From Clostridia bacterium (lineage in GTDB: Bacteria > Bacillota > Clostridia > UBA1381), in the NCBI GenBank assembly GCA_017443895.1, contig JAFSXU010000044.1, positions 1 to 40,694 on the forward strand: 40,694 nucleotides of DNA, in the 5' to 3' direction. Each line of letters starts with the position of its first letter. Within the stretch, counting starts at the first letter, position 1. Made by a program: the position numbers and the translations under genes. Of this stretch, positions 1 to 40,694 are shown in pieces. The notes beneath the pieces are model-generated. The model had not been told where the DNA came from and searched no databases. It was given only the letters and a program-made list of their open reading frames with translations.

Positions 1-66
1 GGTCAGAATATTAGTGTCTCCAAATTCCATAACTTCCATTTCGGGTGTTGTATATCTCTCTTTCAT
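1..66 (-). CDS. Small peptide of the YxTPxxExxEF family, 3' end cut by window edge
   Basis: Twenty-two codons are visible (MKERYTTPEMEVMEF then GDTNILT) before the window ends. The ATG overlaps the stop of the secreted protein upstream by one base (TAATG), and a strong GGAGGTGAT ribosome binding site lies inside the last codons of that gene, so translation is very probably coupled. The N-terminus matches the complete 57-residue peptide encoded at 39456-39629 (Y-x-T-P-x-x-E-x-x-E-F followed by an acidic stretch and I-hydrophobic-T), which also follows a secreted-protein gene. No signal peptide or membrane segment is seen. Function is unknown to me. The reading frame and start are well supported; family membership rests on about 20 residues. 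Confidence 0.7.
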   Translation of the reverse strand, partial: MKERYTTPEMEVMEFGDTNILT

Positions 67-1502
67 TACTTATCACCTCCGGGTGTATAATCCGTAAATT
101 TCCGTAACCAGTTTATCTTGTTTGATTTAATCGGCGACCACATTGTACCGCTTGCGGTTGTTACATATCCTACGGCATAGTAAGAGCCATCGGTTGATGT
201 ACCCTGTGGAATTCCTACAATATCGCCATGGAATACCTTGACATTACCCGATTTCTCAACCGCTTCTCCTGTCTCTGCATCTTCAATGGTAACACCATCT
301 AAAGTAGCACTTGTTTTGATGTATTTTATTCCATATGCTGTAACATAATCATCTGTTTCAACCTTAAACAAATATCTCATCATACCGTAGTCTGTATCAT
401 TTGCGGTATAATAACCTGCGTCTGTATCGGTTGTCCAGTCTGTTGCAAAAAGCTGATACATACCTGATGTGACTGTAAGTTCTGTATCTCTTCCGTCATA
501 TGTGTTATTTTTAATGCTGTATGGACTGCCGTCCGTTACTCCGTCAAACTTTACAAAATCGTTATCTGCACCTTTATAATCTATAATTTTATTATCCTCA
601 ACTATAACATTTGCATCACCCATTGCTGTTGCTCTTATAAATCTTTCCTTCGCTCCGTCTGAGGTGTTTCCTACGATTTTAATAATGCCTGAATATTGAC
701 CGCCACTTGCAGAAAGAAGTATATTATGCATTGCTGTATTGTTTATTGTATTTCCCTCGATTGTTAAATTATTTGTCGGTTTGAGTTCTATGAATTGATA
801 TCCGCCATTAAAAGTACAATCCTTTACTGTTATATTATCCAACGAGTACCTGATGGTATATTCTGTTGGGTCTTCTGAGTTTTTCAATGTGTATGTGGCT
901 TCTTCATTTGGATTAACTGTCCTATGTATCAGTTTCACTTGACCGGTTTCATCGTTTACAGTGCAATTTTTAACAGTAAGTCCATCTACTTTGATACTAT
1001 TATCTAAATTCAATATGCTTGTCTTACCGTCTGACCCATTATCTCCGGTAAAGGTAACTCCGTCTATAACAACATTTTTAAGCTCAACTGCACTGCGCAT
1101 TTGACTATATTTCGCCGTCTGAGAATGTATCGAGCCTTGGTAATCAATGTATATGCCGGCTTCTATTTTTATTGCGCCAACTGTTGCACCTGTAGCGCCC
1201 TTGATTGTCATATTCTCAAATACGGACAGAAAGTGATTGTTACCATAGTTCTCAGCCCTGTTAAAAGTGACCTTTGTTGTAGTAGATGTATTTTCCTCTA
1301 TTGGGCGAAGATATACTAATCCATAGTCTTTATTTTCTGCAAGCTGTATCGTTGTTCCCGCTGTAAAATTATCCAAAGCAGCCTGCAACTCTGCCTGTGA
1401 ACTAACATTTACAACATTTTCCTCTGCCATTGCAGGCACGCTTATCAATCCCATGCACATTGCAAGGACTGCAAGCAATGATATAAGTTTTTTGCTTTTC
1501 AT
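66..1502 (-). CDS. Secreted right-handed beta-helix-like protein
   Basis: A 478-residue exported protein. The chosen ATG at 1502 has a GAAAGGA ribosome binding site and starts a clear signal peptide (MKSKKLISLLAVLAMCMG, cleavage after AMA near residue 26). An in-frame upstream start at 1580 has no good binding site and would bury the signal. The mature N-terminus (VNVSSQAELQAALDNF, then TIQLAENKDY) is the opening seen in pectate-lyase-like and polymorphic surface beta-helix proteins, and the body has short beta-strand repeats such as 'VDGLTVKNCTVND', 'LDNITVKDCTFNG' and 'LTIEGNTINNT'. I see no SLH, sortase or dockerin signal and no catalytic signature. About 85 C-terminal residues look like a separate beta domain. 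The likely role is a surface or extracellular polysaccharide-interacting protein; enzymatic activity is not established. Confidence 0.8.
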   Translation of the reverse strand: MKSKKLISLLAVLAMCMGLISVPAMAEENVVNVSSQAELQAALDNFTAGTTIQLAENKDYGLVYLRPIEENTSTTTKVTFNRAENYGNNHFLSVFENMTIKGATGATVGAIKIEAGIYIDYQGSIHSQTAKYSQMRSAVELKNVVIDGVTFTGDNGSDGKTSILNLDNSIKVDGLTVKNCTVNDETGQVKLIHRTVNPNEEATYTLKNSEDPTEYTIRYSLDNITVKDCTFNGGYQFIELKPTNNLTIEGNTINNTAMHNILLSASGGQYSGIIKIVGNTSDGAKERFIRATAMGDANVIVEDNKIIDYKGADNDFVKFDGVTDGSPYSIKNNTYDGRDTELTVTSGMYQLFATDWTTDTDAGYYTANDTDYGMMRYLFKVETDDYVTAYGIKYIKTSATLDGVTIEDAETGEAVEKSGNVKVFHGDIVGIPQGTSTDGSYYAVGYVTTASGTMWSPIKSNKINWLRKFTDYTPGGDK

Positions 1503-1592
1503 TTTTTTATTCCTTTCTTTATTGTAGTGTAAATTTTTTGTTGCCTCCCTGCAACATTGACCCCCTTTTGCCAATCTCACGCATTAAATTTT

Positions 1593-1631
1593 TAACAAAA
1601 AAGCGTGGCACATAAATCAATTGCGCCACGC
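1593..1631 (-). terminator. Strong hairpin terminator or attenuator in front of the beta-helix gene
   Basis: On the minus strand a 10-bp stem (GCGTGGCGCA with TGTGCCACGC, one G-U pair) and a 9-nt loop are followed by six T. It sits about 100 bp upstream of the secreted-protein start. It could end transcription from the 72-aa gene, or act as an attenuator if the promoter of the secreted gene lies further upstream; I found no convincing promoter between the hairpin and the gene. Confidence 0.7.
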
Positions 1632-1654
1632 ATAAAACGCAGCCTGATTTAATG

Positions 1655-1909
1655 TTACCACACATATTTATCGCTATATACGAAATACTACTTAAAAATT
1701 TAGCACTACAAAAATAACTGCCATGTTCACAAATATTTCAAATATACAAAGACTGCATTTTTACAGTTGTATTATTTGTGAACATAAAAATATAAATACA
1801 TAAAAAAACAGTAGTGCAAACAAGAATATCCATACATGGAATATTCCCAAATTTTAAGTATTAAAAAAGTAGTATACACCTATAGTATATACGATAAATA
1901 ATGTGGTAA
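1655..1909. repeat. 255-bp nested imperfect palindrome (fold-back element)
   Basis: Five inverted-repeat arms occur in perfect nested order: TTACCACA 1655-1662 with 1902-1909; ATTTATCG 1666-1673 with 1892-1899; ATACTACTT 1685-1693 with 1867-1875; GCACTAC 1713-1719 with 1811-1817; ATGTTCACAAATA 1723-1735 with 1773-1785. The right arm carries about 30 extra bases between the third and fourth arms. The stretch is AT-rich and has no credible ORF. It may be a MITE-like element or a long RNA hairpin. The rest of 1503-1972 shows no gene. Confidence 0.7.
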
Positions 1910-1972
1910 TTGTATTGTACCACGCAAATATGGAAAATTCAAGAGAAAATTTAAAAATTTTTTGTCTAAATT

Positions 1973-2191
1973 TCAGATTTTAAAATTCTTAGTATTCTTT
2001 AATTTATGCATACGGTAAAAATCATCAATATCCGTTTGTGTCCTTACAACAACGGCTTGTTTTAGTGTCCCTGTCCTGCCGTCACGGAAACCGATTATTT
2101 TCTCGCCCGTACAAATGCTTGATTCTATAAATACATTTGTATCATCGTTTAAAGTTTGATATTCTTTCTTTTTAAAAAACATAATCATCAC
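1973..2191 (-). CDS. Small hypothetical protein, 72 aa
   Basis: I do not recognise this family. The protein is soluble and charged, with a basic N-terminus (FFKKKEY) and a central glycine- and arginine-containing stretch (GEKIIGFRDGRTG) followed by a beta-like 'KQAVVVRTQTD' and a helix. No signal peptide or membrane segment is seen. ATG at 2191 has an AAAGGA ribosome binding site at acceptable distance; the ATG at 2188 is an equally possible start. It is divergent from comM across about 190 bp of AT-rich DNA. The nearest terminator on its strand is the hairpin at 1603-1631, beyond the palindromic element. It is probably a real gene, judged by its binding site, isolation and lack of a better frame. 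Confidence 0.55.
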   Translation of the reverse strand: MMIMFFKKKEYQTLNDDTNVFIESSICTGEKIIGFRDGRTGTLKQAVVVRTQTDIDDFYRMHKLKNTKNFKI

Positions 2192-2380
2192 TGTCCTTTT
2201 TTTGAGTATAACATTCTATGCTATTATTTTCAAGCCGCTGTGCCTGTACTTTTATACTAAATATTAACATATAAAATTGTACAGAATATCCAAGCATATT
2301 TTAAAGCGCCTTATTTTTATTGTAATTTCTATGAGTTTATTGTAAAATCAAAGTATAATATAACAATGAGGTAAAAAACT

Positions 2381-3913
2381 ATGTTTTCTCAGCTAAATTC
2401 ATGCGGACTTATGGGCATGGACGGATTTTTGGTTACCGTGCAGACAGACATATCAAACGGACTGCCGAACTTTGAAATTGTAGGTCTGCCGGATACTGCC
2501 GTAAAAGAGGCAAAGGAGCGTGTAAGGGCGGCAATTAAAAATACGAAATTGCAGTTTCCTGCAAAACGGATAATAATTAACCTATCCCCCGCATCGCAGA
2601 AAAAGGGCGGTACCTCCTTTGATCTTCCCATAACTGTTTCAATACTCTGCGCAACGGAGCAGGTTTCACACAGCGATTTAGACAATTCCGTATTCATCGG
2701 CGAGGTATCGCTTGACGGCTCAATTTCGTCTGTTGACGGAGTTTTGCCAATGGTTATCCATGCCTTCAAAAATGGATATAAAAATATGTATGTCCCCTAT
2801 GACAACGCAAATGAGGCGGCAGTCGTTGAGGGAGCGACGATTTACCCCGTAAAAACCTTACAGGAGCTTTGCGACCACCTAAACGGAGTTAAAAAGATTA
2901 CACCGCATACGGTTGATGTTAAGGAGCTTTTTAATCGCCGTTATGAAACACTGCTTGATTTTTCAGATGTTAAGGGACAGGAAAATGTAAAGCGTGCATT
3001 GGAGATTGCCGCAGCAGGAAATCACAATGTTTTAATGATTGGCTCACCGGGGACAGGTAAAACAATGCTTGCACAGCGTATGGGATCAATCTTACCCGAC
3101 CTTACATTTGACGAGGCGTTAGATGTTACAAAAATACATTCCATTGCGGGCGTTCTGCCAAAGGCAACGCCGCTTATTACACACCGTCCGTTCCGCTCTC
3201 CGCACCATACCGTATCGGCGGCAGGCTTATCGGGAGGCGGATCTGTTCCAAGACCGGGTGAGCTGTCGCTTGCGCATAACGGGATTTTATTCCTTGACGA
3301 GTTGCCCGAATTTAACAGAAATGTTTTAGAGATACTTCGCCAGCCTCTTGAGGACGGCGTTGTTACCATTTCAAGGGTACAGGCAACGCTTACATATCCA
3401 TGTAATATTATGCTTATTGCAAGTATGAATCCCTGCAAGTGCGGATATTTAGGGGACAGTAAAAGACAGTGCACCTGTACCCCTCGGCAAATAAATCAGT
3501 ACAGAAGTAAAATTTCAGGACCGTTGCTTGACAGGATTGATATTCAGGTAGAGGTGCCAAGCGTCAATTATAAGGAGCTAAGCTCAACTGCCAAGGGTGA
3601 AACCTCAGCCGAGATTAAAAAAAGGGTTGACAGGACCCGTCAAATTCAGCTTGAGCGGTATAAGGATATAAATATTCATTCAAATTCCGAGCTTAGCGCA
3701 GGACTTTTGCAAAAATATTGCAGGCTTAATGATACGGCAAATAATTTGCTTCGTGCGGCATTTGATAATTTGGGACTTAGCGCAAGAGCACACGGCAGAA
3801 TTTTAAAGGTTGCAAGAACGATTGCGGATTTGGATATGTCAGAGGACATAAAAGCCGAGCATATCGCCGAGGCGATACAGTACCGAAGCCTCGACCGCAA
3901 ATATTTCGAGTAG
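2381..3913 (+). CDS. comM: ComM/YifB-family Mg-chelatase-like AAA+ ATPase
   Basis: A 510-residue cytoplasmic ATPase, usual full length for the family. ComM is known as a hexameric branch-migration helicase that extends D-loops when transformed single-stranded DNA is integrated. The N-terminal ribosomal S5/Lon-like domain spans roughly residues 1-170. The Mg-chelatase AAA+ domain has Walker A GSPGTGKT at 221-228, Walker B ILFLDE at 302-307 and a four-cysteine insert C352-x-C354...C364-x-C366. A C-terminal helical domain follows (SARAHGRILKVARTIADL). The start has GAGGT eight bases upstream; a TATAAT at 2354-2359 could be the -10 box, although no good -35 is visible. No dprA or other competence gene is adjacent, so its role in transformation here is inferred from the family only. 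Confidence 0.95.
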   Translation: MFSQLNSCGLMGMDGFLVTVQTDISNGLPNFEIVGLPDTAVKEAKERVRAAIKNTKLQFPAKRIIINLSPASQKKGGTSFDLPITVSILCATEQVSHSDLDNSVFIGEVSLDGSISSVDGVLPMVIHAFKNGYKNMYVPYDNANEAAVVEGATIYPVKTLQELCDHLNGVKKITPHTVDVKELFNRRYETLLDFSDVKGQENVKRALEIAAAGNHNVLMIGSPGTGKTMLAQRMGSILPDLTFDEALDVTKIHSIAGVLPKATPLITHRPFRSPHHTVSAAGLSGGGSVPRPGELSLAHNGILFLDELPEFNRNVLEILRQPLEDGVVTISRVQATLTYPCNIMLIASMNPCKCGYLGDSKRQCTCTPRQINQYRSKISGPLLDRIDIQVEVPSVNYKELSSTAKGETSAEIKKRVDRTRQIQLERYKDINIHSNSELSAGLLQKYCRLNDTANNLLRAAFDNLGLSARAHGRILKVARTIADLDMSEDIKAEHIAEAIQYRSLDRKYFE

Positions 3914-3925
3914 GGCGAGATTATT

Positions 3926-4087
3926 TAATTTTGGTTTATGTGTGTAAATTGGTATCACAATTTGTAGGGCAGGGGCTTGCTCCTGCCGTATCCCCGATAA
4001 CGCATATTTAGAACGGTTGGAGCAAGCCCCAACCCTACGATCATACCAATTTATGATTTTTTAATTGGTACGCTAAACCAAAATTTA
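3926..4087. repeat. MITE-like palindromic element, copy 1 (162 bp)
   Basis: Terminal inverted repeats TAATTTTGGTTTA and TAAACCAAAATTTA bound a core with two hairpins (GGCAGG...CCTGCC and GGTTGG...CCAACC) whose loops carry GGGGCTTGCTCC and its complement GGAGCAAGCCCC. Copies lie at 21728-21891 and 34406-34601. There is no ORF inside. It follows the comM stop by 12 bp, where no other terminator is visible. Confidence 0.85.
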
Positions 4088-4108
4088 TCCCCCAACCGCC
4101 ATATTATA

Positions 4109-4175
4109 GAAAAATCTCTGATTTTTCCACCATAATTATTCATTATTCATCATTCATTATTCATTTAAGCGTTAT
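4109..4175. repeat. Short hairpin plus ATTATTCAT simple repeat
   Basis: An 8-bp stem GAAAAATC-TCT-GATTTTTC is followed by a degenerate ATTATTCAT/CATTATTCAT tandem. The same hairpin arms with loop GGA occur at 7262-7280, again beside a simple repeat. It is probably a remnant of a small intergenic repeat family. The remainder of 3914-4271 holds the MITE copy and the fic promoter. Confidence 0.5.
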
Positions 4176-4221
4176 TTACAGCGTAAACACTCCCGATATT
4201 GCGTTACATTTACACTTTTGT

Positions 4222-4250
4222 TTGCCTTTTTTACATATATATGTTAAAAT
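4222..4250 (+). promoter_or_regulatory. Sigma-A promoter of fic
   Basis: TTGCCT and TAAAAT are separated by 17 bp. The predicted transcript start falls near 4257, leaving a leader of about 15 nt that holds the AAGAGGTG ribosome binding site of the Fic gene. Confidence 0.65.
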
Positions 4251-4271
4251 ACATTTAAGAGGTGTTTTAAT

Positions 4272-4880
4272 ATGGCAATGGAAAACAAGCTGGGTATAAC
4301 GGATTCTATAGAGCTGGCCCATGAAGAAGAGAGGTTAAGCAAGCTCCGTGCTATAGAACTATTTGAAAGTGGCAAGCTAAATGATTTAGTGGCAGGCACT
4401 GTTTCTTCGCTTATTACAATCCATAAGCATTTGTTTGGCGATATATACGATTTTGCAGGCAAGATACGGGAGTTAAACATTGCAAAGGGTAATTTCCGCT
4501 TTGCTCCTGTTATGTATTTAAAAGAGGCGCTTAAAAATATAGAAAAAATGCCACAATCCACCTTTGACGAGATTATTGAAAAATATGTTGAAATGAACAT
4601 TGCCCACCCATTCCGTGAGGGGAACGGGCGAAGTACACGGATTTGGCTTGATTTAATTTTGAAACAGGAGCTCGGGCGTGTTATTGACTGGAGCAAGGTT
4701 GATAAAGATGATTATCTGCTTGCAATGGAACGAAGTCCGATAAAGGATATTGAAATAAAGCACTTATTAAAAAATGCACTTACAGATGATATTAACAACC
4801 GTGAGCTTTATATGAAAGGCATTGACACAAGCTATTATTATGAGGGGTATACTATATACCAAGCAAATAAACTTAAATGA
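4272..4880 (+). CDS. fic: Fic-domain protein, class III (C-terminal inhibitory motif)
   Basis: A 202-residue Fic protein, a family that mostly transfers AMP from ATP to hydroxyl side chains of target proteins. The active-site motif is complete: H112-P-F114-R-E116-G117-N118-G119-R120-S-T-R123. The C-terminus carries S187-x-x-x-E191-G192, matching the (S/T)xxxE(G/N) inhibitory helix; its position after the Fic core makes this class III, like Neisseria NmFic, which is known to be autoinhibited and released by autoAMPylation. No separate antitoxin gene is adjacent, consistent with built-in inhibition. Its own promoter and terminator make it a single-gene unit. The TGA stop lies inside the first copy of a 17-bp direct repeat (4878-4894, 5079-5095). 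It is flanked by repeats on both sides, which fits recent acquisition. The target is unknown. Confidence 0.93.
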
Positions 4881-5095
4881 CGGCCGGCATCTTTGGCGCA
4901 GACCGTTTGGTGTTGTGATTTTATATTTTTTTATCTTTTCTAATGTAGAAATCCGCTTTTTGCGGATTTCTTTTTATTTGGCAACACCAAACTACGAACA
5001 AATTTCGCCTCTCGAAGTACCATCGTACGACTTCGGACGAAATTTGCCCGTTCTGCATCCAAATCTATCCGGCCTTTGTGACGGCCGGCATCTTT
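4878..5095. repeat. Mosaic repeat block flanked by 17-bp direct repeats
   Basis: TGACGGCCGGCATCTTT occurs at 4878-4894 and again at 5079-5095. Between them are an inverted repeat TTTGGTGTTG (4906-4915) with CAACACCAAA (4982-4991) surrounding the fic terminator, then a nested hairpin with arms CAAATTTCG/CGAAATTTG and an inner core GAAGTACCATCGTACGACT. That core is nearly the same as one in the repeat at 12535-12655. There is no credible ORF: frames crossing it run through the terminator. Confidence 0.7.
4948..4980 (+). terminator. Rho-independent terminator of fic
   Basis: A 9-bp stem GAAATCCGC with GCGGATTTC and loop TTTTT is followed by CTTTTTATTT. It lies about 70 bp after the fic stop, inside the mosaic repeat block. 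Confidence 0.85.
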
Positions 5096-5104
5096 TACTC
5101 ACAA

Positions 5105-5143
5105 CAAAAGGGCTATTCGTTTTGAACAGCCCTTTTGCTTTTA
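5105..5143. terminator. Bidirectional terminator between fic repeat block and mgsA
   Basis: A 10-bp stem CAAAAGGGCT with AGCCCTTTTG has a 13-nt loop and T-rich flanks on both strands. It lies 6 bp beyond the mgsA stop and is the natural end of the minus-strand mre-min transcript. Confidence 0.8.
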
Positions 5144-5148
5144 TGTTC

Positions 5149-5556
5149 CTATTTTTTCTTTGGGTTTACAAGATCCCGCCAATCCAAATCGCCACGCTCA
5201 AGACCGTGGATAAGTACCTCTGCGGTTGCAAGATTTGTTGCAATCGGGATATTATGCATATCACAAAGCCGAAGCAATGAGAACACATCCGGCTCATATG
5301 ATTGAGCATCTACGGGGTCCCTGAAAAATAACAGGAGGTCGATTTCATTATATGCTATTCGTGCACCAATCTGCTGGTCGCCGCCCTGCGGTCCGGATAA
5401 AAATCTATACACATTCAAATCTGTATTTTCCATAACGACTTTACCGGTTGTGCCTGTTGCATATAATGTATGTCGAGCCAATATTCCCTGATAAGCAATG
5501 CAAAATTGTGTCATCAGCTCTTTTTTCTTGTCGTGTGCTATAAGTGCAATATTCAT
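5149..5556 (-). CDS. mgsA: Methylglyoxal synthase
   Basis: A 135-residue cytosolic enzyme converting dihydroxyacetone phosphate to methylglyoxal and phosphate, a bypass of lower glycolysis. Length matches the Bacillus enzyme. Visible signatures are the N-terminal '[10 protein letters not shown]' (H8), phosphate-binding T-G-T-T-G near 34-38, S-G-P-Q-G-G-D60-Q-Q with the catalytic Asp, and F-F-R-D80-P. The start at 5556 is chosen because GAAGGAGG lies directly upstream and it gives the family N-terminus; an in-frame upstream Met at 5583 overlaps minD and lacks a site. It is the last gene of the minus-strand cluster, 19 bp after minD. In related clostridia a minE gene often sits between minD and mgsA; none is present here. 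Confidence 0.95.
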
Positions 5557-5575
5557 CGTTTTCCTCCTTCTGTCT

Positions 5576-6373
5576 TTAATCACTAAACAGCTCTTTTAGT
5601 TTGATAAAAAATGTTTTCTTTTGGGGTTTAAAGTCCATAACAGGTACTTCCTCACCTGTAATTCTTCTTGCAATATTAGAAATTGCAGCTCCTGCCTCAG
5701 AATTTGGGTTATCAACTGCCACATCTTGCGACAGCGCCAGTTTAAACAGATCAACATCGTACGGTATAAGCCCGATAGGACTTATGCCTATCATATCCAC
5801 GCAGTCATCAACATTCATCATAACACCTTTTTCAATAAGTTCGGGGTAAATCTTGTTGACAATCAAGCGGACAGTTTTGCCGTTTGTTTCTTCAACTACC
5901 GACACAACGCGGTCTGCGTCGCGCAAGGCGGATACATCAGGCGTTGTAACAAGTATGACCTCATCACAGACCGATAGCGAGTACAAAAATCCTTTATCAA
6001 GACCGGCAGGCGCATCAATTATACAATATTCAAATCTGCTTTTGAGGGTTTGAAAAACCTCGGTAAGTTTTTCATTGTCAAGCTCTTCTTTATCGGCATT
6101 TCCCTGCGGTGAGCTAAGAACATACAGGTTACTGTATCTGATATGCTTTATCAGTGCATCGTCTAAATCCACACGCCCACTTACAACATCTAAAATATCA
6201 TATACTATACTGCTTTCAACACCTAAAGCAATATCAAGGTTTCTAAGTCCCATATCCATATCGACTGCCACGCTCAAATGCCCAAGCTTTGACAACTCAA
6301 TACTCAAGTTTGCAGCAAGAGTTGTTTTACCTGTTCCGCCTTTTCCCGATGCAATCAATATGATTTTTCCCAT
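5576..6373 (-). CDS. minD: Septum site-determining ATPase MinD
   Basis: A 265-residue ParA/MinD-type ATPase that binds the membrane in its ATP form and recruits MinC to block Z-ring assembly away from mid-cell. The deviant Walker A K11-G-G-T-G-K16-T-T is at the N-terminus. '[14 protein letters not shown]' follows as switch I, and '[11 protein letters not shown]' is the switch II/Walker B region. The C-terminus ([14 protein letters not shown]) is an amphipathic helix of the membrane-targeting type, typical of full-length MinD. The gene lies 50 bp after minC and 19 bp before mgsA. Because minE is absent next to it, spatial control may depend on DivIVA/MinJ-type factors or on an unlinked minE; that part is inference. 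Confidence 0.96.
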
Positions 6374-6423
6374 ATCAACCTTGTATCCCTTTCGTATTTT
6401 TTCTAATAATTATTAGCATTTTA

Positions 6424-7194
6424 TCATAAAAATTCATTTTTGTCTACTGGTTTAACCAAAAAATCATCAATGTGTAGCTCATTTTCTGTTAAAAATGCCA
6501 TTTTAAAGCCCTTATTTTGTGCATTTTTATCAAATTGTCTATGTATATTTGCAATTATTAAATCCGTAGGCTGCATATTTACAGCAATTATGTATGCCTT
6601 GTCATTTCCCATACAGCCTGCCGACACTTTTCCGCAAAGATTGCCAAGAACCACTACATTTCCGTATGCAATAAGCTCCGCGCCCTCTTCAACATCTCCT
6701 ATAAGCACAAGATGCCCGTCAGACTCGACTTTTCTTCCGCTTGACACCCTGCCCTCATACAGTCTTGCACGGTTGCTTTTAAAATTGGTTGTGACAACCT
6801 CTTTTATTGCCATAAACTGCTCTAAATCACGCTCCGACGGGGCTTTATCCTCACTCTCCTCAATAAAATCCGCATCAGGCTCGTGGGTTTTATTAAGCTC
6901 CTTAATAAAATCTTTCGGAAGCTCGGTTGTATCGCTTATGCCTCTTTTCTCGCCGTATATAATCGTGCTTTCGGGCAACAGTCCGCCAACTATAGCCTCT
7001 AATCGTAGCTTATCGCTTTTTGTAAGCTCCCTGCCCGTAAAATACATATTGCAGTGACCTGTACCGAAAAACTTCCGCCATGCGCGGAGCTTTTCCTGCA
7101 ATGCAAGCAAAATATTTGCAAAAGGGGCATCAGCGCTAAGGCATATTTTTACACCGTCGCCTGTTCCTTTTAATTTTATCAATTCTTTGTCCAT
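6424..7194 (-). CDS. minC: Septum site-determining protein MinC
   Basis: A 256-residue FtsZ assembly inhibitor that acts with MinD. The N-terminal domain (residues about 1-110, 'ELIKLKGTGDGVKICLSAD') contacts FtsZ in the family. A charged linker around 115-145 leads to the C-terminal right-handed beta-helix (about 150-240). The latter carries the conserved run RVSSGRKVESDGHLVLIGDV and then 'GNVVVLGNLCGKVSAG', which mediates dimerisation and MinD binding. AGGGGGCG lies upstream of the ATG. A 91-bp gap with repeats separates it from the PBP2 gene, larger than other gaps in the cluster, so minC-minD-mgsA might have some independent expression, though I see no convincing promoter there. Confidence 0.95.
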   Translation of the reverse strand: MDKELIKLKGTGDGVKICLSADAPFANILLALQEKLRAWRKFFGTGHCNMYFTGRELTKSDKLRLEAIVGGLLPESTIIYGEKRGISDTTELPKDFIKELNKTHEPDADFIEESEDKAPSERDLEQFMAIKEVVTTNFKSNRARLYEGRVSSGRKVESDGHLVLIGDVEEGAELIAYGNVVVLGNLCGKVSAGCMGNDKAYIIAVNMQPTDLIIANIHRQFDKNAQNKGFKMAFLTENELHIDDFLVKPVDKNEFL

Positions 7195-7214
7195 TTAATA
7201 CACGCCCCCTTATA

Positions 7215-7281
7215 ATAAGTAATAGGTAATAGGTAATAGGTAATAGTGAATAGGTGTTACAGAAAAATCGGAGATTTTTCT
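7215..7281. repeat. AATAGGT tandem repeat and small hairpin between PBP2 gene and minC
   Basis: Four imperfect tandem copies of TAATAGG/AATAGGT at about 7219-7252 are followed by an 8-bp stem GAAAAATC-GGA-GATTTTTC (7262-7280). The same stem occurs at 4109-4127, and a related CTATTGACTATTACTTATTACC tract lies near 11842-11871. These look like remnants of a small intergenic repeat family. Confidence 0.5.
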
Positions 7282-7285
7282 TATA

Positions 7286-9376
7286 TTACCTAACCAGTGT
7301 TTCTTTGCTTAAAATATCCGTTTCTTCCTGCACGGGCTGTTTATTGAGTCCGAAATACTCGTCCAATATATCCTTTGCAACCGCACCTGCGTTTGTACCT
7401 CTTACACCGTGTTCAAGCACCACTGCAACCGCAATTTCGGGATTGTCAAACGGTGCATATGCAATAAATATCGCATTATTCGAGCCGTTTCCAACCTGAG
7501 CGGTACCTGTTTTTCCGCCTATCGGGATTTGATAATGTGAGAATATTGACGATGCGCTACCCTCATCCACAACCTTTTTCATACCGTTTTTAACAGCCGA
7601 TAACACACTGCTGTTCATTTCAATCCTGTCAAGAACGGTCGGGGCAAACTCTCTTACCACCGTACCGTCAACAGAGGAGCGGATATTTTTTATCAGATTA
7701 ACCTTGTATCTTGTACCACCATTTGCAATGGTTGCGGCGTAGTTTGCAAGCTGTAAAGGTGTAAACAAGCTATACGATTGTCCTATCGCCGCCTGCAGGG
7801 TATCTCCGCCGTACCAGTCACGGCTTGTTGCACTTTTTACAACCTGTTTTTTATACTCGGGCGACGCCATATGCCCTGTAGACTCCTCCAAAAGCTCGAT
7901 ACCCGTAAGCTCGCCAAGACCAAACCTTGATGCATATTCGGACAACGCATCAATACCTGTTCGTCTGCCTACCTCATAGAAGAAATAGTTACACGAGTTT
8001 TCAAGAGCCGCCGTAACATCCTGGTTACCGTGAGTGGCTTTATATTCGCTCCATATCCAGCAGGTAGGCTGATAATCGCTGTAATAACGGTATATACCCT
8101 CATCGTTTATAATCTCGGAGGTGGTTAAATTCCCCGTCTGCATTGCCGCAATTGCCGTAAGCGGTTTAAAAGTCGAACCGGGCGAATACATACCCGAAAC
8201 GGCGCGGTTTACAAACGGATGCGCCTCCTGATTTAACAAAGCGTCATAATCCTCGTTAAACCTTGTCATATCGTATGTCGGATACGATGCCAAAGCCAGG
8301 GTATCGCCTGTTTTAACATCGATTACCGCCGCCGCGCCTGCGTTACAGTCACTACCCTTGTTTTCGCCTCCGCTTTGGCGGATTGCGGATATATTATTTG
8401 CAAGCGACTCCTCCGCAACCTGCTGGAGCTTTGAATCAATAGTTAAAACAACATAGTTGCCGGGGATTGGCTCTGTTTCGATAGCCGATTTTGATTTATT
8501 CTCGATATTGGTTATTGAGCCCGTTGTTCCGTCAACGCCTCTTAGATAGCTCTCCGCCCATTTTTCTATGCCCTGCTTTCCGATTATATCGTTATAACCG
8601 TAGCCCTTGCCTTTGTTTTCTTCATATTCCTCGGCGCTTATCTTACCTGTTCTACCCAAAATATGGGTTGCAAGCCCGGGAGTGGTATATTCACGGACAT
8701 AGCTGTTTATAACAGATATGCCCTTTAAGCCCGACTGGTTTTCCTTTATCCTCGTTACCGCCTCAATGCTTACATCGTCGGCAACCGTATATGCAACCGT
8801 CGCCGTCATACCGTGTACCTGGGCGCTGTATCGGATACCTATAATTTTTCTTTGAGTATGCACATCATACTCATCGCTTATATTATAAATTTCCTTATAC
8901 GCATTTATAATTTCCTCCGCACTCATGGCGGGAGTTATTTCTTTATCAAGATATTTATTGTTTTTAAACCATTCTGCCTGTTCATCGGATGTATAACCGT
9001 CGCCGTTAGCGTCGGTAAATGTAAATTCATACGGATAATAGCTTATGGGAAGCTCATCATAAAATGCCGTGCCCGTTTCATACATTATATCTATAAGGCT
9101 TTTTAATACCGCATTTTCCTCGTCATCATTAAGTCCTACGCTCTGCATCGCAACGGAATACCCGACCTTATTTGTTACAAGCTCCCTGCCGTGCCTGTCT
9201 AAGATTTTACCTCTGGGCGCGGATGCCACAATATTTGATACGAGCTTATTGTTTGCAACCTCACGGTATTTCTCGCCGTTTATTACCTGCATATTAAAGA
9301 GCCTGTAGCATATTGCCGCAAGCATAATAAGCATTATTACCTTAATTATGAAAAATCTTAGTTTTGTATCAGGCAT
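7286..9376 (-). CDS. mrdA: Penicillin-binding protein 2 (elongation transpeptidase)
   Basis: A 696-residue class B PBP that cross-links side-wall peptidoglycan with RodA and MreBCD. There is one N-terminal membrane anchor (about 8-27), then the pedestal starting with the conserved 'APRGKILDRHG'. The transpeptidase domain has S401-T-F-K404 (active-site Ser), S461-C-N463 and K622-T-G624. An unusual insertion in the pedestal (about 103-150) contains D-A-N-G-D-G-Y-T-S-D-E at 122-132, resembling an EF-hand or dockerin-type Ca-binding loop. The start has GAGGT seven bases upstream. It follows mreD by 13 bp, as in many Firmicutes mre clusters. No SEDS gene (rodA) is in the window. SpoVD or other class B PBPs are less likely given this neighbourhood. 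Confidence 0.95.
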   Translation of the reverse strand: MPDTKLRFFIIKVIMLIMLAAICYRLFNMQVINGEKYREVANNKLVSNIVASAPRGKILDRHGRELVTNKVGYSVAMQSVGLNDDEENAVLKSLIDIMYETGTAFYDELPISYYPYEFTFTDANGDGYTSDEQAEWFKNNKYLDKEITPAMSAEEIINAYKEIYNISDEYDVHTQRKIIGIRYSAQVHGMTATVAYTVADDVSIEAVTRIKENQSGLKGISVINSYVREYTTPGLATHILGRTGKISAEEYEENKGKGYGYNDIIGKQGIEKWAESYLRGVDGTTGSITNIENKSKSAIETEPIPGNYVVLTIDSKLQQVAEESLANNISAIRQSGGENKGSDCNAGAAAVIDVKTGDTLALASYPTYDMTRFNEDYDALLNQEAHPFVNRAVSGMYSPGSTFKPLTAIAAMQTGNLTTSEIINDEGIYRYYSDYQPTCWIWSEYKATHGNQDVTAALENSCNYFFYEVGRRTGIDALSEYASRFGLGELTGIELLEESTGHMASPEYKKQVVKSATSRDWYGGDTLQAAIGQSYSLFTPLQLANYAATIANGGTRYKVNLIKNIRSSVDGTVVREFAPTVLDRIEMNSSVLSAVKNGMKKVVDEGSASSIFSHYQIPIGGKTGTAQVGNGSNNAIFIAYAPFDNPEIAVAVVLEHGVRGTNAGAVAKDILDEYFGLNKQPVQEETDILSKETLVR

Positions 9377-9389
9377 TTATTCTACCTCA

Positions 9390-9878
9390 CTATATAAATG
9401 ATATGCTTCTTCTTCGTACGGTTTTGGGGTATACCAATGCTATAATTATCGCAAATACAGCGTTCATCACCGACACGGGCAACACTATATATAAAAGTGC
9501 CGATAAATCCATACTACGGTTAATTACGGCATATATTGCCGTCTCAAATACGGCGCTGAATAAAAATACATACACCGCCGAGCGTGCTGTCTCACCCAGC
9601 TTGCCCCGTTTTGTGTTCATCAGTCTTGATAAGGCAATGCTGTATGCAAACATTAAAATTATCGCCCAAAACGGTCTTGTACTCATTGACGCCGAAATGA
9701 GAGCGCATATCATACCCACCAAAAACGCGTCTGTATCGTCACTGTGGTATATAGAATACACAATTGAAAATGCAAACAACACATTGCCTATGGCACTGTT
9801 TATATTTATATATTTAGATATTACCGTCTGGATAAGCATAAGCGCAAATATCCAAATTCCAAGCCGTAACTGACGCAT
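9390..9878 (-). CDS. mreD: Rod shape-determining membrane protein MreD
   Basis: A 162-residue integral membrane protein with five or six predicted hydrophobic helices and short basic loops (for example around NTKRGK). Sequence conservation in MreD is low, so the call rests on size, topology and position between mreC and the PBP2 gene. It is thought to link MreC, MreB and the transpeptidase in the elongasome. AAAGGAG five bases upstream supports the ATG at 9878. The gap to mreC is 10 bp. A long reading frame on the opposite strand covers the same interval but has no binding site and is an artefact. Confidence 0.9.
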   Translation of the reverse strand: MRQLRLGIWIFALMLIQTVISKYININSAIGNVLFAFSIVYSIYHSDDTDAFLVGMICALISASMSTRPFWAIILMFAYSIALSRLMNTKRGKLGETARSAVYVFLFSAVFETAIYAVINRSMDLSALLYIVLPVSVMNAVFAIIIALVYPKTVRRRSISFI

Positions 9879-9888
9879 AGTTGCTCCT

Positions 9889-10725
9889 TTATTCGTTTAA
9901 GTTGTTTACGCCATTTATAACAAGCACTTCATATAACCGCTTAAAGTCAACGCCGGGTATAACCTTTGCCGAATTTATCTGTCCCATATTATCGGCATTT
10001 ATTTCTTTTATCGTTCCGACCCTTAGCCCGGGCGGATAAATTCCTGCACTGCCCGAGGTTTCCAAAAGATCGCCTGCAATTATATTTGCCGATTCGTTAA
10101 TAAATGTCATAAGGCAGGCGCCCTCTTTTAAAGTTTCGGCATTCCCCTCTAAAACTGCAGGGTCGGATGTTCTTGTTACCCTTACGCCCATAGCGTTACC
10201 CTGCGCCAATATGGTTGTCACAATTGCCCAGTTTGGGCCAACCTCTGTTACCATTCCGACAACTCCGTCGGGAGAAATAACGGTATTTCCCTCATAAAGA
10301 CCGTTTAGAGTACCCTTGTTTATCTCAATTTTATCGTATCGGTTATTCTCACCGTAGCCTATAACTCTCGCCGCAACGGTTGAGTATTGGCTCATATTCT
10401 CCTGCAAATCCAAAAGCTCTTTTAAGCGTTCATTTTCTTCTCTGTACTGTGCAACATCACGGTTTTGTGCTTTTAGAGCGTCTATCTCTTCGTTTAGCTG
10501 TGCGTTGTTTTCCTGATAGCTTTTTTGCTCCCATAAAAACTCGACAATTGCATATGTTCTGTCTGCAATAAACGATATGCCCGTTCTAAACGGCGTAAGC
10601 ACAATTTTTGTAAATCCGCTTATCGGGTTAAAGCCTATAATATGCGATATTATTGTTATAACCAAAACTATTGCGGTTATAACCCCTGCAATGGTTATGG
10701 GTTTTTTCTTTAAAAATGATTGCAT
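9889..10725 (-). CDS. mreC: Rod shape-determining protein MreC
   Basis: A 278-residue bitopic membrane protein. A short cytoplasmic N-terminus (LKKKP) and one membrane helix (about 12-32) lead to a coiled coil (about 62-108: 'EQKSYQENNAQLNEEIDALK', then 'YREENERLKELLDLQE'). The C-terminal half has the two beta-barrel-like MreC domains with the family signatures 'NRYDKIEINKGTLNGLYEGN', 'VVSPDGVVGMVTEV'-like 'VISPDGVVGMVTEV', and 'GNAMGVRVTRTSDPAVLEGN'. MreC bridges the MreB filament to the PBPs outside. AAGGA nine bases upstream supports the start; it follows mreB by 30 bp in one transcriptional unit with mreD and mrdA. Confidence 0.95.
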   Translation of the reverse strand: MQSFLKKKPITIAGVITAIVLVITIISHIIGFNPISGFTKIVLTPFRTGISFIADRTYAIVEFLWEQKSYQENNAQLNEEIDALKAQNRDVAQYREENERLKELLDLQENMSQYSTVAARVIGYGENNRYDKIEINKGTLNGLYEGNTVISPDGVVGMVTEVGPNWAIVTTILAQGNAMGVRVTRTSDPAVLEGNAETLKEGACLMTFINESANIIAGDLLETSGSAGIYPPGLRVGTIKEINADNMGQINSAKVIPGVDFKRLYEVLVINGVNNLNE

Positions 10726-10755
10726 CTTCTTAATCCTTCCAAGACACCAAGAATT

Positions 10756-11757
10756 TTATCTTCTTACCTCTGATATCTCCTTTATATTATCAAGCGACTT
10801 ACCCGTTCCGATAGCCACGCAGTCAAGCGGGAACTCGGCAACATGGCAAGGCACTTTTGTACGCTCGGTTACAAGCTTGCTAAGCCCTTTTATAAGCGCA
10901 CCGCCACCTGTCAGGGTTATACCTCTGTCCATAACATCTGCCGCAAGCTCAGGCGGAGTGTTTTCAAGCACATACTTTATCGCCTCAATCATCTCGTCAA
11001 TATTTTCGCTTATTGCATCTCTTATTTGCGCCTCTCTGATAATTATGGTTTTGGGAAGCCCCGTTGTTACATCTCTGCCCCTTACCTCATATGTTCCCTC
11101 GTTATCGGAGGGGTATGCGGAGGCAATTTGCATTTTAATCTCCTCTGCCATTCTGTCGCCAATATTTATACTCTCTTCTTTTTTGAGATAGTTTACTATT
11201 GCGCTGTCTATTGCATCACCTGCGATGCGTATTGACTTTGACGCAACAATTCCGCCAAGCGAAATAACTGCAACCTCCGTTGTTCCGCCGCCGATATCCA
11301 CAACCATTGAGCCTATCGCCTCGTTTACGGGCAGTCCTGCGCCGATTGCCGCCGCCATCGGCTCTTCTATAAGCACCGCTTCCTTTGCGCCAGCCTGTAA
11401 TACCGCCTCGTCAACCGCACGCCTTTCAACCTCGGTAATTCCCGACGGAATACAAACCACAACTCTTGGCTTTATTATACCGCTTACATTTGCCTCCTTT
11501 ATAAACGCTTTTATCATAGCCTGGGTAATGTCAAAATCGGCAATAACACCGTCCTTCATCGGCCTTACGGCAACAATGTTCTCAGGCGTTCTTCCAATCA
11601 TTTCGTTTGCCTCGTTGCCGACCGCCAAAACCTTACCTGTGTATTTGTCAATCGCCACAACCGACGGCTCTCTTACCGTTATTCCGCTACCCTTAACATA
11701 AATAAGCGTGTTTGCCGTGCCTAAGTCTATACCTACAGCTTTTGTAAAAAATCCCAT
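10756..11757 (-). CDS. mreB: Actin-like cell shape protein MreB
   Basis: A 333-residue bacterial actin that forms membrane-associated filaments directing side-wall synthesis. Phosphate 1 motif '[15 protein letters not shown]' is at the N-terminus. Phosphate 2 is '[18 protein letters not shown]' and the adenosine motif is '[13 protein letters not shown]'. I chose ATG 11757 ([13 protein letters not shown]) because it gives the usual MreB N-terminus with AAAGGA 12 bases upstream; two in-frame upstream Met codons (11784, 11769) are poorer, one lacking a site and the other with the site directly abutting. It begins the mreBCD-mrdA run and lies about 150 bp downstream of maf, with repeat-like DNA between. 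Confidence 0.96.
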
Positions 11758-11834
11758 TTCTATAACCATTCCTTTCGTATTCATTCAAGGCACAAAACAG
11801 CACGAATTATTTTTCAAAATGCAAAGCATTTTGT

Positions 11835-11890
11835 ACCTTACTTCTTCACTATTGACTATTACTTATTACCTGTCTTAATTTATTAAGACT
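11835..11890. repeat. Simple-sequence intergenic repeat upstream of mreB
   Basis: The tract CTTCACTATTGACTATTAC, then TTATTACCTG, resembles, in reverse orientation, the TAATAGGTAATAGTGAATAGG tract at about 7219-7253. It is followed by a perfect 8-bp stem GTCTTAAT-TT-ATTAAGAC (about 11873-11890). No T tract follows on the minus strand, so terminator function is doubtful. Confidence 0.4.
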
Positions 11891-11909
11891 TATTTCTCCT
11901 TTTTAAGCG

Positions 11910-12497
11910 TTAAAAAATTTGTATATCAAATTCGTCCTCCAAGGTCTTTGCAATATCCGATACCGGAAATCCCACGACATTAAAATAATCGCCGTCAATT
12001 TTTGATACCAGAAAACTGCCCTTTCCCTGTATCCCGTACGCGCCTGCCTTGTCCATAGGCTCGCCTGTTCTTATATACGCATCAATCTTTTCCTCCGATA
12101 AGTCCCTGAAGGTTACATCGGTTTTTACACGGTTACATACCGTATATGCATCGCTCATTCTTAAAATACAATAGCCTGTATATACGCTGTGCGTCTTACC
12201 CGAGAGCATAAGGAGCGTATACTTTGCATCACTCTCATCATGAGGCTTTCCCAAAATTTTACCGTCTGCCACAACTATCGTATCTGCGGCAATAATAATG
12301 GCATCCTTTTGCTTTAAGTGAAATTTTGCCGCCGCTGCCGCCTTTAAAAGAGCAAGCTCCTGCACATACATATACGGCGGTGTATCTCCTGATATAACGC
12401 TCTCGTCCGTTTCGGGCAATGTAACCGTAAAATTTTCACTTATCAGACTCATAAGCTCACGCCGTCTGGGCGAAGCACTTGCTAAAACAAATTGCAT
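11910..12497 (-). CDS. maf: Maf-family nucleoside triphosphate pyrophosphatase
   Basis: A 195-residue cytosolic house-cleaning enzyme that hydrolyses non-canonical or excess NTPs to NMP and pyrophosphate. In Bacillus the gene neighbours mreB and over-expression blocks septation. The N-terminal signature S-A-S-P-R-R is at 7-12. 'IIAADTIVVADGKILGKP' contains the conserved catalytic Asp, and 'GKTHSVYTGYCI' and 'DKAGAYGIQGKGSFLVSKIDG' (in two parts) are the further Maf motifs. GGAGG six bases upstream supports the ATG. Whether the substrate is dTTP/UTP-like (YhdE type) or m7GTP-like (YceF type) cannot be decided by eye; the conserved 'GAYGIQG' favours the YhdE/Maf subgroup. Confidence 0.95.
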   Translation of the reverse strand: MQFVLASASPRRRELMSLISENFTVTLPETDESVISGDTPPYMYVQELALLKAAAAAKFHLKQKDAIIIAADTIVVADGKILGKPHDESDAKYTLLMLSGKTHSVYTGYCILRMSDAYTVCNRVKTDVTFRDLSEEKIDAYIRTGEPMDKAGAYGIQGKGSFLVSKIDGDYFNVVGFPVSDIAKTLEDEFDIQIF

Positions 12498-12534
12498 TTT
12501 ATTCCTCCGTTCTGATATTATGGATATAATACCA

Positions 12535-12655
12535 ACCGTTCCACCGTTTTAAAACGGCATAGAAGCAAGCAGGTTGCATGTTTGAGGAGTGCAGTCGTAC
12601 TAAGGTACTTCAAACTCCGAAAACGGGCAAGATGCGACGCTTATCTGCCGTTTTA
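12535..12655. repeat. Palindromic repeat overlapping the end of the U32 peptidase gene
   Basis: Outer arms AAAACGGCA (after CCGTTTTAAAACGG) and TGCCGTTTT bracket an inner hairpin with GAGGAGT/ACTCC and a GTAC-TAAG-GTAC core. Read on the minus strand the core is GAAGTACCTTAGTACGACT, 16 of 19 bases identical to the core of the block at 5013-5031. Its end supplies the TAA stop of the U32 gene. It lies between U32 and maf and may modulate read-through in the operon. Confidence 0.65.
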
Positions 12656-14713
12656 CTCGACACCACGATAGAAATGTCCCCTTGTAAAAGAGTTTTCCTT
12701 AAATATATTTTCCACTTTCTCGCCTGCCAATGCTCTTTTGTAAGCATTTACAATACGCCTTACGGTTTGGGCGTCCTCAACTGTAAACACAAGCCGTATG
12801 GCATCGGCGCCAAGGGATAATAAATCGCCCATTTTATCAGCCATAAATAATGGCTTTGAATTTAGCAAAATCGGGGTGCAGTCACTCGTACAAATTATGG
12901 GAAACTGCTCGCCTTTTCTGTCCTTTAAGCTATAAATTTGTCTGTGGTTTTGGCATTTTGAAAGCGCCTTTATGGGGCAATTTTTCATAATCATAAGCTC
13001 TAATCTGCCATAGCCTATTACCTCGGTTTTTGCCTTTGTGTTATTTATAACCTCCCTTATTTCGTGGAGGTTTAGCTCGGGCGAAATTGTAACTCTTTCA
13101 AAATCCGAGAAAATATCCGCTGTATAGCTGTTATACACATTTAGTCTGAAATCTCCGTATAGCTTTTTCCCACGATACGCATATGCCGCCGCAGGTGACG
13201 ATACCAAAACGCTCTCGTTTTTAATATCCTCATAACGGTATATCGGTGATGCCTTTATAACGGCATTTTTATCCGCATTTTTTGACATCTCCCTATTTAT
13301 ATAAACCGTATCAATCCCCAAATCAACACAAGCCTTGTATGAGTCATAGCTATAGCACTGAGCAACAAGCTGTGGAGTGGTATTTTTATCCTTATTATTT
13401 TCCTTTTTAATATCTATTAAAACTTTTTCTCTGCCCTCTCGCCGTGTACGGGAGGATATAAGCTTATCAACCGCATCACGGCGAAGAGCGTTTATTTCTT
13501 TTACCGGAACGGTAATCCCATCATCAACTGAAATATCTATATGCTCTGTTGCAAACGGAGTATTACCCAATTTCATAAGCTGTTCTTTTAACCTGTCGCT
13601 GTCCATGGCACGATTTATTGCAGGCTCGGGAATTTGCGCACCCGATACGGATACGCTGTACCCATCTTCATCGTAAACCGTCAATGCAAGAGGCTCGTTT
13701 TTCTTCAGCTCGGCGCTCATATATATCGGTATTTTCCTTATATTTGCGCCGTCCTTTGCACGCTCGGTCGCATCGGGCGAAAACACATTCCCCGAAACAT
13801 TTCCCGGCGTTTTATGGCTCATCATATCCGCGCCCAACTGCGCCTTAAAATAGCCTTTTGTAAACCCCGACCTTGAAAATGCGTCTTTAAGCTCTTTGTA
13901 GTCCTCTTTTGAGACTTTTGAGGGGTAGTCAAGATATTTTCTGTAAATCCCCGTTACGGCGCTTACATATTCTGGTCTTTTTAGTCTGCCCTCAATTTTA
14001 AGTGATGCAACGCCTATTTCTTTTAAGGTTTTAAGCTCGTCAATAAGCGCCATATCCTTAGGACTCAAGGCATATGCCTCTATATTGGTGCTTGTGTTGT
14101 CGGTAAGAGTGTATAAAAGACGGCAAGGCTGGGCGCATCTGCCACGGTTTGCGCTCCTTCCTCCTATTATGCTTGACATTAAGCATTGTCCGCTGTAGCA
14201 CATACAAATTGCGCCGTGAACAAAAACCTCTATTTCGGCATTGGCTCTTTGGACTATATTTGAAATCTCATCCGCCGACAGCTCTCGGGCGAGCACCACT
14301 CTGTCAACACCCATATCCTCAAGGTAGCGTACGCCCTCATATGATGTTACGGTCATTTGCGTGCTTGCGTGTATCGGAAGCTCTGGGCAGGCTTTTTTTA
14401 TCAGTTCCACCGCACCCAAATCCTGAACGATAAGCGCATCAACTCCTGCATCATTTAACTGATACACATAGTCCAAAAGCCTCCCTATCTCACGCTCTTT
14501 CATAAGCGTGTTTACCGCAATATGCAAATCCACGCCGTAGAGGTGGCAATAATCGGCTTCCTGTTTTATCCTGTCAATGGAAAAATTTTGGGCGCTCTGC
14601 CTTGCGTTAAACATCGGTCCGCCGATATATACCGCATCCGCACCCGACTGCACTGCCGCATGGAGCGATAAAGTGTTTCCCGCAGGCGCTAAAAGCTCAA
14701 TTTCTCTTTTCAT
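12653..14713 (-). CDS. U32-family peptidase-like protein (RlhA/YdcP-type)
   Basis: A 686-residue protein of the U32 family, labelled peptidase but including tRNA/rRNA hydroxylation factors such as TrhP and RlhA. The N-terminus 'IELLAPAGNTLSLHAAVQSG' and 'ADAVYIGGPMFNAR' forms the TIM-barrel start. The family signature E-V-F-V-H-G-A-I-C-M-C-Y-S-G-x-C is present around 175-190, with a further cysteine pair in 'RGRCAQPC'. A C-terminal extension of about 300 residues matches the DUF3656-containing long form seen in E. coli RlhA, which makes 5-hydroxycytidine in 23S rRNA. The ATG overlaps the zapA stop by one base (TAATG), so the two are translationally coupled. The zapA-U32 pairing is common in Firmicutes. 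Its last codon and stop abut a palindromic repeat. Confidence 0.9.
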   Translation of the reverse strand: MKREIELLAPAGNTLSLHAAVQSGADAVYIGGPMFNARQSAQNFSIDRIKQEADYCHLYGVDLHIAVNTLMKEREIGRLLDYVYQLNDAGVDALIVQDLGAVELIKKACPELPIHASTQMTVTSYEGVRYLEDMGVDRVVLARELSADEISNIVQRANAEIEVFVHGAICMCYSGQCLMSSIIGGRSANRGRCAQPCRLLYTLTDNTSTNIEAYALSPKDMALIDELKTLKEIGVASLKIEGRLKRPEYVSAVTGIYRKYLDYPSKVSKEDYKELKDAFSRSGFTKGYFKAQLGADMMSHKTPGNVSGNVFSPDATERAKDGANIRKIPIYMSAELKKNEPLALTVYDEDGYSVSVSGAQIPEPAINRAMDSDRLKEQLMKLGNTPFATEHIDISVDDGITVPVKEINALRRDAVDKLISSRTRREGREKVLIDIKKENNKDKNTTPQLVAQCYSYDSYKACVDLGIDTVYINREMSKNADKNAVIKASPIYRYEDIKNESVLVSSPAAAYAYRGKKLYGDFRLNVYNSYTADIFSDFERVTISPELNLHEIREVINNTKAKTEVIGYGRLELMIMKNCPIKALSKCQNHRQIYSLKDRKGEQFPIICTSDCTPILLNSKPLFMADKMGDLLSLGADAIRLVFTVEDAQTVRRIVNAYKRALAGEKVENIFKENSFTRGHFYRGVE

Positions 14714-15243
14714 TATCTGTTATGCCTGTTGTTATATGAATTGTTATACGGTCTGTTGCTTTGGTTGTTGTGATTGTTTTGGTTGTTGTATGGGCGGTTG
14801 TTTTGGTTATTGGCATTTTTCTGAAGGCTTGCTACTTGTTCTTCAAGCTCTTTTATCCTCGCCTTTGCCTTGTCAAGCGCAAGAATTGCCTCTTCCTCCT
14901 CAAAGGATATTTGAGGATTACTGTTTCTATGCTCCAAAACTGCCTTGTTTGCACTTTCAAGCTCCCCAATAGTCTTGTTTGCAAGTTCAAGCTTTTCGTT
15001 CTGCGCCACTAACTGCTCGCTTAAAAGCTTTCCTGCCTCTTCGCATTTAAAGTATTCATCGCAGATATTTAACGCCGCCAAAATTACAGGCCTCTCGCCT
15101 ATAACATTCTGACCGCTGCCAAGCACAAGCTTTACCTTTTCGTTTATATGGTCTGCCAATTTATTTATATATTCCTCTGTTTCGTCCGCCAAAACAGTAT
15201 ATTTTCTTGAATTTATTACGACTTCAACTCTTTTTACTGCCAT
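14713..15243 (-). CDS. zapA: Cell division protein ZapA with Asn-rich tail
   Basis: A 176-residue FtsZ-associated protein that bundles protofilaments. The N-terminal ZapA domain is clear ('VEVVINSRKYTVLADETEEY' leading to 'HINEKV' and 'VILAALNICDEYF'), followed by a coiled coil to about residue 141. Residues 142-176 are a low-complexity tail of mostly Asn with Gln, Arg, Tyr and His, containing NRPYNN twice (149-154, 163-168); typical ZapA proteins lack it. GGAGG eight bases upstream favours ATG 15243 over the in-frame TTG at 15246. It is the first gene of the minus-strand block, behind a TATAAT embedded in a palindrome, and is coupled to the U32 gene. Confidence 0.9.
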   Translation of the reverse strand: MAVKRVEVVINSRKYTVLADETEEYINKLADHINEKVKLVLGSGQNVIGERPVILAALNICDEYFKCEEAGKLLSEQLVAQNEKLELANKTIGELESANKAVLEHRNSNPQISFEEEEAILALDKAKARIKELEEQVASLQKNANNQNNRPYNNQNNHNNQSNRPYNNSYNNRHNR

Positions 15244-15277
15244 CAATCGTTCCTCCGTATGTACATAATTTTCCCAT

Positions 15278-15298
15278 TTTATAGTATTATACTATAAA
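15278..15298 (-). promoter_or_regulatory. Perfect 10-1-10 palindrome over the zapA -10 box
   Basis: TTTATAGTAT-T-ATACTATAAA is a perfect inverted repeat. It contains TATAAT on the minus strand (15286-15291), placed about 35 bp before the zapA start. The matching -35 (TGTTAT at 17 bp) is weak. A symmetric site across a -10 box is a plausible repressor operator. Confidence 0.5.
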
Positions 15299-15362
15299 TC
15301 GGCAAAAAATAACAGAGTTTTTTCTTACATTTATGTTACTTTTTATTTTTTAAGGCGTTTTC

Positions 15363-16331
15363 TTGGATTTTTCTGATATAATGAATTTTATGAAAAGTGG
15401 ATTTATTTATTCGGATGATAACAAAAGATACCATACCTTAAACTACCACCTACGGCACAAGTTCGGGACAAAGGTTATGAAAATCGCCTTAAATGCAGGC
15501 TTTACCTGCCCGAATATTGACGGTACAAAGGGATATGGAGGCTGTACATACTGCTCGGATTTAGGGAGCGGTGATTTTGCAGGGAATGAAGATAAAAGTA
15601 TATCGGAACAGTTTGACGATATAGTTTCCATGATGCACAACAAATGGCATGACGGTAAATATATCGCCTATTTTCAGGCGCATACAAATACCTATGCGCC
15701 CGTTTCGGTGCTAAAAGATCGGTTTGAGGGAGTGCTGAAAAAAGACGGAGTTGTGGGAATAAGTATCGCAACACGGGCTGATTGCATAGACGATGATGTG
15801 CTTGAATATCTTTGCAATCTTAACAAAAGGACATATCTTACAGTCGAACTCGGACTTCAAACGATATTTGATAAAACAGGCGAAAGGATTAACCGCTGTC
15901 ATACCTATGCGGAATTTTTAGAGGGATATAATAGGCTGTATGAGCGTGGTATAAATATCTGCGTGCATCTTATTGACGGATTGCCGGGCGAAACAAAGGA
16001 AATGATGATTGAGAGCGCAAAGGCGGTGGCAAAATTACACCCCTATTGCGTAAAGCTACACCTTTTGCACATTCTAAAGGGTACAAAAATGGCGCAGGAG
16101 TATCAAAAGGGCGAGATAAAACTGCTTACCCGTGATGAATATGTTGACATTATTGTGTCACAGCTTCGGCATTTTGCGCCCGAAACCGTTATACAGCGTC
16201 TCACAGGTGACGGAGGCAGGGACACGCTTGTAGGCCCGCTGTGGAGCCTTAAAAAATTTGAGGTGCTAAACGCAATAGATAAGGCAATGGAAAAAAATAA
16301 TTATTACCAAGGCGATTTATTTAAAAAATAA
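15363..16331 (+). CDS. TIGR01212-family (YhcC-like) radical SAM protein
   Basis: A 322-residue radical SAM enzyme with the cluster motif C49-x11-C61-x2-C64 in 'GFTCPNIDGTKGYGGCTYC', the spacing known for the YhcC/TIGR01212 family, whose substrate is not settled. Conserved 'NTYAPVSVLKDRFEGVL', 'ATRADCIDDDVLEYL', 'VELGLQTIFDKTGERINR' and 'HLIDGLPGETKEMM' all fit. The start is uncertain: TTG 15363 has AAGG seven bases upstream, whereas ATG 15390 would follow an extended -10 (TGATATAAT, 15374-15382) almost leaderless. It is convergent with the surface acyltransferase operon and shares a hairpin at its stop codon. It stands alone, so the context says nothing about its substrate. Confidence 0.92.
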   Translation: MDFSDIMNFMKSGFIYSDDNKRYHTLNYHLRHKFGTKVMKIALNAGFTCPNIDGTKGYGGCTYCSDLGSGDFAGNEDKSISEQFDDIVSMMHNKWHDGKYIAYFQAHTNTYAPVSVLKDRFEGVLKKDGVVGISIATRADCIDDDVLEYLCNLNKRTYLTVELGLQTIFDKTGERINRCHTYAEFLEGYNRLYERGINICVHLIDGLPGETKEMMIESAKAVAKLHPYCVKLHLLHILKGTKMAQEYQKGEIKLLTRDEYVDIIVSQLRHFAPETVIQRLTGDGGRDTLVGPLWSLKKFEVLNAIDKAMEKNNYYQGDLFKK

Positions 16332-16356
16332 CGGGGTGCCATATAGCACTCCGTTA
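16323..16356 (-). terminator. Terminator of the MBOAT-DHHW operon
   Basis: An 11-bp stem TAACGGAGTGC with GCACCCCGTTA (one G-U) and loop TATATG is followed on the minus strand by TTTTTTAA. It overlaps the stop codon of the convergent radical SAM gene, with no T tract on the plus strand. Confidence 0.8.
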
Positions 16357-16361
16357 TCAGT

Positions 16362-17543
16362 CTATTTCCACAACCCTTCGATTTTTTGACACACTCCGCT
16401 AAAGGATGTGGTAAAAATATAATCGGTAAGCATTACCTCGTCAGGCTCATATTTTGACAGTGCAACCTCAATATCACCCGTATACGCTCTTGGATCGATT
16501 ATAACCACATTTTTATAGTTATTTACAAGCCATGGCACCAATGTATTTATATATGAATCCCCGATAAGGAGGATCGTTTTTTTATCGGCATTTTCCTTGT
16601 TTGTATAGCACGCCAAGGGATGGGAGGCGCTCAGGAAAAAGTTATAATTCTCCCTCGTCTTATCAAACAAACGGCTGTTATAGTTATAGAGCTTTTGGGA
16701 TTTATTAAATGCCATTGCCTGCCATGTTATATTCCCGTTTTCATTGGTATCATACCAATAAATGGTATCGGGATTTTTTTCAATCTCCTTATCACGCACA
16801 AAGGAATAGAGATACCCCAAAAATCCCTCTATTTTGTTCTCTTTAAAGTCATCAATATCCACATATTCCTGACCTGTAGCCTTTGAAAATCCGACATAGC
16901 CGTAGTATGCGCCTCGCATTGTCCAGTGGTGGTCGGTGCGGAAATATATATACTCATCGGTATGCTCCGCTAAAATGTCATATACATCTATTGCTTGCAC
17001 CCTCTTATCATAGAGCGAATTTATATAGTCAATCTCTGCCCTTTGACTGTCCTGTAAATTTGAATACATCTTGTCCTTAAATTCAAGCTGTGTGGGGATA
17101 AGCATTGAATATAATTTTATATCTTTGTCAAGATTTTTTGCGTATGTGTTTACGGCGTGCGCATACTCCTCGGCGCACGATTTTTTATCGGCAAACATCT
17201 CCATAATGGTGTTATCAACAACAAGCAGGTCGGAGGGCTGTTTTGTGCCCGTTCCCATGTCGGTATTTGCACGGATTACCGTACCGTCGGGCGATTTTAT
17301 ATGTACTTTGTCAAGAACTGCATCGGATAGGTCTATCATCTCGCCTCGGTATAAAATTCTGTCGTTTATATAGTCCTCCGTACCTTTTGCAAATGCGCCC
17401 GATATGATATTTTCCCTGCTTATTTGGGGGAGCTTTGCATTTTCTCGGTTTTCGGCATTTGTGCCGTCGTTTCCTATTATGACAAACGCCGAGCTTACGG
17501 CTAACAATATTGAAAATATAACCGCAACGACATTGTTATTCAT
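16362..17543 (-). CDS. DHHW/AlgJ-like exported acetyltransferase partner
   Basis: A 393-residue protein with one N-terminal membrane anchor or uncleaved signal (VVAVIFSILLAVSSAFVI) and an extracytoplasmic SGNH-like domain. The name-giving D204-H-H-W207 motif sits in 'YIYFRTDHHWTMRGAYYG' and the nucleophile block is 'ILLIGDSYIN' (G328-D-S330). By analogy with AlgJ/AlgX and similar pairs, it would receive acyl groups handled by the MBOAT protein and pass them to a surface glycan hydroxyl. It starts 22 bp after the MBOAT stop, with GGGGAG upstream of ATG. It ends at a strong terminator, so the operon is only these two genes. The acceptor glycan is unknown. Confidence 0.88.
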   Translation of the reverse strand: MNNNVVAVIFSILLAVSSAFVIIGNDGTNAENRENAKLPQISRENIISGAFAKGTEDYINDRILYRGEMIDLSDAVLDKVHIKSPDGTVIRANTDMGTGTKQPSDLLVVDNTIMEMFADKKSCAEEYAHAVNTYAKNLDKDIKLYSMLIPTQLEFKDKMYSNLQDSQRAEIDYINSLYDKRVQAIDVYDILAEHTDEYIYFRTDHHWTMRGAYYGYVGFSKATGQEYVDIDDFKENKIEGFLGYLYSFVRDKEIEKNPDTIYWYDTNENGNITWQAMAFNKSQKLYNYNSRLFDKTRENYNFFLSASHPLACYTNKENADKKTILLIGDSYINTLVPWLVNNYKNVVIIDPRAYTGDIEVALSKYEPDEVMLTDYIFTTSFSGVCQKIEGLWK

Positions 17544-17565
17544 ATATAACTCCCCTTTCTAAAAT

Positions 17566-18954
17566 TTAAAATCTGAAATATAAAAACGGATTATAGCTTT
17601 GTCCCACAAGCATAATTATGCAGATTGCAAAGCCTGAAATTATAACAACAGGCTCAACAATTGACGCCAAAACAGGGCGTGTGTCTATAAAATGCCTGTA
17701 TAGCATCTTTCCCCACGGCAAGCCTGCAAAAAAGCCGAGTATCAGCACCCACGCATATTTACAAAGGTTACTTACCGAAACCAAATCATACATACTTGTG
17801 TTTATTCCAAACATACTTCTTATGCATGAATACAGCTCCCCCAAATCTGTAAAGTAGAAGAGTGTCCAGCCCATACATACGATAAACATTGTGTATATAT
17901 GGCAAATTGGAAACGGTATTTTTTGTAAAATCCCTTTTAAAAATTTCTTTTCGATTATCAATACTATGCCGTAGAACAGACCCCACAGCACAAAATTCCA
18001 GCTTGCGCCGTGCCAAAGTCCGGTAAGCGCCCAGACTATCATAATGTTCAGGATATGGTGCTTTCTGTTTCCGCCAAGCGGAATATATACATAGTCCCTG
18101 AAAAATGACGATAATGAAATATGCCACCTGCGCCAGAACTCGGTTATGTTCCTTGACACATACGGGTGTTCAAAGTTTTCCTTGAAATGAAAACCAAACA
18201 TTCTGCCAAGACCTATCGCCATATCAGAATAACCCGAAAAATCAAAGTAAATCTGCAGGGTATACAGTGCCACGCCAAGCCACGAGGATAAAACCGTCGG
18301 GTGAATTGCGCTAAAGAGCGCCTGTGCGCCCTCGCCTGCACTGTTTGCAATTATAACCTTCTTTGACAGTCCGCAAACAAATCGCCTTGCACCGTCTGCA
18401 TAGTCCTTTGCCCCCACGCTTCTTTTCCTGAGCTCCGTTGAAATATCTTTATACCTTACGATCGGACCTGCAACAAGCTGCGGAAACATTGAAACATAGG
18501 TTAAAAACCTTAAAAACGAGGTCTGAACTCCAACCCTGTCCTTGTAAACATCAATTGTGTATGAAAGGGTTTGGAAAGTATAAAACGATATGCCTATCGG
18601 CAGGGAAAACTCCCTTATGTGTAAATTAAGCCCCGACACGGCGTTTATATTCGACACTATAAAACCACTGTATTTAAACATACATAATATGCCTAAGTTT
18701 ATGACAAGCGAAGCACAAAGTGCCAACTTTGCGCCGATTTTTCCTCTGAATTTCCCTATGATAAGTCCGTTAATGTAGTCAACAAGCGAGCTTATTATAA
18801 GAAGCACCACCCATACAGGCTCGCCCCATGCATAGAAAATGAGCGACGCAATAACAAGCACTATATTTTTATAGGTAATGTTTTTGGATATATTATATGT
18901 AATTAGGACTATCGGCAGAAAAAAACATATAAATATCAAACTTGAAAATACCAC
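17566..18954 (-). CDS. MBOAT-family O-acyltransferase (AlgI/DltB/PatA-like)
   Basis: A 462-residue polytopic membrane protein with 10 or more hydrophobic segments. MBOAT signatures are visible: 'LPIGISFYTFQTLSYTIDVY' near 118-137, 'YFDFSGYSDMAIGLGRMFGF', 'EFWRRWHISLSSFFRDYVY' with H278, and the catalytic H315 in 'ALTGLWHGASWNFVLWG'. The family moves acyl (commonly acetyl) groups across the membrane for O-acylation of alginate, peptidoglycan, teichoic acid or other glycans. Pairing with a DHHW protein and the absence of dltA/dltC point to glycan O-acetylation rather than D-alanylation. The start is GTG 18954 with GGAG nine bases upstream. It is divergent from the stalk-domain protein gene. Confidence 0.92.
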   Translation of the reverse strand: MVFSSLIFICFFLPIVLITYNISKNITYKNIVLVIASLIFYAWGEPVWVVLLIISSLVDYINGLIIGKFRGKIGAKLALCASLVINLGILCMFKYSGFIVSNINAVSGLNLHIREFSLPIGISFYTFQTLSYTIDVYKDRVGVQTSFLRFLTYVSMFPQLVAGPIVRYKDISTELRKRSVGAKDYADGARRFVCGLSKKVIIANSAGEGAQALFSAIHPTVLSSWLGVALYTLQIYFDFSGYSDMAIGLGRMFGFHFKENFEHPYVSRNITEFWRRWHISLSSFFRDYVYIPLGGNRKHHILNIMIVWALTGLWHGASWNFVLWGLFYGIVLIIEKKFLKGILQKIPFPICHIYTMFIVCMGWTLFYFTDLGELYSCIRSMFGINTSMYDLVSVSNLCKYAWVLILGFFAGLPWGKMLYRHFIDTRPVLASIVEPVVIISGFAICIIMLVGQSYNPFLYFRF

Positions 18955-18990
18955 TTTTTACATCTCCGTATATCAAAATCTGTCAATCAT

Positions 18991-19019
18991 TTGACATTTA
19001 TAAAAAAACATTGTATAAT
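18991..19019 (+). promoter_or_regulatory. Consensus sigma-A promoter
   Basis: TTGACA and TATAAT are both perfect and separated by 17 bp. The predicted transcript start near 19026 leaves a leader of about 90 nt before the secreted stalk-domain protein (ATG 19118). It lies in the divergent region with the MBOAT gene. Confidence 0.85.
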
Positions 19020-19117
19020 GGTATATAGTATATTGGAATTTTAGGCATTTGTCAATTATGTTTTTTGACAGGCGCATTTGTATAATTACTAAGATTTTTC
19101 GGAAAGGATTTGTTTAT

Positions 19118-20077
19118 ATGAAAAGAATTATAACAGCAATTTTAAGTACCGTAATGGTGTTTATGCTTGCATCAAACTCTGCGTTTGCGGTAGAGAGCTG
19201 GCGAGATGCTTTTGTTACACGACTGATGAAAATATTATCCCAGAACCCTACATATTCGCAGGTTGCCATGACCGACCTTGACTCAAACGGAGTGCCGGAG
19301 GCGTTTGTATTTAAAAACAGCACAGACGGCGGAATTTCAACAGGCTTTACCATGGCAGGAAATACCATTACAACAATTACCGTACCCCGTGATATTATAG
19401 GCGAGTGCCTTACGGATATTACCGTATATAATAAAGAGGGCAGAACGATTTTTGTCGGCAGAGAGATTGCAAGATATTCAAGCACAATCTGTTTTTACAA
19501 GCTTGAGCTTGTTGACAACACTCTAAAGGCTACACGAATTAACAAAACCGATGTATCTGCATACCCTGTAATTACATATGTGGATATGTACGGCGATAAT
19601 TTCTTAACCAGCGGATATCCAAGCCGAGGTAAAATCCAGGCGTTTATAAACTCATACGATAAGGTAAATTCTGTTACCACCTCGCAGGTTGCAGCGCCCG
19701 TTAAGGTAAACGGAACGGAATGGGATGTTTCGGGATATGTTGTAAATAACTCAAACTACTATAAAATCCGTGATGTTGCAATGATTTTAAGAAACACACT
19801 TGACAGGTTCAATGTTGATTGGAGTACGGAGCTAAGCGCCGTAACAGTAACCACAGGTCAAAAATATGTAATCATCGGCGGAGAGCTTTCGGGCGACTCG
19901 ATAAGCGCGGATAAGATTGAGGAAAACAAAGCGCCTATATATGTTGACGGCGAGAGGGTTGAGCTTACGGCATATAATATTGACGGTGCCAACTATTTCA
20001 AAATCCGTGACATTGCAGAAATTGCAGGCTTTGATGTTGATTGGGACGGAGAGTTTGTTCAGATCTCGGCATATTGA
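19118..20077 (+). CDS. Secreted protein with C-terminal copper-amine-oxidase-N-like (stalk) domain
   Basis: A 319-residue exported protein. ATG 19118 has AAAGGA nine bases upstream and starts a signal peptide (MKRIITAILSTVMVFML, cleavage after AFA). An in-frame Met at 19049 lies just after the promoter but would bury the signal. The first half (about 30-190) is an unrecognised domain with 'LDSNGVPEAFVFKNS', reminiscent of VCBS/EF-type 'D-x-N-G' sequence. The C-terminal 110 residues hold two related beta/alpha units ('NNSNYYKIRDVAMIL' and 'DGANYFKIRDIAEIAGFDVD'), the pattern of the Cu_amine_oxidN1/stalk domain common in clostridial surface proteins. That domain is structural rather than catalytic there. 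Function is unknown; it is probably a cell-surface protein, transcribed from its own strong promoter. Confidence 0.82.
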   Translation: MKRIITAILSTVMVFMLASNSAFAVESWRDAFVTRLMKILSQNPTYSQVAMTDLDSNGVPEAFVFKNSTDGGISTGFTMAGNTITTITVPRDIIGECLTDITVYNKEGRTIFVGREIARYSSTICFYKLELVDNTLKATRINKTDVSAYPVITYVDMYGDNFLTSGYPSRGKIQAFINSYDKVNSVTTSQVAAPVKVNGTEWDVSGYVVNNSNYYKIRDVAMILRNTLDRFNVDWSTELSAVTVTTGQKYVIIGGELSGDSISADKIEENKAPIYVDGERVELTAYNIDGANYFKIRDIAEIAGFDVDWDGEFVQISAY

Positions 20078-20105
20078 TTTATCATATATAATATAATTTA
20101 TTAAA

Positions 20106-20136
20106 GGGCTGTTGTATTTGCAACAGCCCAATTTAT
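20106..20136 (+). terminator. Hairpin after the stalk-domain protein
   Basis: A 9-bp perfect stem GGGCTGTTG with CAACAGCCC and loop TATTTG has only a weak following T tract (AATTTAT). It separates this gene from mntP 20 bp downstream and may allow partial read-through. Confidence 0.6.
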
Positions 20137-20156
20137 AGGTTTTTACGAGGTTATAT

Positions 20157-20729
20157 ATGAGTATTTTTGAACTTTTGCTTATTGCCGTTGCGCTGTCGCT
20201 TGACGCATTTTCGGTATGCGTATCGGCAGGCATAGTATATAAGGGTATAACGAAAAAGCAAAATCTGCTTATGAGTGTTTCCTTTGGAATTTTTCAGGGC
20301 ATAATGCCGATAGCAGGATTTTTCTTAGGCTATATGTTTGAAAGAGTTATAACAAAATGGCAAGGACCAATATCGCTTATAATCTTAGGGGTTATAGGTT
20401 TTAATATGATAATTGAGAGCGTGTTCAAAAAAGAGGATGCCACTCCCAAAAAACTTACCTTTGCATCACTTATAACGCTTTCCTTCGCAACAAGTATTGA
20501 TGCGTTTGCGGTAGGTGTTTCGTTTGTGGCAATGGGTGTTGCAAGGACCTTTGACGCTACGGTAAATAATATATTTACATCTGCATTTATTATCGCCGTT
20601 ACGACATTTGTGCTTTGTGTTTTTGCTCTTGTGCTTGGCAAAAAAGCAGGTGAACGGCTTGGCGAGAGAGCCGAAATTGTTGGCGGTATAGTATTGATTT
20701 TAATAGGGTTGAAGAATTTGTTGTTTTAG
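20157..20729 (+). CDS. mntP: Manganese efflux pump MntP
   Basis: A 190-residue membrane protein of six helices arranged as two homologous halves. Each half opens with the family motif: 'AVALSLDAFSVCVSAG' near residue 12 and 'SFATSIDAFAVGVSF' near 115. The Asp residues in these motifs are needed for Mn(II) export in characterised MntP. Length is normal. GAGGT upstream supports ATG 20157. The gap to the previous gene is 79 bp and contains a hairpin, leaving no room for the yybP-ykoY manganese riboswitch that often precedes mntP, so control by that element is unlikely here unless further upstream. Confidence 0.95.
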   Translation: MSIFELLLIAVALSLDAFSVCVSAGIVYKGITKKQNLLMSVSFGIFQGIMPIAGFFLGYMFERVITKWQGPISLIILGVIGFNMIIESVFKKEDATPKKLTFASLITLSFATSIDAFAVGVSFVAMGVARTFDATVNNIFTSAFIIAVTTFVLCVFALVLGKKAGERLGERAEIVGGIVLILIGLKNLLF

Positions 20730-20782
20730 TGGATAGCACAAGCGACCTGCACAAAAAGAAACAACCATAAAAAGGGGGTAGA

Positions 20783-21712
20783 GTGAATATGCATAATATA
20801 AGAGCCAAACTTGCAGTTGTTGCATTGGTTTTATTTGTGTGCGGTTTACTGTTCCCTGCCTCATATTATGAGCAATCAAAGCCAACTGTTGATACAGAAA
20901 GCACGGACAAGCCTGTAACAAGCGCCGAGCCGATAAATGAGGAGCTTTTATCAAATACTGAAACCGAGACAATTTTAAGCGAGCAAAAAACAAGGTATGT
21001 TGCGCACAGGGGCTATAGCGCGGCCGCGCCCGAAAATACCTCCATTGCATTTGAGCTTGCGGGAAAGAGCGCGTTTTGGGGAATTGAAACGGATATTCAA
21101 GAAACTTCAGACGGCGTGTTTGTGTGTATGCATGATGATACAATAGACAGAACAACGGACGGAAGCGGAACAATTTCAGAATATTCCTATGGTGCGGTAT
21201 CGGAGCTTTCGATAACATCGGGAGCAAATATTGACAAGTACCCGTATTTGAGTATTCCGACTATGCAGGAATATTTAGAGATTTGTAAAACATATAACTG
21301 TGTGCCGATAATTGAGATAAAGCATATAACCGACCACGAAGGCTTTTTAAAGCTCATTACCGATAACGGACTCCATGACAAATGTATCGTAACAGGACAG
21401 ATTGAGGATTTAACAAGGATACGGGAAATAGATGATACGATATTCCTTATGCTCATAGGCTATTCAAATATAGAACCGCAAAAGTATAAGGAGCTTTTAG
21501 ACACAATAACGGGAAACAAGGGGATTTTATATAACTACCCTGCCGTAACAAAAGATGTGGTTACAATGTTCCATAACGATAATAACTATATCGGCGTATG
21601 GTCGCTTGAAACATACGAGGAGGCAGAGGTATATTTTGATTACGGCGCGGACTATGTTGTAACAAACGAAATCCCCGGAAGAGATGATTTGATGATAAAC
21701 ACCAACGAATAA
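20783..21712 (+). CDS. Membrane-anchored glycerophosphodiester phosphodiesterase
   Basis: A 309-residue GDPD-family enzyme that would hydrolyse glycerophosphodiesters to an alcohol and glycerol 3-phosphate outside the membrane. One N-terminal hydrophobic segment (about 8-28, 'LAVVALVLFVCGLLFP') precedes a Thr/Glu-rich linker. The catalytic domain begins with 'YVAHRGYSAAAPENT' (H75-R), followed by the metal-binding E102-x-D104 in 'WGIETDIQ' and H117 in 'CMHDDTIDRTTDG'. All expected active-site residues are present. The start is GTG 20783 or ATG 20789; AAAGGGGG upstream fits either. It follows mntP by 53 bp, perhaps co-transcribed. No conventional terminator follows; a MITE-like palindrome begins 15 bp after the stop. 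Confidence 0.92.
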   Translation: MNMHNIRAKLAVVALVLFVCGLLFPASYYEQSKPTVDTESTDKPVTSAEPINEELLSNTETETILSEQKTRYVAHRGYSAAAPENTSIAFELAGKSAFWGIETDIQETSDGVFVCMHDDTIDRTTDGSGTISEYSYGAVSELSITSGANIDKYPYLSIPTMQEYLEICKTYNCVPIIEIKHITDHEGFLKLITDNGLHDKCIVTGQIEDLTRIREIDDTIFLMLIGYSNIEPQKYKELLDTITGNKGILYNYPAVTKDVVTMFHNDNNYIGVWSLETYEEAEVYFDYGADYVVTNEIPGRDDLMINTNE

Positions 21713-21727
21713 AAAAATGGGCTGATA

Positions 21728-21891
21728 TAAATTTTGGTTTAGCGGTGTAAATAGGTATCGTTAATTTGTAGGGCAGGGGCTTGCTCCTGCCGTATCCCAT
21801 ATGCGATATCGGGGATGCGGTTGGAGCAAGCCCCAACCCTACGACCATACCAATTTACGATTTTTGCAATGGTACCATAAACCCAAATTTA
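21728..21891. repeat. MITE-like palindromic element, copy 2 (164 bp)
   Basis: It has the same architecture as 3926-4087: ends TAAATTTTGGTTTA and TAAACCCAAATTTA (one mismatch), arms GGCAGG...CCTGCC and GGTTGG...CCAACC, and loops with GGGGCTTGCTCC and its complement. It lies between two convergent genes (GDPD and the solute-binding lipoprotein) and may serve as their terminator. Confidence 0.85.
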
Positions 21892-21898
21892 ACACACC

Positions 21899-23443
21899 CT
21901 ACTTCTTATCATAATCCACATTTTCGCCTGTTCTCAAATAATTTTCAATCTGGTATTTGAGTTCCGCTTTATATTCCTCTATCGGAGCTTTTATTTTCTC
22001 ATAATCCTCGCCTGCACGGGTTTTATAATAATTATCCCGTCCGTTTTTATAATCGTTTTTTTCCTCCTCACTCATACTGATTTTAGAAATCTTATTTTCT
22101 GTCTTTACCACCTTTGAATTATCAAAAACAAACCCTGCCAACGGACTTATATCAGAGTTATTTATATCGCTGTAATGGTTTATAATTTCCCGAAGCTCAG
22201 GCGCTATGCTGTTATTTAACCGTATATTTTTCGGGTTTTGGGTAAGGTTTGCGCTGTTAAATTCATAATCGCTGAGCCTTTTATACCCATCGCCGTCTGT
22301 TACATAATCACGCCATTCTATACCCAAATTAAACAAATCAATATTTTTCCGATCCCCCATAAGCCAGCACATAAATTTAAGTGCAAGCTCCTTTTTCTCG
22401 GACCTCTCGGTTATGCATGTAAAGCTTGAAAAATTCAGGTTGCTAAGCCGTTTTTGTGTCATATCAGCGATGTCGGGGATTACATATATAGAGCCTATCT
22501 CATCACTTGAGAGCTTTTTTGTTAGCTTCTCATAATCCGTTATACTCCCCACATACGCGCACGCCTTTTTATCCATAAAATCGTCCCTTGGCTCTGTGTC
22601 CCTGTCCTTGTCGGGATTTAGGTATTTATTCCACTCAATAAATTCCTCTGCCCTGTCCCTTAAAAGCAGTTTATTATCCCTAACCGATTGAGGCATTGCC
22701 TCAAAATTTTGATAAGGCTCTATTTTGTGTATTATATCCTTAACCGATTTTTTATCGTCATTGAGCACAATATAATAGGAGTTATATTTTAATACACCGC
22801 TATCATAAAGCGCTTTTGGATTTTCAACAAACAAAGATGTAAGCCCTGTTTTTTCTTTTGCCGACAGTGCTGTCATATCCTTTTTTTCAAGAATACATCT
22901 GTCAAGATATGCGCCCAAATCATCAAGGCTTGATACCCTCATTCCCCACTCTTTTGCAAAATCGGCACGGTAGTATACAACATTCATATTATCACCGTAC
23001 ATCATATTGTGCGGTATGCCGTAAATCTTACCCTTGCTCCCCTTTTTTATAGTTTCCCATACAATATCGGGATAGAGATTTTTAAGAACGCTATACTCAG
23101 CGTTATTTAAAATATCGTCCGTTAAATCGGCATAAATGGCAAGATTTTTAAGCTGATTAAAATTCTTGCCCGTGGTATCGTATACAATATCATAGTCCTT
23201 GCCTGCCAAAAGCCGTACATACTCGGTATCGGCAAACTCTTGGGGATCCTCTATAAACTCAAAATTAAGCCCTGTTATGCCAAGCGGTAAAACCTGCTTT
23301 TTGGCTTCGGCTATGACCTCATTAAAGCCCTGCGGTTCTTTGCCGAGCATTAAAAAGTTCAGCTCTGTAGAATTTCCCGACTTATGCCCACACCCTGTAA
23401 GTATAAGTAACGGTAAAAACAGTGCCAATAAATATTTTTTCAT
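21899..23443 (-). CDS. ABC-type extracellular solute-binding lipoprotein
   Basis: A 514-residue lipoprotein. The signal MKKYLLALFLPLLILTGC has a lipobox L-T-G-C18, so it would be anchored in the outer leaflet. The fold is that of a family 1 (sugar-type) binding protein: 'DYDIVYDTTGKNF', 'GIPHNMMYGDNMNVVYYRAD' and 'CITERSEKKELALKFMCWLM' match the typical pattern. The start at 23443 is chosen because TGGAG lies six bases upstream; an earlier in-frame ATG at 23455 contains that site itself. No permease or ATPase gene is adjacent, which is unusual, so the ligand and partner are unknown. It follows the fumarase alpha gene by 48 bp and is convergent with the GDPD gene. Confidence 0.85.
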   Translation of the reverse strand: MKKYLLALFLPLLILTGCGHKSGNSTELNFLMLGKEPQGFNEVIAEAKKQVLPLGITGLNFEFIEDPQEFADTEYVRLLAGKDYDIVYDTTGKNFNQLKNLAIYADLTDDILNNAEYSVLKNLYPDIVWETIKKGSKGKIYGIPHNMMYGDNMNVVYYRADFAKEWGMRVSSLDDLGAYLDRCILEKKDMTALSAKEKTGLTSLFVENPKALYDSGVLKYNSYYIVLNDDKKSVKDIIHKIEPYQNFEAMPQSVRDNKLLLRDRAEEFIEWNKYLNPDKDRDTEPRDDFMDKKACAYVGSITDYEKLTKKLSSDEIGSIYVIPDIADMTQKRLSNLNFSSFTCITERSEKKELALKFMCWLMGDRKNIDLFNLGIEWRDYVTDGDGYKRLSDYEFNSANLTQNPKNIRLNNSIAPELREIINHYSDINNSDISPLAGFVFDNSKVVKTENKISKISMSEEEKNDYKNGRDNYYKTRAGEDYEKIKAPIEEYKAELKYQIENYLRTGENVDYDKK

Positions 23444-23491
23444 TACATTCTCCATTTAATAAATATAAAGTTAAATAAAATATCTGTCCTT

Positions 23492-24334
23492 TTAGATAAC
23501 TTCAACCCTATGCCTTGTTGCATGGCAGTTAATATTAACCGCAACAGGCAAGCCTGCGATATGTGTCGGGAACACCTCAATATTTACGCCAAGTGCGGTA
23601 GTTGTTCCGCCCATGCCCTGAGGCCCGATACCGAGCAGGTTGATTTTTTCAAGCAATTTCCTTTCAAGTTCGGCATAGTATTCGTTCTCGTTACTTGATG
23701 TAATATCCCTTGTAAGCGCTTTTTTGGCAAGGCATGCCGCCTTATCCATAGTACCGCCGATACCTACGCCCACCACCATTGGCGGACATGGGTTTGCACC
23801 TGCACGCCTTACGGTATCAATCACAAAATCAATAACTCCGTCAATACCGTCTGAGGGGTTTAGCATCTTTAGGGCGCTCTTGTTCTCGCTGCCAAAGCCT
23901 TTGGGCGCAAATGTTATTTTAATCTTATCGCCTTTTACAAAATCGTAGTGGATAATTGCAGGGGTGTTATCTTTGGTATTAACTCTGTGTATGGGATCTG
24001 CCACCACGGATTTTCTTAAATACCCCTCCGTATAACCAATTTTGACACCCTTATTTATCGCCTCGGTTAAGGTATCGCCTGTTACGATCACCTCTTGCCC
24101 TACCTCGACAAAGAACACTGCCATACCTGTGTCCTGGCAGATTGGCACTTCCTTTCTGTGGGCAATGGCAGCATTTTCGATTAAGTTATCCAAAACCGCC
24201 CTTGAAACCGCAGACTCCTCCGTTTCACGGCTTTTTATAAGCGCATTTTTTATATCGGGGTTAATGTGGCAGTTTGCCATTATGCACATATTAGCCACAA
24301 TGTCTGCAACCTTCTCTGAATTTATCTCTCGCAT
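23492..24334 (-). CDS. fumA: Class I fumarate hydratase, alpha subunit
   Basis: A 280-residue subunit matching the N-terminal half of iron-sulfur class I fumarases (also L(+)-tartrate dehydratase alpha, TtdA). Three cluster-binding cysteines are in place: C66 in 'VPICQDTGM', C183 in 'ANPCPP' and C270 in 'NINCHATRH'. The enzyme interconverts fumarate and malate. ATG 24334 (MREINSEK) is chosen over Met codons at 24361/24349, which overlap the preceding gene, because GAGG lies nine bases upstream and it matches the usual N-terminus. The beta subunit that normally follows directly is absent; the next gene is an unrelated lipoprotein. Either beta is unlinked, or the complex is incomplete. Gene symbol is by family convention. 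Confidence 0.9.
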
Positions 24335-24345
24335 ATCTTTGTACC

Positions 24346-27300
24346 TCATATTAAAATCCATGTATCAAACCATTTTAAGAATGTATTTACATAATCGGGG
24401 TTAGTCGGCTTTCCCGAAAGCACGGGATAAAACATCACAAACAGTAAAATCACCAAGCCAACATATACGCCCGATACAATGTATACCGCTTTTTTGTTTT
24501 TCGCCTCGTCATACGCCATTTTTATGCTATAGCCTATCATCAGCACTATAAACGGCACCGTAGGGAAATAATGGTATATAAATGTAAGCCGTTCAACCCC
24601 AACCCAAGGCAGAAGCTGGGCAAGGTATGCAATACATAAAAATATAGCTGTTTTATTGCGCTTTGTTATCCCCTCTGTTACCATAAGGAAGAAGGCAGGA
24701 ATACCAAGCCACCATACAAACGGGTTGCCGAATGAGGAGATACCCTCCTTTAAGCCGTTTTCAAGTGTTCCCGAATAGTACCAAATAGGCCGTTTTATAA
24801 TTATCCATTCATACCACTTTGATGAGAACGGATGCGTTGAGCCAAGCACGGTTTTACCGTGATAGGTAAGCATGGAATCCTGATTGTCAATAATCGTCTT
24901 AAATCCGTATGCCCCGTCCGTCATAAGATACGGAATATACGATGCGATATAGATTAAAATAGGCACTATAACAAAGAATACCACACACCAGCCGACCGTT
25001 CTTAAAAAGCACGGATAAAATTTGTCGATAATATCCTTATGCTCCATTCCGTCAGTTATACCGTCGGGATTTTTAAGTGCATAAGCATATTCGCGGTATC
25101 TTCTAATCATAGTTATTGCAAATATAATGCCAAGTCCTGCGCCTGCATAAATCCCCGTCCATTTTGATGCAATTCCAAGCCCCATTGCAATACCACAAAA
25201 CGCAAGCGGTTTTAAGGTTTTTATAAGCGGTGTATCGTAAAAGCTAAGCTGAGTGTATTCGTACATAAACAGATACATCAGCATTATAAAGAAGGTGACA
25301 TACACATCTATTGTTGCAATCCTTGTCTGGGCAAAATGCATAAAATCAAATGTGAATATCAGGCATACAAGCAGGGCAAAAACCGAGTGTTTTGTAATTC
25401 GCTTTGCGAATATGAATATTATCGGGATCATGAATATTCCAAACAGTGTTCCCACTATTCGCCAGCCAAACGGAGTCATACCGAATACCATAATTCCAAA
25501 CGACATTAAAACCTTGCCAAGCGGTGGGTGTGTCCATTCATAAACGCTTAAATGATGTATAAACTCATATGCGGTCCGCGCATGGTATATCTCATCAAAG
25601 TATGTGCCGTTTTTAAATGTTGCACGCTCTGCCACCATATCCTGTTCATCAAACAATTCAGCATTTGTATACGATAACGGTGCTATCGTGTTATTATCCG
25701 TATCGGCAATTCCAAGCTCTTCTATATAGAGTGCATCGGAAATTGTGGATAAATAAATTTTTGATACGGTATTGTCAATTTGTATACTGTTCCAGCAAAA
25801 TACGGAGCCTTTTGTAATATCGCTCATGTATACAGGCTTATTTTCGCTGTTTATGGCAAGCACCGTAAGCGGTCTGTCCGAGGCGTTTAGCTCCCTTGCG
25901 CCGAGGAATACCTTTAAATCGGATATTTCATAATCCTTATCCAAAACCGCACCGGAAGATACAAGCGTTACGCCGTTTTTAGGTGCTTCTGACTCCTGCT
26001 CGTCAAATAATGCATCGGTGTTGTTTTTGCTTCTGTTTTGAGGTACAATGCTGTTTCCCGTGCCGTCAGTTACTCGTGCCTCATATATCGGCAAAGGCGA
26101 ATTTGTGGCGGTAATGGTTAAATATTTTATATCCGCGTTAATGTCCACGCTTATCCATGAATTTTTTGCGCCCGAAGATAAAAGCAGTGTATCACATAAA
26201 ACATCTGAGCTTTGTGAGTAGCCTATTGCAAGCTGTCTGTCCTTAGATAAATCATCACCAATATAAAGGCTTAGGGATTTTACAGTTTCGGTGTTTGCAA
26301 ATTCAAGCCTTGATGCGCTTTGTGTTAATTTTACCTCGCTCTGTGGAGCTTTTGTATCGCCCAAATTATATATTGCAACCGCACCGTATACCGCCATTAC
26401 GGCAATGATTGAAATTATATCAAACCGCACAAGAGGTATGGGCATTTTACTTCTTTGTATTTTTATCGGCTTTTTTGCCTTTTCCACTACCGCCTTTGTT
26501 TTTATAGGCGCTTTTTCTATGCTGTCATTGCAAAGCCTGTGAGATACAAAAAGCATATATATAAACGCAAGAATGTTTATAGCCGATAAAATTCTCACAT
26601 CTATGCTGAACGCATATTTATTTATATCCGTCTGATATATAAACAGCACCCATGCATAGCTTACAAACTGGACTATGCTTACTGCAATATATGAAAAATA
26701 CGCATGAATATCCCTTGTTTCAATAAAAGTTAAAAGCAGGAAAATCATCACAGGGAACGCATACCGCTCGTGCATTTTTATTGACAGTATATATGTTGAA
26801 AATGCAAGCAATGCACCCACAAAGTAGTATTTTGCAGGGGTTTTGCTCTTAAAGAACACATATGCACAGTATAGGACAATAAGAACAAGCATAATATATC
26901 CAAAAACCGTGCCAAATGTATTTAAACCATGCCAGTTAAGTCCGAAAAGTCCCCATATATTAAAGGCGTTTATTGTAAAATACTGATATTCCTCGCCTAT
27001 TGCTTTTGTGTATTGACCGATTACCTCAAAAAATCCAAACGGCAACGATACCAATACCATAAACAAAATTGCTAAAATACCTATGCCGAGGCTTTTTAAA
27101 AGCTCACGGCTTTTAAATTCGGGGTAAATGTATTGCTCGATTATTGCAAATATCAAGATAGGCGCATATATAAATGCCTGCGGTTTTAAAAGTATGCAGA
27201 TTGCAAACACAAAATATGAAAGCTCTGTTTTCTTGCTTGCAATAAGCCAAACCATAACCATAATTGCAAGGGTGTATACAGAATCGACCTGCCCCCAGAG

Positions 27301-27801
27301 CGCACTGTCGCAGATTACGGCAGGGTTAAAAAGGTATAGAGCGCCAAGCATTGCGCTTATGCCGTTTGAAAACTTTTTGTTTGCGATTTTATATATCAAA
27401 CACCCCGATATTAAATCACAGATTATTGCAGGTAGCTTTACAAGCAGGTAATAACCCTTGCCCGATATGTTAAATAAATGCTTTATCGCACCGATAACAT
27501 AGAGGATATACATATATCCGGGCGGATAATCGGTAAATCCCTCGACCTTGTAGAAATTGGGTATGCCGTTTTCAAATACGGAGCTTGCCCAAGCCGTAAA
27601 ACAGCTTATGTCCGTATCATGACCTTTGTATACAAATCCTAAAATTACACGGAGTATAAACCCTGCCATAACCAATAATATAAGGATAAAATTATCAGAT
27701 TGATGTATTTTGTTTTTTCCAAACTGCGGAAGCAGGTAGTATTCCCACGCCGAATACCCCAAAACCGCACATATAATACTTACCGTGATTATTCCAATCA
27801 T
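24346..27801 (-). CDS. Double GT-C glycosyltransferase (PMT-type C-terminal half)
   Basis: A 1151-residue membrane protein built of two polyprenyl-phosphate-sugar-dependent GT-C modules. Module 1 (about 1-430) has many helices and an acidic first loop 'GHDTDISCFTAWA' (D62, D64). After a linker and one helix (460-480) comes an extracytoplasmic beta-rich region (482-735) made of two related units, each ending L-F-D-E-Q (598-602 and 716-720). Module 2 starts with F735-D-E737 in 'GTYFDEIYHARTAYE' and 'THPPLGKVLMSFG', hallmarks of protein O-mannosyltransferases. It likely adds sugars to exported proteins or surface glycans. GGAGG upstream supports ATG 27801; a good promoter precedes it. It ends 12 bp before fumA. 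Confidence 0.88.
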   Translation of the reverse strand: MIGIITVSIICAVLGYSAWEYYLLPQFGKNKIHQSDNFILILLVMAGFILRVILGFVYKGHDTDISCFTAWASSVFENGIPNFYKVEGFTDYPPGYMYILYVIGAIKHLFNISGKGYYLLVKLPAIICDLISGCLIYKIANKKFSNGISAMLGALYLFNPAVICDSALWGQVDSVYTLAIMVMVWLIASKKTELSYFVFAICILLKPQAFIYAPILIFAIIEQYIYPEFKSRELLKSLGIGILAILFMVLVSLPFGFFEVIGQYTKAIGEEYQYFTINAFNIWGLFGLNWHGLNTFGTVFGYIMLVLIVLYCAYVFFKSKTPAKYYFVGALLAFSTYILSIKMHERYAFPVMIFLLLTFIETRDIHAYFSYIAVSIVQFVSYAWVLFIYQTDINKYAFSIDVRILSAINILAFIYMLFVSHRLCNDSIEKAPIKTKAVVEKAKKPIKIQRSKMPIPLVRFDIISIIAVMAVYGAVAIYNLGDTKAPQSEVKLTQSASRLEFANTETVKSLSLYIGDDLSKDRQLAIGYSQSSDVLCDTLLLSSGAKNSWISVDINADIKYLTITATNSPLPIYEARVTDGTGNSIVPQNRSKNNTDALFDEQESEAPKNGVTLVSSGAVLDKDYEISDLKVFLGARELNASDRPLTVLAINSENKPVYMSDITKGSVFCWNSIQIDNTVSKIYLSTISDALYIEELGIADTDNNTIAPLSYTNAELFDEQDMVAERATFKNGTYFDEIYHARTAYEFIHHLSVYEWTHPPLGKVLMSFGIMVFGMTPFGWRIVGTLFGIFMIPIIFIFAKRITKHSVFALLVCLIFTFDFMHFAQTRIATIDVYVTFFIMLMYLFMYEYTQLSFYDTPLIKTLKPLAFCGIAMGLGIASKWTGIYAGAGLGIIFAITMIRRYREYAYALKNPDGITDGMEHKDIIDKFYPCFLRTVGWCVVFFVIVPILIYIASYIPYLMTDGAYGFKTIIDNQDSMLTYHGKTVLGSTHPFSSKWYEWIIIKRPIWYYSGTLENGLKEGISSFGNPFVWWLGIPAFFLMVTEGITKRNKTAIFLCIAYLAQLLPWVGVERLTFIYHYFPTVPFIVLMIGYSIKMAYDEAKNKKAVYIVSGVYVGLVILLFVMFYPVLSGKPTNPDYVNTFLKWFDTWILI

Positions 27802-27836
27802 ATTTGCCTCCAAAGGTTTATCATTTCTAAAATATT

Positions 27837-27865
27837 ATTTTACTATATATTGCCCCTGTTTTCAA
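27837..27865 (-). promoter_or_regulatory. Sigma-A promoter of the double GT-C gene
   Basis: On the minus strand TTGAAA (27860-27865) and TAAAAT (27837-27842) are separated by 17 bp. The transcript would start about 30 nt before the ATG at 27801 and probably continues through fumA and the lipoprotein. Confidence 0.75.
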
Positions 27866-27890
27866 TATAAAAACGGCAAAAAATGTATAC

Positions 27891-27927
27891 AAAAAGAACT
27901 GTTCCAAAATTTTGGAACAGTCCTTTT
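27891..27927 (-). terminator. Terminator of the 400-aa secreted protein gene
   Basis: A perfect 24-bp palindrome ACTGTTCCAAAA/TTTTGGAACAGT is extended by an outer AAAAG/CTTTT pair and followed on the minus strand by TTTTTG. It lies 7 bp past the stop. Confidence 0.85.
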
Positions 27928-27933
27928 GAAATT

Positions 27934-29136
27934 TTAGCTTTCTTCCGGCAATATTACATAAATTTCTGTAATATCGTCATCTACCAATTTTACAAGCGCA
28001 TATACAATATCCGAATTGTCATTATATGAGTTATCGTCAACAACCCTGTCCCATGCGACAAAGTTTCTGTAATCGCCTGTATATGCAACCTTTGCAGAAG
28101 GTATAAACCTTGACGGCTGTACATCTGCTAAAGTACCCGATTTTACTTTGTTTTTGCTTGCACTTAAGTCACACACAACAACCGTTGTACCGTTTGTTAT
28201 CATATGAGCATATCCCTCATCAAGGTCTGATGCAAAATATCCGTTTGCCTCATCGCCCGTCATAAAGAACAACGCTCCGTTGCCCTTTTTGATTACAGGA
28301 GCAAGCTTAAATACTGCCTTATCGTACACATCGTTTACATCGCCTGTATATTGCTGTATTGCCTCCTGCTTGCCGTCTTTATAGCTTGTACCTGATATAA
28401 CATCAGCACTTGCCATTGCAGGGTTGGTAATGGCTGTTACAGTCTGTGTACCTGTAAGCTCTGCGCCAAATATTGCTCTTTGAATACTCTTTGAGTCAGT
28501 ATAATCTATTGCATTTAAAACATCAATCCTGTCTATATAGCCATTGCTGTTTAGTGTGTAGTAAAACGGCGTTCCTTCCTTCAATATCGCAGACGGATCG
28601 GCCTTAAATACAGAGTTATCAATACAGAGCGTAATTTTTCCGTTCTCATCAGTGCCATCGCCTGCGGTATAAGCATTTACCGTAACCAATTCCTTGCCGT
28701 CAACAGCCGATACCGACAATCCACCCGATACAACCGCCATTTTTGACCGTGTTGTAATTTGTTCGTGTGCGTCGGGGACAATCAGGGCAGACTCCGTAAC
28801 AGACGAGAGCGGTATACCGCTTTGAAGGGAGTTCCATACAAAAATCTTTTGCTTAATGCCACTTTCTAAATCCCAAAGCTCCACCTGTGCCCTGCCGTTT
28901 TCATCATATGTAACATTATAAGTTGTTACTTCTGACATTTTGCCTGCCTCATCATATGTTGCCTGTACCAACACCGATGATTTTACAGTGCTGTTATTAG
29001 CCTGAAGTATCGCCTTAGAGTCTTTGTATGTGATACTTACATCATTGTTTGCGGCATTTACAGATACGCACATTATGGCAAATAAAGCTGTAAGCATAAC
29101 TGCAAATATGAGTGCTGTTTTAAACTGTTTTTTCAC
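27934..29136 (-). CDS. Secreted protein of unknown function, 400 aa
   Basis: An exported protein with signal peptide KKQFKTALIFAVMLTALFA, cleavage likely after VNA near residue 28. The start is GTG 29136: GGGAGGGA lies six bases upstream, and the earlier ATG at 29166 lies upstream of the predicted transcript start. The N-terminal 80 mature residues ('SVLVQATYDEAGKMSEV' ending 'KIFVWNSLQSGIPL') resemble a small beta-sandwich that recurs in clostridial secreted enzymes, ending with F-x-W-[DN]-S-L. The remaining 290 residues are beta-rich, with no catalytic motif, SLH or sorting signal I recognise. It has its own promoter and terminator, so it is a single-gene unit. Function is not assigned. Confidence 0.75.
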   Translation of the reverse strand: MKKQFKTALIFAVMLTALFAIMCVSVNAANNDVSITYKDSKAILQANNSTVKSSVLVQATYDEAGKMSEVTTYNVTYDENGRAQVELWDLESGIKQKIFVWNSLQSGIPLSSVTESALIVPDAHEQITTRSKMAVVSGGLSVSAVDGKELVTVNAYTAGDGTDENGKITLCIDNSVFKADPSAILKEGTPFYYTLNSNGYIDRIDVLNAIDYTDSKSIQRAIFGAELTGTQTVTAITNPAMASADVISGTSYKDGKQEAIQQYTGDVNDVYDKAVFKLAPVIKKGNGALFFMTGDEANGYFASDLDEGYAHMITNGTTVVVCDLSASKNKVKSGTLADVQPSRFIPSAKVAYTGDYRNFVAWDRVVDDNSYNDNSDIVYALVKLVDDDITEIYVILPEES

Positions 29137-29168
29137 GAAAATCCCTCCCATACTCTTATTATACAATA

Positions 29169-29197
29169 ATTATATCACAGTAGTATACATTGTTCAA
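29169..29197 (-). promoter_or_regulatory. Extended -10 promoter of the 400-aa secreted protein
   Basis: On the minus strand TTGAAC (29192-29197) and TATAAT (29169-29174) are 17 bp apart, with a TGA extension directly before the -10. The transcript start near 29162 lies about 25 nt before the GTG start and helps to fix that start codon. Confidence 0.8.
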
Positions 29198-29312
29198 GTA
29201 GTTTTTAAGCTTTTGCAATATATTTTTAATTTAATATTTAATTGCAATATTGCTTGTATCTTTAATTAAAAAATATGGTTAAAATTATATTAACAGACAG
29301 GAGGAATTTTTC

Positions 29313-29477
29313 ATGGATTTTATAATAAAAAAGCCCAAAAGCTCTAACCGAACCATCAGAATGCCTGATGACCTTATAGAAAAGTTGGGAAAAATCGCAA
29401 CGGCACAGGGCATTTCGTTTAATCAGCTTGTGGTGCAGTGCTGTGAGTTTGCTTTGGAGAATTTAAAGGAAAAATAA
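29313..29477 (+). CDS. Small ribbon-helix-helix-like protein, 54 aa
   Basis: A 54-residue protein starting MDFIIKKPKSSNRTIRMPDD. The pattern is that of Arc/CopG-type DNA-binding proteins: a beta strand 'NRTIRMPDDL', helix 1 'IEKLGKIATAQGI', a turn, and helix 2 'SFNQLVVQCCEFALENL'. ACAGGAGGAA lies nine bases upstream of the ATG and a perfect terminator follows, which together make it a convincing short gene. It is cytoplasmic. The likely role is a dimeric transcriptional regulator; the target is not evident. It ends about 105 bp before leuA, which has its own promoter, so it is not in the leuA transcript. No toxin gene is adjacent. Confidence 0.8.
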   Translation: MDFIIKKPKSSNRTIRMPDDLIEKLGKIATAQGISFNQLVVQCCEFALENLKEK

Positions 29478-29486
29478 AATGCTTTT

Positions 29487-29514
29487 ACCGAGGGCAAAAG
29501 TCCTCGGTTTTTTG
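29487..29514 (+). terminator. Terminator of the small RHH gene
   Basis: A 7-bp stem ACCGAGG with CCTCGGT and loop GCAAAAGT is followed by TTTTT, starting 9 bp past the stop. Confidence 0.85.
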
Positions 29515-29524
29515 CGTTAAATCG

Positions 29525-29553
29525 TTGACAATACCTCTGTTTTATTGTACAAT
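29525..29553 (+). promoter_or_regulatory. Sigma-A promoter of leuA
   Basis: TTGACA and TACAAT are separated by 17 bp. The transcript would start about 25 nt before the leuA ATG, which leaves no space for a T-box or leader-peptide attenuator. Confidence 0.85.
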
Positions 29554-29583
29554 GGAATTTGATATGAGTTTAGGAGGATTTTC

Positions 29584-31233
29584 ATGAACTATACAAAATA
29601 CAGAAAAATGTATCATCCGGTACCCCTTAAAAACAGGGAATGGCCGGACAAGGAGATCACACATGCTCCGATCTGGTGCAGTGTTGATTTAAGAGACGGA
29701 AACCAGGCTCTCTATTCACCTATGACTATTGACGAGAAATTAGAATTTTTTGGGTTCCTTGTAGACTTGGGATTTAAGGAAATTGAAGTGGGATTTCCTG
29801 CCGCATCACACACGGAGTTTGATTTTGTGCGCCGTTTAATAGACGAGGACAGAATCCCCGACGATGTTACTATCCAGGTGCTTACCCAGGCAAGGGAGCA
29901 TATAATAAAAAAGACAATCGAGTCGTTAAAGGGTGCAAAAAATGCGATTGTGCATTTATATAACTCTACATCTACCCTACAGCGTGATGTTGTGTTCCAC
30001 AAAAATAAAGAAGAGATAAAACAGCTTGCCGTTGACGGCGCAAAGCTGGTTACAAGCCTTGTAGATAACAGCTTGGACGGGAATATCAGATATGAATATT
30101 CACCCGAGAGCTTTACCTGTACCGAGCCTGAATATGCGGTTGAAATAACGAATGCGGTTTTAGAGGTTTTAAAACCAACGCCTGAGAGGAAGGTTATTGT
30201 AAATCTGCCTTCAACCATTGAGGTTGCAACAGCGAATGTATACGCAGATCAGATTGAGTATATGTGCAAGAACTTAAATAACCGTGAAAACATCATTATT
30301 TCGCTCCATGCGCATAACGACCGCGGCACAGGTGTCGGCTCAACGGAGCTTGCGCTTTTGGCAGGTGCGGACAGAGTTGAGGGTACGCTTTTAGGTAACG
30401 GCGAGAGAACAGGTAATACCGATATTATAACGGTTGCGCTTAATATGTTCTGCCAGGGAATTGATCCATGTCTTAACTTAGAGCATATTGACGAGGTTGT
30501 TGCGGTATTTGAAAAGTATAATAAAATACCCGTAAACCCACGCCACCCGTACGCAGGCGAAATGGCGTATGTTGCCTTTTCAGGCTCACACCAGGACGCA
30601 ATCAAAAAATCCATTGACGCATCACATGATACAAGCGTGTGGGCAAACCCGTACCTTACGATTGACCCGTCGGATATAGGCAGAAAGTATGAGCCGATAC
30701 TTATTAACAGCCAGTCAGGTAAGGGCGGAGTAAGCTACATACTCGAATCCAAATACGGATACATTCTCCCAAAGCCAATGCTTGTTGAGTTTGCAAAAAT
30801 TATAAATGATTTATCGGACGAGAAGCAGACCGTGCTAACAAACCATGAAATACATGTAGCGTTCAAGGAAAGATATGTTGATTTATCGGAGCCTATCAAG
30901 CTTGAATTTTATAATTCAAGCAATGATTCGTCAAAGACAACCATATCCGCAACGATTGAGTTAAACGGCAGGATTTCAAAGGTTGAAGGAAGCGGAAACG
31001 GACCTCTTGACGCGCTGTGTAAGGGGCTTAGGAAAACACTTGATATGCCGATTGAAATATGCGAGTATACAGAGCATGCCCGTTCTCGCTCATCGGAGTC
31101 TTTGGCTTGCTCATACATTGCTGTAAAAGGCGATAGCGATACGCTTTACTGGGGCGTAGGCGTTGATGCAAATATCAATACATCATCAATAAATGCGCTT
31201 ATAAGTGCGGTAAACAGAATGTTAATGGACTGA
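29584..31233 (+). CDS. leuA: 2-isopropylmalate synthase
   Basis: A 549-residue enzyme condensing acetyl-CoA with 2-oxoisovalerate, the first committed step of leucine synthesis. It belongs to the longer, fungal-like LeuA2 type with the N-terminus 'NYTKYRKMYHPVPLKNREWP'. The TIM-barrel active site is complete: D35-L-R37-D38-G-N-Q ('CSVDLRDGNQALYSP') and the metal-binding H242-A-H244-N-D246 ('SLHAHNDRGTGVGSTELA'). The C-terminal leucine-sensing domain (about 430-545) is present with 'GSGNGPLDALCKGLRK'. The start has TAGGAGGA nine bases upstream. It is a single-gene unit with its own promoter and terminator; the other leucine genes are not in the window, so it may be unlinked from leuBCD. Confidence 0.96.
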   Translation: MNYTKYRKMYHPVPLKNREWPDKEITHAPIWCSVDLRDGNQALYSPMTIDEKLEFFGFLVDLGFKEIEVGFPAASHTEFDFVRRLIDEDRIPDDVTIQVLTQAREHIIKKTIESLKGAKNAIVHLYNSTSTLQRDVVFHKNKEEIKQLAVDGAKLVTSLVDNSLDGNIRYEYSPESFTCTEPEYAVEITNAVLEVLKPTPERKVIVNLPSTIEVATANVYADQIEYMCKNLNNRENIIISLHAHNDRGTGVGSTELALLAGADRVEGTLLGNGERTGNTDIITVALNMFCQGIDPCLNLEHIDEVVAVFEKYNKIPVNPRHPYAGEMAYVAFSGSHQDAIKKSIDASHDTSVWANPYLTIDPSDIGRKYEPILINSQSGKGGVSYILESKYGYILPKPMLVEFAKIINDLSDEKQTVLTNHEIHVAFKERYVDLSEPIKLEFYNSSNDSSKTTISATIELNGRISKVEGSGNGPLDALCKGLRKTLDMPIEICEYTEHARSRSSESLACSYIAVKGDSDTLYWGVGVDANINTSSINALISAVNRMLMD

Positions 31234-31244
31234 ATTTATAGTTT

Positions 31245-31283
31245 AAAATGTGGCTGCTGCGTTTGCAATAGCCACATTTTTTT
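31245..31283 (+). terminator. Terminator of leuA
   Basis: An 11-bp stem AAAATGTGGCT with AGCCACATTTT is followed by TTT, 12 bp after the leuA stop. Confidence 0.88.
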
Positions 31284-31313
31284 GCAAATAGAACATATTT
31301 GTTCTAAAAATGG

Positions 31314-31341
31314 TTGACATTTTGAATTTTTAGAGTATAAT
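31314..31341 (+). promoter_or_regulatory. Promoter of tRNA-Pro
   Basis: TTGACA and TATAAT, both consensus, are separated by 16 bp and lie just upstream of the tRNA. A 7-bp inverted repeat TAGAACA-TATT-TGTTCTA (31289-31306) directly precedes the -35 box. Confidence 0.8.
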
Positions 31342-31356
31342 AGATAAGTGAGTTAT

Positions 31357-31432
<76 letters not shown>

Positions 31433-31433
<1 letters not shown>

Positions 31434-31467
31434 AAAAAAACGACTTGTTTTCACAAGTCGTTTTTTT
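31433..31467 (+). terminator. Terminator of tRNA-Pro
   Basis: An 8-bp stem CGACTTGT with ACAAGTCG and loop TTTC is flanked by A8 and T7, directly after the tRNA 3' end. Confidence 0.9.
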
Positions 31468-31702
31468 AGCTAAATTCGCCTAATGGCGAGCTAAATTGAG
31501 CAAGCTCAGCTAAATTGCCTAACGGCAGCTAAATGTGCTTCGCACGCTAAATATGGCGAATTTAATTTCGCTTAAAACCGTAGGTTTTAAATTTAGCATT
31601 TGCAGAGCAAATATTTCACTTTGCACGCCAGTGCAAAATTTAGCTATAAAACTATTCAACCATGAAACTCAATAAAAAAGCAAGTCGTTTTTTTAGCTAA
31701 AT
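31454..31702. repeat. GCTAAAT/hairpin array flanked by 22-bp direct repeats
   Basis: Five direct GCTAAAT units start at 31469, 31490, 31509, 31528 and 31546, spaced 18-21 bp. Each spacer is a different short self-complementary hairpin (TCGCC-TAAT-GGCGA, TGAGC-AA-GCTCA, TGCC-TAAC-GGCA, GTGC-TTC-GCAC). More hairpins and two inverted ATTTAGC units (31591, 31638) follow. A 22-bp repeat, CAAGTCG-T7-AGCTAAAT, made of the terminator's right arm plus one unit, bounds the block at 31454-31475 and 31681-31702. There is no ORF. Confidence 0.8.
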
Positions 31703-31735
31703 CCGTCTTTACAAATGGAATAACCACATTCCCTA

Positions 31736-32275
31736 TCACAAGCACTCCTCAATCTTTGCCTTTAAATTTTTCATATCGGTTGGCTCAAAGCGTTCAACGA
31801 TATTTCCCTCTCTGTCAATCAAAAACTTTGTAAAATTCCACTTGATATTTCCGTTATTCTTATAATCCTTGTCCATCTTCTTTACAACACCTGATAACAA
31901 TGCCGACATCGGTGATATGCCAAAGCCCTCAAACTTTGTATTTTCCGTAAGATACTTATACAGCTCAATTGCATTTTCACCGTTTACATCAATCTTTGCA
32001 AACTGCGGGAATGTAATTCCAAATCTGCCCGTACAGAATGTGTGTATCTCCTCATTGTCCCCCGGTGCCTGGTTTCCGAACTGGTTGCATGGGAAATCAA
32101 GAATTTCAAGTCCCTTGTCCTTAAACTCTGTATATAGCTCCTGAAGCTCGGTATACTGAGGTGTAAATCCACAGCCTGTAGCTGTGTTTACAATCAGCAA
32201 CACCTTTCCCTTATAATCTGATAACGAAACTTCATGTCCGTCTTGTGCCGTAACTTTAAAATCATAAATACTCAT
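31736..32275 (-). CDS. Glutathione peroxidase-family thiol peroxidase
   Basis: A 179-residue cytosolic peroxidase that reduces H2O2 or organic hydroperoxides. The catalytic residues are C35 ('NTATGCGFTPQY'), Q69 in 'DFPCNQFGNQAPG', and W146-N147 in 'IKWNFTKFLID'. The active site uses cysteine (TGT codon), not selenocysteine. Bacterial Cys-type members usually depend on thioredoxin rather than glutathione, so the family name should not be taken as the electron donor. GGAGG upstream supports ATG 32275, and a promoter lies at 32309-32337. It is a single gene; its 3' end faces the hairpin array. Confidence 0.95.
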   Translation of the reverse strand: MSIYDFKVTAQDGHEVSLSDYKGKVLLIVNTATGCGFTPQYTELQELYTEFKDKGLEILDFPCNQFGNQAPGDNEEIHTFCTGRFGITFPQFAKIDVNGENAIELYKYLTENTKFEGFGISPMSALLSGVVKKMDKDYKNNGNIKWNFTKFLIDREGNIVERFEPTDMKNLKAKIEECL

Positions 32276-32308
32276 AACTTACCTCCTGTTATTTTTTCTC
32301 TATACATT

Positions 32309-32337
32309 ATTTTATATTTTATTTCCCACTAAGTCAA
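32309..32337 (-). promoter_or_regulatory. Promoter of the glutathione peroxidase gene
   Basis: On the minus strand TTGACT (32332-32337) and TAAAAT (32309-32314) are separated by 17 bp, about 30 bp before the ATG. No PerR-like inverted repeat is evident. Confidence 0.75.
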
Positions 32338-32874
32338 TAAGATATTAAATAATATTTTTAATATCCTGTTGCTATATATATAGGAAGAAACTCCGTTAAT
32401 TTATATTTTGCACAAAATCCGTGTCTTTTAAAACTGCTTTTGTTAATATTGCCCATAGGCACTTTTTAGTCACTTCCTGATGTGTTACCCGAAGTTTACA
32501 TATTTCCCGAAATTTTCATTTATGTCAACTGTTTTTTCAAAAAATCATCAAAATTTGTTGCAAATTTTATGAAATTATTAAAACGCTTAAAAGATTTGTT
32601 ACATTTTTTAATCTACCTGTAATATTTTCTTAATATTTTTTGTGCAACTTTCAACTAATTCTCCCATATCTTGATTATTTTTTGTAAGCTTTAAACCACA
32701 TATTGTAGTCGTAAACTTTTTTATGTAAATCGTTTTTGGTAAAATATGTAAATTTTTTGCCAATTTTTTCGTAATATTTCAGTATTTTTTCGCTAATATT
32801 ACACGAATATTTCAAGTTTTTTAAAAAATATTGAAAAAAGTTTTAATTATTTTAAAATTTAATGTTTCAAAAAC
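32338..32874. other. AT-rich intergenic stretch with phased T tracts
   Basis: About 540 bp without a credible ORF, terminator or RNA gene. Runs of five or six T recur from about 32679 on, several at near multiples of the helical repeat (for example starts near 32732, 32753, 32764 and 32784), just upstream of the promoter at 32875. This suggests intrinsically curved DNA or UP-element-like sequence feeding the promoter of the surface hydrolase. Confidence 0.45.
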
Positions 32875-32903
32875 TTGACAGCATTTGTTTTTAATGTTAA
32901 AAT
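32875..32903 (+). promoter_or_regulatory. Promoter of the SLH-NlpC/P60 gene
   Basis: TTGACA and TAAAAT are separated by 17 bp. The predicted start near 32910 gives a leader of about 90 nt before the TTG start codon. Confidence 0.8.
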
Positions 32904-33000
32904 ACAGACAGCATCAAGGAAGGGTGCTAAGGAACAGAAGGAATTAAGGATAAATAACAATAGGGTAAAAATCTGAAGAAAGTAAAGGAGAGATTTCATC

Positions 33001-34338
33001 TTGAATAAAATCGTAAAGAAGATTATCTTATCTGCTATGACAGCCGCAATTTCAATTTCGTCAATTATCAGCGTCAGCGCTGCAGACATGAGCGGATGGG
33101 CAATTTCCGAATATAAGAATGCCAACTCTGCCGGTCTTGTATCTTATGCGGTTGTTTCTAACAACTTAAAAGAGAATATAACTCGTGAGGAGTTCTGCGA
33201 ATTAGCAGTTAATTTGTATAAGAAGCTTACAAATGAGACATTGATCTCACCTGCCGGTTCACCGTTCAGTGACACCGACTCAAAAGCAGTTGCACAGGCA
33301 TATTGCTATGGTATTGTTTCAGGAACAAGTGATACAACATTCACACCTGACCGTCTTGTAACAAGAGAAGAGGCGGCAAAGATGCTTGTAAGCACTCTTA
33401 CTGCATCGGAGACACCATTCAATTTATCAGACGGCGAAACTGATGAGTATGTAATAGATGCATTTGAGGATAGCGAGAGCGTTTCTGCTTGGGCAAAGCC
33501 TTCGGTTATCACGATGCTTAACTATTCACTTATGAACGGTGTAACAACAAGTACATTTGAGCCAAAGGCATCTACAACAAGAGAGCAGGCTATAGCATCT
33601 GTAACCCGCTCATATAACCAGTTTGCCGATGACGAGCTTACGCTTGAACTGCCTACAATCTACCTACCGCAAGACGGTGCAGAGATTGAAGAGGGCAATT
33701 TCGATGTTGCTTGGAGTCCGATAAGCGGCGCAAATGAGTATCATGTTATTATTAAGAATGAATCAGCCGACGCTGTTTTCTTAACAGATGTGTGGAATGA
33801 AGCTTCTGTAACAATCAGCAGCGGTTCACTTCCCGTAAACCACAACTACACAATCACAGTAGGTGCAGTTTTGGGTGACAGCGAGGTATACAGCTTACCT
33901 GTAGACTTCACATATAAGGCTAAGGCACCTGTTCCAAATTCAGTATACATTGCAGAGCATCCGCAGGCACAGAGTCTTTTAGACGAGGCCGCAAAGTATT
34001 TAGGAGTTCCGTATCTTTGGGGCGGTACAACACCTTCGGGCTTTGACTGTTCGGGATTTGTACAGTATGTATGCGCTAAGAACGGCATTTCAATAAACAG
34101 AGTTGCCGATGACCAGTTACACGGCAAGGGTACATATATCGAATCAATGTCACAGTTACAGCCGGGCGACCTTGTATTCTTCGGCAGCGGCAATTATGCA
34201 AGCCATGTGGGTATGTATGTCGGCGAGGGACAAATGATTCACGCACCTTCAACAGGTAAGAACATCATGTATACCGATATAGTTAATTCATCGTATTACA
34301 CAACAAGATTTATCGGTGGTAAGAGATTGTTAGATTAA
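33001..34338 (+). CDS. Secreted SLH-domain NlpC/P60 peptidoglycan endopeptidase
   Basis: A 445-residue cell-wall hydrolase. The start is TTG 33001 with AAAGGAG ten bases upstream. The signal peptide runs to about residue 28 (cleavage after VSA or SAA). Residues about 32-208 hold SLH-type repeats ('ITREEFCELAVNLYKKL', 'FTPDRLVTREEAAKMLV', 'FEPKASTTREQAIASV'), which would bind secondary wall polysaccharide and keep the enzyme on the surface. A fibronectin-III-like beta domain spans about 216-306. The C-terminal NlpC/P60 domain (320-445) has the catalytic triad C350 ('GFDCSGFVQYV'), H402 ('ASHVGMYVG') and H414 ('IHAPS'), and would cleave stem-peptide bonds. It is a single-gene unit with a strong promoter and terminator; the long curved upstream DNA suggests high expression. 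Confidence 0.95.
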   Translation: MNKIVKKIILSAMTAAISISSIISVSAADMSGWAISEYKNANSAGLVSYAVVSNNLKENITREEFCELAVNLYKKLTNETLISPAGSPFSDTDSKAVAQAYCYGIVSGTSDTTFTPDRLVTREEAAKMLVSTLTASETPFNLSDGETDEYVIDAFEDSESVSAWAKPSVITMLNYSLMNGVTTSTFEPKASTTREQAIASVTRSYNQFADDELTLELPTIYLPQDGAEIEEGNFDVAWSPISGANEYHVIIKNESADAVFLTDVWNEASVTISSGSLPVNHNYTITVGAVLGDSEVYSLPVDFTYKAKAPVPNSVYIAEHPQAQSLLDEAAKYLGVPYLWGGTTPSGFDCSGFVQYVCAKNGISINRVADDQLHGKGTYIESMSQLQPGDLVFFGSGNYASHVGMYVGEGQMIHAPSTGKNIMYTDIVNSSYYTTRFIGGKRLLD

Positions 34339-34345
34339 GATAGTC

Positions 34346-34378
34346 AAGAACTGTTGCAAAAGCGACAGTTCTTTTTTT
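34346..34378 (+). terminator. Terminator of the SLH-NlpC/P60 gene
   Basis: A 9-bp stem AAGAACTGT with ACAGTTCTT plus an inner GC-AAAA-GC is followed by TTTTT, 8 bp after the stop. Confidence 0.9.
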
Positions 34379-34405
34379 GCGCCGTAAATTTGGGCTTACA
34401 GATAC

Positions 34406-34601
34406 TAAATTTTGGTTTATGTGTGTAAATTGCCAAAATCGTGAATTGGTATGATTGTAGGGTTGGGGCTTGCTCCAACCGTCCCCGACAACGCATATTC
34501 CGAACGGCAGGAGCAAGCCCCTGCCCTACAATTTGTGATATCAATAATCGCATTTGTAGTGACAGGCGTCCTCGACTGTCCGTAATATAAACCAAAATTT
34601 A
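34406..34601. repeat. MITE-like palindromic element, copy 3 (196 bp, rearranged)
   Basis: Ends TAAATTTTGGTTTA and TAAACCAAAATTTA match copies 1 and 2. The arms are in swapped order (GGTTGG hairpin first, GGCAGG hairpin second), while the middle CCCCGACAACGCATATT keeps the orientation of copy 1. About 30 extra bases near the right end carry a GACAGGCGTCCTCGACTGTC hairpin. The element ends 15 bp before the -35 box of dusB. Confidence 0.85.
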
Positions 34602-34615
34602 TCCCAAAGCACCTA

Positions 34616-34644
34616 TTGAAATTTACCCAATTACAGTGTATAAT
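34616..34644 (+). promoter_or_regulatory. Sigma-A promoter of dusB
   Basis: TTGAAA and TATAAT are separated by 17 bp. The predicted start near 34651 lies after the first in-frame Met (34636), so translation must begin at 34678. Confidence 0.8.
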
Positions 34645-34677
34645 TGGGCTAAATACTTTTACGAAACGGAAAATGAT

Positions 34678-35640
34678 ATGAAAATAGGAAATGTTACAAT
34701 AGACGGCAAGGCATTTTTAGCGCCAATGGCAGGAACGACTGATTTTACATACCGCCATGTCTGCAAATCATACGGTGCGTCAATGCTGTATTCTGAAATG
34801 ATAAGCGCCAAAGGCTTACATTACAAGGACAAAAAAACCGCCGATCTAATGCGCACCGATGAGTACGAAAAGCCGTTTGCGGTGCAGATTTTCGGGTCAG
34901 AGCCCGATATTATGGCAGAAATTGTGGACAAAGTAATGGAAATTTCAAGCCCCGATATAATAGATATAAATATGGGCTGTCCCACGCCCAAGATTGTAAA
35001 CAACGGCGACGGAAGCGCACTGATGAAAAACCCTGCGCTTATCGGGCGTATTATGCGCGCAGTAGCCTCTGCCTCCCCCGTTCCCGTAACGGCAAAAATA
35101 CGCCGTGGCTGGAGTGAGGAAAACGCCGTTACTGTTGCAAAAATACTTGAGGATAACGGTGCGGCGGCAGTTGCCATACACGGAAGAACCCGTGAACAGT
35201 TCTACAGCGGTAAGGCGGATTGGAGCGTTATAAAGAGGGTAAAAGAAGCGGTATCAATACCTGTTATCGGAAACGGCGATATATTTTCTGCACACGATGC
35301 CAAAGCAATGCTTGACAGTACAGGCTGTGATGCGGTTATGGTTGCAAAGGGCGCTCAGGGAAATCCGTTTATATTCAGGCAGATAAACGAGCTTTTACAA
35401 ACCGGTGAGGTTGCCTACTTCCCCACCGAACTTGACCGCATAAATCAGGCACTTTTACACATCGGCGCATTGGTTGATACGCTTGGAGAATACAAGGGCG
35501 TATGCGAGGCGAGAAAGCATATTGCGTGGTATATAAAGGGAATGCCCAACGCCTCGGCGCTAAAAACACAGATATTTAAAATAAGCGATTATGAGACGGT
35601 AAAGGCGGTATTAACCGACTATGCCTGCACTTTAAACTAA
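34678..35640 (+). CDS. dusB: tRNA-dihydrouridine synthase DusB-type
   Basis: A 320-residue FMN-dependent enzyme reducing uridines in the tRNA D-loop with NADPH. The TIM barrel begins '[20 protein letters not shown]'. '[15 protein letters not shown]' and '[20 protein letters not shown]' carry the family core with the catalytic Cys in M-G-C-P. '[20 protein letters not shown]' binds phosphate and '[17 protein letters not shown]' closes the barrel. The C-terminal helical tRNA-binding domain is present. The start at 34678 is set by the promoter; the binding site ACGGAAAATGAT is weak. It is transcribed alone, between a palindromic element and guaB, which has its own promoter. Confidence 0.95.
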
Positions 35641-35675
35641 TATCCGACTTTTTTTGAAATATTTTTCTTTTTTAC

Positions 35676-35704
35676 TTGCAATGCAAGGCTAAAAATGTTA
35701 CAAT
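35676..35704 (+). promoter_or_regulatory. Sigma-A promoter of guaB
   Basis: TTGCAA and TACAAT are separated by 17 bp. The leader is only about 25 nt, so no purine riboswitch fits between the promoter and guaB. Confidence 0.75.
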
Positions 35705-35720
35705 ATTAGAAATTATCTGA

Positions 35721-37193
<1,473 letters not shown>

Positions 37194-37200
37194 ATGTACG

Positions 37201-37240
37201 CTTAAAAATAACAACGGAATACCCGTTGTTATTTTTTAAG
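37201..37240 (+). terminator. Terminator of guaB
   Basis: A 14-bp perfect stem AAAAATAACAACGG with CCGTTGTTATTTTT and a 5-nt loop ends in TTTTTT. It starts 8 bp after the guaB stop. Confidence 0.92.
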
Positions 37241-37301
37241 TAATCATAGTTTTATGCAATATTGGCTAAACACTAAAATTCTCGGGCAAAGGAGCAAAAT
37301 A

Positions 37302-39356
37302 ATGAAGCTAACAAAAATACTTTCAATTATCAGCGCGGTTTCTATCCTCGGCGCAAACGCAGTTTGTGTAAACGCCGATAATAGAAAAACCGTCACAACA
37401 GGCATATACTACAGCCAAAACGGTAAGCTTTTGAGTGTAAAGAATTTTACACCCAACTTGGACAATGCCGAGGCACAAATGCTTATCAATGTATCAAAAC
37501 CCGACGGCGCAGATAAGGCAAAGCTGTCCACATTTGATGCGGATAACAATATAATTGAAACAGCCGATGCTAAATTAAACAGCCATGATATAAATATTAT
37601 AAGTACAGGCAATATGCGGGGTCATCTTGTTGATGATGAGGGTGTTATCGGCATAGATAAGGTTGCAGCGCTCAAAAAACTGCTGCCAAATTCACTCTTG
37701 CTTGACGCAGGCGATGCGACGCAGGGCATATCATATGCTGCTCTGACGCGTGGCGAGGATGTCATCTTTACCATGAATACGGCAGGCTATGACGGCATGG
37801 TGCTTGGCAACCATGAATTTGACTACGGCTTTGAAACATTACTCACAAATGTTTCGCTTGCATCGTTCCCTGTTATGGCGGCAAATATCGCATTTCCTCA
37901 AAGAGAGGACGAGAGGTATATTGAAATACCTGCAAGCCATATTTATGATATAGGCGGACATAAAGTCGGAGTATTCGGTATTATCACAAGGGACACAAAA
38001 ACCGAAACAAATCCCAAAGGCCTTAAAGATGTTGATTTCAGAAACGAAATCCAAACAGCGAAGGAGGAGGTCGAATATCTCAAGAGCGAGGGTGCAGACA
38101 TTATAATTGCACTTGCGCATATAGGAACGGGAAAGCAGACCGCCGTTACCAGTACAGACCTTGCAAAAGCAATGGAGGGCAGTGGACTTAACCTTATCAT
38201 AGACGGACACGGAAAAGACAGCACATATTTTACAGAGAGCGGAATAACCGTAATCCATGCAGGCTCTGACGGTGAATTTGCAGGGAGCTTAGGTATTGAT
38301 ATATACGATAACGGAGCGGTAGAAATAACACCTCTCATTCTTACAAAGGCATTTTTTGATAATATAGAAGCGGACAAAGAGACTTCAGATGTGATAAATA
38401 TGACGCTTAACGAGCAGAATACCTTGCTCGGTCAGGTTGTTTCATACTCGGATACAACGCTGTGGGGCGGAAAGATAGGAAGCGTGTCCGAGGGCAGAGT
38501 TCATGAAACAAATCTGGGCGACTTTATATGTGACAAAATGATAGAAAAGGCAAGCGCTGTGCTTGGCAAGAAAAACATACCGATAGTTGCTGTAGAAAAC
38601 GGCGGCGGAATACGGGCAAGTATTCCTATGGGCGAGGTAACATGGAATGATGTGATAAATGTTTTACCGTTCTCAAACAATATCGTATGTAAAGAGGTAA
38701 CTCCAAAAATCATATATGATATGCTTGAGCTGTCCGTAAGCTCCATAAAAGCGCAGGATAGGGATACAGGTAAGCTCGATGCCGATACTAACGGTAATTT
38801 CCTCCAGGTAGGCGGTATGAGCTTTAAATATAACCCCAATGCTACAGAGGGTAATAAGGTAAGCGCTGTATATCTTAACGGCAAAACACAAAGCCTTGAC
38901 AAAAACGATACCAAAACACGCATAATCCTTGTATCAAACGACTATATAATGGGTGGCGGTGATAATTTTGATATGCTTTGTGATATTCCAAAGCTTGGCG
39001 AATGTGGCGGACTTGCCGATATGCTTACCGAGGCACTGCGTAGCTACAACAGCGACACACCGCTTACATACCCAATAACACAAAACAGGATAGTCCCCAA
39101 CGGCGAATATGATAAAAATACATATACCGCAAAAATTTATGTTAAAAACGCAAACGGCACTATTGCAAGCGATGCGGATATAACATATTATGTTGATGCA
39201 AGAGCCAAAAAGGGCAAAACCGATGAAAACGGAATTTTATCCATAAGCACCACAAACGGTCCTCACGGGGTAACCATTGACAAAAAAACAGAGGTGTATA
39301 TAAATAACTACTCCGGTGCCGGCATCGACGGAAACTATCCTCAGTTAATCAGATAA
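37302..39356 (+). CDS. Secreted 5'-nucleotidase/metallophosphatase-like protein with one metal site degraded
   Basis: A 684-residue exported protein. ATG 37302 has CAAAGGAG eight bases upstream and a signal peptide (MKLTKILSIISAVSILGANA). Residues about 27-90 form a small beta domain. The metallophosphatase domain (about 94-365) aligns with UshA-type enzymes but the first motif reads T-G-N104-M-R106-G-H instead of T-N-D-x-H-G. Site-2 ligands are kept: D138 ('DAGDATQG'), N170 ('LGNHEFDYG'), H273 ('IALAHIG') and H303 ('IDGHGK'), but residue 305 is Lys where UshA has the site-1 Gln. The C-terminal nucleotide-binding domain is intact ('RVHETNLGDFICDKM', 'VENGGGIRASIPMGEV', 'LPFSNN'), followed by a roughly 80-residue beta domain. 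It may be an inactive or altered phosphoesterase. Confidence 0.88.
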   Translation: MKLTKILSIISAVSILGANAVCVNADNRKTVTTGIYYSQNGKLLSVKNFTPNLDNAEAQMLINVSKPDGADKAKLSTFDADNNIIETADAKLNSHDINIISTGNMRGHLVDDEGVIGIDKVAALKKLLPNSLLLDAGDATQGISYAALTRGEDVIFTMNTAGYDGMVLGNHEFDYGFETLLTNVSLASFPVMAANIAFPQREDERYIEIPASHIYDIGGHKVGVFGIITRDTKTETNPKGLKDVDFRNEIQTAKEEVEYLKSEGADIIIALAHIGTGKQTAVTSTDLAKAMEGSGLNLIIDGHGKDSTYFTESGITVIHAGSDGEFAGSLGIDIYDNGAVEITPLILTKAFFDNIEADKETSDVINMTLNEQNTLLGQVVSYSDTTLWGGKIGSVSEGRVHETNLGDFICDKMIEKASAVLGKKNIPIVAVENGGGIRASIPMGEVTWNDVINVLPFSNNIVCKEVTPKIIYDMLELSVSSIKAQDRDTGKLDADTNGNFLQVGGMSFKYNPNATEGNKVSAVYLNGKTQSLDKNDTKTRIILVSNDYIMGGGDNFDMLCDIPKLGECGGLADMLTEALRSYNSDTPLTYPITQNRIVPNGEYDKNTYTAKIYVKNANGTIASDADITYYVDARAKKGKTDENGILSISTTNGPHGVTIDKKTEVYINNYSGAGIDGNYPQLIR

Positions 39357-39370
39357 ATTGCAAAGCAAAA

Positions 39371-39425
39371 GGGGCTGTTGCAAATGAGCGAGAAACTTTC
39401 GCTCATTTGCACAGCCCCTATTTTG
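39371..39425. terminator. Long bidirectional terminator
   Basis: The stem is GGGGCTGT/ACAGCCCC plus, after a one-base bulge, GCAAATGAGCGA/TCGCTCATTTGC (20 bp in all), with loop GAAACTT. T-rich flanks lie on both strands. It separates the convergent nucleotidase-like gene and the small-peptide gene. Confidence 0.92.
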
Positions 39426-39455
39426 TATTTTTATATCAAGCGTTTTATACCTTAT

Positions 39456-39629
39456 TTAGTTTAAAAAATCTGAAAGCTCGTTATAGTTTACCTCTGCCGT
39501 TACGGAAGGCTTACCGTTGTTATTATTCCCGTCAGCCCAGCTTTTAAGTGCTGTGCTTACCGATGCGGTAATAATGTCTTCACCTTTGAACTCAGAAATT
39601 TCTATACTTGGAGTTATATATTTAGTCAT
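39456..39629 (-). CDS. Small peptide of the YxTPxxExxEF family, 57 aa
   Basis: A complete 57-residue peptide with AAAGGAGG nine bases upstream of the ATG. The N-terminus (MTKYITPSIEISEF, then KGEDIITAS) matches the partial peptide at the left window edge (Y-x-T-P-x-x-E-x-x-E-F, then an acidic residue and I-hydrophobic-T). The middle is Asn/Gly-rich and the C-terminus ends 'NYNELSDFLN'. No signal peptide, membrane segment or cysteine is present. It starts 14 bp after the stop of the tandem-module protein, so the two genes are co-transcribed and end at a strong terminator. Function is unknown; the repeated linkage to secreted-protein genes suggests a role in their export, folding or regulation, which is inference. 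Confidence 0.8.
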   Translation of the reverse strand: MTKYITPSIEISEFKGEDIITASVSTALKSWADGNNNNGKPSVTAEVNYNELSDFLN

Positions 39630-39643
39630 TGCTATTTCCTCCT

Positions 39644-40694
39644 TTATTCCGCTAAAGTATCATTCGATAACCACATTGACACACCTGCAAACTCAGCAGG
39701 AATACCAATAAGGCCTACACCGACAAATGCTTTGCCCTCTTCGCCTAAAGAAACCTCAGAGGAGATAAGCTTATCTAACGCATAACCTTTATATGTTGTT
39801 GTACCGTCCTTTGTAAAGCCAAACTTGACAGTCTTATATGCTGTAGGATCAATAGAATCACCGCTTATAAACGCCATTGAAACCTTGCCGTCAACTACTT
39901 CGCTTGTGAAGCCCTCTAATGCAGTCATTTCTATGTCTTCAGCCGGCTCGTCTACAATCTCAGTAAGCTCAAATCCACCGTTTTTAATGATGTTCTTGCT
40001 TGTTCCCTGTTTTACAAGGCTTATATCGTCTATATACCAGCCCGGTGTATCTGCATTTTCAGCTGTAAATCTTATCACATCAGCTCTTTCATCAAGCGTA
40101 ACTGTCTTTTCATATTTTGTCCATGATCCGTCTGTAGCGACTTTGGTCATACTTGCTAATGTAGATTCATTCCATAAAATGTCGGGGGCTCCCGGTGTAT
40201 AGAATACCACTTTACAGTTATCTTCAGAGTAATCTCCGGTTGACCAGAAGCTTACTGTATATGTTCCCGCAGCCTGTGCTATGTCCTGTGAAAGAATAAC
40301 CGTATTAGTATTAACTGTATCTGTGTGACGCATATGTAAGCTATGCTCGCCACTATGCGCTACATCTCCGGCAACGCACAAATACTTGTCGGCAGTCTTT
40401 TCATTACGCTTTTCACCCCAACCTGCACGGTATGCATCATATGCTGTTGTGTACTCTTCTAATGCTTTTTCTTCAAAGCCATTATTTTTGATTAAGTTCT
40501 CTGTTGTTCCCTGCTTTGTCAGGCTTATATCGTCTATATACCAACCTTTTGTCTTGCCTACACACAGGAATGTAATCGCATTGTTATCATTGCTTACAGT
40601 AATCTCTTTTGTATACTTTGTCCATATTCCGTCACTTTGTTCTTTTGTAAAGGCAGATAAATTGTGACATTGCCAATTGTTTCCATTAAGGGTA
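39644..40694 (-). CDS. Partial protein with tandem carbohydrate-binding-like modules (5' end outside window)
   Basis: The reading frame is open to the right edge (about 349 codons visible); the TTG at 40381 is not a real start, since coding continues upstream (for instance 'YRAGWGEKRNEKTADKYL'). Two copies of a beta-sandwich unit of the CBM4/9 (galactose-binding-like) type are visible. Each ends G-W-Y-I-D-D-I-S-L-x-K-Q-G-T followed by N-[LI]-I-K-N-[NG]-G-F-E, the repeats being exactly 168 codons apart. The C-terminal 95 residues form another beta-rich domain. No catalytic domain is seen in this part. It is probably a large extracellular glycan-binding protein or glycoside hydrolase whose catalytic part and signal peptide lie upstream. 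It is co-transcribed with the 57-aa peptide. Confidence 0.8.
   Translation of the reverse strand, partial: TLNGNNWQCHNLSAFTKEQSDGIWTKYTKEITVSNDNNAITFLCVGKTKGWYIDDISLTKQGTTENLIKNNGFEEKALEEYTTAYDAYRAGWGEKRNEKTADKYLCVAGDVAHSGEHSLHMRHTDTVNTNTVILSQDIAQAAGTYTVSFWSTGDYSEDNCKVVFYTPGAPDILWNESTLASMTKVATDGSWTKYEKTVTLDERADVIRFTAENADTPGWYIDDISLVKQGTSKNIIKNGGFELTEIVDEPAEDIEMTALEGFTSEVVDGKVSMAFISGDSIDPTAYKTVKFGFTKDGTTTYKGYALDKLISSEVSLGEEGKAFVGVGLIGIPAEFAGVSMWLSNDTLAE

Follow-up and report, generated by a model that had tools for sequence, protein, structure and literature searches.

The window analyzed here, a stretch of 40,694 nucleotides, is an entire contig (C19) of the 2.72-Mb clostridial genome G000, which consists of 77 contigs. 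A small peptide gene lies at each of its ends, directly downstream of the gene of a longer protein, as listed below.

1..66, minus strand: second peptide MKERYTTPEMEVMEFGDTNILT, its initial 22 residues, cut by the contig end (sequence)
66..1502, minus strand: gene of the left partner protein P0004, 478 aa counted from the Met that precedes its signal peptide, with weak similarity to NosD (beta-helix; profile scan)
73..80, minus strand: ribosome binding site GGAGGTGA of the left peptide, embedded in the 3'-terminal part of the preceding gene (sequence)
87..413, minus strand: C-terminal domain of P0004, cluster 0 (domain search)
39370..39419, minus strand: strong hairpin 3' of the 57-aa peptide gene (folding: -39.4 kcal/mol, z -6.9)
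39456..39629, minus strand: 57-aa peptide MTKYITPSIEISEFKGEDIITASVSTALKSWADGNNNNGKPSVTAEVNYNELSDFLN, a probable LPP-like precursor, one among 35 matches in the genome (sequence)
39638..39643, minus strand: AGGAGG ribosome binding site of the 57-aa peptide gene, within the 14-bp gap (sequence)
39644..40693, minus strand: 3' part of the gene of the right partner protein P0003, 349 aa visible, with a CBM_4_9-like module (PF02018 1.9e-5, just under the cut-off)
39647..39910, minus strand: C-terminal beta-rich domain of P0003, cluster 1 (domain search)

The coordinates, spacings and ribosome binding sites given for both peptides in the original prediction agreed with the sequence. The 57-aa peptide gene begins 14 bp past the upstream stop (39644 versus 39629), and the ATG of the left peptide overlaps the TAA of the preceding gene by one base, number 66 (TAATG). 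Complete 49-aa, near-identical copies of the truncated left peptide were found on contigs C52 and C76. The leader part of the 57-aa peptide is MTKYITPSIEISEFKGEDIITAS and the remainder is a variable core; it contains no Cys, and no signal peptide was recognized on it by eye. The hairpin 3' of its gene is a probable transcript end; a scan for consensus terminators listed nothing, this hairpin included. On the other side of the hairpin, a gene with a 5'-nucleotidase C-terminal domain (PF02872; 37254-39356) runs convergently with the peptide gene. Contigs C17, C19, C49, C52, C69 and C76 terminate in or beside peptide genes, the assembly having probably been broken at peptide-pair repeats that are near-identical to each other.

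Both upstream proteins had been described as large, extracellular and beta-rich. They are indeed long, and their predicted structures are all-beta at low confidence (mean pLDDT of 47.3 for the P0003 C-terminal domain and 46.3 for the left partner), values too poor for a fold search to be made from either model. P0004 has an evident signal peptide (MKSKKLISLLAVLAMCMGLISVPAMA); that of P0003 is out of view because the contig end removes the 5' end of its gene.

A peptide family encoded behind secreted-protein genes

The original prediction had counted two independent copies of the peptide. Both are real, but the number was far too low, as the family occupies 35 loci in G000. When the 57-aa peptide alone was used as query against this genome, 23 matches were obtained at E values up to 10, one of them within a long unrelated frame. 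A profile of 21 peptides, whose own rows match G000 by construction, gave 35 matches, 31 at E values of 2e-6 or lower and four between 7e-4 and 0.01; the four weak matches, which were outside the profile build, likewise lie behind signal-peptide genes (loci L117, L118 and L119). A1 took in 21 of the 22 peptides read first, and A5 took in 74 of the 86 listed leaders. The leader consensus is [YF]-x-x-P-x-[IM]-x-[IV]-x-x-F-x-x-E-[DN]-[IV]-[ILV]-T-x-S. Judged by sequence conservation, each peptide is laid out as such a leader followed by a variable core: among 117 peptides, anchored at their aromatic residue, the information content per position is 2.09 bits in the stretch 0-19 and only 0.60 bits in 20-39. 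Ser occupies position 19 in 96 of these peptides, and Cys occurs in the core of two. The leader pN/pS of 0.30 (67 pairs) was discounted as evidence, since the pairs were picked at 70% or higher amino-acid identity and this choice biases the ratio downward. No Pfam or NCBIfam model matched the peptide at E values up to 1. Across a class-wide sample of 391 genomes, 39 were found to bear the peptide, in 25 of 222 genera.

The upstream neighbor was tabulated for 34 distinct peptide sequences read in G000, with identical peptides counted once (so that C17 and C19, each with a truncated copy, contribute one) and an ORF taken as partner if it was on the same strand and at least 90 aa long. Four lie at contig edges, and all 30 that had room sit behind such an ORF, with gaps of -8 to +32 bp. 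The start of the upstream ORF was visible for 21 of them, and all 21 passed our signal-peptide rule, which is home-made and permissive (positive for 77 of the 228 genes of the G000 regions); a signal-peptide gene was found in the same position for 19 of 205 other genes of these regions. Eight peptide-rich relatives had 94 listed peptide matches, from which 60 regions were fetched; these represent four relatives and three loci of a fifth. Their 62 peptides had an upstream ORF in 57 cases, with the start visible in 52 and the rule passed in 50. Similar patterns were observed among 23 peptides of low-copy genomes (upstream ORF in 19, start visible in 16, rule passed in 13), two of which belong to the radical SAM locus L081, and among 20 peptides from 20 regions of other families of the class (upstream ORF in 18, rule passed in 16). 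The enrichment next to signal-peptide genes anticipated in the original prediction was thus recovered, and the opposite outcome, a motif occurring beside random genes, does not hold in G000, in its relatives or in other families. We consider it strongly supported that the association of this peptide family with secreted proteins is real. No report of such a gene linkage was found in the open-licence literature searched.

The partner proteins themselves are varied. Ten scanned partners in G000 carried F5/8 type C, laminin-G-like, Big_5, GLUG or InlB-type repeat domains, or nothing known. The C-termini of 106 partners grouped into several clusters, and a profile comparison of the seven largest showed clusters 0 and 3 to be clearly related and the others unrelated or weakly so. 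A universal C-terminal partner domain was therefore ruled out, and no one domain accounts for every pair. Within G000, all 15 copies of cluster 0 and all seven copies of cluster 1 are in genes with a peptide gene next downstream (one of these genes carries the domain N-terminally), counts that the profiles may favor as they were built from peptide-linked partners. Across 70 genomes of the family, cluster 0 was present in 13, every one of them peptide-positive (Fisher 0.0003). A downstream peptide was found for 36 of the 39 cluster 0 copies in this set, with gaps of up to 132 bp; one of the remaining copies is at a contig edge and two (in G006 and G029) have none. In three of the peptide-followed genes the domain is not C-terminal.

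Similarity between peptide cores in G000 was correlated with similarity between the last 130 aa of their partners (r 0.80, p 0.0003, n=29) and not with that of the partner N-terminal regions (r -0.04, n=15). The correlation held when close pairs were excluded (r 0.54, n=24) and when leader similarity was controlled for. It was also detected in four other genomes; in G015 it was weakest (r 0.30) and was lost under control for the leader (p 0.06). Domain and peptide may be functionally matched, a 3' domain-peptide cassette may have been copied behind differing N-termini, or both; co-duplication of adjacent DNA could account for the correlation.

Enzyme machinery and its co-occurrence with the peptides

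Genes for a candidate peptide-modifying machinery were found elsewhere in G000, none of them in one operon with a peptide. Contig C38 has a row of genes encoding an HprK-like kinase, a PqqD/RRE protein (PF05402 3e-12), an S26-like peptidase and an NTP_transf_5 protein (PF14907, 4e-36), and genes for a Polysacc_synt_2 protein and for a DegT aminotransferase are divergent from its kinase/RRE/peptidase operon (L145 4123-7294). On contig C60, SLH genes and a gene for a Cu_amine_oxidN1 protein accompany an HprK-like kinase, a second RRE (PF05402 1e-15) and an ABC transporter that is putatively MsbA-like by analogy with genes in loci L097 and L099. A further S26-like gene was found on contig C68. 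Both kinases have a Walker A motif, and their NCBIfam matches are weak and below the family cut-offs. Ser, His and Asp of the SpI-like peptidases of C38 and C68 were located by pattern (TIGR02228 7e-6, below the cut-off). The two RREs share an Asn/Asp pair 37 residues apart (N33/D70 in C38 and N35/D72 in C60). A search of the PDB with the C38 RRE gave no meaningful match, and the C60 RRE matched the LppB structure only at an E value of 0.13. SLH genes flank the HprK-like kinase: nine candidates chosen by eye, two at C60 and seven from six other kinase loci, were all confirmed as SLH proteins.

Peptides and machinery are closer together in some relatives. Family peptides lie inside machinery clusters at loci L097, L098 and L158, and in three genomes (G010, G041 and G054) HprK-like and S26-like genes follow those of a large secreted protein and a peptide; genes for an ABC exporter and for a nucleotidyltransferase of PF14907 accompany them in G041. 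In G054, kinase and S26/SpI-like peptidase are fused in one 365-aa frame. At L158 (7103-8182), such a fusion has a peptide gene and the gene of a secreted protein of 1100 aa as neighbors. One asnB-like gene adjoins a peptide in L088. At L098, a membrane protein between peptide and kinase (PF16192 8e-4) is weakly similar to a 1155-aa protein encoded at 24346-27813 of the window, which has domains of the PMT type (protein O-mannosyltransferase; PF16192 5e-23).

A different arrangement was observed in G030, where two tandem Cys-containing peptides (locus L081) adjoin genes for a radical SAM/SPASM maturase, an HprK-like protein and a peptidase of the S24/S26 type; TIGR04463 was the best model for the maturase (3e-35, below the cut-off). 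Peptides with the family leader that are Cys-containing or Gly-rich were noted at L081 2630-3068 and on a kinase-found contig of Faecalibacterium prausnitzii APC923/51-1 (L235 12176-12816). Different chemistries thus seem to share one leader type.

The kinase was also used to locate 80 contigs of named genomes (rumen and gut Clostridia, Faecalibacterium prausnitzii and others). Thirty-one of these contigs carry a total of 34 peptides, 16 of them behind a signal-peptide gene, and at L225, L226 and L248 the peptide is immediately 3' of the HprK match. Among the 70 family genomes, 39 were positive for the peptide and 42 for the kinase, with 36 having both and 25 neither (Fisher 3e-10). Since genomes are not independent, the figure per genus is safer: 11 genera have both, one the peptide only, none HprK only and five neither (Fisher 0.001). 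HprK was found without the peptide in six genomes (G012, G021, G027, G031, G036 and G093) and the peptide without HprK in three. Two of the latter, G019 and G076, are less complete than the third, G078, which is 92% complete and has eight peptide matches and no HprK-like match, so that either other machinery or an assembly gap is involved there.

Relation to known systems and proposed role

The machinery recalls that of linear polyphosphorylated peptides (LPPs), described since May 2026 and defined by an RRE, an HprK-like kinase, an SpI-like peptidase, an NTP transferase and an MsbA-like exporter acting with YxxP precursors (Popov et al., Nat Commun 2026, PMC13381572). According to that paper, LPP precursors are 35-200 aa long, number one to three per cluster and have a conserved YxxP leader (consensus YxxPxVLxHQxIxFETxxS) before a variable C-terminus. 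The Pro and Tyr are held by N33 and D70 of the RRE (LppB), residues that lasso and PQQ RREs often have as well; the kinase adds several phosphates to core Ser3, the SpI-like peptidase removes the leader aided by the RRE, and the final product and biological role are stated as unknown (PMC13381572). G000 has the RRE, kinase, peptidase, NTP transferase and an ABC exporter, its peptides have YxxP, and its C38 locus, beside polysaccharide genes, recalls the capsule-linked LPP clusters of Bacilli. On the other hand, the G000-type leader continues as F-x-x-E-[DN]-I-[IL]-T-x-S where the published LPP motif has HQ-x-I-x-FET-x-x-S: neither HQ nor FET was found in any of the 117 anchored peptides, in which YxxPx[hydrophobic] and the downstream Ser are present. 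The 35 precursor loci of G000 are dispersed, whereas one to three lie inside an LPP biosynthetic cluster as described, and each peptide here trails a secreted-protein gene. They also come from Clostridia, whereas the genome mapping reported for LPPs was done on Bacilli. As the remainder of the leader and the in-cluster arrangement do not match, we term the peptides LPP-like and claim no membership of the class.

We consider it likely that the peptides are LPP-like RiPP precursors, each core forming a pair with the surface protein of the gene directly upstream; their precursor status is well supported, and the surface role is inferred. Among the roles raised in the original prediction, the YxxP leader and the presence of RRE, kinase, peptidase and exporter in the genome favor a RiPP-like precursor, and secretion adaptor and anti-aggregation chaperone found no specific support. 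Its statement that the peptides have no assigned role still stands, although LPP-type machinery has since been described (PMC13381572).

The shared leader before variable cores, the many precursors served by few enzymes and the use of the same leader in radical SAM, Cys-rich clusters such as L081 would also suit signals or antimicrobials of the RiPP type, freed as a diverse library in the manner of prochlorosins, with the secreted-protein genes merely providing co-expression. Prochlorosin precursors are likewise numerous and dispersed. They have a common leader and are served by one promiscuous enzyme, with leader and enzyme differing from those found here, and we know of no pairing of prochlorosins with secreted-protein genes. 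This explanation is nonetheless unlikely: the near-exceptionless position behind secreted proteins has no evident reason in library or bacteriocin precursors, and neither has the fact that one C-terminal domain family is confined to peptide-bearing genomes and adjoins the peptides. Close coupling and co-inheritance with the partner, together with a peptide that itself has no signal peptide, could instead point to an unmodified cytosolic helper of the secreted protein (a chaperone or translational regulator) whose leader-like motif only binds a PqqD-like adaptor. We regard such a helper as quite improbable, given that the kinase is present in 36 of the 39 peptide-bearing genomes, to which G000 adds peptidase and exporter, and that the conserved T-x-S segment suits processing more than chaperoning.

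Lasso peptide precursors are a very improbable explanation, despite several shared traits. By position counts, the peptides fit the Y/WxxPxL-type lasso leader (PMC10368454), and phosphorylated lasso peptides combine a YxxP leader with a kinase/NTP transferase set (PMC10368454, PMC7533575), the paeninodin type having a YxxP/WxxP leader, a discrete PqqD-type B1, an HprK kinase and an NTP transferase (PMC5067487, PMC7533575). However, the lasso leader peptidase B2 (PF13471, transglutaminase-like) was missing in all ten peptide-bearing genomes searched, on which ground lasso peptides were ruled out; no lasso cyclase was recognized in the loci read, and the cores, by eye, have no consistent G1/D8-9 ring pattern. 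Radical SAM Cys-rich peptides suit L081, where the peptide pair lies beside a TIGR04463/CefB/Clo7bot-type maturase and an HprK-like gene, but were rejected for the window, since its peptide has no Cys and no maturase adjoins either window peptide; the two Cys-bearing cores among 117 also set the family apart from that type. The Faecalibacterium MAM is comparable in that a gut clostridium exports a small leader-bearing product to its envelope, but in the available text it has a double-glycine leader, a PCAT transporter and no such linkage to a partner gene (PMC12184118).

For LPP-like precursors paired with surface proteins, we propose the following route. The peptide genes are placed singly behind genes of secreted or surface proteins, outside any biosynthetic cluster, each probably sharing a transcript with its partner and being translationally coupled to it. 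Tyr and Pro of the leader (approximately the 20 N-terminal residues) would dock into the PqqD/RRE proteins of C38 and C60, which would present the precursor to the HprK-like kinase and to the SpI-like leader peptidase of the signal-peptidase type. The conserved Ser of T-x-S is the likely phosphorylation site, and leader cleavage would be expected inside I/L-T-x-S. The MsbA-like ABC transporter would export the core, which the NTP transferase may have modified further beforehand, and the exported core would work with the protein from the same mRNA, most likely via the C-terminal domain of that protein. More tentatively, and we lean somewhat against it, this might amount to a clostridial, genome-wide maturation of surface proteins, in which dozens of secreted proteins would each receive their own ribosomal phosphopeptide from a shared RRE/kinase/peptidase/exporter set. 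This peptide would bind, or be attached to, the C-terminal domain of the co-translated protein, for example as a surface anchor or cap.

Gut-type clostridia thus carry up to approximately 35 scattered peptide genes, nearly always directly behind a secreted-protein gene. What is new here is the presence of dozens of precursors outside a cluster, each linked to a secreted protein, and of a C-terminal domain family confined to peptide-bearing genomes. Each of these related precursors has a secreted-protein gene of its own beside it, and particular C-terminal domains go with them, which makes the role of LPPs directly testable. The precursors of such systems may sit far from their enzymes and in tens of copies, where genome mining based on clusters would not look. 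If true, the surface-maturation reading would give LPP-type RiPPs a role at the cell surface.
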